This document shows, one piece after another, positions 1-64,000 of a stretch of DNA of 64,000 nucleotides. The position numbers and the translations under genes are program-made. Position 1 is the stretch's first letter, and every line of letters begins with the position of its first letter. The stretch spans positions 62,001 to 126,000 of the forward strand of contig NZ_SNUA01000006.1 of NCBI RefSeq assembly GCF_004360225.1, read 5' to 3'. A model generated the notes under the pieces. The model saw only the letters and a list, made by a program, of their open reading frames with translations. It made no database searches and was not told where the DNA came from. Source of the stretch: Alcanivorax sp. 24 (GTDB lineage Bacteria > Pseudomonadota > Gammaproteobacteria > Pseudomonadales > Alcanivoracaceae).

Positions 1-596
<596 letters not shown>

Positions 597-1005
597 GAAA
601 CAGGCTCCGAAGCGAGTAATAAGGCCGAGGCTGGGCCGCGGCGGGAGCGCATTGTACAGCCCCCTTGGCTACCGAGGCCACCGTCTTGTCGCCCTCCGGC
701 CAGCCCCGGTCTGACGGCCATTTCTGATAGTGGGCGGCGTTCGCGGGCTATGAGAGAATGCGACCCGGTTCACGATTTTGCGGTTGTTGCTTCAAGGCGG
801 TGTTCATTCGCCTAGAATGGCGCAACCAAACGGAGGTCGTACCGGTCATACACTGCCCGTCGAGGACTGTCCGTTCGAGCCTTTCTGGCTCCCGAGGTTG
901 CGCGGTTTGGCATATCAGGTTGTCCGCGACGTTTCTTCAGAATGGTTCTGGACACGCGTGTTCCGGACCAGAATGCGGTTCTGAGCAAGGAAAGGTATTC
1001 GTTAT
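597..1005. other. Divergent intergenic region typA / protease-like gene
   Basis: 409 bases without a convincing gene; the small ORFs here have no recognisable content. It must hold promoters for both divergent neighbours, but no strong sigma-70 pair stands out. An inverted repeat, TTCTGG at 946-951 against CCAGAA at 968-973 with the palindrome ACACGCGTGT between them, lies just upstream of the plus-strand gene and could be an operator. A ribosome binding site (AAGGAAAGG) lies about 10 bases before the ATG at 1006. Confidence 0.5.
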
Positions 1006-1617
1006 ATGCGGTTTGGGTGTGCGAGCGGCATCAGGTGTGGACTGGCGATAGCGCTCTGTCTGGCCCTGCCCATGAAAGCCGTCGCCGACGGTGAGGACCC
1101 TGGAAAGATCATTCTGGGCCTCAATGAAGAGGTCATGATCAAAGAGTTGGACATCGTCTTGCCCGCCAAACTGGATACCGGAGCCCAGTCCGCCTCGCTC
1201 AGCGCCCGGCAGGTCCGGATTTTCCAGCAGGACGGGCAGGATTGGGTTTCCTTTGATTTGTGGGTGATGCCGGAACAGCGTGAGAAAATCGGATTGGAGC
1301 AGGATCAGTGGCGCACCCTCGAATTGCCATTATCAAAACATGTGCGCATCAAGCGCCGTGCCGAAAATCAGATTGACGGTGCTCCGGGCTACAGCCGCCG
1401 GCCGGTGGTGGAATTGACGCTATGCGTCGGTGGCCGGGCCCGGCGGGTGGATGTCAATCTTACCGATCGCAGTGACTTCCGATTCCCGCTGCTGGTGGGA
1501 TCCGAGGCACTGGTTTCGCTGGGGGCTCTGATAGACCCGGCACAGTCCATGAGCGGGGGTGCGCCATCCTGCTCCAGGGAAGAGACCATCGGCTTGGCGG
1601 CCGAAGAAACCGAATAA
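1006..1617 (+). CDS. Retropepsin-like aspartic protease, secreted (RimK/LysX-associated, DUF/PF05618 type)
   Basis: 203 residues. A signal peptide is evident at residues 1-27 (hydrophobic core then KAVADG), so the protein is probably periplasmic. The mature part contains AKLDTGAQSASLSA near residue 55. This D-T-G motif is the catalytic signature of retropepsin-type aspartic proteases, and the following pattern (LPLSKHVRIKRR, GYSRRPVVELTLCVGG, FPLLVGSEAL) matches the family often annotated as 'ATP-dependent zinc protease'. No zinc-binding HExxH is present, so that name looks wrong here. It is the first of three tightly spaced genes (9-base gap, then directly abutting), with an inactive-transglutaminase membrane protein and an ATP-grasp ligase. 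This gene set recurs in proteobacteria and has been called Rlo-type in some annotations. The substrate is unknown. Confidence 0.85.
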   Translation: MRFGCASGIRCGLAIALCLALPMKAVADGEDPGKIILGLNEEVMIKELDIVLPAKLDTGAQSASLSARQVRIFQQDGQDWVSFDLWVMPEQREKIGLEQDQWRTLELPLSKHVRIKRRAENQIDGAPGYSRRPVVELTLCVGGRARRVDVNLTDRSDFRFPLLVGSEALVSLGALIDPAQSMSGGAPSCSREETIGLAAEETE

Positions 1618-1626
1618 GGCTGGAAC

Positions 1627-3168
1627 ATGGGTTCTGTGAAACTGCACGCGCGGCTGCTGGCCGTGGCATTGTTGGTTCTGGGCATAGGCAGCATGGCCTA
1701 CCAGATTCTGATTCAGAAAGTGCCGCTTACCGAAAGTGAAACCGATCCGGTCTGGGTGGTGGATGCCCAGGTCCAGTTCCAGGCCAGGGGTAACCACCCG
1801 GTGAAGGTGCGAATGTTCGTGCCGCCACTGGACAGTGGTTTCACCACCTTGAATGAGAGTTTTATCTCCAATAATTATGGCGTCAACGTCAGCCGTGAGG
1901 GTGGCAATCGGGTGGTGACCTGGTCCAGCCGCCGGGTGGAGGGCCAGCAGAGCCTGTATTACCGCTTGCTGATCACCCCCCGTTTCGCCGAGCCCGGCGG
2001 CCAGGCGAAGGAGCCGGGGCCGCAGTTCCGTCCCAGCCCGACGCTGTCCGGGCCGGAAAAAGTGGCCGCCGACGCTCTGCTGGCGCCGATTCGTCAGCAC
2101 TCCGCGGACATCGAAACCTTCATCAGCGAGACCATCAAACGGGTTAACAGCCGAGACGACAACGACAATGTCCGGCTGTTGCTGGGCGGCAACATGACGT
2201 CGGAGAACCGGGCCCGGGTGGTGGATCTGCTGCTGGCGGTGGCGCACATCCCGGCGGAGCCGGTGTACACCCTGCGTTTGTCCGAGGTGCAGAATCAGCA
2301 GCCGGAGTTATGGCTGCGTTCCTACAACGGCAACGCCTGGTTGTATTTCAACCCCAATACCGGTCAGCAGGGGCTGCCGGAGGACCGTCTGGTGTGGTGG
2401 AGTGGACAGGCGCCACTGTACAACCTGGATGGGGGGCGCAACGCGGAGGTGAAGTTCAGCGTTCATCAGAATGAGATGAGCGCTCTGCAACTGGCACAGA
2501 CGCTGAGTTCCCAGGACGTTTCCAGCTTCATTGACTTCTCGCTCTATGATTTGCCGCTACCGGTACAACAGCTCCACCGAATCCTGATCATGATTCCGGT
2601 GGGGGTGCTGCTGGTGCTGTTGATGCGCAGTCTGATTGGCGTGGAGACCCTTGGTACTTTCACGCCGGTACTGATCGCCCTGGCGTTCCGCGAGACCCAG
2701 GTGGTCTGGGGGGTGATCCTGTTCACCTTCATCACCACCATCGGTTTGTCGTTGCGATCGTATCTGGAGCATCTCAAGTTACAGTTGATGGCCCGATTGT
2801 CGGTGGTGCTGACCTTCGTGGTGATCATGATCGGCCTGATCAGTTTGTTCAGCTACAAGCTGGGTCTGGAAGTGGGGCTGTCGGTGGCGCTGTTCCCGAT
2901 GGTGATTCTGACCATGGTGATCGAGCGGATGTCGATTGTCTGGGAAGAGCGGGGCGGACCACAGTCCATGAAAGTGGCCATCGGCACCTTGGTGGTGGCG
3001 ATTCTCTGTCATTTGCTGATGGTGTGGAGTCCGCTGGTCTATCTGGTGTTCACCTTCCCGGGCATCCTCCTGGTGCTGGCCGCGGTCATGGTGTTCATGG
3101 GGCACTATCGCGGCTACCGGCTCACTGAACTGGTGCGCTTCCGGGCCATGACCGAAGAGGGACGCTGA
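1627..3168 (+). CDS. Inactive transglutaminase-like domain fused to 7-TM membrane protein
   Basis: 513 residues. There is one N-terminal membrane segment (about 10-30) and a large extracytoplasmic part (about 35-305). A C-terminal block of about seven hydrophobic helices begins near residue 318 (RILIMIPVGVLLVLLMRSL) and ends in RGYRLTELVRFRA. The soluble part resembles the transglutaminase-like fold called inactive because the catalytic Cys is missing; I see no Cys-His-Asp triad in it. Proteins of this architecture lie beside an ATP-grasp ligase and a retropepsin-like protease in many proteobacteria. The gene starts 9 bases after the protease stop and its TGA abuts the ATG of the ligase gene, so the three are surely one operon. 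It probably anchors or presents the modified substrate at the inner membrane, which is inference. Confidence 0.85.
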   Translation: MGSVKLHARLLAVALLVLGIGSMAYQILIQKVPLTESETDPVWVVDAQVQFQARGNHPVKVRMFVPPLDSGFTTLNESFISNNYGVNVSREGGNRVVTWSSRRVEGQQSLYYRLLITPRFAEPGGQAKEPGPQFRPSPTLSGPEKVAADALLAPIRQHSADIETFISETIKRVNSRDDNDNVRLLLGGNMTSENRARVVDLLLAVAHIPAEPVYTLRLSEVQNQQPELWLRSYNGNAWLYFNPNTGQQGLPEDRLVWWSGQAPLYNLDGGRNAEVKFSVHQNEMSALQLAQTLSSQDVSSFIDFSLYDLPLPVQQLHRILIMIPVGVLLVLLMRSLIGVETLGTFTPVLIALAFRETQVVWGVILFTFITTIGLSLRSYLEHLKLQLMARLSVVLTFVVIMIGLISLFSYKLGLEVGLSVALFPMVILTMVIERMSIVWEERGGPQSMKVAIGTLVVAILCHLLMVWSPLVYLVFTFPGILLVLAAVMVFMGHYRGYRLTELVRFRAMTEEGR

Positions 3169-4167
3169 ATGTTCGGGGTGAAGACCTGGCGCGCTCTGCG
3201 GCGGCGCGGCGTAATGGGCATCAACCAGCGTAACGGCGATTATGTGCTGCGTTATAACGACCGTCGCTTGTACCCGCTGGTGGACGACAAAATCCGCACC
3301 AAGAAGCTGGCGCTGGACGCCGGTATCCGGGCGCCGGATATGTACGGCATCATCGAGACCGAGCAGGGCATCGGCAAGGTGGCGGAGATCGTGGAAACCC
3401 ACGGGGATTTCGTCATCAAACCCTCCCAGGGGGCCGGCGGTGACGGCATCATGGTCATTTCCGATCGCTTCGAGGGGTATTACCGCACGGTCTCCGGCCG
3501 CATGGTCAGCCCCGAGGAGATGGAGTTTCACATTTCCGGGATCATTTCCGGTATCTATTCACTGGGCGGCCATCGTGATCGCGCGCTGATTGAATACCGG
3601 GTCCGTTCCACCGATCTGTTTGACCGCATCAGCATCGGCGGGGTGCCGGATGTCCGTATCATCGTGCTCAAGGGCTACCCGGTGTTCGCCATGCTGCGTT
3701 TGCCCACCCGGCAGTCCGATGGCAAGGCCAATCTGCACCAGGGCGCCATCGGGGTGGGCGTGGACATCGCCACCGGGGTGACTCTGGCCGGCACCTGGCA
3801 CAACCTGAAAATCGACCGCCATCCCGATACCGCGCACCCGGTGGCCGGCGTCACTATCCCGGATTGGGAGGAGTGTCTGGCGCTGGCGGCGCGCTGCTAT
3901 GACCTGACCGGTCTGGGGTACCTTGGCGTGGATCTGGTGCTGGACAAGCATAAAGGGCCGATGATGCTGGAATTGAATGCCCGTCCCGGCCTCAATATCC
4001 AGATCGCCAATGATGATGGATTGCTGCGTCGCTGCGGTATCGTTGAGCGCCATCTGGAACAGCGCGGCAAGGATGAAGGCGAGGAACTGGTGGCGCAGAG
4101 GGTACTGTTCTCAAAACGTCATTTCGCGGTGGCGACTCCGGAGCCGCCGGATGCGGCCACGGAATAA
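3169..4167 (+). CDS. Alpha-L-glutamate ligase-like ATP-grasp protein
   Basis: 332 residues, cytoplasmic ATP-grasp fold related to RimK-type amino-acid ligases. The ATP-binding half includes DFVIKPSQGAGGDGIMVI (about residues 80-100) and the metal-binding end of the fold is MMLELNARPGLNIQIAN (about 264-280). This E-x-N-x-R-P-G pattern is characteristic of the 'alpha-L-glutamate ligase-like' family. ATG 3169 follows the TGA of the membrane protein directly, implying translational coupling. Such enzymes join an amino acid or small amine to a carboxylate with ATP hydrolysis; the acceptor is unknown. With the protease and the membrane protein it forms a predicted ligate-and-trim system. There is no clear terminator after it. 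Confidence 0.88.
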   Translation: MFGVKTWRALRRRGVMGINQRNGDYVLRYNDRRLYPLVDDKIRTKKLALDAGIRAPDMYGIIETEQGIGKVAEIVETHGDFVIKPSQGAGGDGIMVISDRFEGYYRTVSGRMVSPEEMEFHISGIISGIYSLGGHRDRALIEYRVRSTDLFDRISIGGVPDVRIIVLKGYPVFAMLRLPTRQSDGKANLHQGAIGVGVDIATGVTLAGTWHNLKIDRHPDTAHPVAGVTIPDWEECLALAARCYDLTGLGYLGVDLVLDKHKGPMMLELNARPGLNIQIANDDGLLRRCGIVERHLEQRGKDEGEELVAQRVLFSKRHFAVATPEPPDAATE

Positions 4168-4293
4168 TCGCCTTTTCGAAGTGACTGACGTGGCAACGTG
4201 GGATGGCTGACCTTGGCGTTAGCCATCAGCATTAAGCTTCGGTTAAGTTTTTGTGGCCGGGCTTGTCGGAATTTACATTCCCGATGAGCCTGG

Positions 4294-4788
4294 TTGATGA
4301 CACAAAGATCCCGTCCTTCCTTTCCGTCCACACCCTGGTGCCGCTTCTTTTTAATCAATTACGTGCTTATTCTGATCGCCTGCCTGCATGTGGCGAGGCA
4401 GGCATTGCTGCAACCGGGCAGTGTCTGGAGCCTGCTCTTCCTGCTGGTGGACGGTCAGATCCATGATCTCTACGGTTTCCATCTTAACGGCTTCGTCTGG
4501 AATCTGTTGACCACGCCGGGGGGCTTCACCTCCATGGGGGCGGCCTATGGCGCCGCGCATTTTCTCGCTTACCGTCCGGTGCTCAACGCTTCCCAAGCGG
4601 TACCGTTTTATCAGCCCACCACGTTATGTCGTTTCTGGATCAGCGGAACGCGGCGGAACCGTTCTTCGGCTTTCTGTTTTTCGAGCGCGCTATTACTTTC
4701 CCGCGGAAAGCGTGATCCGGCCGGATTATCTGAAGAACTTCAACTACGCCACCATGGACCTGGAACAGGACATTGACGGTATTGTTAA
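4294..4788 (+). pseudogene. Remnant of an inner-membrane sulfatase-family protein (YejM/LTA-synthase-like)
   Basis: An ATG at 4294 opens a frame whose first hundred residues look real: one or two membrane helices (FFLINYVLILIACLHV) and then the conserved stretch DLYGFHLNGFVWNLLTTPGG, typical of the N-terminal part of membrane-bound sulfatase-superfamily transferases. After about base 4610 the sense continues only by changing frame. First comes EPFFGFLFFERA in one frame, then YYFPAESVIRPDYLKNFNYA in another, which resemble a segment near the end of the catalytic domain. Most of the catalytic domain is deleted, at least two frameshifts are needed, and the coding signal stops exactly at the left terminal repeat of the unit at 4789. 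I take it as a decayed gene truncated by repeat insertion or recombination. The exact subfamily is uncertain. Confidence 0.7.
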
Positions 4789-5173
4789 GGTTCATCGCGG
4801 TTTAGAAGGCCACGGCGCTTCAATCATGGGCACGGGTCTGTAACGGAAGGGGCTACCAACCGCTGTATTCGCCAGCAAGCTGGTCTCCCACGGATCATGC
4901 CACGAAGCCGCTGTGGGAAGTTTGCTTGCAAGCGAATCGCCAACGGCCCAGGGCATTCGCGGCCAAGCGGAGCGCCGCCGGGGCCGCTTCCCACGGCGGC
5001 TTCGTGGCATGATCTGAATCGATGTCTTCGAGGTAACCGAGCAATACGGGTCTCCTTTCCTCTCCTGGAAAGGTTTGTCGTTGTTGGCGTCCGCAACGCG
5101 GCGGTTCACTCGAATCGGGGCTGCACGGCCCCCCCCGGCCGGAGCGACCCTTCCCGCTAAACCGCGATGAACC
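4789..5173. repeat. TIR-bounded non-coding repeat unit A (385 bp)
   Basis: The unit is bounded by a perfect 17-bp inverted repeat, GGTTCATCGCGGTTTAG at 4789-4805 and its complement at 5157-5173. Its contents recur in unit B (12350-12746). The left arm of A is the reverse complement of the right arm of B and vice versa, while the REP-like centre (about 4903-5020) has the same orientation in both. No transposase or credible ORF lies inside. It could be a non-autonomous mobile element or an invertible segment. Confidence 0.85.
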
Positions 5174-5229
5174 ATAAAAAAAGCGTTGCTTAGTGCTTGC
5201 CAGGGCATTGGGTCTGGCTTTGCATTATC

Positions 5230-5313
5230 AGCGTCCAGCGTCCAGCGTCCAGCGTCCAGCGTCCAGCGTCCAGCGTCCAGCGTCCAGCGTCCAGCGTCCA
5301 GCGTCCAGCGTCC
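5230..5313. repeat. Heptamer tandem array, AGCGTCC x 12
   Basis: Twelve perfect head-to-tail copies of the 7-mer AGCGTCC (5230-5313) followed by a partial AGCG. The array is preceded by 56 bp (5174-5229) that are nearly the same as the bases before the GGCGTCC array at 12801. It ends about 25 bases upstream of the -10 box of the next gene. Reading it as protein gives periodic nonsense, so it is not coding. A perfect array like this should vary in copy number between strains. Confidence 0.97.
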
Positions 5314-5340
5314 AGCGGATAGTGCTACCCGGCCCGGGTT

Positions 5341-5349
5341 TGCTATACT
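5341..5349 (+). promoter_or_regulatory. Extended -10 promoter for the PP-loop gene
   Basis: TGCTATACT (5341-5349) is an extended -10 element (TGn plus TATACT). The expected -35 position (about 5321-5326) has only a weak match, as is usual for extended -10 promoters. The heptamer array ends just upstream. Transcription would start about 30 bases before the ATG at 5386. Confidence 0.55.
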
Positions 5350-5385
5350 CGCCGCCCATTTTTTGACCGGCACGCGAGCCGACCT

Positions 5386-6483
5386 ATGACCGAGTCAGCC
5401 CCTCGAACGCTGCAACAACCGCTGCAACGACGCGCCATCGCCCTGGTTTCCGGCGGCCTGGACTCCATGCTGGCGGTGAAAGTCATGCAGGAACAAGGCA
5501 TCCACGTCGAAGGGGTGAATTTCTTCACCGGCTTCTGCGTGGAAGGCCACACTCACGCCATTCGCAAGAAGGACAAGGACAAAAACAAGCGCAATAATGC
5601 GCTTTGGGTCGCCGAGCAGCTGGGTATCAAGCTGCATATCGTGGATATTTCGGAGGAGTACAAGGATGTGGTACTCAATCCGAAACACGGCTACGGCGCC
5701 AATCTGAATCCCTGCCTGGACTGCAAGATCTTCATGGTCAACAAGGCCACCCTGATGCTGAACAAGGCACGGGAGCTGGCCGGCGAGAAGGGGTTCGACT
5801 TCATCATCACCGGTGAGGTGGTGGGGCAGCGCCCCAAGAGCCAGCGCAAGGAAACCATGCCGATCATCAGCCGCGAATCCGGCGCCGATGACCGCCTGCT
5901 GCGCCCGCTCAGCGCCAGGAACCTGCCGGAGACCCTGCCGGAGCGGGAGGGCTGGGTGGATCGCAGCCGATTGCACGACTTCTCCGGCCGTAATCGCAAG
6001 CCGCAAATGGCACTGGCCAAGCGCTTTGGCCTGGATGACTTCGCCCAACCCGCCGGCGGCTGTTGCTTCCTTACCGATGAGTCCTATTCGCGCAAGCTGG
6101 CGGATCTGTGGCAAGCCCGTAACGAGCGCCGCTATGAACTGGATGACATCATGCTGCTGAAGGTGGGGCGGCATATCCGTCCGGCGCCGCACTACAAGCT
6201 GATCATTAGCCGTGAAGAAGGGGAGAACCGCTTCCTGGAAGGGTATCGGTATCAGTTCACCAGCATCACCACGTCGAGCTGCCCCGGTCCGCTGGCCCTG
6301 ATCGACGGTGAGCTGACATCCGATGAGGAACTGCGCCAGGCGGCCGCCATCGTCGCCCGTTATTCCAAGGGGCGAACCGATGACGAGGTGGTGGTGGAAG
6401 TGCGCGATCCCAGCGGCGTGGCTCGCCAGTTACCGGTGTGCCCGGCGACGCCGGATCAGGTGCCACAGGAATGGATGGTATAA
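5386..6483 (+). CDS. PP-loop ATPase of the MnmA/ThiI class with C-terminal NFACT-R-like domain
   Basis: 365 residues. The N-terminal half is an ATP-pyrophosphatase domain: the PP-loop is SGGLDSMLAVKV (about residues 22-33), followed by NPCLDCKIFMVNKA (Cys pair about 109-112) and AGGCCFLTDESYSRKLADLW (about 222-241). These features are typical of tRNA-thiolating enzymes, and such proteins are often annotated 'tRNA (5-methylaminomethyl-2-thiouridylate)-methyltransferase'. The C-terminal ~100 residues (from DDIMLLKVGRHIRP) resemble the RNA-binding NFACT-R-type domain seen in this subfamily. No THUMP or rhodanese domain is present, so it is not a normal ThiI. A TusA-like sulfur carrier follows 2 bases downstream, supporting an RNA thiolation role. 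It occupies the place, just before glnA, where Pseudomonas has thiI as I remember it. The modified nucleoside is unknown. Confidence 0.8.
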   Translation: MTESAPRTLQQPLQRRAIALVSGGLDSMLAVKVMQEQGIHVEGVNFFTGFCVEGHTHAIRKKDKDKNKRNNALWVAEQLGIKLHIVDISEEYKDVVLNPKHGYGANLNPCLDCKIFMVNKATLMLNKARELAGEKGFDFIITGEVVGQRPKSQRKETMPIISRESGADDRLLRPLSARNLPETLPEREGWVDRSRLHDFSGRNRKPQMALAKRFGLDDFAQPAGGCCFLTDESYSRKLADLWQARNERRYELDDIMLLKVGRHIRPAPHYKLIISREEGENRFLEGYRYQFTSITTSSCPGPLALIDGELTSDEELRQAAAIVARYSKGRTDDEVVVEVRDPSGVARQLPVCPATPDQVPQEWMV

Positions 6484-6485
6484 CC

Positions 6486-6728
6486 ATGAGCCATCATGAA
6501 TTGGACGCCCGCCGGTTGCTGTGTCCGATGCCGGTGATCAAAACCCAGAATCAAGTGAATGCGCTTCAACAAGGCGATACCCTGACGGTGATCTGCACCG
6601 ATCCGGGGGCGCTCAATGACATTCCCGCCTGGTGCCGGATCAATGGTCATGCGGTGCTGGAGACCCGGGAAGAAGGTCATGAGGTGCGGGTGACGCTTGA
6701 GATTGGGGAGTCTTCGATTGCACTGTAA
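6486..6728 (+). CDS. TusA-family sulfur carrier protein
   Basis: 80 residues, full length for the family. The sulfur-carrying cysteine is in RRLLCPMPVIKTQNQV (about residue 12), the CPxP motif of TusA/YeeD/SirA proteins. The rest (GDTLTVICTDPGALNDIPAWC, GHAVLETREEGHEVRVTLE) fits the small two-layer fold. The start ATG lies 2 bases after the stop of the PP-loop gene, so the two are co-transcribed, and this protein probably delivers persulfide sulfur to that enzyme. An NtrC box for the downstream glnA overlaps its last codons and stop (6719-6735). Confidence 0.9.
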   Translation: MSHHELDARRLLCPMPVIKTQNQVNALQQGDTLTVICTDPGALNDIPAWCRINGHAVLETREEGHEVRVTLEIGESSIAL

Positions 6729-6765
6729 TGGTGCGTTCTTGTCATGCATGCACAGTATTGGTGCT
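6719..6765. promoter_or_regulatory. Two NtrC enhancer boxes upstream of glnA
   Basis: Two matches to the NtrC consensus TGCACC-N5-GGTGCA: TGCACT-gtaat-GGTGCG at 6719-6735 and TGCACA-gtatt-GGTGCT at 6749-6765. Each has one mismatch per half-site. Their centres are 30 bp apart, about three helical turns, so two dimers would bind the same DNA face. They lie about 75-110 bp upstream of the sigma-54 promoter, a normal enhancer distance. The first overlaps the end of the tusA-like gene. Confidence 0.88.
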
Positions 6766-6826
6766 TTCATGCCGGGTATGCCGGCCGATTTCGGGGCGTT
6801 ACGGCCCGAATGCGCTAAAAAAGGGC

Positions 6827-6842
6827 TGGCACGTAATTTGCT
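6827..6842 (+). promoter_or_regulatory. Sigma-54 promoter of glnA
   Basis: TGGCAC-gtaat-TTGCT at 6827-6842 is a full match to the -24/-12 consensus, with the GG and GC dinucleotides correctly spaced. The glnA ATG follows at 6952, giving a leader of roughly 100 bases. Together with the two NtrC boxes it predicts nitrogen-limitation control by the GlnL/GlnG pair encoded downstream. Confidence 0.9.
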
Positions 6843-6951
6843 CACCTATTGGCATGCGGGGCCGAGTGCCCGAGAATAGCGGCTTCGAGTGGTCGGCCCG
6901 CCGATACCACTGAATGCCAGACACATACCCGTTCCAGGAGGACGTTCTACA

Positions 6952-8358
6952 ATGTCTGAAAAGACGCTGAAGCTGATCAAAGATAACGACGTGAAGTGGG
7001 TCGATCTGCGTTTTACCGATAGCCGGGGTAAGGAGCAGCACGTCACCATTCCGAGTTCGGAAGTGGACGAGGACTTCTTCCAGGACGGCAAGATGTTCGA
7101 TGGTTCTTCCATCGCTGGCTGGAAAGGTATCAACGAGTCCGACATGATCATGATGCCGGACGACAGTTCCGCGGTGATCGATCCGTTCACCGACGTTACC
7201 ACCCTGAACCTGCGTTGCACCATCGTCGAGCCCTCCACCATGCAGGGCTACGAGCGCGATCCCCGCTCCGTGGCTCAGCGCGCCGAGGAATATCTGAAGT
7301 CCACCGGCATCGCCGACAGCGCCCTGTTCGGTCCGGAGCCGGAATTCTTCGTGTTTGATTCCGTACAGTGGAAGTCCGACATGTCCGGCGCCATGTACAA
7401 CATCTACTCCGAAGAAGCGGCCTGGGTGTCCGCCGATGAGTTCGAGAAGAACAACATCGGTCACCGTCCGGGTGTGAAAGGCGGCTACTTCCCGGTACCG
7501 CCGGTGGATTCCCTGCACGACCTGCGCGCCGCCATGTGCGCCGCCATGGAGCAGATGGGCCTGGAAATCGAAGTGCACCACCACGAAGTGGGCACCGCCG
7601 GCCAGTGCGAAATCGGTGTTGGCGCCAACACCCTGACCGCCAAGGCCGACGAAGTTCAGATCCTGAAGTACTGCGTTCACAACGTGGCTCATGCTTATGG
7701 CAAGACCGCCACCTTCATGCCCAAGCCGCTGATCGGTGACAACGGTTCCGGTATGCACGTGCACGTGTCCCTGGCCAAGGACGGCAAGAACCTGTTTGCC
7801 GGCGACAGCTACGCGGGACTGTCCGAGGAAGCCCTGTACTTCATCGGCGGTATCATCAAGCACGCTCGCGCCATCAACGCCTTCACCAACGGTTCCACCA
7901 ACTCCTACAAGCGTCTGGTACCCGGTTTCGAAGCACCGGTAATGCTGGCCTACTCCGCCCGCAACCGTTCCGCTTCCATCCGGATTCCGTGGGTGAACAG
8001 CCCGAAAGCCCGTCGTATCGAGGCGCGCTTCCCGGATCCGTCCGCCAACCCGTACCTGTGCTTCGCGGCGCTGCTGATGGCCGGCCTGGACGGCATCAAG
8101 AACAAGATGCACCCGGGCGATGCCATGGACAAGGACTTGTACGATCTGCCGGCCGAGGAAGCTCAGGGCATCCCGACCGTGGCTCATACCCTGACCATGG
8201 CTCTGGATTGCCTGGAAGCGGACTACGAGTTCCTGATGGCCGGCGATGTGTTCACCAAGGACATGCTGGACGGTTACATCCAGCTCAAGCGTGAAGAGAT
8301 CGAGCGTCTGAACATGACTCCGCATCCGGTCGAGTTCGACATGTACTACAGCTGCTAA
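6952..8358 (+). CDS. glnA: Glutamine synthetase type I
   Basis: 468 residues, the normal length of the dodecameric GSI-beta enzyme, which makes glutamine from glutamate, ammonia and ATP in the cytoplasm. Start ATG 6952 is preceded by CAGGAGG and gives [20 protein letters not shown]. The family hallmarks are present: [14 protein letters not shown], the metal/glutamate region EFFVFDSV and [14 protein letters not shown], the ATP-binding stretch [14 protein letters not shown], and NRSASIRIP. The adenylylation site is in [12 protein letters not shown] near residue 395, so the enzyme can be regulated by GlnE, encoded at 29298. The promoter is sigma-54 type with NtrC boxes. A strong terminator follows. 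Confidence 0.98.
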
Positions 8359-8384
8359 GAATCCCAAGTTCCCGGCAGTTGCAA

Positions 8385-8410
8385 GGCCCCGCTCCGGCGG
8401 GGCCTTTTTT
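8385..8410 (+). terminator. Rho-independent terminator of glnA
   Basis: A perfect 8-bp stem, GGCCCCGC (8385-8392) with GCGGGGCC (8397-8404), loop TCCG, is followed at once by six T (8405-8410). It lies 27 bases after the glnA stop and separates glnA from the DUF4124-glnL-glnG genes. Confidence 0.93.
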
Positions 8411-8456
8411 GTGGTTCATGGCGGCATAACGATTGCTGGCACGGAAGGGGGGCTAT

Positions 8457-8542
8457 GAAGCCGCTGTGGGAAGCTTGCTTGCAAGCGAATGGGTTTCCGG
8501 GCCCCAAGATTCGCTTGCAAGCAAGCTTCCCACAGCGGCCTT
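8457..8542. repeat. REP-type inverted doublet
   Basis: Two nearly perfect inverted copies of a roughly 34-bp sequence with core GCTGTGGGAAGCTTGCTTGC (left 8457-8490, right 8509-8542) and an 18-base centre. The same core occurs at 17726, 54003, 56837 and inside units A and B. Together with the glnA terminator it fills the 314-base gap 8359-8672. Confidence 0.9.
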
Positions 8543-8672
8543 GTAGTAGTTTCCGAGTTTATGTCTCCAAGGCCCACAAAGGGCGGGGCCCATAGTGTGC
8601 CCCAGACCCTTTTATCCCTGTTCCGGTGCGGTCAGAATCAAAGCCATGACTCTTGGGGGAGAGGAGGACCGC

Positions 8673-9383
8673 ATGAAAACCACAACCGTTCTGTTGATCA
8701 CTTTGCTTGGCGTCTGCGCCGCTGTCTCGGTGCGGGCCGGCGATGTGTCGGAAACAGGGGGCGCGATGATCTTTCGTAGTGTCGATGAGCACGGCAACGT
8801 GACGTTCACTGACTCGCCGCCGAAGGGACGCGACGCGGAGGCGGTACGCATTGGCCCGACCAATACCGTGCCAGGGCCGCGACAGGAACGGCCGCCGGCC
8901 GAGCCGCCGGAGTCGTCGCTGCCGGTTTTCGAGGGCTACCAGCGTCTGGCGATTGTTTCCCCGCGGCCGAACGCCACGGTGCGCAATCCGGAGGGGCCGA
9001 TCAGCGTGGAAGTAGCGCTGGAGCCGGCGCTTCAGGCCGGGCACCGGCTTGAGGTTCTGGACAATGGCGAACCTTTGGCTGGAACCGCGCTGAGGGATCC
9101 GGAGCGGGGCAGTCATGTGCTGGTGGCGCGAGTGCTGGACCAGGAGGGCAAGGAGATCAAACGCTCCGCCACGGTCACGGTGCATGTGCATCGCACCAGC
9201 CGATTGCAAAGCGGTCAGGCACCGGCACCCAGTGGACGGGCAGGGATCGGGCAGGCTGCCCAGCGAGGGGGCGCCGCCAGCCCCGGGACCGGCAGTGCTC
9301 GCGGAAGTAGCGCGAAGACCGGTTCTCCGGCCTCCGTGGGCCAGCCTGCCAGCCGTGCTCAAACCGTCAAGCCCGATTCCTGA
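8673..9383 (+). CDS. DUF4124 domain-containing exported protein
   Basis: 236 residues from ATG 8673, chosen for the ribosome site GGGGAGAGGAGG just upstream and a proper signal peptide (MKTTTVLLITLLGVCAAVSVRAGD). The mature N-terminus MIFRSVDEHGNVTFTDSPP is the short DUF4124 domain (about residues 28-60). A beta-rich middle follows (LAIVSPRPNATVRNPEGPISVEVAL...). The last 60 residues are low-complexity Gly/Ser/Ala/Pro and likely disordered. DUF4124 proteins commonly sit between glnA and ntrB in Pseudomonas-like genomes, as here. It is probably periplasmic or envelope-associated. No biochemical role is known to me. Confidence 0.87.
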   Translation: MKTTTVLLITLLGVCAAVSVRAGDVSETGGAMIFRSVDEHGNVTFTDSPPKGRDAEAVRIGPTNTVPGPRQERPPAEPPESSLPVFEGYQRLAIVSPRPNATVRNPEGPISVEVALEPALQAGHRLEVLDNGEPLAGTALRDPERGSHVLVARVLDQEGKEIKRSATVTVHVHRTSRLQSGQAPAPSGRAGIGQAAQRGGAASPGTGSARGSSAKTGSPASVGQPASRAQTVKPDS

Positions 9384-9399
9384 CCCTCTTTCCATGATT

Positions 9400-9416
9400 C
9401 GCACCAAATCGGTGCA
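9400..9416. promoter_or_regulatory. NtrC box at the glnL promoter
   Basis: CGCACC-aaatc-GGTGCA at 9400-9416 differs from the NtrC consensus at one base. It lies about 20 bases upstream of a possible -10 box (TACACT, 9435-9440), where the -35 region would be. Such placement suggests NtrC repression of glnL-glnG transcription, as at enteric glnL. That is inference from position. Confidence 0.75.
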
Positions 9417-9552
9417 TCCCTTCCGCGTAGTGATTACACTGATTTTGGCCGCCTGGCCTTTTTGACGCCCTTCAGCGGTGCCCGGTATGCCTCATTCCGG
9501 CGGTTCTGACGGGTGGCCTGATAATTGCTTGTGCCCCGTTATGGGCCGAATC

Positions 9553-10656
9553 ATGAAGACCGAGAAGGTAATGCACAAACGCTTGCTGGATCACCTGCGT
9601 ACCGCGGTGATGCTGCTGGATGATGAGCTGCGGGTTTGTTATCTCAACCCGGCGGCGGAGATTCTGTTGTCCACCAGTGCCAGCCGGATCATCGGCCAAC
9701 TGCTGCCGGACTATTTCCATGATGATGGCAATGCCCGCGACGCACTAAAGCAGTGCATCGAGGACGGTAACCCCTTTACCCGCCGGGAGGCGAAGCTGGA
9801 TGTGACTCCCGGGGTGCAGGTAACGGTGGACTACAGTATTACGCCGTTACAGGAACCCGGTTATCCGATGGCGCTGCTGGTGGAAATGCAGGGGCTCGAC
9901 CGCATGCTCAAAATCAGCCGCGAGGAGGCTCTGGTGCACGCGCATCAGGCCACCCGCGCGTTGGTGCGGGGCGTGGCGCACGAAATCAAAAATCCGCTGG
10001 GTGGGATCCGCGGCGCCGCGCAACTGCTGGAGCGTGCTTTGCCCAGCCCGGATCTGGCTGAGTACACACGGGTAATCATCGACGAGGCGGACCGCCTGCG
10101 TTCAGTGGCGGATCGCATGCTCGGGCCGCGCAAACCGCCGGCGTTCGCCGACGTGAACGTGCACGAATGTCTGGAGCATGTGCGTCAACTGTTGCTGGCG
10201 GAATACCCTCAGGGGGTGCGCATCCTGCGCGACTACGATGTCAGTCTGCCGGACATCCCCGCCGACCGTGATCAACTGATCCAGGTGCTGCTCAATCTGA
10301 TGCGCAACGCGATTCAGGCGTTGTTGGAATCCGGCACCGAGGGCGCCCAGGTCCTTTTGCGCACCCGGGTATTGCGGCAATTCACCATCGGTTCCACCCG
10401 CCACCGTCTGGTGCTGCGGGTGGACATTGAAGATAACGGCCCGGGGATTCCCGAAGAGTTAAGGGAAACCCTTTTTTATCCCATGGTCAGCGGTCGAGCC
10501 AATGGCTCCGGCCTGGGTTTGTCCATTGCCCAATCCATCATCAGCCAGCACCAGGGGTTGATCGAATGCGACAGCGAACCGGGCCGGACCCTGTTCAGTT
10601 TGCTGCTGCCCATGGAGTTACCGGAAGCGAACTTCGCCACCTCGGATTCGGCCTGA
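9553..10656 (+). CDS. glnL: Nitrogen regulation sensor kinase NtrB
   Basis: 367 residues from ATG 9553 (MKTEKVMHKRLLDHLRTAV). An upstream in-frame ATG at 9541 is possible, but earlier ones would add unrelated residues. There is an N-terminal PAS domain (about 10-115: HLRTAVMLLDDELRVCYLNPAAE). The dimerisation/histidine box is RGVAHEIKNPLGGIRGAAQ (His about residue 147), and the ATPase domain has N-box NLMRNAIQALL, G1 DNGPGIP and G2 GSGLGLSIA. No membrane segment is present, so it is cytosolic as expected. It phosphorylates or dephosphorylates NtrC under PII control. glnG follows after 41 bases. Confidence 0.96.
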   Translation: MKTEKVMHKRLLDHLRTAVMLLDDELRVCYLNPAAEILLSTSASRIIGQLLPDYFHDDGNARDALKQCIEDGNPFTRREAKLDVTPGVQVTVDYSITPLQEPGYPMALLVEMQGLDRMLKISREEALVHAHQATRALVRGVAHEIKNPLGGIRGAAQLLERALPSPDLAEYTRVIIDEADRLRSVADRMLGPRKPPAFADVNVHECLEHVRQLLLAEYPQGVRILRDYDVSLPDIPADRDQLIQVLLNLMRNAIQALLESGTEGAQVLLRTRVLRQFTIGSTRHRLVLRVDIEDNGPGIPEELRETLFYPMVSGRANGSGLGLSIAQSIISQHQGLIECDSEPGRTLFSLLLPMELPEANFATSDSA

Positions 10657-10697
10657 CAGGCCGGCCGGTGGCCAGATGATGTAGGGAGAGCACAGGC

Positions 10698-12122
10698 ATG
10701 ACCTCGACCATATGGGTGATTGACGATGACCGTTCCATCCGCTGGGTGCTGGAGAAAGCGCTCAGCCAGGAAGGGTTTCAACTGGCCTGTTTCGAGGATG
10801 CGGATGAGGCCCTGAATACCCTGGAAGAAGGTGCCAGGGAGCCGGATGTGCTGATTTCCGACGTGCGCATGCCCGGTACCGACGGGCTGCGCATGCTGAA
10901 GATTCTGCAGCGCAAGCACCCGGATCTGCCCGTTATCATCATGACCGCGCACTCGGATCTGGACTCGGCGGTGGCCTCCTATCAGGGCGGCGCATTCGAA
11001 TATCTGCCCAAACCGTTCGATGTGGACGAGGCGGTGGCTTTGGTGAAACGGGCCATCAAGCACCGTCAGGAAGCCCAGGGCGAAGCGGTGGTGGCCAACG
11101 AGGAAACCCCCACCGAGATCATCGGAGAAGCGCCGGCCATGCAGGAGGTGTTTCGCGCCATCGGGCGGCTCAGCCACTCCAATGTCACCGTGCTGATCAA
11201 CGGCCAGTCGGGCACGGGTAAGGAGTTGGTGGCGCGGGCGCTACACCGTCATTCCATGCGCCGGGAAAAGCCGTTCGTGGCGCTGAACATGGCGGCGATC
11301 CCCAAGGACTTGATCGAATCCGAGTTGTTCGGCCATGAAAAAGGCGCGTTCACCGGCGCCAATGCCCAGCGGGTCGGCCGCTTCGAGCAATCCAATGGCG
11401 GCACCCTGTTTCTGGATGAGATCGGTGATATGCCGCTGGAGGCCCAGACGCGACTGCTGCGGGTGCTGCAGGAAAACGAGTTCTACCGGGTCGGCGGTAC
11501 CACGCCGATTCATGTGGATGTGCGTATCATCGCCGCCACCCACCAGGATCTGGAACGGTTGGTGCGCGAGGGCGATTTCCGCGAAGACCTGTTCCACCGT
11601 CTCAATGTTATTCGCATCCATATCCCGAAACTGGCGGAGCGTCGGGAAGACATACCGCAACTGGCCGGGTATTTCCTGCAACGGGCCGCCAGCGAGCTGG
11701 GCGTGGAGCCCAAGGTACTGCACAAGGACACCGAAAAGTACCTGGCGGCATTGCCCTGGCAAGGTAATGTGCGTCAACTGGAGAACACCTGCCGTTGGCT
11801 GACGGTGATGGCCTCCGGCCGGGAGGTGCTGGTGGACGACCTGCCGCCGGAACTGCGCCAGTCAGTGGGACGGCCCAGCGAAGGCGGCGGCGACTGGCAG
11901 AAATCCCTGCGCCAGTGGGCGGACCGGGCGCTTGCCCAGGGCGATCGGGCGATCCTGGACCAGGCGGTGCCGGTGTTCGAGCGCACCATGATTGAAGTGG
12001 CGCTGCAGCATACCGGCGGCCGTAAGCGCGACGCGGCGGCGTTGTTGGGGTGGGGCCGCAACACCCTGACCCGCAAGATCAAGGAGCTGGACATGGAAGC
12101 GGAGTTCAGCGGCGAGGATTGA
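10698..12122 (+). CDS. glnG: Nitrogen regulator NtrC, sigma-54 activator
   Basis: 474 residues. The receiver domain (1-120) has the phosphoacceptor Asp near 55 in VLISDVRMPGTDG. The central AAA+ domain (about 138-375) has Walker A GQSGTGKE, the sigma-54-contacting loop GHEKGAFTGA and Walker B GGTLFLDEIGD. The C-terminal Fis-type helix-turn-helix is GRKRDAAALLGWGRNTLTRK. This is the normal architecture and length. It is paired with glnL and is the expected activator of the glnA promoter described above. Downstream come a heptamer array and hairpin-rich repeats that probably end the transcript. Confidence 0.98.
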   Translation: MTSTIWVIDDDRSIRWVLEKALSQEGFQLACFEDADEALNTLEEGAREPDVLISDVRMPGTDGLRMLKILQRKHPDLPVIIMTAHSDLDSAVASYQGGAFEYLPKPFDVDEAVALVKRAIKHRQEAQGEAVVANEETPTEIIGEAPAMQEVFRAIGRLSHSNVTVLINGQSGTGKELVARALHRHSMRREKPFVALNMAAIPKDLIESELFGHEKGAFTGANAQRVGRFEQSNGGTLFLDEIGDMPLEAQTRLLRVLQENEFYRVGGTTPIHVDVRIIAATHQDLERLVREGDFREDLFHRLNVIRIHIPKLAERREDIPQLAGYFLQRAASELGVEPKVLHKDTEKYLAALPWQGNVRQLENTCRWLTVMASGREVLVDDLPPELRQSVGRPSEGGGDWQKSLRQWADRALAQGDRAILDQAVPVFERTMIEVALQHTGGRKRDAAALLGWGRNTLTRKIKELDMEAEFSGED

Positions 12123-12136
12123 AAAGGGGCGGGGCG

Positions 12137-12157
12137 CCAGACGCCAGACGCCAGACG
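12137..12157. repeat. Short heptamer array, CCAGACG x 3
   Basis: Three perfect copies of CCAGACG (12137-12157) begin 15 bases after the glnG stop. The unit is close to the reverse complement of the GGCGTCC units at 12801-12856, so the two arrays form the inverted ends of a roughly 725-bp repeat block. Confidence 0.9.
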
Positions 12158-12192
12158 CTAAAGTCAAAACCCGGGCTGCGGGCGTTGCGGAA

Positions 12193-12340
12193 ATAAAAAA
12201 TTGCCGGGAGCAATTTTTAACGTTGCTGTGCGACGGCCCGAAGGGTGACCGCCATGGATGGCGGTCATAAAAAATTGCCGGGAGCAATTTTTAACGTTGC
12301 TGTGCGACGGCCCGAAGGGTGACCGCCATGGATGGCGGTC
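12193..12340. repeat. 74-bp tandem duplication with two hairpins per copy
   Basis: Two head-to-tail copies of a 74-bp unit (12193-12266 and 12267-12340) that look identical, followed by a partial third start. Each copy holds the hairpin AAAAATTGC/GCAATTTTT (9-bp stem, 5-base loop, ending in a T run) and the perfect palindrome GACCGCCATGGATGGCGGTC. The first hairpin looks like a bidirectional terminator and probably ends the glnL-glnG transcript. Confidence 0.93.
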
Positions 12341-12349
12341 ATAAAAAAA

Positions 12350-12746
12350 GGTTCATCGCGGTTTAGCGGGAAGGGTCGCTCCGGCGGGGGCTCCCGTATT
12401 GGTCGGTTACCTCGAAGACCTCCCTTCAGAGGTGGCTACAGCGCCGCTGTGGGAAGCTTGCTGGCAAGCGAATCGCCAATGGCTCAGGGCATTCGCGGCC
12501 AAGCGGAGCGCCGCCCGGGCCGCTTCCCACAGCGGTTTCGTGGCAGATCCGTGGGAGACCAGCTTGCTGGCGAATTCCGGCCCTCTGATGTTGGGATATT
12601 CGCTTGCCAGCAAGCTTCCCACAGCGGCTTCGTGGCATGATCCGTGGGAGACCAGCTTGCTGGCGAATACAGCGGTTGGTAGCCCCTTCCGTTACAGACC
12701 CGTGCCCATGATTGAAGCGCCGTGGCCCGCCAAACCGCGATGAACC
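12350..12746. repeat. TIR-bounded non-coding repeat unit B (397 bp)
   Basis: Bounded by GGTTCATCGCGGTTTAG at 12350-12366 and its inverted copy at 12730-12746 (two mismatches), with the direct repeat TAAAAAAA just outside both ends (12342-12349 and 12747-12754), which could be an 8-bp target duplication. Its arms are those of unit A in the opposite order and orientation. The REP-like centre is in the same orientation and carries an extra partial copy (about 12555-12660). No ORF of substance is present. With the neighbouring arrays it fills the 795-base gap 12123-12917. Confidence 0.85.
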
Positions 12747-12800
12747 TAAAAAAAGGCGTTTTAGTGCTTGCCAGGGCGTTGGGTCTGGTTTTGCATTATC

Positions 12801-12863
12801 GGCGTCCGGCGTCCGGCGTCCGGCGTCCGGCGTCCGGCGTCCGGCGTCCGGCGTCCGGCGTCT
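12801..12863. repeat. Heptamer tandem array, GGCGTCC x 8
   Basis: Eight perfect copies of GGCGTCC (12801-12856) plus a final GGCGTCT. The array differs from the one at 5230 by one base per unit yet is preceded by nearly the same 54-56 bp. Its last bases run straight into the -35 box of pip. Confidence 0.96.
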
Positions 12864-12890
12864 TGCGCTCATTCCCGCAATCCTTATGCT
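12863..12890 (+). promoter_or_regulatory. Sigma-70 promoter of pip-dtd
   Basis: TTGCGC (12863-12868), a 16-base spacer, and TATGCT (12885-12890). The -35 hexamer starts with the last base of the heptamer array. The ATG of pip follows at 12918. Confidence 0.55.
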
Positions 12891-12917
12891 GGAGCGCACT
12901 CCGGCAAGAAGATCATC

Positions 12918-13862
12918 ATGGCGCTGTATCCTCCTCTCGAACCCTATCAGCACGAGTATCTGGCCGTCGGCGACGGCCATGAGCTCTATCTGGAACAATG
13001 CGGCAATCCGGACGGTGTGCCGGTGATGGTGCTCCACGGCGGCCCCGGTGGCGGCAGTTCGCCATTGCTGCGCAGACTGTTCGATCCACGTCATTACCGC
13101 ATTGTGCTCCATGACCAGCGCGGCGCCGGCAAGAGTCGTCCTCATGCCGGTACCGACCACAATACCCTGTCGCATCTGGTCAATGACATCGAACGCATTC
13201 GCTGTCATCTGGGCGTATCTCGCTGGCAGGTGGTGATGGGAGGATCCTGGGGCAGCACGCTGGCTCTCAGCTATGCTCTGGAACACGGCGACCGAGTGGC
13301 GTCGCTGGTGTTGCGCGGTGTCTTTCTGTGCCGGCGGCAAGACATGGACTGGCTTTATACGGAGCACGGCGCCGCCCGCTATCGCCCCGAGCAATGGCAA
13401 CGGCTGGTGGATGCCCTGCCGGCCGGAGAAGGCACGGTGCTGGCGCGCTATCACGCCGCCCTTGCCGCTGGCGAAGCGCGGAGCGGGGAGGGTATGCGGT
13501 TGGCCCGGGAATGGACACTTTGGGAAACCCATCTGTCCGCCCTGATACCGCTAGCCGGCTTGGATGTGGATGGCCACGCCTGGTCCATGGCCAGACTGGA
13601 AACCCATTACTTCATGCACGATGGTTTTTTGCCGGAACCCTTGTTGCCGCGCTGCGCGCAACTGCGCTGCCCGGTGGAAATCGTGCATGGCAGCTATGAT
13701 TTGGTGTGTCCGCCGGAACAGGCGTGGCTGTTACATGAAGCGCTGCCAGACAGCCGTTTGCGGTGGGTGCCCGGTGCCGGCCATGCCACCAGTGAGGCGG
13801 GGGTCGGAGAGGCGTTGATTGCCGCGGTCCATCGGCTGGAGCAACGCGGGGATCTGGCGTGA
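12918..13862 (+). CDS. pip: Proline iminopeptidase
   Basis: 314 residues; a cytoplasmic alpha/beta-hydrolase of family S33 that removes N-terminal proline from peptides. The start ATG 12918 (MALYPPLEPYQHEYLAVGDG) is chosen because upstream in-frame codons merely translate the heptamer array. The oxyanion region HGGPGGGSSPLLRRLFDP and DQRGAGKSRPH are present. The nucleophile serine is in MGGSWGSTLALSYAL (near 107), Asp in GSYDLVCPPE and His in PGAGHATSE. Length and motifs are normal. The stop overlaps the GTG start of dtd by 4 bases, as in Pseudomonas where pip and dtd are also neighbours as I recall. Confidence 0.96.
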   Translation: MALYPPLEPYQHEYLAVGDGHELYLEQCGNPDGVPVMVLHGGPGGGSSPLLRRLFDPRHYRIVLHDQRGAGKSRPHAGTDHNTLSHLVNDIERIRCHLGVSRWQVVMGGSWGSTLALSYALEHGDRVASLVLRGVFLCRRQDMDWLYTEHGAARYRPEQWQRLVDALPAGEGTVLARYHAALAAGEARSGEGMRLAREWTLWETHLSALIPLAGLDVDGHAWSMARLETHYFMHDGFLPEPLLPRCAQLRCPVEIVHGSYDLVCPPEQAWLLHEALPDSRLRWVPGAGHATSEAGVGEALIAAVHRLEQRGDLA

Positions 13863-14296
13863 AGGTACTGCTACAGAGAGTGCGCCAGGCCCATGTGGAG
13901 GTGGCGGGGGAAGAGGTTGGTCGTATCGGCCGGGGTCTGTTGGTGTTGGTCGGTGTGGAGCACGGTGATGAGTCCGACACGGCCCGGCGGTTGGCGGAAC
14001 GGGTGAGCGGCTACCGGGTGTTCGCGGATTCCGAGGGCAAGATGAATCTGGATGTTCGCGCTGTGGCCGGGGAAGTGCTGGCGGTGTCTCAGTTCACTCT
14101 GGCGGCGGATACCCGCAAAGGGCGCCGGCCCGGATTCTCCAGCGCCGCGGAGCCGGCCCTGGGGCTGCGCCTGTACCAGGAGTTTGTCGAGGCATTGAAA
14201 GCACGGCGTGTGCCGGTGGCGACCGGCCGTTTCGGTGCTGACATGCAGGTGCATTTGATCAATGACGGGCCGGTGACTTTTCTGCTGGAGCTGTGA
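13859..14296 (+). CDS. dtd: D-aminoacyl-tRNA deacylase
   Basis: 145 residues, full length. It hydrolyses D-amino acids from tRNA so that translation stays homochiral. It starts with GTG 13859, overlapping the pip stop (GTGA). The two active-site signatures are visible: LAVSQFTLAADTRKG (SQFT motif, about residue 78) and LINDGPVTFLLEL at the C-terminus (the NxGPVT motif that builds the cross-subunit Gly-cis-Pro site). It is co-transcribed with pip. Confidence 0.97.
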   Translation: MKVLLQRVRQAHVEVAGEEVGRIGRGLLVLVGVEHGDESDTARRLAERVSGYRVFADSEGKMNLDVRAVAGEVLAVSQFTLAADTRKGRRPGFSSAAEPALGLRLYQEFVEALKARRVPVATGRFGADMQVHLINDGPVTFLLEL

Positions 14297-14347
14297 TCCG
14301 GGTCAGGTTGCGTTTTGTAAATGGCCTTTTTTTAGGTGACAGCCGTA

Positions 14348-14375
14348 TTGCAATGGAACAACCCTGGTTTATGAT
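14348..14375 (+). promoter_or_regulatory. Sigma-70 promoter of the DUF3015 gene
   Basis: TTGCAA (14348-14353), a 16-base spacer and TATGAT (14370-14375). The gene's ATG is at 14459 with CAGGAG before it, leaving an untranslated leader of about 75 bases. Confidence 0.6.
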
Positions 14376-14458
14376 GATTCGCATGCTCCCGGGGATCGTC
14401 GATGGGGGCCAAGGCAAGTTCCTTAGGGACGATGGTAAAAAACATCAGGAGATCAAAG

Positions 14459-14938
14459 ATGAAAAAAACGCTTCTTGCTGCTGCACTGATGGGTGCTTCC
14501 TTCTCCGCTCACGCCGTGGCTCCGGGTGGTCCGGGCTGTGGTTGGGGTAACCTGTTATTCGAAGGCAAATCCGGCCTTCCCATGCATCTTTTGGCCACGA
14601 TTGTGAACGGTACCTCCGGCAACGCCACTTTCGGTATGACTTCCGGTACCAACGGTTGTGACACCAATGGCGCCCTGACCTACAGCGGTGAAAGCCTGCT
14701 GGGGATGACCGGCGTGATGGAAGAAGTGGCTCAGGACATGGCGGTGGGTGAAGGTGAGGCCCTGACCGCGCTGTCCGTTTCCATCGGTGTGGACGCGGCG
14801 GATCGCGCTCACTTCAACAGCATCATGCATCAGAACTTCGCCTCCATCTTCCCGAGCCAGGACGTCACTGCCGCGGAAGTGATGCAGCAAATCAACATGG
14901 TAATGAGCCAGGATCAACAACTGGCCAAGTACGTATAA
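14459..14938 (+). CDS. DUF3015 family exported protein
   Basis: 159 residues from ATG 14459 (ribosome site CAGGAG). It has a clear signal peptide (MKKTLLAAALMGASFSAHA). The mature protein begins VAPGGPGCGWGNLLFEGKSG and has a second cysteine in GTNGCDTNG, which could pair with the first. These features match DUF3015, a small periplasmic or secreted family of unknown function. The later part (VMEEVAQDMAVGEGEALTAL, FNSIMHQNFASIFPSQDV) is predicted helical. The gene stands alone between its own promoter and a terminator. Confidence 0.88.
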   Translation: MKKTLLAAALMGASFSAHAVAPGGPGCGWGNLLFEGKSGLPMHLLATIVNGTSGNATFGMTSGTNGCDTNGALTYSGESLLGMTGVMEEVAQDMAVGEGEALTALSVSIGVDAADRAHFNSIMHQNFASIFPSQDVTAAEVMQQINMVMSQDQQLAKYV

Positions 14939-14947
14939 GTGCTTGAC

Positions 14948-14977
14948 GGCCCCGCTGCTTTGGCGGGGCCTTCGTTT
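14948..14977 (+). terminator. Terminator after the DUF3015 gene
   Basis: Stem GGCCCCGC (14948-14955) with GCGGGGCC (14963-14970), 7-base loop, then a broken T stretch TTCGTTT. It is the same stem as the glnA terminator but with a weaker T run. Confidence 0.8.
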
Positions 14978-15009
14978 CACGCTTTTCTTTTCCCCTGCCA
15001 GGATGTGCC

Positions 15010-16854
15010 ATGCGCACCGGAGTTCTGTGCGCCCTCGCGGGCCTGTTCCTGACCCTGTCCACTACCGTTGCCGCCGCGCAGAATCGGGAAGACCTTGCCC
15101 GGGAACCACGCTGGCAGGCCTTGCTGCATATTAACCCGGGCGCCACCCTTCGTGATCGCCACCGCAGCTATGTGGACGACGATAATTTTTTCCTCTCCGA
15201 CACCGGTAAGGATGATCCGCTGGCGGAGCTGAACGCCTCCATTGACGCGTTGCGGCCAGCACAGGCGCCGGAGCGTTGCCGTTTCCCGGCCCGCTATCGC
15301 TTTTTTGCCGAGCACTTGGGTTGGGAAGAGAGTGGGGGGCAAGAGAGCGCGCCTTTCGCCCATTGCGACGAATACATGGAATGGCGTCAATCGGTTCAGG
15401 CGAACCGGGCCGTGCTGGTCTTTCCCGCCGCCTACCTGAACAGCCCTTCCTCCATGTTCGGCCATACTTTATTACGCCTGGATCAGACCGGTGACGGGAC
15501 CGTATGGCTGTCCTGGGCGGTCAATTTTGGCGCCATGACCTCGGAACAAGACAACTCCCTGTTCTACATATACCGCGGCCTGGCCGGCGGCTATCCCGGA
15601 CGCTTCACCCTGGTACCTTATGTGCAGAAAATCCAGGAATACTCCCATATGGAAAACCGGGACATCTGGGAGTACGACCTGGCTCTGAATCAGGACGAGA
15701 TTGATTGGGTCATCGAGCATTTGTGGGAACTCAAGGACATCAATTTCGACTATTACTTTTTCGATGAGAATTGCTCGTTCCGGCTGTTGGAACTGGTGGA
15801 AGTGGCCCGGCCCGGCACCGGCTTGCTGGACAGGTGGCGGTTTGCTGAGCTGCCCGTCAATACGGTGCGGGCGCTGGACGATAAGGACCTGATCGAACAG
15901 CGCCATTATCGACCGTCCAAGGCGCAGGAGCTGGAAGCCCTGGTGGCGGAGATGACGGTGGCGGAACGGCGCCTTTCCCGCCGTCTCGCCGATGATCCGG
16001 ATTTGGCGCAAAGCGCGGAGTTTCAAGCCTATCCGCCGCCACGGCAGGCGTTGATGGCGCAAACCGCTTATCGTCATGTACGGTTTGTTCATCGCAAGGA
16101 GGAACGCACCGAGGATGTGGCCAAGCGTTCCTTCGCATTGTTGGGGCTGATGAGCCGGCTGCCAGCGGCGACACCGCCCCGGGTGCAGCCTCAACGTCCG
16201 CCGGAAGAGGGGCATGGTACCAAAATGCTGGGCGTCTCCGGTGGCCAATGGGGCGCGGATGATTACGGTCAGCTCAGTTGGCGGATGACCTACCATGACC
16301 TGCTGGATAACCGCCGCGGTTTTCTTGATGGCGCGCAAATCGAAGGGTTGGGTGTTACCTTGCGCAGTACCGAAAGCCAGGCGGTGAAGCTGGAGCGCCT
16401 GGACCTGGTCAGCATTCGCTCATTGAGTCCCCGCGATACGTTCTCCAAGCCGCTGAGCTGGTATGTGGAGGGCGGGCTGGAACGGGCCTGGGCGCAAGGG
16501 CGCCGGCTGACCCGTTATGTTCAGGGCGGCGCCGGCCTCAGCTGGCGCTGGCAGGGCTGGCAGCCCTATGTACTACTCAGCGCCCGGGCGGAAAACAACA
16601 GTGCTTTCAGCACCTGGATTACCCCGGGCGGGGGCGCCGAGGCCGGACTGCTATACAACAGCGGCGCCTGGCAGTGGCAACTAAGCAGTGCCGGACATTA
16701 CTTTACCAATGACGAATACCGGCATCGTTCCCGGCTTAGTGCCCATTACGCACTGGGGCGCCAGCATGGTTTGCGCGCCTCTCTGGAGCGCGAAGGCTGG
16801 CGCGGCGACAGTGACACCGGTTTCAATCTGGAGTGGCGATGGTATTACGACTGA
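15010..16854 (+). CDS. DUF4105 (Lnb-type N-terminal) outer-envelope protein
   Basis: 614 residues with a signal peptide (about 1-24, ending VAAAQ). The DUF4105 domain (about 115-300) shows its conserved SSMFGHTLLRLDQ and FDENCSFRLLELVE motifs, with the histidine and cysteine expected of this papain-like fold. From about residue 400 to the end, alternating aromatic/polar stretches (YGQLSWRMTYHDLL, RYVQGGAGLSWRW, GFNLEWRWYYD) look like beta strands ending in an aromatic residue, so the C-terminus may be an outer-membrane barrel or barrel-like part. The function is not established; the family is common in gammaproteobacteria. The following lipoprotein hydrolase gene overlaps its last 16 bases. 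Confidence 0.85.
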   Translation: MRTGVLCALAGLFLTLSTTVAAAQNREDLAREPRWQALLHINPGATLRDRHRSYVDDDNFFLSDTGKDDPLAELNASIDALRPAQAPERCRFPARYRFFAEHLGWEESGGQESAPFAHCDEYMEWRQSVQANRAVLVFPAAYLNSPSSMFGHTLLRLDQTGDGTVWLSWAVNFGAMTSEQDNSLFYIYRGLAGGYPGRFTLVPYVQKIQEYSHMENRDIWEYDLALNQDEIDWVIEHLWELKDINFDYYFFDENCSFRLLELVEVARPGTGLLDRWRFAELPVNTVRALDDKDLIEQRHYRPSKAQELEALVAEMTVAERRLSRRLADDPDLAQSAEFQAYPPPRQALMAQTAYRHVRFVHRKEERTEDVAKRSFALLGLMSRLPAATPPRVQPQRPPEEGHGTKMLGVSGGQWGADDYGQLSWRMTYHDLLDNRRGFLDGAQIEGLGVTLRSTESQAVKLERLDLVSIRSLSPRDTFSKPLSWYVEGGLERAWAQGRRLTRYVQGGAGLSWRWQGWQPYVLLSARAENNSAFSTWITPGGGAEAGLLYNSGAWQWQLSSAGHYFTNDEYRHRSRLSAHYALGRQHGLRASLEREGWRGDSDTGFNLEWRWYYD

Positions 16855-17675
16855 TGCTGCTGCTGGTGCCGTTGCTGGTGAGCGGTTGCAGCGGGGTATT
16901 CTTCTATCCGATGAAGCCCTGGGCGCAGAATCCTGCCCGCCAGGGATTGGACTACGAGGATGTGATTCTGATTCATCCGGATGGGCTGCGCCTGCACGCC
17001 TGGTGGTTGCCGGCTCGGGGGGGCAGTGTTGCCACCGTTTATTATCTGCACGGTAATGGCGAGAACATCAGTACTCACCTGGCCAATGTGCAATGGATGC
17101 CGGAGCAGGGCTTCAATGTGCTGCTGCTGGATTATCGGGGCTATGGTTTGTCGGAGGGCTCCGCCGAATTGCCGGAGGTCTTCGATGATATCCAGCTCGG
17201 GCTCGACTGGCTGGTGGCATCCGGGCGTGCCGAGGGACAGCCGATCATTCTGTTTGGCCAGAGCCTGGGGGCGGCAATGGGAACCCGGGTGTTGGCGCGA
17301 CCGGTCAATGAGGACAAAGTCCAATGCGTGGTGTTCGAAGGCGCCTTCGCCAGCTACCGGGATATTGCCAAGGATGTGATGGGGCGCAGCTGGCTGCTAT
17401 GGCCGTTGCAGTGGCTGGTGGTGCCGACGCTGCCGCCACGTGACTGGGATCCGGAAAATAACATTGCCGCTCTGGCGCCGCGCCCTTTACTGATTCTGCA
17501 CAGCCGGGAAGATCCGGTGATCCCCTACGCTCAGGGGGAGCGCTTGTACCACGCCGCCGAGGCGCCGAAGCTGTTTCAGCCGCTGCGCGGCGGTCATGGG
17601 CAGGGAACGAGAGATCCGGCGGTTCGCGCCCGGATCGTCGATTTCCTGCGCGACAAGGCGTGCCTGGGAGGCTGA
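16839..17675 (+). CDS. Alpha/beta-hydrolase lipoprotein
   Basis: About 278 residues. Start ATG 16839 is preferred over GTG 16833 and ATG 16854 because it gives a good lipoprotein signal, MVLRLMLLLVPLLVSGCSG, with lipobox LVSGC. The hydrolase fold has the oxyanion region YYLHGNGENIS, the nucleophile in LFGQSLGAAMG, an acid in ILHSREDPVIP and histidine in RGGHGQG. It is related to the serine hydrolases of the BEM46/YfhR group. It is likely anchored in the envelope and coupled to the DUF4105 gene. The substrate is unknown. It is convergent with tatC, with a REP doublet between them. Confidence 0.86.
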   Translation: MVLRLMLLLVPLLVSGCSGVFFYPMKPWAQNPARQGLDYEDVILIHPDGLRLHAWWLPARGGSVATVYYLHGNGENISTHLANVQWMPEQGFNVLLLDYRGYGLSEGSAELPEVFDDIQLGLDWLVASGRAEGQPIILFGQSLGAAMGTRVLARPVNEDKVQCVVFEGAFASYRDIAKDVMGRSWLLWPLQWLVVPTLPPRDWDPENNIAALAPRPLLILHSREDPVIPYAQGERLYHAAEAPKLFQPLRGGHGQGTRDPAVRARIVDFLRDKACLGG

Positions 17676-17691
17676 TCATCAAGCTAGCGCG

Positions 17692-17815
17692 TCCCTTCGC
17701 CAGCAGGCTGGCTCCCACATGCTACGAAGCCGCTGTGGGAGCTTGCTTGCAAGCGAATGACTAACGGTTCGGGGGCATTCGCGGCCAAGGCTGCTTCCCA
17801 CCGCTGCTTTCCAGC
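17692..17815. repeat. REP-type repeats between convergent genes
   Basis: A full REP unit GAAGCCGCTGTGGGAGCTTG... at 17726-17759 is flanked by degenerate inverted copies on the left (TTCGCCAGCAGGCTGGCTCCC, about 17696) and right (GCATTCGCGGCCAAGGCTGC, about 17774). Hairpins are possible on both strands, fitting transcript-end stabilisation between the two converging genes. Confidence 0.75.
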
Positions 17816-17850
17816 CAGGAGCGGCCAAAGAAAGTACCGCGATCAATCTC

Positions 17851-18630
17851 TCACTCGTCCTTGGCGGAAACGCCGTCGTTTTCCTCTTCCCGCTGCACCT
17901 TCTCTTTCTCGACGAAGCGTCCGAAGATCAGGCCCACTTCGAACAGCAGCCACATGGGCAGGGCGAGTAACGTCTGACTGATGATGTCCGGTGGTGTCAG
18001 CAGCATGCCGAGGACGAAACACGCCACCACCACATAGGCCCGGGAAGAGGACAGCTTGGCGGCGGTGGTGGCGCCGGAGGCGATCAGCAGGACAATGGCG
18101 ATGGGCAACTCGAAGGCGACGCCGAAAGCCAGAAACAGCGCCAGCACGAAATCCAGATAACTGCTGATGTCGGTGGATACCGCCACACCTTCCGGCGCCA
18201 CCGAGGTGAAGAACTGGAACATCAGCGGAAAGACCACGAAGTAGGCGAAGGCGGCGCCGGCATAGAACAGCAGGACGCTGCTCATCAGCAAGGGGACCGC
18301 CAGCCGCTTCTCGTGCCGGTAAAGCCCCGGGGCCACGAAGGCCCAGGCCTGATGCAGAATGACCGGGACCGCCACGAAGATGCTCAGATACAGCGTCAGC
18401 TTGAATGGCGCGAGAAAGGGCGCGGCCACGCCGGTGGCGATCATGTGGGTGTCCTCGGGCATCGCCTGCATTAGCGGCGCGGCGATCAGCGTGTACAGTT
18501 CCCGGGAAAAATAAAACAGGCACAGGAACACCACCAGAACCGCCACCACCGCACGCAGCAGACGGTTACGCAGTTCCAGGAGATGAGCTACCAGCGGTTG
18601 CGCGGTATCGCCGTGGTGCTCGTCATTCAT
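17851..18630 (-). CDS. tatC: Sec-independent translocase subunit TatC
   Basis: 259 residues with six membrane helices. It is the core receptor of the twin-arginine translocase, which exports folded proteins and binds the RR signal. The conserved N-terminal [19 protein letters not shown], the [25 protein letters not shown] loop and [15 protein letters not shown] are typical. The charged C-terminal tail ([13 protein letters not shown]) is cytoplasmic. It overlaps tatB by 8 bases and ends the minus-strand operon that starts upstream at argA or ubiE. Confidence 0.98.
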
Positions 18631-19003
18631 CGGATTTCTTCTCCTCCGGGGTGGAAGACGCTGGCTCGGAGGGTTCGAGCGTATTCAGACGGCTTTCCGC
18701 CTTGATCGGGTCGGGCTTCTGCCGGGCCTGGGCTACCTCGTCCGGGGACAGCAGGCTGTCCTTGGCCTTGCGGATGCTGTCTTCGTCCAGCCCCATTTCC
18801 CGCATCTGTTTTTCCATGCGCTCGCGCATGTCCATGTTCAACGCTTCACGTTCCAGCTCGTTGCGCAGGTTATTGAAAGTGGAACGGGCACGACCGACCC
18901 AATAGCCCAGGGTGCGGGCCGCTTTGGGCAGGCGTTCGGGACCCAGCACCACCAGGGCGATAACAAAAATCAGCAGCAGCTCGGAAAAGCCGACGTCGAA
19001 CAT
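18623..19003 (-). CDS. tatB: Sec-independent translocase subunit TatB
   Basis: 126 residues. The N-terminal helix and hinge [26 protein letters not shown] are diagnostic for TatB, including the conserved Glu in the membrane segment. An amphipathic helix and an acidic, proline-containing tail follow ([15 protein letters not shown]). Together with TatC it forms the signal-peptide receptor. It lies 20 bases downstream of tatA and overlaps tatC. Confidence 0.97.
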
Positions 19004-19023
19004 GGGTAGCGGCTCCGCTCAGG

Positions 19024-19251
19024 TCAGACCTGATCCTTGTCCTTTTCTTTCTGTTCCTGGGTGGTGTCGTTTTTCTCGTCGGCTAGACGCTGCTGGTCTT
19101 GCTCATTTTCGCCATCGCGCATGGAATCCTTGAAGCCCTTGACCGCGCCGCCGAGATCGTTGCCGATGTTGCGCAGCTTCTTGGTTCCGAACAGCAGAAC
19201 CACGATGGCCAGGACGATGAGCAATTGCCAAATACTGATACCGGAAAACAT
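19024..19251 (-). CDS. tatA: Sec-independent translocase subunit TatA
   Basis: 75 residues from ATG 19251 ([20 protein letters not shown]). A longer in-frame reading back to 19374 runs into hisE and is rejected. The [21 protein letters not shown] hinge and amphipathic helix are textbook TatA, and the tail is strongly charged ([17 protein letters not shown]). It forms the pore-like oligomer of the Tat system. Only 2 bases separate it from the hisE stop. Confidence 0.97.
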
Positions 19252-19253
19252 GA

Positions 19254-19583
19254 TTAATCTCCTCGAGAGGCTTTTTCTTCGTGCCCGGACAGGCCGAAGC
19301 GACGCTCCAGTTCCGCCAGCACTTGGTCGGGATGCAATCCTAGATGAGCCAGCATGACCATGGAATGAAACCACAGATCCGCGGTTTCGCTGACCAGGGC
19401 CCGGGTGTCGCCGCCGGCTTCCAGGTCCCGGGCGGCGAGCAGGGTCTCGATGGCTTCCTCGCCCACCTTCTCCAGAATCTTGTTCAGGCCCTTATGGTAC
19501 AGACTCGCCACATAGGAACTGTCCGGGTCCGCCCCCTTGCGGGCCTCCAGGACTTGGTGCAATTGGTTGAGAATATCCGACAT
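19254..19583 (-). CDS. hisE: Phosphoribosyl-ATP pyrophosphatase
   Basis: 109 residues, second step of histidine biosynthesis (PR-ATP to PR-AMP). The all-alpha MazG-like fold is shown by [31 protein letters not shown] and [18 protein letters not shown], whose EExxE and ExxD residues bind magnesium. In Pseudomonas-type genomes hisI normally lies between ubiB and hisE. Here only 44 bases separate hisE from ubiB, so hisI is absent from this spot and must lie elsewhere if present. Confidence 0.97.
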
Positions 19584-19627
19584 GGTGTCTCCAGTGCAGG
19601 CCCGTCAGTGTAGCAAAGTACGGGCCG

Positions 19628-21244
19628 CTACGCGCGCAATGACCACGCCAGCAGCACGGCGCCAGTACCGCCCAGAGGCCAGGCCCAGCCGCTACCGACC
19701 AGCAGCGCGTCAATGCCCGCCAGCAGGCCCAGGGCCACCGCGCCGACCCCGGCCAGGGCACGGCGGCGATTGTGGCGCAAGTTTGATGCCAGGCGGAATT
19801 CCAGGTCCCGTTGCCGCTGCGGATGATCGCGCAGATTCTCCAGGGCGTCACGCAGCAGATCCGGCATTTCCGGCAACTGAGCGGTCCATTCCGGCAGCCG
19901 GTTGCGCAGTTTATTGAGCGTGGCGGCGGGGCCGTATTCCTCCATCATCCACGCTTCCAGCAGCGGCCGGCCCACGGTCCAGATATCCAGTTGCGGGTAG
20001 ATGCTGCGGCCCAGACCTTCGATATGCACCAGGGTCTTCATCAACAGCACATATTGTACCGGTGCCTCAATGTGGTATTCCCGGGCCAGATCAAACAGGC
20101 GCAGGACCAGCGGGGCGAATTCCAGCTGTTCCAGCGAGGCGGAGCGAACCGGTGCCAGCAACTGGGTGGCCTCCTGTTCGAAACGGTGGCGATCGATCGG
20201 GGCGTTGCTCCAGCCCGCCCGGATCACCAGATCCACCAGCATCGGGTAATCCTCGCGCATCACCGCCAGTACCATGCGCCCGAGCACGTTGAGGTCATGG
20301 CGGGACAGGCGCCCGGCAATGGCGCAGTCCACCGCCATGTATTGGGGCAGATCCGGGGTGGCCGGATTGACGAAAATATTACCCGGGTGCATGTCGGCAT
20401 GGAAAAAATTATGCCGGAACACCTGGGCGAAGAAGATTTCCACACCGCGTTCGGCCAGGGCGCGCGGGTCGATGCCGGCCGCCTTGATGCGCTCAATGTC
20501 ATTGACCGGAATGCCGTAAATGCGATCGGAGATCATCACCTGACGGGAGGACACCTCCAGGTGCACCTCCGGGATGTGCAGCAGCGAACTGAACAGGAAA
20601 TGCCGGCGCATGGTCTCGCTGTTGCTGGCTTCCTGCTCCAGGTCCAGTTCGCCACGGATCACCGACTGGTAATCCCGCACCACCCGTACCGGGTGGAAAT
20701 AGCGGGAATCGGACCAGAGTTTCTCCAGTATCCGGGCGCCGAAACCCATTACCCGGAGGTCCCGCTCCACCTTCATTTCAACGCCGGGGCGCAGTACCTT
20801 GACCACGACTTCACGGCCGTCCAGCAAGGTGGCCGGATGCACCTGGGCCACCGAGGCGGAGGCCAGCGGCCGCTCGTCGAAGGTGGCGAACACCTGGTCG
20901 AACGGCTTAGGCAGACTGGCCTGGACCTTTCGCCGGGCTTCGCCGCCATCGAAGGGCGCCACCTGATCCTGCAGGCGCGCCAGGGATTCGGTCCAGTCCG
21001 GTGGCAGCAGATCCCGGCGAGTGGCCATCAACTGGCCGAATTTGATGAAGATCGGCCCTAACTCCTCCAGCGCCAACCGCAGACGTTCGCCTTCGCTGAG
21101 GTCGCCGGTGCCGCGCCAACTGGTTGGCACCAGGTACTGCAGAAAGACCAGCAGCGGGCGAATGGGATGCGCCGGAAGCAGGGACAGCAGACGATAGCGG
21201 CACACCACCAGGGTGACCGAGAACAAGCGGGCAAACGGTGGCAT
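19628..21244 (-). CDS. ubiB: Ubiquinone biosynthesis accessory kinase-like protein UbiB
   Basis: 538 residues, normal length. ADCK/UbiB atypical kinase fold: the KxGQ motif is FIKFGQLMATRRDLLPP (about 68-84), the Ala-rich loop is PLASASVAQVH, the catalytic-loop equivalent is NFFHADMHPGNIFV and the metal motif is VDCAIAGRL. Two hydrophobic C-terminal stretches (AVALGLLAGIDALLV, GGTGAVLLAWSL) anchor it in the inner membrane. It is needed for coenzyme Q synthesis and probably extracts or presents lipid precursors. ATG 21244 has AAGGAG upstream; an in-frame stop excludes any longer start. A 260-base nested inverted repeat separates it from ubiJ. Confidence 0.97.
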   Translation of the reverse strand: MPPFARLFSVTLVVCRYRLLSLLPAHPIRPLLVFLQYLVPTSWRGTGDLSEGERLRLALEELGPIFIKFGQLMATRRDLLPPDWTESLARLQDQVAPFDGGEARRKVQASLPKPFDQVFATFDERPLASASVAQVHPATLLDGREVVVKVLRPGVEMKVERDLRVMGFGARILEKLWSDSRYFHPVRVVRDYQSVIRGELDLEQEASNSETMRRHFLFSSLLHIPEVHLEVSSRQVMISDRIYGIPVNDIERIKAAGIDPRALAERGVEIFFAQVFRHNFFHADMHPGNIFVNPATPDLPQYMAVDCAIAGRLSRHDLNVLGRMVLAVMREDYPMLVDLVIRAGWSNAPIDRHRFEQEATQLLAPVRSASLEQLEFAPLVLRLFDLAREYHIEAPVQYVLLMKTLVHIEGLGRSIYPQLDIWTVGRPLLEAWMMEEYGPAATLNKLRNRLPEWTAQLPEMPDLLRDALENLRDHPQRQRDLEFRLASNLRHNRRRALAGVGAVALGLLAGIDALLVGSGWAWPLGGTGAVLLAWSLRA

Positions 21245-21270
21245 CAGGGCGCGGAACTCCTTGCGGACCT

Positions 21271-21523
21271 GTTCCCACCCGGTTCGATAATCGCGCCGGG
21301 GGCCGTTTTCTCACCAGCCAGGGTGCGGTGAGCGCGGTGTGGCTGGTTACATGAGCGAATCGCAACGCGGGATCGCGGGAATACGGCCCCGACCCTTCGG
21401 GTTGCGCCCCAAAGCGGGCCAGTCGGTGTTCTTCGTCGTTCATTTAGCACGCTAAACTTCTCTCCTCACGCCTTGCCTGGCCCGCTTTGGGGCGGCAACG
21501 CGACTATCGAACCGGGCGGGAAC
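21271..21523. repeat. Nested inverted repeat between ubiJ and ubiB
   Basis: Outer arms at 21271-21295 and 21499-21523 match at 23 of 25 bases (core CCCGGTTCGATA). Inner arms at 21402-21422 and 21477-21498 match except for one inserted base (core GCCCCAAAGCGGGCCAG). On the right the two arms are contiguous; on the left about 105 bases separate them. The right outer arm contains the last codons and TAG stop of ubiJ, so the end of ubiJ has an inverted copy just upstream of ubiB. Confidence 0.85.
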
Positions 21524-22136
21524 AGGCCTTCAAACGCTGAACGCGGGCTTCCAGGCGGTCCACATCACCGCGCAGCTCATCCACGTCCTGATAGAATTCG
21601 TACACTTCCCGGCGCAGTGCCAGCAGGCCGGACTCGTTGCCCAGATAGTCGCCCACCTGGTCGCCGAGGCGGCGAAACGCCTCGCGGGCCCAGCCTCCCA
21701 GGCGCAGGGCGCCCTGATGCAGGGTCTGCGCCAACTCGCCACCAAGCGCCGGCTCCAGCATGGCGCCCCAATCCAATTGCAGGTCGCGGGCCAGCTCACG
21801 CAAGGATTGCAGCAGTTCACGGTTGCCCTCGATGCGAACCGGGCCGCCGATGGCGCTGGGCTGACGTTTCCAGTCCAGCAACAGCGCGGCCAGGTCCACC
21901 GGGTTGCCGGTGACGCTGACGTCCGCCGCCGCTTCGCTGCGTAGGTACAGCTCGACGCCGTCATCCACGATCAGCAGAAACACCGAGGTGCGCGGCAAAG
22001 TGCTGTGTACCCCCAGCAGCCGGCCGGCATGCTGGCGGAGCGCGGCGGCGGTCACCGGGTCGCCGCGCAGTGCCGTGTTGATGGCCCGTTCCAGGGCGGC
22101 CACGGCGGTGGTGGAGAGCAGTCCGGGATCCGACAT
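21504..22136 (-). CDS. ubiJ: Ubiquinone biosynthesis accessory factor UbiJ (SCP2 domain)
   Basis: 210 residues. The N-terminal two thirds is an SCP2-type lipid-binding domain (ALERAINTALRGDP, VHSTLPRTSVFLLIVDDGVELYL, VTGNPVDLAALLLDW). The C-terminus is a coiled coil (DVDELRGDVDRLEARVQRLKA), as in UbiJ of E. coli, which scaffolds the soluble Ubi complex. Its start overlaps the ubiE stop (TGATG). Its final residues, CSRPVR and the TAG stop, lie inside a nested inverted repeat, so the extreme C-terminus may have been altered by that element. Confidence 0.92.
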   Translation of the reverse strand: MSDPGLLSTTAVAALERAINTALRGDPVTAAALRQHAGRLLGVHSTLPRTSVFLLIVDDGVELYLRSEAAADVSVTGNPVDLAALLLDWKRQPSAIGGPVRIEGNRELLQSLRELARDLQLDWGAMLEPALGGELAQTLHQGALRLGGWAREAFRRLGDQVGDYLGNESGLLALRREVYEFYQDVDELRGDVDRLEARVQRLKACSRPVR

Positions 22137-22894
22137 CAGGCTTTGAACCCCCGGTGCAGGGCCACCACGCCGCCGATCATGTTGAAGTATTCGGTACGCA
22201 CGAAACCGGCCTCATCCATCATGCCCTGCAACGTGTCCTGGTCCGGGTGCATGCGGATCGACTCGGCCAGGTACTGATAACTGTCGGCGTCGTTCACCAC
22301 CAGTTTGCCCAGCCGCGGCCAGACCGCGAAGGAGTACAGGTCATACAGCTTGGCGAAGGGCTTGTTCACCGGCTGCGAGAATTCCAGTACCAACAGGCGT
22401 CCGCCCGGTTTGAGCACGCGCAGCATGGAGCGCAGGGCCGCGTCCTTGTCGGTGATGTTGCGCAGACCAAAGGCGATGGTCACGCAATGGAAGCTATTGT
22501 CGGCGAAAGGAAGGTGCTCACCATTGACCTGGGCCACTTGTGTGTTGTGTCCGCAACCCGCGTCGTAGAGCCGGTCCCGGCCCACGCCCAGCATCGCGTC
22601 ATTGATGTCGGCCAGGACCACCTGGCCGGTTTCGCCGACCAGGCGGGAGAATTTGATCGCCAGATCGCCGGTGCCGCCGGCCAGATCAAGCACCCGTTGG
22701 CCCGGGCGCACCCCGGCCAGTTCGATGGTCATGCGTTTGAGGATGCGATGGCTGCCCAATGAAATCAGATCGTTCATGACATCGTATTTGGCCGCCACCG
22801 AACGGAACACGCCCGCCACCCGCTGTTGCTTTTCCTGCCAGGGAACCTGCTGGTAGCCGAAGTGGGTTACTTTGTCGTCGTTGGTGTCGGTCAT
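22136..22894 (-). CDS. ubiE: Ubiquinone/menaquinone C-methyltransferase UbiE
   Basis: 252 residues, the C-methylation step of coenzyme Q synthesis. SAM-binding motif I is [16 protein letters not shown] (about 69-84). The family signatures [25 protein letters not shown] near the N-terminus and [20 protein letters not shown] near 180 identify UbiE. The start overlaps the stop of the upstream unknown gene (ATGA), and its own stop overlaps ubiJ, so ubiE-ubiJ are translationally coupled. Confidence 0.98.
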
Positions 22895-23628
22895 GGGATG
22901 TCCTTGAACGGAAAAGGGTGCCGGCTGAACAGGCGCGTCATGATCGCGTCCTCGCGGGCCGCCACTCGCTCAAGCAGGGCGGTCACGCTGGGCACCGGTT
23001 TCATTACCCGGAAACTGCGGTCGATGAAATCATACAGGTTCGAGAAGCCCGCCGCATGAGCGGGTTTGCGCACCAGCCGGAAGGTGGTTTGCAGGGTGCG
23101 TGAGCGGATGTAGCGGTCCAGCCGGGGCCCCAGTTCCGCCACCAGCGTGATCTGTTGCCGGCGCGCGCCATCGTCACCGAGATCCCGGTAGCCTTCGGCG
23201 TAGCTGGCGGGATCCAGCGGCTGATCCAGCCGGGCTCCCAGCGTATGGACCAGGGCCTCATCCAGTTCCTGGGTGAGCATCGCCGCTTCCAGGGCCACCG
23301 CGGAGGTGGCCATGACCCGGTCGGGCAGCAACTTCAGCGCCTTGGGCAGGGCGCGGCGAATCTCGGTGGCCACCGGCAGCAGATCCTGACCACCGTAGAC
23401 ATCATCCAGCAGGAAAGTCAGCGCCGGTCGCAGCTGGTGATCGGCGAGCAGATCGGCGTGGGTCTCGGCAAGCCGCTGCCGTTGGGTGGCCCGCAGCCGT
23501 TGCAAGCGGGCCAGAAACACCGCGTCGTCAACGTGTTGGCGCAGCTGAAAAAAGCGCGCCAGGGCATGCTGCAAGCGAAGGCCGGCGGTGTCGGCGGCGC
23601 CATTGGCTGGGGACTGGGAAGTGGGCAT
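22891..23628 (-). CDS. Conserved hypothetical protein, upstream partner of ubiE
   Basis: 245 residues from ATG 23628 ([16 protein letters not shown]), 2 bases after the argA stop. A longer frame to 23670 overlaps argA and is unlikely. I do not recognise a named family. The protein looks all-helical, rich in Leu, Arg and Ala, with blocks [54 protein letters not shown] and [22 protein letters not shown]. No signal peptide or membrane segment is seen. The last block contains no obvious catalytic motif. It is sandwiched between argA and ubiE with tight spacing and a 4-base overlap, so it is expressed with them. A role in quinone or arginine metabolism cannot be claimed. Confidence 0.75.
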
Positions 23629-23630
23629 GG

Positions 23631-24941
23631 TCAGAGTGTCTTGACGAACACCTTGGAATTGCGCTGCCAATTATACAGCTGCTGCCGCTGCGCCGGCAGG
23701 CTGTGTACATCCGCGGGCTGGAATCCCTGCTCCTGAAACCAGTGGGCGGTATGGGTGGTGAGCACGAACAGCCGTTCCAATCCCTGCTCCCGCGCCCGCC
23801 GCTCCAATTGCCGCAGCAACTGAAGGCCCCGCTCGCTACTGCGATACTGCGGGTGCACGGCGACACAGGCCAACTCGCCCACTTTTTCCGCCGGGAAGGG
23901 ATAGAGTGCCGCGCAGGCGATCACCATGCCGTCCCGCTCGATGATCAGGAAGCGTTGTATCTCGCTTTCCAGCAACTCCCGGGAGCGGCGCACCAGGGTG
24001 CCGTCCGCCTCCAGCGGAGAGATCAGCTCCAGTACGCCGCCGACATCCTCGATGCGGGCGCCGCGCAGGGTTTCATAGGTCTCTCTCGTGACCATGGTGC
24101 CGCAGCCGTCACGGGTGAACAGTTCCTTCAACAGTACGCCGTCGTCGCTGGCGTCGAGCAGGTGGGCGCGTGCCACGCCGTTGCTGGCCGCGTGACACGC
24201 GGCGGTAAGGTGCCGTTCCAGAGCGCTGTCCTGTAGACGCTGTCCGGCGAGCAACCGTCCGGCTTCCTGCGGCGTCAGCTCGCGCAGTATGCGCTGGTGT
24301 TCATCGTCGATGCGCACGCCGTCGCCGAGCACGATCAGCTTGTCGGCGGCCAGGGCAATGGCGGCGGTGGAGGCCACTTCCTCCGCATTCAGATTGAACA
24401 GCTCGCCGGTGGGGGAGCTTCCCAGCGGGGATAGCAGCACCACGTTGCCGGCGTCCACCTGGCGGCGGATCGGTCCGACCTCGATGCGGCGTACCTCGCC
24501 GGTGTGCTGGTAGTCAAAGCCGTCGCGCACCCCCTTGGGCTTGGCGATGACGAAGTTGCCGCTGATCAGCTGGATCGAGGCGTTGTGCATGGGCGTGTTC
24601 GCCAACCCCATGGAAAACAGCCCTTCCAGCTTCAGCCGCAGTGCGCCCACCGCGGCAATCACCGCTTCCAGCGCGGCGCTGTCGGTGATCCGGGTGTGGT
24701 GCTCGAAATGGGTTTCCAGGCCGGCGGCATGAACGCGCCGGCTGATCTGCGGCCGGGCCCCGTGAACCAGCACCAGGCGCACGCCAAGGGTATTGAGCAG
24801 CGCCAGGTCATGCACCAATGAGGGCAGTAACGGACTGTCCAGAACCTCGCCGGTCATCATCACCACGAAAGTACGGCCACGATGCGCGTTGATGTACGGT
24901 GAGGAATTGCGGAACCAGTTCACCTGGTCGGTAGTGCTCAC
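23631..24941 (-). CDS. argA: Amino-acid N-acetyltransferase (N-acetylglutamate synthase)
   Basis: 436 residues, the classical bifunctional-looking ArgA. The amino-acid-kinase-like domain (about 1-285: FVVMMTGEVLDSPLL, RLVLVHGARPQISRRV, VVLLSPLGSSPTGELFNLNAEEVA) senses arginine. The GNAT domain (about 295-436: CGTMVTRETYETLRGA, GELACVAVHPQYRSSERGLQLLRQLE) transfers acetyl to glutamate. It catalyses the first step of arginine synthesis and is feedback-inhibited in this family. The start ATG 24941 gives MSTTDQVNWFRNSSPYINAHRG, a conserved N-terminus. An inverted CACGC array lies upstream. Confidence 0.98.
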   Translation of the reverse strand: MSTTDQVNWFRNSSPYINAHRGRTFVVMMTGEVLDSPLLPSLVHDLALLNTLGVRLVLVHGARPQISRRVHAAGLETHFEHHTRITDSAALEAVIAAVGALRLKLEGLFSMGLANTPMHNASIQLISGNFVIAKPKGVRDGFDYQHTGEVRRIEVGPIRRQVDAGNVVLLSPLGSSPTGELFNLNAEEVASTAAIALAADKLIVLGDGVRIDDEHQRILRELTPQEAGRLLAGQRLQDSALERHLTAACHAASNGVARAHLLDASDDGVLLKELFTRDGCGTMVTRETYETLRGARIEDVGGVLELISPLEADGTLVRRSRELLESEIQRFLIIERDGMVIACAALYPFPAEKVGELACVAVHPQYRSSERGLQLLRQLERRAREQGLERLFVLTTHTAHWFQEQGFQPADVHSLPAQRQQLYNWQRNSKVFVKTL

Positions 24942-25012
24942 GGTTTTTCTCGGCCAATCAAGGGGATGGGCCAGTATAGCCAGCGCCGCCAGGGCGACGC
25001 CAGGGGCCGAAG

Positions 25013-25096
25013 CACGCTTACACGCAACACGCTTGCACGCTAACCCCTAAAACCGGCGGGGCGAACCAAGCGTGTTCGCGTGCTGGCGTGTAAGCG
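25013..25096. repeat. Small element with inverted CACGC-type arrays
   Basis: The left array has four 7-8 bp units with CACGC cores (about 25013-25042). The right array (about 25068-25096) is its degenerate inverse; the outermost 11 bases CGCTTACACGC (25015-25025) and GCGTGTAAGCG (25086-25096) are exactly complementary. It lies between the 3' end of pit and the 5' side of argA and resembles the element at 29045. Confidence 0.8.
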
Positions 25097-25099
25097 AAT

Positions 25100-26368
25100 T
25101 CACGCCCCGAACAGTCCCTTGAAGAAATAGAAGAACAGAATCGACAACAGGGCCCCGGCGGGCAGGGTGACGATCCAGGAAGTGAAGATGGTGCTGATCA
25201 CGCGCAGGTTGAGCGAGCCGATGCCGCGCGCCATGCCGACACCGAGTACCGCGCCCACCAGGGTATGGGTGGTGGAAATGGGCAGTCCGGTACCGGACGC
25301 CAGTACCACGGTGGTGGCGGCGCCCAGTTCGGCGGCGAAGCCACGGCTCGGGGTCAGCTCGGTGATCTTGGTGCCCACCGTGGCCATGACCCGGGCGCCG
25401 AGCACCGCCAGCCCGAACACGATCCCCATGGCGCCCACCAGCAAAACCCAGCCGGGAATGATCGCTTCCTTGCCAATCACGCCGCCATTGGCGAGCACAC
25501 TGCTGATCGCCGCCAGCGGGCCTACTGCGTTGGCCACATCATTGGAGCCATGAGCGAAGGCCATGGCACAGGCGGTGAAGATCATCAGCACCGCGAATAC
25601 CCGCTCCACCGAACTGAAACGGAAATCCTTGTCGGCTTCCGGATCCGGTTGGATGCGGCTCAGGAACAGGACCCCGAGGCCGGCCACCACCGCGCCGCCG
25701 ACGATCGCCCACAGGGTGCTGGAGGCGAAGTTCATCTCCAGGCCCACATGCTTGAGGCCTTTCACCAGGGTCACCTTGGTGATCACGAAGCCCACCAGGA
25801 ACATGTAGAACGGCACCACTTTCTTGGCCCGCTGGAACGGGTCGTCATGGTTGAGAACCAGTTTCTGCACGCTCTTGATCAAGGCGAAAGAGAGAAAGCC
25901 CGCCAGCAGCGGCGAGGTGACCCAACTGGCGACGATGGAACCCACCTGTCCCCAATGGACCGCGTCCATACCGACGCCGACCGCGGCGAAGCCGACAATG
26001 GCGCCGACGATGGAATGGGTGGTCGACACCGGCCAGCCCGCCCAGGAAGCCACCACCAGCCAGATGCCGGCGGCCAGTAATGCGGCGAGCATGCCGTAGA
26101 TCAGATAATGAGGGGTCTGGTTGAAAACCTCGGCGTCGATGATGCCCTTGCGGATGGTGGCGGTGACCTCACCGCCGGCCAGGTAGGCCCCGGCGAACTC
26201 GAAAACGATGGCGATCAGAACCGCCTGTTTGACGGTGAGAGCCCGCGCCCCCACCGACGTGCCCATGGCGTTGGCGACGTCATTGGCGCCCACGCCCAGG
26301 GCCATCAGGAAACCGGCGCCGCCGGCAATGAGCAGCATCAGGGTGCTGTGTTCGAGCATCCACTCCAT
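25100..26368 (-). CDS. Low-affinity inorganic phosphate transporter, Pit family
   Basis: 422 residues and about ten membrane helices. The two internally repeated Pit signatures are present: GANDVANAMGTSVGARALTVKQA (about 26-48) and HGSNDVANAVGPLAAI (about 272-287), as well as PVSTTHSIVGAIVGFA and PISTTHTLVGAVLGVG. Such carriers import metal-phosphate with protons. It lies 27 bases downstream of a DUF47 gene, the usual partner of Pit proteins, and both form one minus-strand operon. Whether it transports phosphate or sulfate-like anions cannot be told from sequence alone, but Pit is most likely. Confidence 0.94.
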   Translation of the reverse strand: MEWMLEHSTLMLLIAGGAGFLMALGVGANDVANAMGTSVGARALTVKQAVLIAIVFEFAGAYLAGGEVTATIRKGIIDAEVFNQTPHYLIYGMLAALLAAGIWLVVASWAGWPVSTTHSIVGAIVGFAAVGVGMDAVHWGQVGSIVASWVTSPLLAGFLSFALIKSVQKLVLNHDDPFQRAKKVVPFYMFLVGFVITKVTLVKGLKHVGLEMNFASSTLWAIVGGAVVAGLGVLFLSRIQPDPEADKDFRFSSVERVFAVLMIFTACAMAFAHGSNDVANAVGPLAAISSVLANGGVIGKEAIIPGWVLLVGAMGIVFGLAVLGARVMATVGTKITELTPSRGFAAELGAATTVVLASGTGLPISTTHTLVGAVLGVGMARGIGSLNLRVISTIFTSWIVTLPAGALLSILFFYFFKGLFGA

Positions 26369-26395
26369 AGGGAACCTCTGCTGGTCTGCCGGACC

Positions 26396-27076
26396 CTAGC
26401 GGGCAAGCAACAATTGAAGATGGCCGCCGACCTTTTGGGCGCGGTCAGCCAGGTCACCGATCCAGTCGATGATCTTGTACAGGAACATCACATCCACCGG
26501 AGGCAGTTCGGATTCCAATTTGAACAGCCGGGCGCGGATCTGCACCTGCTGGTCGTCGTTGGCCCGTTCCAGGCGATCCAGTTCCTCGATGAGCTCTTCC
26601 ACCAGACGGATTTCCCGGCCGCTGAAGCCGGTTTCCACCAGTTCGTCCAGTTCATTGATGGCCTTCTTGGCCTGGGCGGAAGTGTCGATGGCGCCTTGCA
26701 GATAATCGGTCATGCTATCGGCGAGGCTGGGAGGGAGCGTCATTTGCCGGCCGAGCATGAGGCCGGCGATGTCCTTGGCCTTGTTGGCCACCTTGTCCTG
26801 CACGCTGACCAGTTCCAGCAGATCGGAGCGGGGCACCGGCAAGAACAGGCTTTTGGGCAGGTTGAGGCGGAACTCTTTCTTCAGCTCGTCGGCTTGGTTT
26901 TCCAATTGGGCGATGCGCTGGCGGGCTTCGCGGGCGCGTTCCCAGTCATTGTCGCGGACCGCGGAGAAGAAATCGCCCAGGCCCAAAGCGCAATCGTGCA
27001 CGGTGTCGTAATGCTTTTGCAGGGGGCGTATCGGCGATCGGCCAAAAAGGCCGGCGATGGAGCTGCCAAAGGACAT
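26396..27076 (-). CDS. DUF47 (PhoU-like) Pit accessory protein, TIGR00153 type
   Basis: 226 residues, an all-helical PhoU-like cytoplasmic protein. Features include SSIAGLFGRSPIRPLQKHYDTVHDCA at the N-terminus, the Lys/Asp-rich LVSVQDKVANKAKDIAGLMLGR in the middle and the C-terminal MFLYKIIDWIGDLADRAQKVG, all typical of TIGR00153. Such proteins lie next to pit genes and are believed to regulate the transporter. It is the first gene of the two-gene operon. The upstream 168 bases hold a direct repeat of about 18 bp (GCGC[T/C]GCTGCCTATTCC at about 27130 and 27176), possibly a regulatory site. Confidence 0.92.
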   Translation of the reverse strand: MSFGSSIAGLFGRSPIRPLQKHYDTVHDCALGLGDFFSAVRDNDWERAREARQRIAQLENQADELKKEFRLNLPKSLFLPVPRSDLLELVSVQDKVANKAKDIAGLMLGRQMTLPPSLADSMTDYLQGAIDTSAQAKKAINELDELVETGFSGREIRLVEELIEELDRLERANDDQQVQIRARLFKLESELPPVDVMFLYKIIDWIGDLADRAQKVGGHLQLLLAR

Positions 27077-27244
27077 AGGAACCCTGTCACGGAATCGTCA
27101 CTGAAGTGGGCGCGAGTATAGTGGATAGCGGCGCTGCTGCCTATTCCATGAAATGCCGGAGCCTGTTCCGGAAAGCGCCGCTGCCTATTCCGGGGATAGG
27201 TGATAGTATTTTCTTAATTGTAAATTAGGTTTTTGGGGGTAGTA

Positions 27245-29044
27245 GTGATCGGGGCCACCACCGCGGCTCATTCGTCCCGGACGTTTGAGCTGGATGTTCG
27301 CTGGGTCATGCGTGAACTGCTCGAAGAGCAGCGCGTGACCCGGGAAGACTACAATGTGATTTCCACAACGCCACGGGAAAGCAGCGAGCAGGGTTGGCAT
27401 CCGCTACAGGTAGTGGCGAAATACCGGCTGGCCGATCGTCAGAATGAGCACGCCTTCCTTGATATCGATGCGCTCACCGCCTGGCTGGCGGAAAAAGGCG
27501 GTCTGAGCCTGTATCACATCGATCCGCTCAAGGTGGAAGTGGACCGGGTCACCGACGTGATGAGCTACGCCTTCGCGGAACGCCACGGCATTCTGGCCCT
27601 GGAAGTGTCGGCGGAGACGGTGGTGGTGGGCTGCGATCAGCCGTTCCGTCTGGATTGGCGCGAGGATCTGCAGCAGGTGCTGGGGGATCGGACCGTGCGG
27701 GTGGTGCTGGCCAATCCGGAGGCGCTGCGCCGCTATCGCATCGAATTCTACAATCTCAGCCGCTCCATCGCCGGTGCCCGTCGTTCCGGGGGGCAGGGAG
27801 GCACGGATATCGCCAACTTCGAGCAACTGCTGGAAGTTGGCCGGGGGCGGCCGGACGCCGATGATCAGCACATCGTCAATATTGTCGACTGGATCCTGCA
27901 ATACGCGTTTTCCCAGCGTGCCAGCGACATTCATCTGGAGCCGCGCCGGGACACCGGCCGCATGCGGTTCCGGATCGATGGCGTTCTGCATGACGTCTAT
28001 GAACTGCCCGCGCCGGTGATGGCGGCGGTGACCAGCCGCCTCAAGATCCTGTCCCGGCTCAACGTGGCGGAAAAACGCAAACCCCAGGACGGCCGGCTCA
28101 AGACCAAAAGCCCGGATGGCAATGAGGTGGAATTGCGCCTGTCCACGTTGCCCACCGCCTTCGGTGAGAAGATGGTGATGCGTATCTTTGATCCGGAGGT
28201 GCTGGTGCGCAGCTTCGCGCAAATGGGATTCAGCCAGGAGGATCATCAGGCCTGGCGGGCCATGACCGGCCACACCCACGGTATCGTCTTCGTCACCGGG
28301 CCCACCGGTTCCGGCAAAACCACCACGTTGTATTCCACGCTCAAGCAACTGGCGACCAGCGAGGTCAATGTCTGCACCATCGAGGATCCGATCGAAATGG
28401 TGGAGCCCAGTTTCAACCAGATGCAGGTGCAGGCGAATATCGACGTCGGCTTCGCCGAAGGGGTGCGGGCGATGCTGCGGCAGGATCCGGACATCATCAT
28501 GATCGGGGAGATCCGTGACCTGGCCACCGCGGAAATGGCGATCCAGGCGGCGCTGACCGGTCACCTGGTGTTGTCCACCCTGCATACCAATGACGCGCCG
28601 TCGTCGATCGTGCGACTCACCGATCTCGGCGTGCCACCTTATCTGATCACCGCCGCCGTCACCGGGGTCATGGCCCAGCGGCTGGTGCGGACCCTGTGTC
28701 CGCATTGCAAGGCACCGCAAGCGGTGGACGCGGCGTCCTGGCGGGAGCTGGTGCGGCCCTTCAAGATGACTCCGCCGGAAACCTGGTATCGGCCGGTGGG
28801 CTGTCTGGAGTGCCGGGGTACCGGCTACCTGGGGCGCATGGGGGTGTATGAGGCCATGCCGCTGGCGGCGCCGGTAAAAAGCCTGGTTAATCGTGGCGGA
28901 GACCTCGAATCACTTACCCGCGAGGCGGTGCGTGGGGGGATGAAACCCTTGCGTATCAGCGGTGCCCGGAAAGTGGCCGCCGGCTTCACCACGGTGGAAG
29001 AAGTGATGCGGGTAACGCCATCCCCGGATATGCTGTTGGGCTGA
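27245..29044 (+). CDS. GspE/PilB-type secretion or pilus ATPase
   Basis: About 599 residues. The start is uncertain: GTG 27245 has GGGGG 5 bases upstream, while TTG 27233 is an in-frame alternative. There is an N-terminal GspE-N-like domain (about 30-190). The ATPase domain has Walker A TGPTGSGKTTTLYSTL (about 345), the Asp box CTIEDPIE, Walker B RQDPDIIMIGEIRD and the His box TGHLVLSTLHTND. The tetracysteine zinc site is LCPHCKAP...CLECRGTG. The sequence fits a GspE/PulE family ATPase. No other type II secretion or type IV pilus gene is nearby, so it is an orphan here; its partner system must lie elsewhere. The promoter is not clear. Confidence 0.9.
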   Translation: MIGATTAAHSSRTFELDVRWVMRELLEEQRVTREDYNVISTTPRESSEQGWHPLQVVAKYRLADRQNEHAFLDIDALTAWLAEKGGLSLYHIDPLKVEVDRVTDVMSYAFAERHGILALEVSAETVVVGCDQPFRLDWREDLQQVLGDRTVRVVLANPEALRRYRIEFYNLSRSIAGARRSGGQGGTDIANFEQLLEVGRGRPDADDQHIVNIVDWILQYAFSQRASDIHLEPRRDTGRMRFRIDGVLHDVYELPAPVMAAVTSRLKILSRLNVAEKRKPQDGRLKTKSPDGNEVELRLSTLPTAFGEKMVMRIFDPEVLVRSFAQMGFSQEDHQAWRAMTGHTHGIVFVTGPTGSGKTTTLYSTLKQLATSEVNVCTIEDPIEMVEPSFNQMQVQANIDVGFAEGVRAMLRQDPDIIMIGEIRDLATAEMAIQAALTGHLVLSTLHTNDAPSSIVRLTDLGVPPYLITAAVTGVMAQRLVRTLCPHCKAPQAVDAASWRELVRPFKMTPPETWYRPVGCLECRGTGYLGRMGVYEAMPLAAPVKSLVNRGGDLESLTREAVRGGMKPLRISGARKVAAGFTTVEEVMRVTPSPDMLLG

Positions 29045-29240
29045 CACGCATACACGCAGCACGCATACACGCAACACGCTAGCACGCCATGCTTGCCGAC
29101 CCTGTAGCGAGACGGGGAGGGCGGATTGTTTGGGAAGGCTGTCATCGCGGGTGCGCAAACATGCTCGCTATTGTTTGCCAGCGATCTGGCTTCGGGTTTA
29201 GCGTGTTTCGTGCCAGCGTGCCAGCGTGCCAGCGTGCCAG
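29045..29240. repeat. Element bounded by inverted octamer arrays, upstream of glnE
   Basis: The left array 29045-29088 has six irregular 7-8 bp units with CACGC cores. The right array 29209-29240 has four perfect copies of the 8-mer CGTGCCAG, whose complement also carries CACG, so the two arrays are inverted. Between them lie about 120 bases with no gene. It starts at the stop codon of the ATPase gene and ends 57 bases before the glnE ATG. Confidence 0.85.
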
Positions 29241-29297
29241 CGGAAAAGCCCGGACCGGGCCTTTCCTTGTTTCCCGAGGCTGTGGACAATACCACCC

Positions 29298-32165
29298 ATG
29301 ACAGAACCGGACTATTCCGGCCTGCCCGATGACCTTGCTCAGCTGGTTGGCCAGCATTGGCAACGGTTTCAGGAGGCGGGCCATACCCTGCCTGATGCTC
29401 TGCGCGCCGATCTGCCCAAGGTCTGGGCGGGTTCCGACTTCGTGGCGGAACAGTTCATTCGTGACGGTGAGCTGGGACCCTGGTTGCTTGAGCACTCCCT
29501 GAATCAACGCCTGGATGCGATGTCCCTGGTTATCCAGGTGCAACAGGCGGTGGCTGCCTGCGCCGGCGAGGATGAGTTGAAACAGGTGCTGCGGCGGCTG
29601 CGTCAGCGCCATATGGCCCGCATCATCTGGCGGGACCTGGCCGGGCAGGGCGACTATCACAGCACCGTGGCGGACCTCTCCCTGTTGGCCGATACCCTGA
29701 TTTCCTGCGCGCTGGAGCAGCTTTACGATTGGGCCCGGGCCCGTCAGGGCACGCCGATCGGGCCGGACGGGCAACCAGTGACGCTGGTGGTGTTCGCCAT
29801 GGGCAAACTGGGGGCGCGGGAACTGAACCTCTCCTCCGATATCGATCTGATCTTCGCCTATGAACACGAAGGCGAGCTGGAAGGCGAGCGGCGAGCACTC
29901 AGCCACCATCAGTTTTTCCAGCGTCTTGGCCAGCAGTTGATCAAGGCACTGGACCAGACCACCGCCGACGGCTTTGTATTTCGTGTCGACATGCGGCTGC
30001 GCCCCTGGGGCAAGAGCGGCGCGCTGGCGGTGGGCTTCGACGCCATGGAGAGCTACTACGAAACCCAGGGCCGCGAATGGGAACGCTACGCGCTGATCAA
30101 GATGCGCCCGGTGGCTGGTGACCTGGAGGCCGGCGCCCGCCTGGTGGAGCGGCTCAATCCCTTTGTCTATCGCCGTTACATCGATTACGGCGCGTTCCAG
30201 TCGCTGCGCGAGATGAAATCCCTGATCGAGCGGGAAGTGAACCGCAAGGGGATGCAGGCGGATGTCAAGCTCGGCGCCGGCGGCATTCGTGAAGTGGAGT
30301 TCATCGTTCAGGCCTTCCAACTGATCCGGGGCGGCCAGTTGCCGGCGCTGCGTCAGCCCAACCTGATTCAGGTTCTGCCGCTGCTGCTCGAGCAGGGGCT
30401 GCTGCCGGAGGATGTGGTGGAGGAATTGCGGGACGCCTACGTGTTCCTGCGCGATGTGGAACACCGGCTGCAGGCGGTGGCGGACCGGCAAACCCAGCGT
30501 CTGCCTGATGACGAGGTGGGTTGGGAGCGGCTGACCTTTGCCATGGGGTTCTCTTCACGGCGCGTATTCGAACGCGGTTTGCGCCGCCACCGGGAGCGGG
30601 TGCGTTTCCACTTCAGCCAGGTGATCGCGGATCCCGAGCAGGAGTCCGATGAGCGCCAGGGCGATCAGGAACTGGTGGATGTCTGGCTGGGACGACTGGA
30701 GCCGGAGGCGGCCGTTACGGTGCTGTCAAACATGGGTATCCAGGAGGCGGAGCAGGTCTACGAGCAGGTCCATGCACTGCGCGAGAGCCGGGCGGTGGAG
30801 AACATGCAGCGTATCGGGCGCGAGCGTCTCGACCGGTTGATGCCGTTGTTGCTGGAGGGCCTGGGCTATCAGGGGCATGGCGCGGTTACCGCGGCACGGC
30901 TGGTGGCTTTTATCGAAGCGGTGCTGCGGCGCAGCGCCTATATCGCGCTGCTGGTGGAAAATCCCGGCGCCCTGACCCAGTTGGTGAAACTGTCCGGGGC
31001 CAGCCCCTGGATCGCCGAAAGGCTGGCGCGTCACCCGGTGTTGCTGGACGAGTTGCTGGACGTGGGTACGTTGTACTCGCCGCCGGCCCGGACCGAACTG
31101 GACGATGAGTTGCGCCAGCAGTTGCTGAGAGTGGCGGAGGATGACCTCGAGCAGCAGATGGAGGTGCTGAGGAACTTCAAGCAGGCGCATCTGCTGCGGG
31201 TGGCGGCGTCCGAGGTGACCCAGGTGCTGCCATTGATGAAGGTGAGTGATTATCTCACCTGGCTGGCCGAGAGCATTCTCAATCAGGTGGTGATGCTGGC
31301 CTGGGAGCCGTTGGTGGAACGCCATGGCAAGCCGTCACGGGACAGCGGCCAGCCCTGCGATCCGGATTTCGTGGTGGTGGGCTACGGCAAGCTCGGCGGC
31401 ATCGAGCTGGGCCATAACTCGGATCTGGACCTGGTGTTCCTGCACGATGCCGCCCCCGGCGGTAATACCGACGGTGACAAACCGGTCTCCAACGAGCAGT
31501 TTTATGCCCGCCTGGGGCAGCGCATTGTCCACATCCTGTCCACCCGCACCATGAGTGGCCAGCTTTATGAAGTGGATATGCGGTTGCGTCCCAGTGGCAA
31601 ATCCGGCTTGCTGGTGTCCGCCATGAGCGCGTTTGAGAAGTACCAGACCCAGGATGCCTGGACCTGGGAGCATCAGGCGCTGGTGCGGGCCCGGGTGGTG
31701 GCCGGTTGTAATCGGGCGCGTCAGGCGTTCGACGCGATTCGCCATCAGGTGCTGTGTCAGCCGCGCGATCCTCAAACCCTGCGCGATGACGTTCTGGCCA
31801 TGCGCGAACGCATGGTGACGCACCTGGGATCGGGGGAGAAAGGCCGTTTCCACCTCAAGCAGGATCCTGGAGGTATCGTTGATATCGAATTTATGGTGCA
31901 ATATGGCGTACTCAGATGGGCCTCCTCCCACGGTGAACTGACCCGCTTCACCGATAACGTGCGGTTGCTGGAAACGCTTGCCGCTCTGGAACTGATGCCG
32001 GCGCAGGACGCCGGATTGTTAAGGGAAGCCTACCTGGCCTACCGGTCAGCGGCTCATCGCGCCTCGCTGCGCAAAGAGAAATCCATCGTCGACGATGCCG
32101 AATTCCGCGATCTGCGGGAGGGGGTTCGTGCGATTTGGAAGCAATGGTTCGACCTCGAAGAATAG
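29298..32165 (+). CDS. glnE: Glutamine synthetase adenylyltransferase / deadenylase
   Basis: 955 residues from ATG 29298 (MTEPDYSGLPDDLAQLVGQH). An upstream extension only translates the octamer array and is rejected. Two nucleotidyltransferase domains are present. The N-terminal adenylyl-removing half has FAMGKLGARELNLSSDIDLIFAY (about 162-185). The C-terminal adenylyltransferase half has GYGKLGGIELGHNSDLDLVFLHD (about 695-717). Both keep the catalytic SDxD. A central PII-responsive region lies between. It modifies the tyrosine in KDLYDLP of the GlnA encoded at 6952. ilvE follows after 54 bases. Confidence 0.98.
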   Translation: MTEPDYSGLPDDLAQLVGQHWQRFQEAGHTLPDALRADLPKVWAGSDFVAEQFIRDGELGPWLLEHSLNQRLDAMSLVIQVQQAVAACAGEDELKQVLRRLRQRHMARIIWRDLAGQGDYHSTVADLSLLADTLISCALEQLYDWARARQGTPIGPDGQPVTLVVFAMGKLGARELNLSSDIDLIFAYEHEGELEGERRALSHHQFFQRLGQQLIKALDQTTADGFVFRVDMRLRPWGKSGALAVGFDAMESYYETQGREWERYALIKMRPVAGDLEAGARLVERLNPFVYRRYIDYGAFQSLREMKSLIEREVNRKGMQADVKLGAGGIREVEFIVQAFQLIRGGQLPALRQPNLIQVLPLLLEQGLLPEDVVEELRDAYVFLRDVEHRLQAVADRQTQRLPDDEVGWERLTFAMGFSSRRVFERGLRRHRERVRFHFSQVIADPEQESDERQGDQELVDVWLGRLEPEAAVTVLSNMGIQEAEQVYEQVHALRESRAVENMQRIGRERLDRLMPLLLEGLGYQGHGAVTAARLVAFIEAVLRRSAYIALLVENPGALTQLVKLSGASPWIAERLARHPVLLDELLDVGTLYSPPARTELDDELRQQLLRVAEDDLEQQMEVLRNFKQAHLLRVAASEVTQVLPLMKVSDYLTWLAESILNQVVMLAWEPLVERHGKPSRDSGQPCDPDFVVVGYGKLGGIELGHNSDLDLVFLHDAAPGGNTDGDKPVSNEQFYARLGQRIVHILSTRTMSGQLYEVDMRLRPSGKSGLLVSAMSAFEKYQTQDAWTWEHQALVRARVVAGCNRARQAFDAIRHQVLCQPRDPQTLRDDVLAMRERMVTHLGSGEKGRFHLKQDPGGIVDIEFMVQYGVLRWASSHGELTRFTDNVRLLETLAALELMPAQDAGLLREAYLAYRSAAHRASLRKEKSIVDDAEFRDLREGVRAIWKQWFDLEE

Positions 32166-32219
32166 ACGTGCCCGGCAAGGCACGCTTCCACGGGTCATAG
32201 TTCTGGGAGAATGACCGCC

Positions 32220-33143
32220 ATGTCCATGGCTGATAGAGATGGTGTTATCTGGCTGGATGGTAAACTGGTGCCCTGGCGCGATGCCAAGGTGCACGTGCTG
32301 ACGCATTCCCTGCATTACGGCATGGGCGTGTTCGAAGGCGTGCGGGCCTACGAGACCGACAAGGGCCCGGCTATCTTCCGCCTGCGGGAGCACACGGACC
32401 GGCTCTTCAACAGTGCGCATATTCTTAACATGAAGGTGCCGTACGCCAAGGATGTGATCAACCAGGCGCAAATCGACGTGGTCCGGGAAAACAAACTTCC
32501 CCACGCCTACCTGCGTCCGCTGGTGTTCTATGGAAGCGAAGGCATGGGGCTGCGCGCCGCCGGCCTTAACGTGCATGTGGCCGTGGCCGCCTGGGAATGG
32601 CCGTCGTACATGTCTCCGGAAGCCCTGGAGCTGGGTATCAAGGTGCGGACCTCCAGCTACACCCGCCACCATGTGAACATCACCATGTGCAAGGCGAAGT
32701 CTTCCGGCAGCTACATGAACTCCATGCTGGCGCTGAACGAAGCCCTCTCCGGTGGTGCCGATGAAGCGCTGCTGCTGGATAACGAAGGTTATGTGGCCGA
32801 AGGCTCCGGCGAGAACGTGTTCCTGATCCGTGACAAGGTGTTGTACACCCCGGAACTGACCTCCTGTCTGGACGGCATCACCCGCAAGACCATCATTCAA
32901 CTGGCCGAGGAGCGGGGCTACAAGGTGCGTGAGAAGCGTCTCACCCGAGACGAGTTCTACATCGCCGACGAAGCGTTCTTCACCGGTACCGCGGCGGAAG
33001 TGACGCCGATCCGTGAGCTGGACGGCCGTATCATCGGCGAAGGCAAGCGGGGGCCGATCACCGAGCAACTGCAGGCGGTGTATTTCGATCTGGTGCGCGG
33101 CAAGCTGGACGAGTACCGCGACTGGCTGACCTTCGCGGTCTGA
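32220..33143 (+). CDS. ilvE: Branched-chain amino acid aminotransferase
   Basis: 307 residues from ATG 32220 (MSMADRDGVIWLDGKLVPWR), the start that matches Pseudomonas IlvE. ATG 32211 lies too close to the ribosome site GGGAG. It is a fold-type IV PLP enzyme performing the last transamination of valine, leucine and isoleucine synthesis. Signatures: HSLHYGMGVFEGVRAYET, RTSSYTRHHVNITMCKAKSSGSY (the PLP lysine is in this stretch), YVAEGSGENVFLIRD and FFTGTAAEVTPIREL. It lies between glnE and waaF, the same order as in Pseudomonas. Confidence 0.97.
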   Translation: MSMADRDGVIWLDGKLVPWRDAKVHVLTHSLHYGMGVFEGVRAYETDKGPAIFRLREHTDRLFNSAHILNMKVPYAKDVINQAQIDVVRENKLPHAYLRPLVFYGSEGMGLRAAGLNVHVAVAAWEWPSYMSPEALELGIKVRTSSYTRHHVNITMCKAKSSGSYMNSMLALNEALSGGADEALLLDNEGYVAEGSGENVFLIRDKVLYTPELTSCLDGITRKTIIQLAEERGYKVREKRLTRDEFYIADEAFFTGTAAEVTPIRELDGRIIGEGKRGPITEQLQAVYFDLVRGKLDEYRDWLTFAV

Positions 33144-33169
33144 GACGCGAAGACGGACGCCTGACGCCT
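33144..33169. repeat. Mini heptamer array between ilvE and waaF
   Basis: GACGCGA (33144-33150) and two perfect GACGCCT copies (33156-33169) fill the whole 27-base gap between the ilvE stop and the waaF ATG. The unit resembles the arrays at 12137 and 12801. No Shine-Dalgarno-like sequence is visible for waaF here. Confidence 0.65.
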
Positions 33170-33170
33170 G

Positions 33171-34214
33171 ATGTCCGAATCCCAGCGTATCCTTGTCGTC
33201 GGCCCCTCGTGGGTGGGCGACATGGTGATGGCGCAGACCCTGTTCGCCGAGTTACAGCGGCGGCAGGACTGCGCCATCGATGTTCTGGCGCCCGCCTGGT
33301 GCCGACCCTTGTTATCGCGCATGCCGGAAGTGCGTGCCCCCCTCGATTTGCCGTTCGACCATGGCGATCTGAAGCTGGCTGCCCGCCGGAAGCTGGGTCG
33401 CTCCCTGCGTGGCCGCTACGATCAATGCTTCGTTTTACCCAACTCTCTGAAATCCGCGTTGGTGCCCTTTTGGGCCCGGGTGCCGGTACGCACGGGGTGG
33501 CGTGGCGAGATGCGCTATGGCCTGCTCAACGACGTCCGGGTACTCGATAAGCAGCGTTATCCCTTGATGGTGCAGCGTTTCGTTGCCCTGGCGTTGCCCT
33601 CTCAAGCCGCACCGCCGCTGCTTGAGACGATCACCCCGCCGCATCTGGTGGTTAGTGAGGACAGCCTGGAGCAGGCACTGCGGGCCCACGGTTTGAATCG
33701 GGATGTGCCGGTGCTCGGGCTTTGTCCCGGGGCGGAGTTCGGCCCGGCCAAGCGCTGGCCGGAATACCACTACGCCGAGGTCGCGCGGGACTGGATCAGC
33801 ACCCGCGGCGGCCAGGTCTGGATTTTCGGATCCGGCAAGGATCTGCCCGTGGCGGAAGCCATTCGCGATGCGCTGCCCGGGGCGCAGCGGTCGTCGGTAC
33901 AACTGCTGGCCGGCAGCACCAGCCTGGAACAGGCGGTGGATTTGCTGTCCGCTACTGATGCCGTGGTCAGCAACGATTCGGGACTGATGCACATCGCCGC
34001 CGCTCTTGGCCGTCCGCTGGTGGCGGTTTACGGCTCCACTTCTCCGGATTTCACCCCGCCGCTGGGCTCGGCGGTGCGGGTGGTGCGTCTGGGATTGGAT
34101 TGCAGTCCCTGTTTTCAGCGTGAATGCCCCCTGGGGCATCTCAATTGCTTGCGCCAATTGGAGCCGGCCAGGGTGATTTCCGCTTTGCGGGACCTGGCCG
34201 TCAGGGAGGATTAA
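33171..34214 (+). CDS. waaF: LPS heptosyltransferase II
   Basis: 347 residues, GT9 family. It adds the second L-glycero-D-manno-heptose to the inner core on the cytoplasmic face. The N-terminal ILVVGPSWVGDMVMAQTLF contains the conserved GDM motif. The C-terminal nucleotide-sugar domain has LGLCPGAEFGPAKRWPEYHYAEVA and VVSNDSGLMHIAAALGRPLVAVYGSTSPDFTPPL. The cysteine-rich tail CSPCFQRECPLGHLNCL is typical of WaaF. It is the first gene of the core operon with a kinase-like gene 2 bases downstream. Confidence 0.97.
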   Translation: MSESQRILVVGPSWVGDMVMAQTLFAELQRRQDCAIDVLAPAWCRPLLSRMPEVRAPLDLPFDHGDLKLAARRKLGRSLRGRYDQCFVLPNSLKSALVPFWARVPVRTGWRGEMRYGLLNDVRVLDKQRYPLMVQRFVALALPSQAAPPLLETITPPHLVVSEDSLEQALRAHGLNRDVPVLGLCPGAEFGPAKRWPEYHYAEVARDWISTRGGQVWIFGSGKDLPVAEAIRDALPGAQRSSVQLLAGSTSLEQAVDLLSATDAVVSNDSGLMHIAAALGRPLVAVYGSTSPDFTPPLGSAVRVVRLGLDCSPCFQRECPLGHLNCLRQLEPARVISALRDLAVRED

Positions 34215-34216
34215 GT

Positions 34217-34990
34217 GTGCGTGTGCCGCGTAAATACATCGATCCGGATTGGCGTCCGGCGCTGATCAGCCGGGGTTTGAATCACGCCGCCGCCTGGCTG
34301 GCGTTGTCCGGCAAGCAGTTGGTGGATGAGCCCAATCTGCGCTATGGCGGCAGCATGCACGTCTATCGTCTGGAAATGGACGACGGCACGGGCGCGGCCC
34401 ACAGCCTCTATGTCAAATGCCAGCGCAATCAGCGCCGACGGTCTCCGCGCCATCCACTGCGCGGACGGGCCACCCTGGAAACGGAGTTCAGAGCGCTATC
34501 GGCCTGCTTGAAAAAGGGTGTGCCGGTGGCGCGGCCGGTGTTTTTCGATCACTTTGTCGATGACAATGGCGATGAACACTATGTTCTGGTGAGTCTGGGG
34601 CTGGACGGTTTCCAGAGTCTTGATCAGATTGATATCCCGGCGTTGCCGTTCGCGCGCCGCCGCCGTTTGCTGGAAGACGTGGGCAGGACCTTGCGTTTCA
34701 TGCACCTGCGGGGTTTTGCTCATCGCAATCTCTACCCCAAGCATGTATTCGTGGCTTGGCGACCGATGCTGGAGCGATTCGACGTCCGCTTCATCGATCT
34801 GGAGAAAACCCATTTGTTCACCGGATTCCGGCACTTGTTCCGGGATCTGGAAAGCCTGGCGCGACGCAGCAAGAATGTCAGTCGCCGCGATCAACTCCGG
34901 TTTCTCAAGTATTACCTGGACACCGGTCATCTCAGTGAGGATGGCAAAATTCTCGCCCGCTGGTTGGCCCGGAAGCTGCGCTATCGCTGA
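34217..34990 (+). CDS. LPS core kinase-like protein (InaA/WapP-type)
   Basis: 257 residues from GTG 34217, supported by GGGAGGA 6 bases upstream. The reading before it overlaps waaF. It has a small kinase fold of the lipopolysaccharide kinase InaA family: SLYVKCQRNQRRRSPRHPLRG and the expected Glu in LETEFRALSACLKKGVPVARPVFF, then the catalytic loop region FAHRNLYPKHVFVAW and the metal region VRFIDLEKTHLF. In the catalytic loop the canonical HxD is HRN, so the base Asp is replaced by Asn. I recall related Pseudomonas core proteins that also deviate here. It probably acts on core sugar phosphates, or is a non-catalytic relative. It lies between waaF and waaC. Confidence 0.82.
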   Translation: MRVPRKYIDPDWRPALISRGLNHAAAWLALSGKQLVDEPNLRYGGSMHVYRLEMDDGTGAAHSLYVKCQRNQRRRSPRHPLRGRATLETEFRALSACLKKGVPVARPVFFDHFVDDNGDEHYVLVSLGLDGFQSLDQIDIPALPFARRRRLLEDVGRTLRFMHLRGFAHRNLYPKHVFVAWRPMLERFDVRFIDLEKTHLFTGFRHLFRDLESLARRSKNVSRRDQLRFLKYYLDTGHLSEDGKILARWLARKLRYR

Positions 34991-35003
34991 GAGGCTCCTG
35001 AAA

Positions 35004-35088
35004 CGTCATGCCGGACTTGATCCGGCATCTCCCTCTACCAAGCCAGGTGCCCTGTAAACAGAGGTCCCGGGTCAAGTCCGGGATGACG
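35004..35088. repeat. Dispersed palindromic repeat of the GTCATNCCGGACTTG type
   Basis: Left half 35004-35030 (core TGCCGGACTTGATCCGGCA) and right half 35062-35088 (core CCCGGGTCAAGTCCGGGAT) are inverted relatives. This motif is dispersed in many proteobacterial genomes. It sits in the 235-base gap before waaC, where a stable hairpin could reduce read-through from the upstream genes. Confidence 0.85.
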
Positions 35089-35225
35089 GGGTGTTTTTCA
35101 GGTTTCTTAAAGGGCATGAACAGACGCCAGGTTCACGATCTTTTCGGTAAAGAGCATGAACCGGCCCCAAGCAGCCGTTATGATGGCGGGCGACTGTGAG
35201 AACAGGCCCTAATACCAGGAAGCAC

Positions 35226-36257
35226 ATGCGCGTTCTGCTGATCAAAACCTCGTCCATGGGGGACGTCATCCACACCCTGCCGGCGTTGACCGACGCCCGG
35301 GCGGTGGTGCCGGGATTGCGCGTGGACTGGGTGGTGGAAGAAGCCTTTGCTGACCTGGCGGGCCGACACCCGGCGGTGGAGCAAGTGCTGCCCTGCGCCC
35401 TGCGCCGCTGGCGCCGCCATCCCCTTAGGGCTCGCCGCAGCGGTGAATGGGGCGGTTTCAAAGCACGTCTTCAGGCTTCCGAGTACGACGCGGTGATCGA
35501 CGCCCAGGGGCTGATCAAGAGCGCTTTCCTGACCCGGCTGGCGCGAGGCCCCAAGTACGGCCTTGACCGCACTTCCGCCCGGGAGGCCTTGTCGGCCCGC
35601 GTACTGGATCATCCCTTGCCGATCCCCCGTGGCGGGCACGCGGTCAGCCGGGTGAGGGAACTGTTCGCCCGGGTGTTCGGCTACACCACACCGGACAGTG
35701 CGCCGGATTACGGTCTGCACCGGCAACAGGAGCCTCGCTCGCTACTGACCCCGGGCGCCGATCTGGTGTTTTGCCATGGCACCACCTGGCCCACCAAACA
35801 CTACCCCGAAGCGTTCTGGCGTGAGCTGGTGGAATGGGCCGATCAGGCCGGCCACCGCGTGTATCTGCCCTGGGGCGATGAAACCGAGAAACGCCGGGCG
35901 GAACGGCTGGTTCGCGGCGTGCCCGGCGCGCGAGTGCTGCCGCGCCTGTCGCTGGAGGCACTGACTGAACACTTCCTCGGTTGGGATGCCTTCATCGCCG
36001 TGGACACCGGACTGGCTCATCTGGCCGCCGCCACCGGCATGCCCGGAGTGGCGCTGTACGGCCCCACCGACCCGCGATTGACCGGCGTCTGGGGCAGCCG
36101 CGCCCAGTCGCTGGGCGCCGAATTTCCCTGCGCGCCCTGTGTACAGGAAAAATGCACCTACCGGGGCAGCCTGGGCAAAGGGGTGGAGCCCCCCTGTTTC
36201 AGCAGTCTCAAACCACAATGGGTGTGGCAGCGGCTGTTGGAGGTCACGGATCCATGA
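35226..36257 (+). CDS. waaC: LPS heptosyltransferase I
   Basis: 343 residues from ATG 35226 with AGGAAG upstream; an upstream ATG at 35196 has no ribosome site. GT9 enzyme that adds the first heptose to Kdo2-lipid A. N-terminal signature MRVLLIKTSSMGDVIHTLPAL with the MGDVIH motif. The acceptor and donor regions are shown by VIDAQGLIKSAFLTRLA, FCHGTTWPTKHYPEAFWREL and FIAVDTGLAHLAAATGMPGVALYGPTDP. Its stop overlaps the waaG start (ATGA). Confidence 0.97.
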   Translation: MRVLLIKTSSMGDVIHTLPALTDARAVVPGLRVDWVVEEAFADLAGRHPAVEQVLPCALRRWRRHPLRARRSGEWGGFKARLQASEYDAVIDAQGLIKSAFLTRLARGPKYGLDRTSAREALSARVLDHPLPIPRGGHAVSRVRELFARVFGYTTPDSAPDYGLHRQQEPRSLLTPGADLVFCHGTTWPTKHYPEAFWRELVEWADQAGHRVYLPWGDETEKRRAERLVRGVPGARVLPRLSLEALTEHFLGWDAFIAVDTGLAHLAAATGMPGVALYGPTDPRLTGVWGSRAQSLGAEFPCAPCVQEKCTYRGSLGKGVEPPCFSSLKPQWVWQRLLEVTDP

Positions 36258-37333
36258 AGCTGGCCTTTCCGCTGTTCGAGTACTTTCCTTATGGTGGCCT
36301 GCAGCGGGACATGCTCGCCATCGCCCGGGAGGCGCAGTCCCGAAGCCATGAGGTCACCGTGTTTACCCGCGCCTGGCACGGTGAGCCGGAGCCGGGGCTG
36401 GAGGTGGAAATCCTGCCGGTGAGAGACGGCATGAACCATGTTCGTGATGACCGCTTCGCCCGGCGGGTGCAAGACCGGCTCGGGGACTTCGACAGCGTGG
36501 TGGGCTTCAACAAAATGCCGGGGCTGGATTGGTATTATGCCGCCGACGGCTGCCTGGCCGCCCGTTACCGGGGCGTGCGGCGCTGGCTTTCCCGCTACCG
36601 CGACAAACTGGCAAAGGAGGCCGCGGTGTTCGGTGCCGACGCCAGCACCCGGATCCTTTCTATTTCGCCGCCCCAGCGAGCCTTGTACCAATATCACTAC
36701 GGCACCGCCGACGAGCGCTTCGTCGATCTGCCGCCGGGCATCCGCCGTGACCGGATTTTGCCGGAGGACTACGCCTCTCGCCGTCAACACCTGCGGGCCG
36801 GGCTGGGACTGGCGGAGGACATGCCCATGCTGCTGTTCGTCGGTTCCGGTTTTCGCACCAAGGGGTTGGATCGCGCTATCGCGTTGCTGCCGGACTTACC
36901 GGAGAACATCCCGTTGTATGTGGTGGGTGACGATAACCCGGCGTCTTACCTGCGCCAGGCCCGCCGGCTGGGGGTACAGGACCGCGTGCACTTCATGGGC
37001 GGTCAGGATAACGTGGCGGAATGGCTGTGGAGCGCGGACTTGCTGGTCCACCCCGCCTATGCGGAAAATACCGGCACGGTATTGCTGGAAGCGGCGGTGG
37101 CCGGCCTGCCGGTGCTGACCACCCCGGCTTGCGGCTACGCGCCCTACATTGAGCGGGCGAACATGGGTAAGGTCAGTGCCGAACCGTCCGCCGCCGATGT
37201 TCAGGCATTGATGGCCACATCAAGGGACCAGTGGCGTCAGCGTGGCAGGGCGTTCGCTGAGAGCGCGGATATCTACGATCTGGTGCGCCACGCGGTGGAC
37301 GCCATTGAACGCCATCCAAGGAAGTCTTCATGA
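36254..37333 (+). CDS. waaG: LPS core glucosyltransferase I, WaaG
   Basis: 359 residues, GT4 family. It transfers the first glucose/hexose to heptose of the core. Start ATG 36254 gives MKLAFPLFEYFPYGGLQRDMLAIAREA, whose GGLQRD motif is typical of WaaG. The donor-binding E-x7-E region is HPAYAENTGTVLLEAAVAGLPVL (near 285-305) and the Rossmann glycine stretch is LLFVGSGFRTKGLDRAI. Both its start and end overlap neighbours by 4 bases, so waaC-waaG-waaP are translationally coupled. Confidence 0.97.
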   Translation: MKLAFPLFEYFPYGGLQRDMLAIAREAQSRSHEVTVFTRAWHGEPEPGLEVEILPVRDGMNHVRDDRFARRVQDRLGDFDSVVGFNKMPGLDWYYAADGCLAARYRGVRRWLSRYRDKLAKEAAVFGADASTRILSISPPQRALYQYHYGTADERFVDLPPGIRRDRILPEDYASRRQHLRAGLGLAEDMPMLLFVGSGFRTKGLDRAIALLPDLPENIPLYVVGDDNPASYLRQARRLGVQDRVHFMGGQDNVAEWLWSADLLVHPAYAENTGTVLLEAAVAGLPVLTTPACGYAPYIERANMGKVSAEPSAADVQALMATSRDQWRQRGRAFAESADIYDLVRHAVDAIERHPRKSS

Positions 37334-38175
37334 CGCTGTATCTGCGTGACGATCTGGCGGAGGTCTGGCACGGCAAGGACCCTTTCGAGCAGGCCGCCCG
37401 CCAACAGGGAGACGTATTTCGCGAACGGGAAGGGCGTCGCACGCTGCGTTTCCAGACCGGGCGCGGCCACTATTTCCTCAAGTACCACGGAGGCATTGGT
37501 TGGGGCGAAATCGTCAAGAATCTGACCCAGGCCAAGCTGCCGATTCTCGGCGCCATGTCGGAAGTGCGTGCCATTCGCCGGGTGGCGAAAGCCGGGCTGG
37601 AGACGCTCACCATCGTCGGTTATGGCGAACGCGGCCTTAACCCGGCATCACGGCAAAGCTTCCTGGTCACCGAAGAACTGCTGGACACCGTGAGCCTGGA
37701 AGAACTGGGTGAAACCTGGCGCCTGAATCCGCCGCCGGCGGCCTTCAAATGGGCGTTGATTCGGCGCGTGGCGGAGATCGCCAAGCGCATGCACGACGCT
37801 GGCGTGAATCACCGCGATTTCTACCTGGGGCACTTCCTGATGCCCAAGGACGCCGTGGCCGCGCACGACGCCACCGCGCCGCTGTATCTGATCGATCTGC
37901 ATCGCTCCCAGGTGCGAGGGCGGGTGCCACGCCGCTGGCGGGTCAAGGATCTTGGCGGTCTGTATTTCTCCACCGCCCGTTTTTCATTGACCCGGCGCGA
38001 TGTGCTGCGCTTCGTGCGGATCTACACCGACATGCCGTTGCGGGAAGCGCTTGGCGACAAGGCGCCGCTACTGGACGCCAGCCGTCGTGAGGGCGAGCGC
38101 ATCTATCAGCGCTACTTCGAGAAGACGCCGGCGTTTCCTCTGCCGTTCGCCGAGCATCCGGGAAAGGATATCTGA
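37330..38175 (+). CDS. waaP: LPS core heptose(I) kinase
   Basis: 281 residues, normal for WaaP/RfaP, which phosphorylates heptose I in the cytoplasm. The N-lobe lysine lies in HYFLKYHGGIGWGEIVKNL. The catalytic loop GVNHRDFYLGHFLM and the metal motif LYLIDLHRSQVR are intact. The C-terminal helix FSLTRRDVLRFVRIYTDMPL fits. The start overlaps the waaG stop (ATGA); the next kinase-like gene begins 6 bases after its stop. It is essential in Pseudomonas. Confidence 0.96.
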   Translation: MTLYLRDDLAEVWHGKDPFEQAARQQGDVFREREGRRTLRFQTGRGHYFLKYHGGIGWGEIVKNLTQAKLPILGAMSEVRAIRRVAKAGLETLTIVGYGERGLNPASRQSFLVTEELLDTVSLEELGETWRLNPPPAAFKWALIRRVAEIAKRMHDAGVNHRDFYLGHFLMPKDAVAAHDATAPLYLIDLHRSQVRGRVPRRWRVKDLGGLYFSTARFSLTRRDVLRFVRIYTDMPLREALGDKAPLLDASRREGERIYQRYFEKTPAFPLPFAEHPGKDI

Positions 38176-38181
38176 CTCGCC

Positions 38182-40710
<2,529 letters not shown>

Positions 40711-40711
<1 letters not shown>

Positions 40712-41868
40712 TGATTCCCTACGGCCGTCAGGACATTACCCGGGAGGACATCGACGCGGTGCTCGAGGTGCTGCAGTCGGACTTTCTTACCCAGGGCCCC
40801 AAGGTGCCGGCGTTTGAACAGGCGGTGGCCGCGCACTGCGGCGGTGGCTATGGAGTGGCGGTGAACAGCGCGACTTCGGCATTGCATCTGGCATGCCTGG
40901 CGCTGGATCTGGGGCCTGGGGACTGGCTCTGGACCACGCCGATCACCTTCGTGGCTTCCGCCAACTGTGGTCTCTACTGTGGCGCCAGCGTGGACTTCGT
41001 CGACATCGATCCACGCACCTACAATCTTTGCCCGCGGGCATTGGAGCGCAAACTGATCGAGGCGGAAAAGAACGGCCGCCTGCCGAAAGTGGTGGTGCCG
41101 GTGCATTTGTGCGGCCAGCCCTGTGACATGGCGTCGATCGGTGCGTTGGCCGACAAGTACGGCTTCCGTGTGATTGAGGATGCTTCCCACGCCATCGGCG
41201 GTCGTTATCGGAACGAACCTATTGGTTGCGGTCGTTATAGTGATATCACCGTCTTCAGTTTTCATCCGGTAAAAATCGTTACTACCGCGGAAGGCGGGCT
41301 GGCGATGACACGGGACGGGGCGCTGGCGGAGCGCATGGCACTGTTGCGTAGCCACGGCATCACCCGTGATCCGGCGCTGATGGACCGGGAGCCGGACGGC
41401 GGCTGGTATTACCAGCAGATCGAGCTGGGCTTCAATTACCGCATGACCGAAATGCAGGCAGCATTGGGGTTGAGTCAGGTGGCCCGGCTGGATCAGTATG
41501 TGACCCGCCGCAATGAGCTGGCGCATCGTTATGATGAGCGCCTGGCGGGGCTGCCGCTGACCACGCCCTGGCAGCATCCGGACAGCTATTCCGGACGCCA
41601 TCTGTACGTGATCCGGTTACCGCGATGCGGTAAGGAAAAGCATGCTCGTGCTTTCGAATCACTCCGTGAGCGTGGCGTCGGCGTTAACCTTCACTATATT
41701 CCCGTGCATACCCAACCTTACTACCGGCGCTTTGGCTTCGCCGATGGCGATTTCCCTGAAGCGGAAGCCTATTACCGTGAGGCCATCAGTCTGCCACTGT
41801 TTCCGACACTGACCGAAGCGCAGCAGGAGCAGGTCTGTGAGGCGGTGGCGGAGGTGGTCAGAGCATGA
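40711..41868 (+). CDS. pseC: PseC aminotransferase (UDP-4-amino-4,6-dideoxy-AltNAc synthesis)
   Basis: 385 residues, DegT/DnrJ/EryC1 family PLP enzyme. The start MIPYGRQDITREDIDAVLEVLQSDFLTQGP is typical of PseC. The PLP lysine is in SFHPVKIVTTAEGG (near 184), the Asp in VIEDASHAIGG, and the substrate region in FNYRMTEMQAALGLSQ. It is step 2 of the pathway, using glutamate as amino donor. The stop overlaps the pseF start by 4 bases. Confidence 0.96.
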
Positions 41869-42581
41869 CGACGGCGCCGGTGCGGGTTGCCGTCATCCCA
41901 GCGCGGGGCGGCAGCAAGCGAATCCCGCATAAGAACATCAAGCCGTTCTGCGGCCGCCCGATGATCGCCTGGTCGATCCAGGCGGCCCGCGAGGCGGACT
42001 GTTTTGACCGCATTCTGGTGTCCACCGATGACGACGCGGTGGCGGCGGTCGCCTTGGCGGAAGGCGCGGAAGTGCCGTTCCGGCGCCCCGCCGAACTGGC
42101 GGACGATCACACTCCGACGGTGCCGGTGATCGCCCACGCGGTGGCATGGCTTCGGCAACAGGGCGTTTCCGTATCCGAGGTGTGCTGTTTGTATGCCACC
42201 GCACCTTTTGTTCGTGCCGGGGATATCCTTGCCGCCTTGGAGGCGCTGCGAGCCGGTGGCGGTGACTACGCGTTTCCCGTAACCACTTTCGCCTTTCCGA
42301 TCCAGCGCGCTCTGCGTCTGGATCCACGGCAGCGCGTCAGCATGTTTGAACCGGCTCACGCCAATACCCGCTCCCAGGATTTGGAAGAAGCCTTCCACGA
42401 TGCCGGTCAGTTTTATTGGGGCAGGGCGCGGGCATGGCTTGATGGAAGGGCGATTTTCACGCCGGAGTCGGTGGCGGTGAGGCTGCCCCGCCACCGCGTT
42501 CAGGATATTGATACTCTGGAAGACTGGCGTCGCGCGGAAGCGTTGTTTCAGGTGCTGCAAAGCGAGCCCGACCCGTCATGA
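41865..42581 (+). CDS. pseF: Pseudaminic acid cytidylyltransferase
   Basis: 238 residues, CMP-sialic-acid-synthetase fold. The N-terminal nucleotide signature AVIPARGGSKRIPHKNIKPFCGRPMIAWSI is complete, followed by VSTDDDAVAAVALAEGAEVPFRRPAELADDHT. It activates pseudaminic acid as CMP-Pse, the last step before transfer. Assignment to Pse rather than legionaminic or sialic acid rests mainly on the neighbours pseB, C, G, H and I. The stop overlaps the pseG start. Confidence 0.94.
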   Translation: MTTAPVRVAVIPARGGSKRIPHKNIKPFCGRPMIAWSIQAAREADCFDRILVSTDDDAVAAVALAEGAEVPFRRPAELADDHTPTVPVIAHAVAWLRQQGVSVSEVCCLYATAPFVRAGDILAALEALRAGGGDYAFPVTTFAFPIQRALRLDPRQRVSMFEPAHANTRSQDLEEAFHDAGQFYWGRARAWLDGRAIFTPESVAVRLPRHRVQDIDTLEDWRRAEALFQVLQSEPDPS

Positions 42582-43690
42582 CCGCGCTGTCCGTGGTGTT
42601 TCGCGCGGATGCGTCGCTGCGTATCGGCAGTGGTCATGTGATGCGCTGTCTGACCCTGGCGGCGGCCCTTCAGCGTCACGGCGCGGAGATACATTTCCTG
42701 TGCCGTGATTTGCCGGGCCACCTGGGGGCGCGCATCCAGCAGGCCGGCCACCGGCTGACTCTGCTGCCTGCGCCCACCGGTGATGTTGTTCCCGCGCCTG
42801 GCGCGCCGGCTCATGCGGCCTGGCTGGGAGTGCCCGCCGACGAGGACGCACGGGATTGTGCCGCGGCTCTGGCCGGTCTCGAAGTAGACTGGCTGGTGGT
42901 GGATCATTATGCCCTGGATCAGCGGTGGGAAGGGGCATTGCGGGATCGGGTTGGTGCGATTCTGGCGATAGACGATCTGGCCGATCGCCGCCATGACGTG
43001 GATGTGCTGCTGGATCAGAATCTGGGGCGTCGCGTCGAGGACTACCACGATCTGCTGCCGACTCCGGCGACGCCGTTAATCGGGCCCCGTTTCGCGCTGT
43101 TGCGGCCGGAATTTGCCCAGTGGCGGCAACTCGCGCTGGCTCGTCGTGACGCGGGATTGCCGGAACGCATTCTGGTAAGCCTGGGTGGCACCGATCCGGA
43201 CAACGTGACCTCGGCGGTGCTGGCCACGTTGTCGACGGCACCGCTACCTGCCTCCATCAAAGTGGACGTGGTCATGGGTGCCTCCGCGCCGGGCCTGGTG
43301 GAAGTGCGTGAGCGAGCGAGCACGGTGCCGTTCGAGTGCTCCGTTGAGGTGAATGTCACCGATATGGCCCGGCGCCTGTGTGAGGCTGATCTGGCCATCG
43401 GCGCCGCTGGCGGTTCGGCCTGGGAGCGATGTTGCCTGGGGCTGCCGACCTGGATGGTGGTGCTGGCGGACAATCAGAGGCCCGGTGCCAGGGCGTTGGT
43501 GGAGGCCGGTGCGGCGATGATTATTGGTGACGTCACCGAGCGGCCGTTGCGGATCGATTTGCCGGCACTGGACGATCCTGTTGGCATGTTGAGAATGGCA
43601 CGTGCGGCGTCAGCGTTGTGCGATGGGCTGGGAGCCGAACGGGTGGCGCAGCACATGGTCGGCCCCACCTCGGAGAAATCGGGACCATGA
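42578..43690 (+). CDS. pseG: PseG, UDP-sugar hydrolase of the pseudaminic acid pathway
   Basis: 370 residues. It removes UDP from UDP-2,4-diacetamido-2,4,6-trideoxy-altropyranose. GT-B-like fold. The N-terminal FRADASLRIGSGHVMRCLTLAAALQRHG carries the catalytic histidine (near 20) and GSGHVMR motif, and the UDP site has RILVSLGGTDPDNVTSAVL and AIGAAGGSAWERCCLGLPTWMV. The order pseF-pseG-pseH with 4-base overlaps is common. Confidence 0.95.
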   Translation: MTALSVVFRADASLRIGSGHVMRCLTLAAALQRHGAEIHFLCRDLPGHLGARIQQAGHRLTLLPAPTGDVVPAPGAPAHAAWLGVPADEDARDCAAALAGLEVDWLVVDHYALDQRWEGALRDRVGAILAIDDLADRRHDVDVLLDQNLGRRVEDYHDLLPTPATPLIGPRFALLRPEFAQWRQLALARRDAGLPERILVSLGGTDPDNVTSAVLATLSTAPLPASIKVDVVMGASAPGLVEVRERASTVPFECSVEVNVTDMARRLCEADLAIGAAGGSAWERCCLGLPTWMVVLADNQRPGARALVEAGAAMIIGDVTERPLRIDLPALDDPVGMLRMARAASALCDGLGAERVAQHMVGPTSEKSGP

Positions 43691-44217
43691 GCGAGACAAA
43701 GGCAAACGAAATCGTCCGGGCGGTGACCACCGAGGACCTGCCGGCGGTGTTACGCTGGCGTAACCATCCCGACGTTCGCCGCTACATGTACCAGTCCCAT
43801 GAGATCACGTTGGCGGAACACAGTGCCTGGTTTGAACGGGTCTCCGCCGACACTGGCCACCACCTGTGCATTGTGGAAAGCGGCCGGGTACCGCTGGGAT
43901 TCGTTCAGTTCAAACGAGCCGGTAACGGCGGCGTGGTCGATTGGGGGTTTTATCTGACCCCGGAGGCGCCGCGCGGCAGCGGCCGCAGGCTGGGGCGGGC
44001 GGCACTGTCGCACGCTTTCGGACCTTTGGCTCTGCACAAGGTGTGTGGCCAGGCACTGGCCTTTAACGCGCGCTCCATCGCGTTGCATCGCGCCCTCGGA
44101 TTCGAGGACGAAGGGGTGCTGCGCGACCAGCATTTTGATGGTGAACAGTACCACTCGGTATATTGCTTCGGAATACTGGCCACCGAGTGGCCAATCCCAG
44201 GAGGTCAGGCGTCATGA
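43687..44217 (+). CDS. pseH: PseH, UDP-amino-sugar N-acetyltransferase
   Basis: 176 residues from ATG 43687, overlapping the pseG stop (ATGA). GNAT fold with the typical opening IVRAVTTEDLPAVLRWRNHPDVRRYMYQSHEIT and the acetyl-CoA site GRRLGRAALSHAF. The C-terminal KVCGQALAFNARSIALHRALGFEDEGVLRDQ is typical of PseH. It N-acetylates the 4-amino sugar before PseG acts. It ends overlapping pseI. Confidence 0.94.
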   Translation: MSETKANEIVRAVTTEDLPAVLRWRNHPDVRRYMYQSHEITLAEHSAWFERVSADTGHHLCIVESGRVPLGFVQFKRAGNGGVVDWGFYLTPEAPRGSGRRLGRAALSHAFGPLALHKVCGQALAFNARSIALHRALGFEDEGVLRDQHFDGEQYHSVYCFGILATEWPIPGGQAS

Positions 44218-45275
44218 GCGGATACCCTTCCCTTATTATTGATGGCCGGGAGATTGCCCGGCACCAGCCGCCCTATGTGATCGCTGAGCTGTCCGCCAAC
44301 CATAATGGCCGGCTGGAGACCGCGTTACGCATTATCGACGAGGCCAAACAGGCCGGTGCCGATGCGGTGAAATTGCAGACCTACCGTCCTGACACCATTA
44401 CCCTGGACAGCGACGGCGAGGACTTCCAGATCCATGGCGGGCTTTGGGATGGCAAGACGCTGTATCAGCTCTATCAAGAAGCGCATATGCCATGGGAATG
44501 GCACAAGCCGTTATTCGAGCATGCGCGCCAGCGGGGCATCACTCTGTTCAGTTCGCCGTTTGATACCACCGCGGTGGACCTGCTGGAGGATCTCAACGCC
44601 CCGGCATATAAAATTGCTTCGTTCGAGGCGGTGGACCTGCCGTTGATCCGCTATGTGGCCGCTACCGGAAAACCGATGATTATTTCCACCGGTATGGCCG
44701 ATGCGGAGGAAATCGGTGAGGCCATTGAAGCGGCGCGGGAAGGGGGCTGTACCTCCCTGGCCATTCTGCATTGTGTCAGCGGGTATCCGGCCCCGGCGGA
44801 GGACTATAACCTGCGAACGCTGGTGGACATGGCCGAGCGTTTCGGTGTCGTCACCGGTTTGTCCGACCATACTCTGGACAATACCACCGCCATTGCCAGC
44901 GTGGTTCTTGGCGCGGCGCTGATCGAGAAACACTTTACCCTGGATCGCCGTGGCGGTGGACCGGACGACAGCTTCTCCCTGGAACCGCCGGAGCTGGCGG
45001 CGCTGTGCCGGGACAGCAAGACCGCCTGGCGGGCGTTGGGGGAGGTGGATTACGGACGAAAATCCAGTGAGCAGGGCAACGCCCAGTTCCGTCGTTCGCT
45101 GTATTTTGTCAGTGATCTGAAGGCGGGCGAGGTGGTGTCGGCCGCGAATGTGCGCAGTGTGCGGCCGGGGTTCGGGCTGGCGCCGAAGTACCAGGACCAG
45201 GTGGTGGGTGCCACGCTGGCGCGGGATGTGTGCCGCAATACCCCGGTACGCTGGGAGGATCTGGCGCCCCGTTGA
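44214..45275 (+). CDS. pseI: Pseudaminic acid synthase
   Basis: 353 residues from ATG 44214. NeuB-family enzyme that condenses the 6-deoxy-diacetamido sugar with phosphoenolpyruvate. Signatures: VIAELSANHNGRLETALRIIDEAKQAGADAVKLQTYRPDTIT at the start, the barrel motif SSPFDTTAVDLLEDL, and GLSDHTLDNTTAIASVVLGAALIEKHFTLDR. The C-terminal antifreeze-like SAF domain runs from about 290 (RRSLYFVSDLKAGEVVSAANVRSVRPG). This completes a full set B, C, F, G, H, I. Confidence 0.96.
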   Translation: MSGYPSLIIDGREIARHQPPYVIAELSANHNGRLETALRIIDEAKQAGADAVKLQTYRPDTITLDSDGEDFQIHGGLWDGKTLYQLYQEAHMPWEWHKPLFEHARQRGITLFSSPFDTTAVDLLEDLNAPAYKIASFEAVDLPLIRYVAATGKPMIISTGMADAEEIGEAIEAAREGGCTSLAILHCVSGYPAPAEDYNLRTLVDMAERFGVVTGLSDHTLDNTTAIASVVLGAALIEKHFTLDRRGGGPDDSFSLEPPELAALCRDSKTAWRALGEVDYGRKSSEQGNAQFRRSLYFVSDLKAGEVVSAANVRSVRPGFGLAPKYQDQVVGATLARDVCRNTPVRWEDLAPR

Positions 45276-45297
45276 TGGAGGCGCCGTCTGATCGTGA

Positions 45298-46407
45298 CTA
45301 CAGCAGATGTTGGCGGATTGCCGCCGCTACTCTCTGGTTGGCCTGCCGGTCGCGCTCACCGAATACCCAGGAAAAGTAGTGCTCGCGGGCGGAGCGATGT
45401 TGTGCCGCCCGGGCCAGCGCGTCTTCCACCGTCGCGTTGAAATCATGGGGCCCTTGGTGCTGGCCGCCGAAGTGGACGCTGGGGCCACAATCATAGATGG
45501 CCAGCAACCGTGCCATGTCGTCGGCGTGCATGCCTTCCCGTTCCCCTTGCCGGGCCAGAGTGTCGCGGGAAAACGTGTCGGTTTCCACGAACAACTGCGG
45601 CACGTCATAGAACAACGATTCCTCCGCCGGCGAATTGGCGTCGGAGATCACCAGATCCGCCACCGACAACACTGTGGATAGTGCAAAGCGGGACAAGTCC
45701 AGTACGCAGTGCGGTCGCGCTTCGATACGGGCCGCGAGCTTGCGGAACAACGCGTGATCCCTGGAGCGCGGTGTCACGCCCTGGCTTGGATGGGGTCGCA
45801 GCACCAGATTGTAATGTGTGGCGAGGGTATCCAGCAGCGCCTCCACGGCCTGGTCCCAGGAACCGATGCCCCGGCGGCTGGGTGTGTAGACCACGGTGGG
45901 TTGTGATGGGTCGAGGCCCATTTCCGTGAGCACTTCGTGGCGATGGGCTTCGGTCCGTTGGGGAAATTCGCAGAATGGCAGAAAGCCGGTGCGTACCGCT
46001 TTCACCGGAATGTCATCGGCGAAGCGTTCCACCATTTGCTGCATGCGCGGACCAATGATGCAAAGCAGATCAAAATGTGTGTTGGCCTGCAGGGCTTCCC
46101 GGCTGAGGAACATGTAAGTGCCGTGAAAGACGGTGCACTTGCGAGCGGCGTAAGGTTGCAGAAACTCCCGGTAAGGAGAACCCGTGACGATAACATCGGC
46201 GCCGCTGAGCTTGCGATTGCCTTTGCCAAGGGGGCCGAGATGCTTCAGGTAGCGGGCGCTCTGTAGTTGAGGATACTGCCGCCGCACCACCTTGAGGGTG
46301 GATGAGCGATTGGAAACGAAGGTTCCCGGCAGAACCCTGGCGATCTGTGCCAGATGCGGCACTGCCTGGAACATCTTCGAAAAATAGACTATGTCGTTCA
46401 ACGCCAA
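45298..46407 (-). CDS. CDP-glycerol glycerophosphotransferase-like (TagB/TagF-type) GT-B transferase
   Basis: About 369 residues. The start is uncertain: TTG 46407 opens the frame, and ATG 46374 is an alternative. The C-terminal half has TVVYTPSRRGIGSWDQAVE, LVLRPHPSQGV (the RPHP motif), LVISDANSPAEESLFYDVPQLFVE and the DTFSRDTLA stretch, matching the CDP-glycerol polymer glycerophosphotransferase family. In the N-terminal half, CTVFHGTY with conserved histidine is typical. It is convergent with pseI, 22 bases from it. It might transfer an activated glycerol phosphate or a CMP-linked sugar to the surface glycan. No pseudaminic acid transferase is otherwise obvious, so this is a candidate, by inference. 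Confidence 0.78.
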   Translation of the reverse strand: MALNDIVYFSKMFQAVPHLAQIARVLPGTFVSNRSSTLKVVRRQYPQLQSARYLKHLGPLGKGNRKLSGADVIVTGSPYREFLQPYAARKCTVFHGTYMFLSREALQANTHFDLLCIIGPRMQQMVERFADDIPVKAVRTGFLPFCEFPQRTEAHRHEVLTEMGLDPSQPTVVYTPSRRGIGSWDQAVEALLDTLATHYNLVLRPHPSQGVTPRSRDHALFRKLAARIEARPHCVLDLSRFALSTVLSVADLVISDANSPAEESLFYDVPQLFVETDTFSRDTLARQGEREGMHADDMARLLAIYDCGPSVHFGGQHQGPHDFNATVEDALARAAQHRSAREHYFSWVFGERDRQANQRVAAAIRQHLL

Positions 46408-46498
46408 TTCTCGTACGCAAAAAAGTCCGGAGACTCAGGGAGCCCCGGGTTATCGGGCAAGTCTGCCGTAGAGGGTTGTTGTGCCGCAACCTTCCCGT

Positions 46499-48445
46499 TC
46501 AACGAGCGCCGACATGATCTTCGGTAACCCCGGGTAGCACCATGGATTGGAACATCGGAATCAACAGCCGGTTGCCATACTCGGTGAAGTGGTTGTCATC
46601 CCGGTAAATGGGCAGGCCATTGGAGGTTTCAGCGACACAATGCTGTTCATCGCATAAGGTGGCGATGGGGTCGAGGATGCGGATGCCGCACTGGCGAGCA
46701 GCCTGATCCTGCAAGTCCCGGATATAGGCGGTGTCGAGATCGTATTGGTGGCGCGGCAGAGACAGATCAATATCCCGGTTTACCAGAGCTTCGCGGCCCA
46801 TCACGCTGGCAACGTCCACCGGCATCACCGGTGTTGGACGCATGATCCACAGGGGGTGGGTCTGGCTGATTCGGCATAGCGACGTGAGGTACCAGTTATC
46901 AAATTCCTGGAACCAGCGCTCGCTGAAGTGCCTGGCGCCTCCGGGGACGAAGAAATGCGCCTCCCGGTCCGGTTCCACCACGCCGTAATTGGCGTAGGCG
47001 GCCCAGTGGGATACCACTAACACGGGTAATCCGGGGTATTGTGCCAGCAGATCAGGGATGCCGGCGGCGAGCTGTTCGCACTCGCGATCATCGGGCTCGT
47101 TGCCCTGAAGTCCGGGCAGGGGGATGCAGTCGGACTCGCCTTTGAACAGAATGCCGCCGACCCGAGGCTCAAGAGCGCTTTGCATCGCGTTGACCACCGC
47201 ATCAGCGTGGCTGTCGCCGATCAGAATCAACCCCACCGGGCCGCTGCCATAGACGCATTCGCTGTCGTGATCCAGGCACTCGTCCTGCCGTGGATTGGAG
47301 AGGCGTGCCTCGTCCGCCAGATGGATCACCTCATCGGGAAGGCGCTCGGGAATGCCGGAGCGGCGCACGGTTTGTCCTAGCCCGGCGAGCAGAACCGCCA
47401 CGGTGAAGACCGTGCCGATGGTGCGCCAGGAACTGAATCGCGCCATTCGGCCACGGCAGGGTTGCTCGATGAGGCGGTAGGATAACTCAGCGAGCAGCGC
47501 GGATGCGGCCAGGCCGGCAACCACCCACAGGGGATTCGTAGCGATCAGAAAATAGTGCAGTAGAACCACCACCGGCCAGTGCCAGAGGTAAATGGAATAG
47601 GAGCGCTCACCGCACCAGTTCCAGAACCGGCCTGCCGTCAGCGGTGAGTGGCTGTTCCCGAGAATCAGAGCGGCGGCGCCGGCCGTTGGCAATAGCGCCC
47701 ACAGGCCGGGCCAGGACGCCGGCGTGACCAGACAGGCTGCCACCGCTATCGAAGCCAGTCCACCCAGGTGCAGTGCCAGACCAACGCGACGCTCCGGCCG
47801 CCACAGCTGAGCGAGATGGAAGGCCGCGGCGCCCAGCAGCATTTCCCAGGCGCGGCCGGGAAAACCATAGAAAGCCCGGTCCGGGGCGACCTGGATCGTG
47901 TGGATATCCCAGGCCAGGGACAGCGCCGCGATCAGCAGGGTTCCGACGAGTAAGGTGCGATGATGCCGGGTTAACCGATAGAGCAGCATCGCCAGCAACG
48001 GATACAGTAGGTAGAACTGCCACTCCACCGACAGCGACCAGGTGTGCAACAGCCATTTGCTTTCGGAAGCGGCATCGAAATAGCCGGCCTCGGACAAGTA
48101 GCGGTAATTGGATGAAAATAGCAGGCTCTCTCGAACATGGGCGCCCAGTGCCATATAGTCGCGAGGCATCAGCAAATACCATCCCAGCACCAGACTGGCG
48201 GCGCAGACGGCAATCAGGGCCGGATAGATTCTTTTCATCCGCGAGGCGTAGAAAGCGGGCAGAGAGAGCGTGCTCTTGGCCAGACCGCGATAGAGGATGG
48301 AGGCCATGAGGAAGCCGGAAATGACGAAGAACACGTCCACACCGAGAAAGCCGGATTGGAACCCGGGAACCTGGAAATGAAACAGGATCACAAGCAGTAC
48401 GGCCCAAGCCCTCAGGCCGTTGATGTCGGTGCGGAAAGAATCCAA
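46499..48445 (-). CDS. Membrane acyltransferase with SGNH domain (OafA/YrhL-type)
   Basis: About 648 residues from TTG 48445 (LDSFRTDINGLRAWAVLLVILFHF) with AGGGA upstream. The ORF reading continues to 48571 but that extension has no membrane-protein character. There are ten membrane helices in the acyltransferase-3 domain (about 1-360), with FRTDINGLRA and FFVISGFLMASIL motifs. The periplasmic SGNH domain follows (about 400-640), with LILIGDSHADAVV carrying the catalytic Ser and a C-terminal DDNHFTEYGNRL carrying Asp-His. Such proteins O-acetylate LPS or other surface glycans. It stands with other glycan genes, so O-antigen or Pse modification is plausible. Confidence 0.88.
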   Translation of the reverse strand: MDSFRTDINGLRAWAVLLVILFHFQVPGFQSGFLGVDVFFVISGFLMASILYRGLAKSTLSLPAFYASRMKRIYPALIAVCAASLVLGWYLLMPRDYMALGAHVRESLLFSSNYRYLSEAGYFDAASESKWLLHTWSLSVEWQFYLLYPLLAMLLYRLTRHHRTLLVGTLLIAALSLAWDIHTIQVAPDRAFYGFPGRAWEMLLGAAAFHLAQLWRPERRVGLALHLGGLASIAVAACLVTPASWPGLWALLPTAGAAALILGNSHSPLTAGRFWNWCGERSYSIYLWHWPVVVLLHYFLIATNPLWVVAGLAASALLAELSYRLIEQPCRGRMARFSSWRTIGTVFTVAVLLAGLGQTVRRSGIPERLPDEVIHLADEARLSNPRQDECLDHDSECVYGSGPVGLILIGDSHADAVVNAMQSALEPRVGGILFKGESDCIPLPGLQGNEPDDRECEQLAAGIPDLLAQYPGLPVLVVSHWAAYANYGVVEPDREAHFFVPGGARHFSERWFQEFDNWYLTSLCRISQTHPLWIMRPTPVMPVDVASVMGREALVNRDIDLSLPRHQYDLDTAYIRDLQDQAARQCGIRILDPIATLCDEQHCVAETSNGLPIYRDDNHFTEYGNRLLIPMFQSMVLPGVTEDHVGAR

Positions 48446-48664
48446 GGCAGTCCCTACCACGGTGGTGAAAATGCAAAAGCTTGAATGGCCACCCTCGACG
48501 CCTGCTGAATTTCCAAGTGTACACAGGCGCTTGAACGGGGATTGGTGGTCACGCATCATTGGTGCGGGCAAGTCTGCCCAAGCCGATGGATCAGCGCAAT
48601 TGTGTTGGTGATCATGCCCGCCATCGGGCTTCTCCCTTCCGGATTAAATAATGGATAAGGCAGG

Positions 48665-50161
48665 ATGAACATGGATGAAAGCGCCGTGGCGCAGCGGCCC
48701 GCGCGGTCCCACGGGTCAGCGCTGATAGTGACCTTGCTCGGCAGTGTGATGCTTTCGCTGGTGGCTATTCACTATTCACCGATCCTGGATCGCGACGGCA
48801 TGCTCTACATCCATGTAGCCGAATTGATCGGTGACGGGCGCCTGGATCAGGCTCTCGCCCTTTTCGACTGGCCGTTCTACTCAGCCTTTATGGCCGTTCT
48901 GGAGGCGGTACTGCCGGTTTCCATGTTGCACGTCGCCTACGGAGTCAGTGTGGTGTCCGCCGCGCTGGCTTCCTGGATGCTGGTGCTTCTTCTGCATCGA
49001 TTGACCCCGGAAAAGAGCATCTGGTGGGCGGTGCTGACGGCGCTTTCGTTCGCGGCTTTCAACGAATACCGGCCGGATGCGTTGAGGGACTGGCCCGCCT
49101 GGTTCTTCATGCTGCTGTCAATATGGTTGTACCTGCGCTATTCGCGGAGCCGGGCCTGGTCCTGGGCAATTTGCTTTTTTCTGGCCGTGTTCATGGGGGC
49201 TCTGTTTCGACTGGAAACGGGAATCATCCTGGTCCCTTTGTTTCTGTTGTCGCTGTTCGAGCGCGGTTATCGCTGGCGGGAGAGGCTGCGTTTGTTCGTG
49301 GTTCCGATAGTGATCGGCGTGCTGGGGGTGGGCGTGCTGCTGGGGGATAGTGGTGGCCTGAGTCAGCGGCTATGGGGCTATCTGAATACCATCAATCCGG
49401 CGTTGATCCATGAGGGTTTTCTACGCTCCGGGGAGGCTTTGGCCGATGCGGTGCTGAATCAGTACTCCAAGGATTACGGGGCGCAAGTGCTGCTGTTCGG
49501 GCTGCTGATACTGATTCCGATCAAGCTGTTGCATTATCTGTTGGCGATGATGTTGCCCGCGATTCTGGCGCGACGCTACGGGCCGCTGCGGTTTGATGGT
49601 GAGCTGCGGGTCTATGGCGCTCTGGCTTTGACCTGGCTGGCCGTGGTGGTGGTGTTTCTTTGGCGCCACTACTACTTGTCCACCCGCTATCTCGTGCCGT
49701 TAATGGTGTGCCTGCTACCGTTCCTGTACGTAGGCATGATGCGTCTCACCGAACACCGGGTGAGAGGCTGGGTTTGGGGAATGCTGATCTTCCTGATACT
49801 GCTACAGGGGCTGTCTGGCGCTATATCCACCCGTGGGCCGGAAAAGCTGGCGATTCGTCAGGCGGGTGAATGGGCTCGAGAGAATCTGCCGGGTGATGAA
49901 CGGGTCTACATCAACAACGGGCAGGTGAACTTTTATTTCGGCCGGCCCTATTTTCGTGGTCATTCGGATAAAATCCGCCCCCCTGAGCAGGTTGATAGCC
50001 GCTGGCAGGTATTGATGGTCGACCGCGATGAGGAAGTGACCACCAGGGACAAGTTGGAACAACGTTATCGTCTGATACAACGCTTCGACACCGGCGGTTC
50101 CGACCTGGTGCTGGTGTTCGAGAAGCGCGTTCAATACGGCGAGCGCCGCCCCTCGGGCTGA
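48665..50161 (+). CDS. GT-C membrane glycosyltransferase (GT39/ArnT-like)
   Basis: 498 residues and about ten to eleven membrane helices. The start is ATG 48665 or 48671. The first extracytoplasmic loop contains SPILDRDGMLYIHVAELI, an acidic motif in the place where GT-C enzymes hold their catalytic Asp. The C-terminal soluble part is RQAGEWARENLPGDERVYINNGQVNFYFGRP. It uses a polyprenyl-phosphate-linked sugar by analogy. It is in the surface-glycan cluster, divergent from the acyltransferase gene. Its last 31 bases overlap the convergent lpxL-like gene. The sugar transferred is unknown. Confidence 0.8.
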   Translation: MNMDESAVAQRPARSHGSALIVTLLGSVMLSLVAIHYSPILDRDGMLYIHVAELIGDGRLDQALALFDWPFYSAFMAVLEAVLPVSMLHVAYGVSVVSAALASWMLVLLLHRLTPEKSIWWAVLTALSFAAFNEYRPDALRDWPAWFFMLLSIWLYLRYSRSRAWSWAICFFLAVFMGALFRLETGIILVPLFLLSLFERGYRWRERLRLFVVPIVIGVLGVGVLLGDSGGLSQRLWGYLNTINPALIHEGFLRSGEALADAVLNQYSKDYGAQVLLFGLLILIPIKLLHYLLAMMLPAILARRYGPLRFDGELRVYGALALTWLAVVVVFLWRHYYLSTRYLVPLMVCLLPFLYVGMMRLTEHRVRGWVWGMLIFLILLQGLSGAISTRGPEKLAIRQAGEWARENLPGDERVYINNGQVNFYFGRPYFRGHSDKIRPPEQVDSRWQVLMVDRDEEVTTRDKLEQRYRLIQRFDTGGSDLVLVFEKRVQYGERRPSG

Positions 50162-51045
50162 TGCTTGAAGCGCTTATGCACCCACAAATACTGCTCGGGA
50201 TGCTTGCGCACGTAGTGCTCGATGGTGCGGTTGATCAGAGCGGTGTCGGCTTCGTCATCGCCGCTGGGGAAGTCGGTTAGCGGTTCACCGAATTCGATCT
50301 TATAGCGCCCGCCAGGCAGGCGGTAATGGGCACAGGGGATCACCGCCGCTTTGCCCATGCGGGCGATACGGCTGGTGGAGGTGATGGTGGCCGCGGGGAC
50401 ACCAAAGAACGGCACGTACACGGCATGTTCGGTGCCGTAGTCCTGGTCCGGGGCATACCACACCACTTCGCCCTGGCGCAGCAGCCGTACTGTTTGCCGC
50501 AAGTCACGGCGGTCCACTGAGTGTTTGAGCCAGGTGCCGCGGCCTTCGGTGATCAGGTGATCCAGCAAGGGGTTGTCGTTGGGTCGATACACCACGCTGA
50601 AGGTAAAGAACTTGCCGAGCAGGCGGCTGCCGACGTCGATGGAATTGAAGTGCATACCTAGCAGCAGGACCCCCTGGCCACGCTCTCGAGCGGCTTCCAG
50701 GTGCTCCAGGCCAGTGACCGAGAGCCGCTGGCCCAGGTCGATGCGGCGGTTGTGGAAGCTGCCCGCCATCTCCATCAATGCCTCGCCGGTGCTGACCATC
50801 ACTTTCCGGGCCAGCGCTTCCCGCTCGGTGTCGGAGAGTTCGGGGAAGCACAGACGCAGATTGGTCAGGGCGATATGCCGCCGCTTCCTGGCCAGCCACC
50901 AACCCAGATGCCCGATGCCGCGCCCCAGCGCCAGCAGCAGGTCCCAGGGTAACTGGCCGGTCAGCCAGAACAGGGCCAGGCCCACACGTGTGGGCCAAAG
51001 GCGCGGGTCGCGGGGATCCGTGGGTCGTTGTCGACGTTTAGCCAT
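50131..51045 (-). CDS. Lipid A biosynthesis acyltransferase, LpxL/LpxM type
   Basis: 304 residues. One N-terminal membrane segment (LALFWLTGQLPWDLLLALGRG). The catalytic HX4D motif appears as LLLGMHFNSIDVGSRL (about residue 130), followed by the typical VYRPNDNPLLDHLI, RTVRLLRQGEVVWYAPDQDYG and FFGVPAATITSTSRIA. It adds a secondary acyl chain to Kdo2-lipid A at the inner membrane. Whether it is LpxL or LpxM cannot be decided without comparison. It follows a membrane polymerase/ligase gene by 7 bases, one minus-strand operon, and its C-terminus overlaps the convergent glycosyltransferase gene. Confidence 0.92.
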   Translation of the reverse strand: MAKRRQRPTDPRDPRLWPTRVGLALFWLTGQLPWDLLLALGRGIGHLGWWLARKRRHIALTNLRLCFPELSDTEREALARKVMVSTGEALMEMAGSFHNRRIDLGQRLSVTGLEHLEAARERGQGVLLLGMHFNSIDVGSRLLGKFFTFSVVYRPNDNPLLDHLITEGRGTWLKHSVDRRDLRQTVRLLRQGEVVWYAPDQDYGTEHAVYVPFFGVPAATITSTSRIARMGKAAVIPCAHYRLPGGRYKIEFGEPLTDFPSGDDEADTALINRTIEHYVRKHPEQYLWVHKRFKHQPEGRRSPY

Positions 51046-51052
51046 GGTGCGG

Positions 51053-52240
51053 TTACTGCGGCTGGGGTTGCGGGTGCCGCACTGGCGGGCGGATGGTGTC
51101 GCGGGTGCTGAGGCTGGCCAGCATCAAAGCCAGCGGCATCCACAGGCTCATCCAACTGGGATGGAACGGCACCAATAGATAGGCGCCCACCGACAGCATG
51201 GCGAGCAGACCCGGTACCACGGCGATCAGGAAGATGGCCCCTTCGCGCAGGTTCTGCTCGCCGTCCGGCAGGCGCCAGGCGGGCACCGCCCAGGCGGCGA
51301 TGAACAGAATCAGACCCACCAGCCCGGAGGAGTGGATTACCGCCAGCAGCACATTATCCGGATGCGGAATGATGCGCAGGGCGTCGTCCACGCCCACCAG
51401 CAACGACTCCCCGGTTTCCTGGCTGAGACCGTTGCCGAAGAAAGGATGGGTGAAGTACTGGCTCATGTTGCCGAGTACCTGGAAATCCAGGGACAGATAC
51501 AAGGCCACCGCGGCGGCGAGCATGCCGAGTATCCGTTGTTCCGCGCGCAGCAGCACCCAACTGAGCGCCGCTACCAGCAACATGATGCCGGTATGCCATT
51601 GCACCAGCAGCAGGAAGCCGAATCCCACCAGGGCGCCGGCGGCGCGGCGTCCGCCTTTGGCATTGATGCCTTCCTCCACGGCCTGGGCCAGCAGGATGAA
51701 GCAGGGCGTCACCAGGGCCATGGTGGTCAGCAGTGGACCGGGCTGCGGCAGATCGAAAATCAAACGCACGGATTCGCCGAATAGCGGGCTGCCCAGGGGT
51801 TGGGTGGTGTAGTAGCTGATCATGATCACCACCAGCAGCACGGTGGAGGTGAGCGCGGCGTTGGTCAGCGCCTGTTTGAGCGTGTGCCGGTAGTACAGAT
51901 GCAGCCAGCGCAGAATGCCCACCAGCGTGATGATCTCCACCACGCCGCGTACGGTGCGGGAGGTATTGGCGTTATCCGCCCAGGCCATGGTTAGCAGCAA
52001 CCAGCCGAGCAGGGCGTACAGCGGCACCAGCCAGGGGGACAGCAACAGGCGGCGATCACCGCTGACCACGGCCCGGGTCAACAGGGTCAGTGACGGCAGA
52101 AAGAACAGCACGTCCACCACGTTGAGAAGGGCGACCCGGGAATGGAACAAAAAGGGTCCGGTGAACATCACCGCGAAGGAAACCGTCAACCAAAGCCGCA
52201 GTCCCCGGCCTTCCAGTACGTTAGGGCGCAATGCCGTCAT
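51053..52240 (-). CDS. O-antigen ligase / polymerase family membrane protein (WaaL/Wzy-like)
   Basis: 395 residues with about 10-12 membrane helices. The start is ATG 52240 (MTALRPNVLEGRGLRLWLTVSFAVMFTGPF). The large periplasmic loop between about 255 and 310 (GNMSQYFTHPFFGNGLSQETGESLLVGVDDALRIIPHPDNVLLAVIHSSGLVG) carries H-x-D/N residues typical of the Wzy_C/WaaL family, where the conserved histidine (PHPDN) is essential in WaaL. It would attach O-polymer or a core cap to lipid A-core. The position beside lpxL and the core genes fits a ligase; a polymerase role is not excluded. Confidence 0.85.
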   Translation of the reverse strand: MTALRPNVLEGRGLRLWLTVSFAVMFTGPFLFHSRVALLNVVDVLFFLPSLTLLTRAVVSGDRRLLLSPWLVPLYALLGWLLLTMAWADNANTSRTVRGVVEIITLVGILRWLHLYYRHTLKQALTNAALTSTVLLVVIMISYYTTQPLGSPLFGESVRLIFDLPQPGPLLTTMALVTPCFILLAQAVEEGINAKGGRRAAGALVGFGFLLLVQWHTGIMLLVAALSWVLLRAEQRILGMLAAAVALYLSLDFQVLGNMSQYFTHPFFGNGLSQETGESLLVGVDDALRIIPHPDNVLLAVIHSSGLVGLILFIAAWAVPAWRLPDGEQNLREGAIFLIAVVPGLLAMLSVGAYLLVPFHPSWMSLWMPLALMLASLSTRDTIRPPVRHPQPQPQ

Positions 52241-52411
52241 AGATGCTTATCCCGTTGATCGCTCCCGGTCCTCCGTCAAGGAGAAACCTGTTGATACGCT
52301 CTGTCCGCCTTCACCGGCGAGTCGGAAGTGTACTGAGCGCGCCGGGGAAAAACCACACTCCGGCGGGCCGTCGGCAGTGACGCCGGGGGCGGCGGTGCCG
52401 ACAGTGTCCTA

Positions 52412-52420
52412 TGCTACACT
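52412..52420 (+). promoter_or_regulatory. Extended -10 promoter of hldE
   Basis: TGCTACACT (52412-52420) is an extended -10 element with a poor -35. hldE starts at 52478, so the leader is about 50 bases. The 237-base gap 52241-52477 is divergent, with no clear box found for the minus-strand gene. Confidence 0.45.
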
Positions 52421-52477
52421 GCGCGGCAAACATTGGCTTGCGCCGATATTTATGAGTCGGCGCTTGAGGAGACGGTG

Positions 52478-53911
52478 ATGCACGACCCGCGAATTCCCCC
52501 TTTTGGCCAGGCCCGGGTGCTGGTGGCCGGTGATGTCATGCTGGATCGCTACTGGCATGGGCCCACCGGGCGCATCTCGCCGGAAGCACCGGTGCCGGTG
52601 GTGCGGGTCACGGACATCGAGGACCGTCCCGGCGGGGCCGCCAACGTGGCTCTGAACATGGCCGCGCTGGGCGCCAAAGCCTCCCTGGTGGGAGTCACCG
52701 GGGATGACGAGGCCGCCCGTCTGCTCGAGGAGAGACTCAGCGCGGCCGAGGTCACCAGCCGTTTCCAGAAGATCCCCGGGCTGCCCACCATCACCAAACT
52801 GCGGGTGGTGAGTCGTCAGCAGCAGCTGTTGAGGCTGGATTTTGAGGAATCGTTCCAGGACGAGGATCCGGCTCCGTTCGCCGCCGAGGTGGAGCAGGGG
52901 CTGCGTGATTGCGGCGCTCTGGTGCTCTCCGATTACGCCAAGGGGGCGCTGCGTGACTGTCAGGGCCTGATTGCGCTGGCGCGCCGGGCCGGGGTGCCGG
53001 TACTGGTGGATCCCAAAGGCACGGATTTCGAGCGCTACCGGGGAGCGACTCTGTTGACCCCCAATCTGGCGGAACTGGAAGCGGTGGTGGGGCCGGTGCC
53101 GGACGAGAAAACCCTGGTCGCCAAAGGAAAGGAACTGCTGTCCAATCTGGATCTGGAAGCGCTGCTGGTGACGCGCAGCGAAAAGGGCATGACGCTGATT
53201 CGCGCCGGCAAACCTGAACTGCACCTGCCGGCACGCGCCCGGGAAGTGTTTGATGTCACCGGCGCCGGTGACACGGTGATTTCCACCCTGGCGGTGGCGC
53301 TGGCCGCGGGCAGTCCCATGGAGGAAGCGGTGGCTCTGGCCAACATCGCCGCCGGTATTGTCGTCGCCAAATTGGGCACCGCGGTGGTATCGGCGCCGGA
53401 ACTGCGCCGGGCGGTGCATCAGACCGGCGGCCTGGGGCGGGGTGTGATGACCGAGGAGCAATTGCTGGTGGCGATCGAGGACGCCCGCGCCCAGGGGGAA
53501 AAAATCGTCTTCACCAACGGCTGCTTTGACATCATCCATGCCGGTCATGTGGGCTACCTGGACTCCGCCCGCCGTCTGGGCGACCGCCTGGTGCTGGCGG
53601 TCAACAGCGACGCCTCCATTACCCGCCTCAAGGGCCCCGGCCGGCCGATCAACCCGCTGGAACGGCGCATGGCGGTGCTGGCGGCGCTGGAAGCGGTGGA
53701 CTACGTGGTGGCCTTCGACACCGACACCCCTGAACCGCTGTTGGAAAAGGTAAAGCCCGATGTACTGGTCAAGGGCGGTGATTACGCCGTCGATCAGGTG
53801 GTTGGCGCCGACATCGTCAAAGCCTACGGTGGCGAGGTGGAAGTACTGGACTTCGTCGAGGACATTTCCACCACGCACATCGTGCAAAAAATCAGGAAGA
53901 ACGAAGGGTAA
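52478..53911 (+). CDS. hldE: Bifunctional heptose-7-phosphate kinase / heptose-1-phosphate adenylyltransferase
   Basis: 477 residues from ATG 52478 with GAGGAG before it; the longer reading to 52433 is rejected. N-terminal ribokinase-like domain (about 1-320) with [37 protein letters not shown] and the [11 protein letters not shown] catalytic motif. The C-terminal nucleotidyltransferase domain (about 342-477) has [20 protein letters not shown] and [13 protein letters not shown]. It makes ADP-D-beta-D-heptose, the donor for WaaC and WaaF, encoded upstream. The stop codon TAA shares its last base with the left end of a 231-bp inverted-repeat element. Confidence 0.98.
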
Positions 53912-54141
53912 GTTGACAGTTGATAGTGGACAGTTGACAGCGAAAAGAAATGTGGAAGTGAAAAACCTATTTGCGTATCAACAAAGTTGATTCATGCCTT
54001 TCCTGTGGGAAGCTTGCTTGCAAGCGAATGTTGCCAAGCGCCTGAGCGAAGCCCATTCGCTTGCAAGCAAGCTTCCCACAGCCGCTAAAGATCACCTGTT
54101 TTTGTTTTCCGCTGTCAACTGTCCACTATCAACTGTCAACT
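53911..54141. repeat. 231-bp element with perfect 32-bp inverted ends and REP core
   Basis: The ends 53911-53942 and 54110-54141 are perfect reverse complements over 32 bases. Each end is itself a 7-bp tandem array of AGTTGAC, AGTTGAT, AGTGGAC, AGTTGAC. The centre (54003-54083) is a REP doublet with core GTGGGAAGCTTGCTTGCAAG. The element fills the space between convergent hldE and the araC-type gene. It shares the last base of the hldE stop and encodes the last codons and stop of the regulator. Confidence 0.93.
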
Positions 54142-55139
54142 GCTTTTCTGTGTTTTGCCGGGGTCTCCCCGGTCCAGCGCTGGAACGCGCGAATGAAGGC
54201 GGCGGGTTCGCTGTAGCCGAGCAGGCGGGCGATGTCCTCGACGCTGCGTCCGGAATCCGCCAGGTAATTCAGGGCCTTGTTGAGGCGGACTTCGTCGAGA
54301 AGCTGCTGGAACGGCCGTCCTTCGGCACTGAGGCGGCGGCGCAGGGTGCGTTCGGGCAAATCGAAAGTGGTGGCCACCTGCGCGGCGCCGGGAAAATCCC
54401 CCAGAAACAAATCCAGATAAGCGCTGACGCGGGCGGCCAACTGTTCGCTCGGTTCACCGCGACGTGCCAGCAGAGCATCGCATTGTGAGCGGTAAAGTTC
54501 ATGGGCGGTGCGGTTGTAGCCCGGCAGGGGCAGGGCCAGATCGCGGTTGCCGATGGTGGCCTGACACCAGGGCATGCCGTACTTCACCGGCGCGCGGAAA
54601 AACTGTTCATAAGGTGCTTTGTGCTCCGGCTCGGGCAGGGGCAGCCAGACTTCCCGTGGTGTCAGGTCCAGACCCAGCTGCGTCTGGATATCGTTGACCA
54701 GTTTGAAGGTGCCGACCATGTCGCGCTCGATGAGGATACGGCGCACCGACTCCGGCAGCGGAATCGGCTTCAGAATCAGGGCGGTGGTATCATTGCCCGG
54801 CACCAGCGACAACTCGCCGTAAAGATAAGTCAGGGACTGATAGCGGACGCCGAGCTGGAAGCCATCGAACGCGGTGGCGCTGGTCATCAACAGCATGGTC
54901 AGCGGGCCGTAGCCGGCCAGCCCGAACCGTTTTCCCATCTCCATGCCCAATTGCGGATCCTCCGCCAGGGGCAGCAGTTCCGCCAGTAGTCGCAATTCCC
55001 GGTCACGTTCGATTTCGCCGTTGGGGTCCAGCCTGGCGGCGTCCAGGCCGTGCCGCGCCAGCGCCGGCGCGTACGGGATGCCGCGCTGCTCCAGCAGATC
55101 CAGGGTGTACATCAAGGCAAGAACGGAGCGTTGTGACAT
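54129..55139 (-). CDS. AraC-family regulator with arabinose-binding-type N-terminal domain
   Basis: 336 residues from ATG 55139 (MSQRSVLALMYTLDLLEQRGIPY); the longer frame to 55202 lacks support. N-terminal domain (about 1-215) of the OruR/PF12625 type (LALMYTLDLLEQRGIPY, LPLAEDPQLGMEMGKRFGLAGYGPLTMLLMTSATAFDGFQLGVRYQSL). The C-terminal double HTH has TTFDLPERTLRRRLSAEGRPFQQLLDEVRLNKAL and IARLLGYSEPAAFIRAFQRWTGETPAKHRK. It is divergent from a flavin monooxygenase, separated by 143 bases, so it probably controls that gene in response to a substrate. The final six residues come from the repeat element downstream. Confidence 0.9.
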   Translation of the reverse strand: MSQRSVLALMYTLDLLEQRGIPYAPALARHGLDAARLDPNGEIERDRELRLLAELLPLAEDPQLGMEMGKRFGLAGYGPLTMLLMTSATAFDGFQLGVRYQSLTYLYGELSLVPGNDTTALILKPIPLPESVRRILIERDMVGTFKLVNDIQTQLGLDLTPREVWLPLPEPEHKAPYEQFFRAPVKYGMPWCQATIGNRDLALPLPGYNRTAHELYRSQCDALLARRGEPSEQLAARVSAYLDLFLGDFPGAAQVATTFDLPERTLRRRLSAEGRPFQQLLDEVRLNKALNYLADSGRSVEDIARLLGYSEPAAFIRAFQRWTGETPAKHRKAVDS

Positions 55140-55282
55140 AAGTGTCTGCCTGGGTGCTTCGCAGGATTTCCTTGGTTGTCTGGTCGTGGCCGGAATTATC
55201 AATTTCCCGGCCAGCCTAACACGTTCCCGATGGCGGCCGCCAAGCTAGACTGCCGGCATGGCGTGTCCAACAGGAGAACAAG

Positions 55283-56812
55283 ATGAACAGTAAGGTGAAC
55301 CTGGATGTTCGCGATCTGAACACCAAGGTAGCGATCGTTGGCGGCGGCTTTGGTGGCCTGTGCATGGCGATCAAGCTGCGGGAGGCCGGAATCGACGATT
55401 TCGTTGTGCTGGAAAAAGCGGGTGAGGTCGGCGGTACCTGGCGGGAAAACACCTATCCCGGTGCCGCCTGTGACGTGCAATCGCACCTGTACTCCTATTC
55501 CTTCGAAGGCAATCCCGACTGGTCTCGTCGCTACAGTGGCTGGCGGGAGATTCAGGATTACATCCAACGGGTGACGGACAAGCACCGGCTCCACGACAGC
55601 ATCCGTTTCAACTCGGAGGTGGAAGCGGCCCACTTTGATGAAAAGCGAGCCCGCTGGACGCTGCGGCTCACCGATGGCGCCCGTGTCGATTGTCAGCACT
55701 GGGTGCTGGCCACTGGTCCGCTACATGTGCCGTCGATTCCCGAATTTCCGGGGTTGGAAAATTTCAAAGGCAAAGTGTTCCACTCCTCCCTGTGGGACCA
55801 CGACTACGACCTCGCCGGCAAAAAAGTGGTGTCCATCGGCACCGGCGCCAGCGCCATTCAGTATGTGCCGGAGATCGCGCCGAAAGCGGGGCAACTGACG
55901 GTGGTGCAGCGCACCCCGGGCTGGATCGTGCCCCGTGATGAGAGAGCCTATTCGCGGCGTGACAAGACCTGGTTCCGCCGTTTCCCGTTGTTGCGCAAGC
56001 TGCACCGGGCGCGCCTGTACTGGAGCAATGAGTCCCGGGTGCTGCCGATCTTCCATCCGCGCCTGGCATCCCTGCTGGAGCCGCTGGTGAAGCAGTTCAT
56101 TCGCTATCAGGTGAAGGACAAGGAAACCGCTCGCAAGCTGACGCCCAACTATCGGCTGGGTTGTAAGCGGATCATGATCTCCAATCGCTATTACCCCACC
56201 TTCAACCGGCCCAACGTGGAGCTGGTCACTGAAGGGGTGAAGGAAATACGGGAACACAGCATTGTGTTCAGTGACGGCAGCGAGCGGGAGATGGACTGTC
56301 TGGTGCTGGGCACCGGCTTCGTGGTGGATCCGCGCATTTACATGAAGGATTTCGAGATCACCGGGCTGCCGGGTCATCGTCTGCAGGATGACTGGCGCAA
56401 TGCTTCCGAGGCCTATCTGGGCGTCAGCGTGGCTGGTTATCCGAACATGTTCCAGATGGTCGGCCCCAACACCGGACTCGGCCACAACTCCATTATTTTC
56501 ATGATCGAGTGCCAGGCGCGATACATCGTCGATGCCATCCGCACGGTGGCGCGGCGTGGCGCGGATTATCTGGATGTGAAGCGCTCGGACATGGACGCTT
56601 TCAATGATCAGTTGCAGATGGATCTCAAGGGCACGGTGTGGCAGAGCGGTGGGTGTTCCAGCTGGTATCAGCAGGCGGATGGCCGCAACGTGGCGATCTG
56701 GCCGTACTCCACCTGGCGCTACTGGCTGAAGACCCGCTCCCTGGACGAGTCCGTTTATCGCTGGGAAAAAGTGGCGGAGAGACAACCGCAAGGGGAGCCG
56801 GTGAGGGTCTGA
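55283..56812 (+). CDS. Flavin-containing monooxygenase, Baeyer-Villiger type
   Basis: 509 residues. FAD Rossmann motif VGGGFGGLCMA (about 19), then GGTWRENTYPGAACDVQSHLYSYSF. The type I BVMO fingerprint FKGKVFHSSLWDHDYDL (FxGxxxHxxxWD, about 162-173) lies between the two dinucleotide sites, with NADPH motif IGTGASAIQ (about 190). These enzymes oxidise ketones to esters or, in related proteins, hydroxylate long alkyl chains. The sequence differs at the N-terminus from the alkane oxygenase AlmA as I recall it, so AlmA is not claimed. The divergent AraC gene suggests induction by the substrate. A ribosome site AGGAG precedes ATG 55283. Confidence 0.9.
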   Translation: MNSKVNLDVRDLNTKVAIVGGGFGGLCMAIKLREAGIDDFVVLEKAGEVGGTWRENTYPGAACDVQSHLYSYSFEGNPDWSRRYSGWREIQDYIQRVTDKHRLHDSIRFNSEVEAAHFDEKRARWTLRLTDGARVDCQHWVLATGPLHVPSIPEFPGLENFKGKVFHSSLWDHDYDLAGKKVVSIGTGASAIQYVPEIAPKAGQLTVVQRTPGWIVPRDERAYSRRDKTWFRRFPLLRKLHRARLYWSNESRVLPIFHPRLASLLEPLVKQFIRYQVKDKETARKLTPNYRLGCKRIMISNRYYPTFNRPNVELVTEGVKEIREHSIVFSDGSEREMDCLVLGTGFVVDPRIYMKDFEITGLPGHRLQDDWRNASEAYLGVSVAGYPNMFQMVGPNTGLGHNSIIFMIECQARYIVDAIRTVARRGADYLDVKRSDMDAFNDQLQMDLKGTVWQSGGCSSWYQQADGRNVAIWPYSTWRYWLKTRSLDESVYRWEKVAERQPQGEPVRV

Positions 56813-56836
56813 CACGGGATAGCGTGTTGACACGCC

Positions 56837-56908
56837 ATTCGCTGCCAAGGCAGCTTCCCACAGTAAGCTCACTACGAAGCCGCTGTGGGAGCTGCCTTGG
56901 CAGCGAAT
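56837..56908. repeat. REP doublet between convergent genes
   Basis: ATTCGCTGCCAAGGCAGCTT (56837 onward) and its complement ending at 56908 form inverted REP copies around a 19-base centre. The core differs from the other REPs here (GCTGCCTTGGCAGC in place of GCTTGCTTGCAAGC), so it is a second variant of the same shape. Confidence 0.85.
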
Positions 56909-56915
56909 ACCGGCG

Positions 56916-57701
56916 TCAGAGATCACCCACGGCCCGGCGGGCTTTCTCCACGTTTTCCTTCAGGTGCCTGGGGTTGACCGTGCCGGCGATCACGGCGCCG
57001 ACGCCCGGTGTGCCGAGGACCCGGTCGAGACTGGCCTGAACCGGATCAGCGTGACCGGCGTCGAGGTGACCGCTGGCGAACGCCTTCTTGATCAGAATCC
57101 CTTTGCCGTGTTCGGCGGCGTAATCGATCACCGGCCGTTCCTCATCGTGGGCCAGGTTATAGGTGACCATGGCCACGTCCGCCCGCCGCAGGGTTTCCAG
57201 GCCGCCTTCCACGGTCTTGGTGGAAACCCCGATGGCCCGGATCAGCCCTTTGCGTTTCAGCTCCGCCAGGACTTCCAGCGTGCCCTGACGCAGCACGTCC
57301 AGATCGTTGCCGTCGGAGTGAATCAGCACGCAATCCAGATAGTCGGTGTTGAGGCGGCGCAAGCTGCGCTCCACCGAGGCGATGGTGTGCTCGGGGGTAA
57401 AGTCGAAACGGCTCTCGCCTTTCTCGAACTCTTCACCGACCTTGGAGACGATGACCCAGTCCCGGCGCCCGGTCAGCAACTGTCCCAGCCGTTCCTCGCT
57501 GCGTCCGTAGGCCGGAGCGGTGTCGATCAGGTTGATGTCCAGGTCCCGGGCCAGCGCCAGCAGCTCGCGCACCGCCTGGTCATCGGGAATGGTGAACGCG
57601 GAGGGGTATTTCACGCCCTGGTCACGGCCGATCTTCACCGTGCCGAGGCCGAGGGCGCTGACGGTCAGCCCGGTGTCGCCGAGCGGGCGCAGAAACGCCA
57701 T
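56916..57701 (-). CDS. Aldo/keto reductase
   Basis: 261 residues, TIM-barrel NADPH reductase. LGDTGLTVSALGLGTVKIGRDQGVKYP at the start. The tetrad Asp and Tyr lie in NLIDTAPAYGRSEERLGQLL, the Lys in WVIVSKVGEE and the His in CVLIHSDG. The C-terminus has PVQASLDRVLGTPGVGAVIAGTVNPRHLKENVEKA. It forms a pair with the FAD oxidoreductase (1-base overlap, ATG inside TCA/CAT boundary at 57701), as the homologous pair does in Pseudomonas near waaA, as I recall. Substrate unknown. Confidence 0.92.
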   Translation of the reverse strand: MAFLRPLGDTGLTVSALGLGTVKIGRDQGVKYPSAFTIPDDQAVRELLALARDLDINLIDTAPAYGRSEERLGQLLTGRRDWVIVSKVGEEFEKGESRFDFTPEHTIASVERSLRRLNTDYLDCVLIHSDGNDLDVLRQGTLEVLAELKRKGLIRAIGVSTKTVEGGLETLRRADVAMVTYNLAHDEERPVIDYAAEHGKGILIKKAFASGHLDAGHADPVQASLDRVLGTPGVGAVIAGTVNPRHLKENVEKARRAVGDL

Positions 57702-58909
57702 CAGTGATTCTCCCGCGCGAAGCAGTGGTGCCAGTACGGTTGCCCCAGAGGGGCCAGCGGCAGGTTTTCGGGCGGCGCCATGGCGGGGCCCGGTTGCAGG
57801 CCGTGTTCACGGATCAAGGCTTCAACCCGGTCACCCAGGTCCGGCGCCAACGTCAGTTTGGTGGGCCAGGTCAGGATCAGGTCGCCGTCGCGCCGGGCAT
57901 AGGCGTTGTCGGGCTTGGCCAGGCTGTTCTGGCGCGGCTCCGCCCGACTCACATCCAGGGTGGCCCAATCGGCGCCGCTGAAGTCCAGCCAGGGGAACAA
58001 TTGATCGAGTTCCGCCTTGGCGGCGGCGATCTGTTCGGCGTCATTCCGTTCCACGCCCCGTTCCGCCAGGTCACCACCGAGATACCAGACCAGGGAACCG
58101 TCCGGTAGCGGGTGGGTGGTGACGGTCAGACGCGGTTTGCTGCTGGCGCCGACGCAGTGGGCGTAGAGCGCGTGACCGAGACGATGACGCACCAGTACCA
58201 TTTTCAGAGGCCGGCTCTGGCTTTCATCCTGGGCGAACAGGTGCCGCGTGTGGGCGCTGTCCAGCAAGGCCGCGTTACCATCGCCAGCGGCCAGTACCGA
58301 CAGTTTCGGGCGGATCACGGCGCCATCGAGACGCACTTCGCGAATGCCGCGCTCATCCCAGGTCAGCCGTTCGCTTAAATCCGGCGCCCGCAGCAATCGG
58401 GTTCGCACCGGCGCGGTCAGCACATCGAGCAGGCTTTCGGTATCCACCACCAGATCGTCGAGCCGGTAGACCTGCCCCTTGAAACGGGCATTGGCGAGGG
58501 CGGAAGGGTAGTCGCCACGGCGCAAACGCTCGATCCGGCCACGCAGCATCTTGCTGGCGAAGAAGGTGGTCATGCGGCTGGCCACGGAGCCGGCGGACCA
58601 CAGATGCTGGGTGTCCGAGAGCACATCCAGACCATTCAGCGGCACCGGGCCCTGTCCCGCCATGGCGGCGCGCCAGCGCTCCGGCATGCCGGCGATGGCC
58701 TCGGATTCATTGGACAGGGCGCCGCCAAGGGCGTACTTGAGCCCGCCGTGAATAATGCCCTGGCTGGCCAGGGTCTGGGCTCCGCCCAGAGTGCCGGTTT
58801 CCAGCAGCAGGCATTGGTAGCCCTGATTCTGTAATTGGTTGATCAACCACAGGCCGGCAATGCCGCCGCCGAAAATGAGAACGTCCGGTTCTAGGGTCTG
58901 GGTAGTCAT
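57701..58909 (-). CDS. FAD-dependent oxidoreductase (DAO superfamily)
   Basis: 402 residues. The FAD-binding motif is FGGGIAGLWLINQLQ (about 13-27), then LLLETGTLGGAQTLASQGIIHGGLKYALGG, typical of glycine-oxidase/DAO-type flavoproteins. A second FAD element is PKLSVLAAGDGNAALL. A C-terminal domain reads HPLPDGSLVWYLGGDLAERG. No signal peptide. It is co-transcribed with the aldo/keto reductase and divergent from waaA. The substrate is unknown; a redox pair function is likely. Confidence 0.88.
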   Translation of the reverse strand: MTTQTLEPDVLIFGGGIAGLWLINQLQNQGYQCLLLETGTLGGAQTLASQGIIHGGLKYALGGALSNESEAIAGMPERWRAAMAGQGPVPLNGLDVLSDTQHLWSAGSVASRMTTFFASKMLRGRIERLRRGDYPSALANARFKGQVYRLDDLVVDTESLLDVLTAPVRTRLLRAPDLSERLTWDERGIREVRLDGAVIRPKLSVLAAGDGNAALLDSAHTRHLFAQDESQSRPLKMVLVRHRLGHALYAHCVGASSKPRLTVTTHPLPDGSLVWYLGGDLAERGVERNDAEQIAAAKAELDQLFPWLDFSGADWATLDVSRAEPRQNSLAKPDNAYARRDGDLILTWPTKLTLAPDLGDRVEALIREHGLQPGPAMAPPENLPLAPLGQPYWHHCFARENH

Positions 58910-58934
58910 GGCTCACCGCCGGAAAAAGTTGCGG

Positions 58935-58948
58935 CTATGCTAGCATAG
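58935..58948. promoter_or_regulatory. Palindromic overlapping -10 region between divergent genes
   Basis: CTATGCTAGCATAG is a perfect 14-bp palindrome that gives TATGCT as a -10 box on both strands (58936-58941 and 58942-58947). It lies between the starts of the FAD oxidoreductase (58909, minus) and waaA (59046, plus). The -35 regions are unclear, so this is a suggestion only. Confidence 0.4.
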
Positions 58949-59045
58949 GCCGCCGTCAAGGATGCCGATGTGGGTCATCTGTGGGGATGATATCCGGCGA
59001 CCTCAAGGTCGATTGTCTCGCCCGTGCCACTGTTTGGATCGTTCT

Positions 59046-60323
59046 ATGCGTTTTTTCTACACCTTGCTTTGGTATCTGCTGCTGCCGTTGCTGTTCGTGC
59101 GTCTGTGGTGGCGGGGGCGGCGGGCGCCGGCCTATCGACAGCGTTGGCGTGAGCGCATGGCGCTGGGCTATCGCTCCGGTACGCTCAAGGACAGCGTCTG
59201 GATTCATGCGGTGTCGGTGGGGGAGACCCTGGCGGCGGCGCCGTTGATCGAAGCGCTGCTGGCGCGTTTCCCGGAAACGCCATTGATCGTGACCACCACC
59301 ACGCCCACCGGTTCGGAACGGGTGCGGGCATTGTTCGGCGACCGGGTCACGCATGTCTATTGCCCATGGGAATTGCCCGGCGCCTACCGGCGCTTTTTCC
59401 GGGCCTTCGATCCGCGTCTGGTGATCGTCCTGGAAACCGAGCTGTGGCCGAACCTGTGCGCCGCCGCCGAAGCCCGTGGCGCCAAACTGATGCTGATGAA
59501 TGGCCGGCTGTCGGAGAAGAGCTATCGCGGCTATGCCAGGCTCGGTGCCCTGGTGCGCCCGATGCTGGGCCGTTTCCAGGTGCTGGCGGTGCAGACCGAA
59601 GCGGAGGCGGAACGGTTTCGCCAGTTGGGCGCCGATCCGCAACGGATCAAGGTCAACGGCAGCGTCAAATTCGACCTGACCCTGGACGACCCGGTGAAAA
59701 CCACGGCCTCGGCATTGAAGACCGGATTCGGGCAACGCCCGGTGTGGATCGCCGCCAGCACTCACCCCGGCGAGGACGACATCGTTCTCAATGCGCACCG
59801 CGAGGTCCTGGCGGGGCAGCCGCGGGCGCTGTTGGTATTGGTGCCCCGCCACCCGGAGCGTTTTGATGAAGTGGCGGGCCTGGCCCGCCGGCGTGGATTC
59901 AGTGTCGCTCGCCGCAGCCGTGACGAGGCGGTGGACGAACGGACTCAGGTTTACCTGGCGGATACCATGGGAGAATTACTGATGCTGTTCGGTATCAGTG
60001 ACGTGGCTTTCGTCGGCGGTTCCCTGGTGCCGGTGGGCGGACATAATTTGCTGGAGCCGGCGGCCTGGTCACTGCCGGTGCTGAGCGGGCCCCATCTGCA
60101 TAACTTTACCGCCATCGCCGATTTGCTGGATCAGGCGGAGGCCTTGGAATTGGTGGCCGATGGCGAGGCGCTGGCGCGGGCGGTAACGGGATTGTTCGAA
60201 GACCCGGCATTGCGCCGACGCCGGGGAGAGGCGGCGGCGGCCGTGGTGGCCGCCAACCGTGGGGCGCTTCAGCGTGGCGTGACCATTTGCGCTTCGCTCT
60301 GGCCTTCCAGATCCGGATCATAG
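59046..60323 (+). CDS. waaA: Kdo transferase
   Basis: 425 residues from ATG 59046 (MRFFYTLLWYLLLPLLFVRLWWRG); longer in-frame starts are in noncoding sequence. An N-terminal membrane anchor is followed by the GT30 domain: WIHAVSVGETLAAAPLIEALL, TTTTPTGSERVRALFG, LETELWPNLCAAAEARGAKLMLMNGRLSEKSY and FVGGSLVPVGGHNLLEPAAWSLPVLSGPH. It transfers Kdo to lipid IVA on the cytoplasmic face. Its last 55 bases overlap the 3' end of convergent tolC, an unusual antisense overlap. Confidence 0.97.
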   Translation: MRFFYTLLWYLLLPLLFVRLWWRGRRAPAYRQRWRERMALGYRSGTLKDSVWIHAVSVGETLAAAPLIEALLARFPETPLIVTTTTPTGSERVRALFGDRVTHVYCPWELPGAYRRFFRAFDPRLVIVLETELWPNLCAAAEARGAKLMLMNGRLSEKSYRGYARLGALVRPMLGRFQVLAVQTEAEAERFRQLGADPQRIKVNGSVKFDLTLDDPVKTTASALKTGFGQRPVWIAASTHPGEDDIVLNAHREVLAGQPRALLVLVPRHPERFDEVAGLARRRGFSVARRSRDEAVDERTQVYLADTMGELLMLFGISDVAFVGGSLVPVGGHNLLEPAAWSLPVLSGPHLHNFTAIADLLDQAEALELVADGEALARAVTGLFEDPALRRRRGEAAAAVVAANRGALQRGVTICASLWPSRSGS

Positions 60324-61675
60324 AGGTCCAGGCTTTCCTGACCGGACAGCCAGTCATTCAGTGAGGCCAGATCCTCGACGTCCAACTCGCCGGTGGCGGC
60401 TTTCAGGTTCAGAGTGTTGAGGATGTAGTCATAGCGCGCGTTGGCGTAGTCGCGTAACGCACCGTACAGGGCCTGCTGTGCGTTGAGCAGGTCAACCACG
60501 TTGCGGGTGCCCACCTCGTAGCCGGACTGGGTGGCTTCCAGAGCGGCGCGGGCGGACCGGATGGCCTGCTTGCGAGCGCTGACCCGCAGCGCGTCCGCCT
60601 CCACCGTGCGGTAAAAGGTGCGGGTCTGCTGGGTAACGTCACGGATCGCCTGCTGATACAACTGGTCGGCGGCGTCGGCGCGCAGAGCAGCCTGTTTGCG
60701 CTGGCTGTTGAGGCCGCCGCCACGGAACAGTGGCATGGAAATCTCGATGCCCACTTCCGTGCCGTGGTTGTCCGGGGTGATCCCGGAAGACGTGGTGCCC
60801 ACCGCGCTGTCGCCTCGTGGAGAGGTGTGGGTGTGGGAGTAGGTGCCCACCAAAGCCACCTGCGGCATCATCGCGCCGAATTGACGGTCGGCGGTGAAAC
60901 CCGCCGCGGTGGCGTTCCCCTGGGCCACCAGTACCTGGGGATTCCGTACCGAGGCCTTGTCCAGCCAGTCCTGCATTGTTGCCGGTTGCGGCCCTTCCAT
61001 CGGCAGTTGCTCACGCAGTTCCGCCAGGGTTTCCCAACGCTGACCGGTGAGGGTTTCCAACTGGTCACGGGCGATGGCGAAGTCCTGCTCGGCGACGATC
61101 AGGTTCACCCGGGTCAGGTCATAGGCGGCTTGTGCCTCTTCCACTTCGGTGGCTGGCACCAGACCCACCTCGAAGCGTTCGTTGGTTTGCTCCAGTTGCC
61201 GGGAGATGGCCTTTTCCTCGGCCTGGGCCGACACCAGGGTGTCCCAGGCCCGCAGCACGCCGAAGTAGCCCTGAGCCACGCGCAATACGAAATCCTGGCG
61301 CGCTTGCTGGAATTCAGCCTCGGCGGTGGAGACCACCGCTTTGGCTTCCTTGAAGCCGTACCAGGCGTCGAGCCGGAACAGCGGTTGCGACAGCGTTACC
61401 GTGGTGGCTTCCGAGTCATACTTCTGGTTGAAATTACCTTCCTCGATATCCCGGTCGGTGCGGTAGCGGCCGTAGCGGGCATCGATGGTGGGGAGCAGCG
61501 CCGCCCGGCCCTGCACCAGCGTTTCCTGTTCCGCTTCCCAGGTTTGCCGCTCGGCGCGCCAGGTGCTGTCGTAATCCCAGGCGGCATTGGCGACCTGTTT
61601 CAGGTCGGCGGCCTGGGCGCCCATGGACAGCAGGGTGATGGCCAGGGCCAGAGGTTTCAGCGGGCTCCGCTTCAT
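60269..61675 (-). CDS. tolC: TolC-family outer-membrane efflux channel
   Basis: 468 residues from ATG 61675 (MKRSPLKPLALAITLLSMGAQAADLKQ) with AAGGAAAC upstream; the frame to 61951 is rejected because it crosses the promoter region. Signal peptide 1-22. Repeated OEP domains: WEAEQETLVQGRAALLPTIDARYGR, TVTLSQPLFRLDAWYGFKEAKAVV, then DQLETLTGQRW and EISMPLFRGGGLNSQRKQAA. These are the two structural repeats that form the helical barrel. The C-terminus has TLNLKAATGELDVEDLASLNDWL. It is the outer-membrane partner of type I secretion and RND pumps. It ends 55 bases inside waaA. Confidence 0.95.
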   Translation of the reverse strand: MKRSPLKPLALAITLLSMGAQAADLKQVANAAWDYDSTWRAERQTWEAEQETLVQGRAALLPTIDARYGRYRTDRDIEEGNFNQKYDSEATTVTLSQPLFRLDAWYGFKEAKAVVSTAEAEFQQARQDFVLRVAQGYFGVLRAWDTLVSAQAEEKAISRQLEQTNERFEVGLVPATEVEEAQAAYDLTRVNLIVAEQDFAIARDQLETLTGQRWETLAELREQLPMEGPQPATMQDWLDKASVRNPQVLVAQGNATAAGFTADRQFGAMMPQVALVGTYSHTHTSPRGDSAVGTTSSGITPDNHGTEVGIEISMPLFRGGGLNSQRKQAALRADAADQLYQQAIRDVTQQTRTFYRTVEADALRVSARKQAIRSARAALEATQSGYEVGTRNVVDLLNAQQALYGALRDYANARYDYILNTLNLKAATGELDVEDLASLNDWLSGQESLDLYDPDLEGQSEAQMVTPR

Positions 61676-61716
61676 ATGCGTTTCCTTCCTCATTCTTTTG
61701 TTCCGGCTTGTGTCTC

Positions 61717-61758
61717 GCGCCAGCCGTGCCGGGCATTTTGTCCTTGCACGGCTGGCGC
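61717..61758. other. Strong hairpin between tolC and thiC
   Basis: GCGCCAGCCGTGC (61717-61729) and its exact complement (61746-61758) form a 13-bp stem with a 16-base loop. It lies 42 bases upstream of the tolC ATG on the minus strand. No T run follows on either strand, so it is not an ordinary terminator. It may be a leader hairpin of tolC or an operator. Confidence 0.7.
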
Positions 61759-61853
61759 TTGATCCCCACCGACAGGTAACGGTGAAATGGTGAACTGGCC
61801 AGTATGGTAATGGCAAGCGAGACGGATTGACACTCCCATCGTCGCGCCCTCGG

Positions 61854-61882
61854 TTGTCCGTAAATGGGTCGCTGCGTATAGT
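61854..61882 (+). promoter_or_regulatory. Candidate sigma-70 promoter of thiC
   Basis: TTGTCC (61854-61859), a 17-base spacer and TATAGT (61877-61882). Transcription would start about 35 bases before the GTG at 61924, too short to hold a TPP riboswitch. Confidence 0.6.
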
Positions 61883-61908
61883 GTTCGCCTCCCCCATGTT
61901 TGTTGTAG

Positions 61909-64000
<2,092 letters not shown>

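Follow-up and report, generated by a model that had tools for sequence, protein, structure and literature searches.

The window analysed here, a stretch of 64,000 nucleotides from Alcanivorax sp. 24, contains two units that share 17-bp terminal inverted repeats (TIRs). The first, unit A (4789 to 5173, 385 bp), begins exactly where a remnant of a DUF3413/sulfatase gene (4294 to 4788, forward strand) is cut off. Its left TIR (4789 to 4805, forward strand), of sequence GGTTCATCGCGGTTTAG, is matched exactly by its right TIR (5157 to 5173, reverse strand). The left TIR is followed by a non-coding 'head' arm (4806 to 4866, forward strand), a pair of REPs of the RAYT type (4867 to 4937, forward strand) and a REP/centre segment (4907 to 5009, forward strand), at the ends of which lie 28-bp inverted arms (4893 to 4920 and 4987 to 5014). 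The head of A is thus on the left; its tail, on the right, is of subtype 't2', with an extra module, and its centre is designated 'c2'. Unit B (12350 to 12746, 397 bp) belongs to the same MITE family, with the tail (subtype 't1') on the left, the head on the right and a centre designated 'c1'. Its left TIR (12350 to 12366, forward strand) is an exact match to that of A, and its right TIR (12730 to 12746, reverse strand) has a single mismatch (it reads ...TTTGG). Further paired units like A and B measure 255 to 1134 bp. No transposase gene was found within A or B, and the open reading frames drawn across both fall on the repeats themselves.

Alignment of the two units revealed a nested pattern. 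The head half of A is identical to the reverse complement of B at 167 of 179 positions, the tail ends are 98% complementary over 41 nt, and the REP pair of B (12598 to 12668, reverse strand) is an inverted match to 4867 to 4937. The REP/centre segment of B (12443 to 12545, forward strand) is a 93% direct match to that of A; over the centre as a whole, 100 of 107 positions are identical in direct orientation (unit positions 119 to 226 of A and 94 to 200 of B). The right flanks also match directly, at 63 of 67 positions. The coordinates and terminal repeats given in the original prediction proved correct, with three ends exact and one carrying a mismatch, and the direct match of the right flanks was recovered as predicted. 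The proposed exchange of reverse-complemented arms around a centre of constant orientation was also recovered by alignment, with one reservation: the tail of A equals that of B with a module of some 80 bp added, which B lacks, and A is therefore not simply B turned round. The anatomy observed for A and B is real. The idea that both units sit upstream of a promoter could not be substantiated, as consensus scans of the forward strand detected no promoter at either stretch; on the reverse strand, one weak match was seen, at A.

A search of the whole genome (4.76 Mb) for further copies, as proposed with the original prediction, returned 83 TIR-like ends of a non-coding family at two mismatches or fewer, compared to none for a reversed-pattern control, so the terminal repeats of A and B are beyond chance. 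ISL3 elements make 8-bp target duplications. Perfect 8-bp direct duplications were found at 7 of the 27 TIR pairs, and a further 4 pairs matched at 7 of 8 letters; in the other 16, fewer than 7 letters were duplicated. Permuting the right flanks gave a mean of 3.1 perfect duplications, compared to 7 observed (21 of 5000 permutations reached 7), and a mean of 7.2 pairs with at least 7 letters, compared to 11 observed (112 of 5000 were as high); some duplication-like matching is expected by chance, because the targets are A/T runs. For B, the duplication is perfect over all 8 letters, TAAAAAAA being present on both sides (12342 to 12349 and 12747 to 12754, forward strand). When the flanks of A were compared, no target duplication was found (TTAA/ATAA), so that this property holds for B and for the family, not for A itself. 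We conclude that the ends of A and B are transposon TIRs that make 8-bp target duplications in T/A-tracts. The same TIR bounds other types of MITE as well, with a palindromic interior (...GGACAGCGGAGCCGTGTTACGCCTTTGCGGGAACG... or variants), at loci L184-L189, L195, L198, L201, L202, L221 and L222.

With up to 3 mismatches allowed, a 23-nt version of the TIR pattern occurs in 24 of 57 genomes, including that of strain 24, and all 24 belong to one bacterial family. The reversed pattern gave one match, in a genome (G050) that has no TIR match. In genome G033, a 401-aa open reading frame lying between such TIRs is an ISL3 transposase (PF01610, 2.1e-67; NF033550, 1.8e-102, above cut-off); homologues were found in G004, G005, G010 and G011 at 73 to 76% identity, and in G006 at 52%. 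The ISL3 copies of G004, G005, G010, G011 and G033 carry a 12-nt TIR core with at most one mismatch. Relative to the 17-nt TIR, their left ends differ by 1 or 2 letters and their right ends by about 3; the TIRs of A and B thus match those of an autonomous ISL3 element. The MITE tails were compared with the left end of the insertion sequences from TIR position 13 inwards, a range that takes in the last TIR letters, and gave best z values of 6.8 (B) and 7.0 (A); 4 of the 10 left ends compared scored z 5.0 to 7.0 with both tails. The MITE head scored with one left end alone (L294, z 4.3 to 4.8) and showed no likeness to the right ends beyond the TIR (z at most 1.3). A transposase of this ISL3 family is the putative mobiliser of A and B in trans.

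A profile search of the strain's own genome detected no ISL3 transposase: the single PF01610 match lies in a 400-aa open reading frame that looks desaturase-like, in line with DesA/ISL3 tail models. Inspection by eye of the open reading frames of at least 100 aa revealed no transposase at the solo-TIR loci L193 and L203. Among the matches listed, none to the head arm (with its TIR) came from the 37 other genomes, and of 13 genomes queried with the ISL3 protein, not one combines a head-arm MITE with a close transposase. With the head arm found nowhere else and no ISL3 transposase detected in the strain's own genome, elements of the A/B kind are, among the genomes searched, confined to this lineage and orphaned; the transposase is now lost from the genome or missing from the assembly.

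The right flank shared by A and B turned out to be one half of a separate dispersed repeat, designated 'H'. A query with this flank gave at least 40 matches across the genome, A and B included (the best 40 of 52 candidates). As half of a dispersed repeat, the flank is a common target or carrier of A and B, not a product of recombination between them. H also occurs 'empty', that is, without a MITE. Such copies open with heptamers (GCCGGAC-like); then come a left half whose last letters are TTGCGGAAATAAA or variants of it, a right half starting with AAGCGTTTTAGTGCTTGCC, and inverse heptamers (GGCGTCC-like). One of them (L230) folds as one long hairpin, as do the two flanks of B when joined. At B, the left half of H (12136 to 12186, forward strand) has 3 heptamers (12136 to 12156), and the right half (12755 to 12856, forward strand) has 8 (12801 to 12856). 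At A, only the right half is present (5174 to 5313, forward strand), with 12 heptamers (5230 to 5313). Between the left half of H and unit B, a 74-bp module, 'M', occurs twice in tandem (12187 to 12334, forward strand); in many copies of H, it occupies the same A/T tract. An M-bearing H without MITE reads ...GGCGGTCATAAAAAAGCG, and a filled H reads ...GGCGGTCATAAAAAA, followed by the MITE and ATAAAAAAGGCG. M at B comprises a short hairpin (AAAAATTGCCGGGAGCAATTTTT) plus GACCGCCATGGATGGCGGTC, placed as if inserted with a duplication of ATAAAAAA. The tandem heptamers (GCCAGAC / GGCGTCC / AGCGTCC) bound H in inverse orientation, with variable copy number, and heptamer arrays are found at or near the ends of contigs C5, C26 and C30.

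Comparison with relatives provided some indications on the history of the two loci. In G008, a sulfatase-like open frame continues across the point at which A starts, and the corresponding stretch of G007 is collinear; the remnant itself is degraded, with internal deletions relative to G007, and the stretch is absent in G006. The gene ends at the left TIR of A, the left half of H is gone, and the target duplication is lacking. A deletion probably removed the left half of the target together with the end of the sulfatase gene; recombination of one MITE copy with another, or an aberrant transposition, may have caused it. At the same locus, G001 has a heptamer-bounded element without MITE and with a different interior. 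The composite found at B is absent from the orthologous place in G006, G007 and G008; a REP pair is found there instead in G006, and a REP-like piece in G008.

For MITEs lying outside H, the sequence preceding the T-tract was analysed. A terminator-like hairpin that ends at the T-tract and reaches -8 kcal/mol or lower was present at 14 of 18 T-side sites, compared to 6 of 25 control T-tracts, the controls being runs of six or more within the window (Fisher, p = 0.0007). The 18 sites comprise 16 non-H T-side ends and two that were added by hand (C2:97618 and C3:298424). With a stricter, perfect-stem test, the proportions were 9 of 16 and 1 of 25. In the relatives, a hairpin precedes the T-tract at 8 of 9 T-side ends of ISL3 elements (Fisher, 0.001 relative to the controls). 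These nine are the ends whose T side is visible; copies seen from the A side only were left out, as were L294 and L319, with no T-tract at their visible flanks, and L297, where the flank is merely A/T-rich. Several of the palindromic-interior MITEs with the same TIR also sit at terminators.

The cargo of the MITEs consists of REPs. Between head and tail, REP pairs succeed each other at a spacing of about 92 bp, with 0 to 13 pairs per element for the motif used. The search for a RAYT gene that had been suggested was successful: one gene scores above the NCBIfam cut-off (L240 on contig C12; NF047646, 118.8 bits for a cut-off of 80), and two homologues score below it. Arrays of the REP type seen in the MITEs flank the gene at L240; in these arrays, one REP differs from that of the MITEs by 0 to 1 mismatches in 25 and the other by 2 to 4 in 31; the REP pairs of A and B therefore match those beside the RAYT gene. 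The two homologues are Y1_Tnp proteins of 231 aa (L241, G000:C16) and 243 aa (L242, G000:C21), and the former adjoins three copies resembling M, spaced 77 bp apart, all of which differ from the motif at 4 positions. REP pairs were also found outside MITEs, and in relatives that have no match to the head arm: G006, G007 and G008 all have REPs, and among the matches listed none in these genomes is to the head arm, so that they offered no common insertion whose orientation could be compared. Within the window, a stand-alone pair of the REP kind found in the MITEs (8452 to 8546; 38-nt arms, 92% complementary and 18 nt apart) lies downstream of a glnA-like gene. A and B are thus ISL3-type MITEs enclosing RAYT-type REP pairs.

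We then considered the orientation of the units. Within H, the T-side end is the head in 25 copies and the tail in 6; at unrelated terminators, it is the head in 7 and the tail in 2 (Fisher, p = 1). These tallies were counted by eye and leave out two sites: C6:228346, a tail-like one located at a terminator, and C19:21001, whose head is on the A side. If both are added as tail, the terminator count becomes 7 to 4 (p = 0.41). On these small numbers, copies in H do not differ in their mix of orientations from insertions at other places. Centre orientation was c1 in 16, c2 in 12 and unclassified in 10 of 38 listed elements. Left out of this list were two c1 units, C15:58218 and C15:117992 (M lies beside the tail, and the head and right half of H fall outside the stretch fetched), as well as C18:44613 (c2, outside H), C18:82349, C7:41957/42545, C5:208571 and MITEs with other interiors. 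All 16 listed c1 units lie head-towards-H, and the listed units that lie outside H or tail-towards-H are all either c2 or unclassified (among head-towards-H units, 16 c1 and 4 c2, compared to 0 c1 and 8 c2 among the others, P = 0.00016); the six tail-adjacent copies in H comprise 3 c2 and 3 unclassified. H-hosted copies may have multiplied as composites of H, M and MITE, and so are not independent events. A tree of the head arms had little resolution, with 2 of its 23 inner branches starred; 5 changes of centre label are needed on it, and the labels are clustered (3 of 500 shuffles were as low). This distribution fits one or a few inner inversions, a number that we infer, followed by amplification, and the tree does not force more than one. 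An inversion between the REP arms is supported as having occurred at least once in the history of the family.

The mirrored pattern that had attracted attention is accounted for by A being a t2, c2 unit lying tail-towards-H and B a t1, c1 unit lying head-towards-H. The original prediction explained it by recombination both at the 17-bp ends and at the inner REP arms. The inner part is upheld by the two centre orientations, 16 c1 and 12 c2; the outer part is not, as the ends are TIRs with target duplications and H occurs empty. In our preferred reading, to which we give a probability of about 85%, A and B are non-autonomous copies of ISL3-type MITEs, inserted separately and in either orientation into T-tracts next to hairpins, and they do not form a flipping switch. 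This reading draws on the observed family, its TIRs, target duplications and target context, on the transposase of the relatives, and on empty H. Since copies can be pasted in either direction, the opposite orientation of A and B most likely reflects separate insertions, not a flip. According to this scenario, an ISL3-family transposase would recognise the MITE ends and paste copies, in either orientation and with an 8-bp duplication, into T-tracts, mostly just after the hairpin of an intrinsic terminator; the A/T tract in the middle of H, between its heptamer-bounded hairpin halves, would serve as a second target. Inside the MITE, REP pairs would expand into tandem arrays (up to 13 were counted), and inversion between inverted REP arms would have flipped the centre at least once, both forms being then amplified. 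A would be a t2/c2 copy that lay tail-towards-H and then suffered a deletion on its left, and B a t1/c1 copy lying head-towards-H.

Three other explanations have to be weighed against separate insertion. If the units were switches operating in place, site-specific or homologous recombination at the 17-bp ends would flip the unit, and the REP arms would flip the centre. Units do exist in either outer orientation relative to H (head in 25, tail in 6) and with either centre orientation, and two elements with sister head arms (C11_42, c2, and C15_38, c1; support 92/91) differ in their centres. However, a switch leaves out of account the 8-bp target duplications and the copies of H found empty, the orientation ratio is not different at unrelated terminators, the tail module of A is absent from B, and c1 is not seen in any of the 6 tail-adjacent copies. 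Nor did the search for an invertase, also suggested at the outset, yield a candidate: for serine recombinases, the class covered, a PF00239 profile found no match in the strain's own genome, while 10 of 14 control genomes were positive. An invertible element of the Hin/Gin type was rejected on this absence of PF00239. Inversion in place at the outer ends was discarded as the main reading in view of the target duplications, empty H and an orientation ratio like that found elsewhere; it is not needed and is unsupported, and we regard a switch as very improbable.

A more serious contender is that H, M and MITE spread as one composite, in which case the flank match would reflect common descent of the block rather than repeated insertion. 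All 16 listed c1 elements lie head-towards-H, the MITE end adjoining M is the tail in 13 of 14 cases, and three elements (C11_255, C26_25 and C31_6) have identical head arms. Yet the parts also occur apart, as empty H, as H with or without M and as MITEs at plain terminators; a MITE of a different type sits beside H at C3:419655, and the two c1 units that the list does not include (C15:58218 and C15:117992) show M beside the tail with no view of the head or of the right half of H. Spread of the block is a possible, if doubtful, source of the flank match. It is, by comparison, hardly credible that RAYT alone moved the entire unit as a REP/BIME product, with the TIRs as passive passengers. The genome does hold a RAYT gene with matching REP arrays, and REP pairs outside MITEs (8452 to 8546), but the precise TIR boundaries, the 8-bp duplications, the matching ISL3 elements and the MITEs that have the same TIR around another interior all speak against it.

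Separate insertion of ISL3-type MITEs places A and B among known systems. They share with ISL3 insertion sequences a TIR, an 8-bp duplication and a T-tract habit that match the ISL3 copies of relatives, and differ from them in having no transposase gene, in being much shorter and in being filled with REPs. BrickBuilt, a Porphyromonas gingivalis MITE with a minisatellite, is likewise intergenic and has a leader and a tail around a tandem array; its 23-nt repeat has no spacers, whereas the A/B family targets terminators, has ISL3-type TIRs and contains REP pairs spaced by about 92 bp (PMC4596501). RAYT-associated REP, BIME and REPIN sequences similarly form REP pairs of alternating orientation and arrays beside a RAYT gene; A and B stand apart from these (PMC2817692, PMC3116915) in that a transposon with TIRs and target duplications surrounds the array. 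For IS1272 (IS1182 family), inverted-repeat targets guide insertion, as in A and B; that element replaces the inverted repeat without duplication, while the A/B family keeps the hairpin and duplicates the T-tract (PMC5678879). A literature search on ISL3 with terminators or on Alcanivorax MITEs found no description by title or abstract among the matches listed, which leaves absence unproven. The kind of element is known, namely ISL3-type MITEs; those described here favour terminator T-tracts and enclose REP arrays.

What was supposed to be a DNA switch becomes a case of target-guided transposition, and inversion is not required to produce mirrored repeats whose flanks match. We suggest, tentatively, that a branch of ISL3 transposases in the Alcanivorax family targets intrinsic terminators, where insertion would be nearly harmless, and that its MITEs may carry and expand REP arrays maintained by RAYT, an unrelated transposase, forming a two-enzyme composite parasite at transcript ends. 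If the terminator preference holds, it would offer a testable route for the spread of mobile DNA at the ends of operons.
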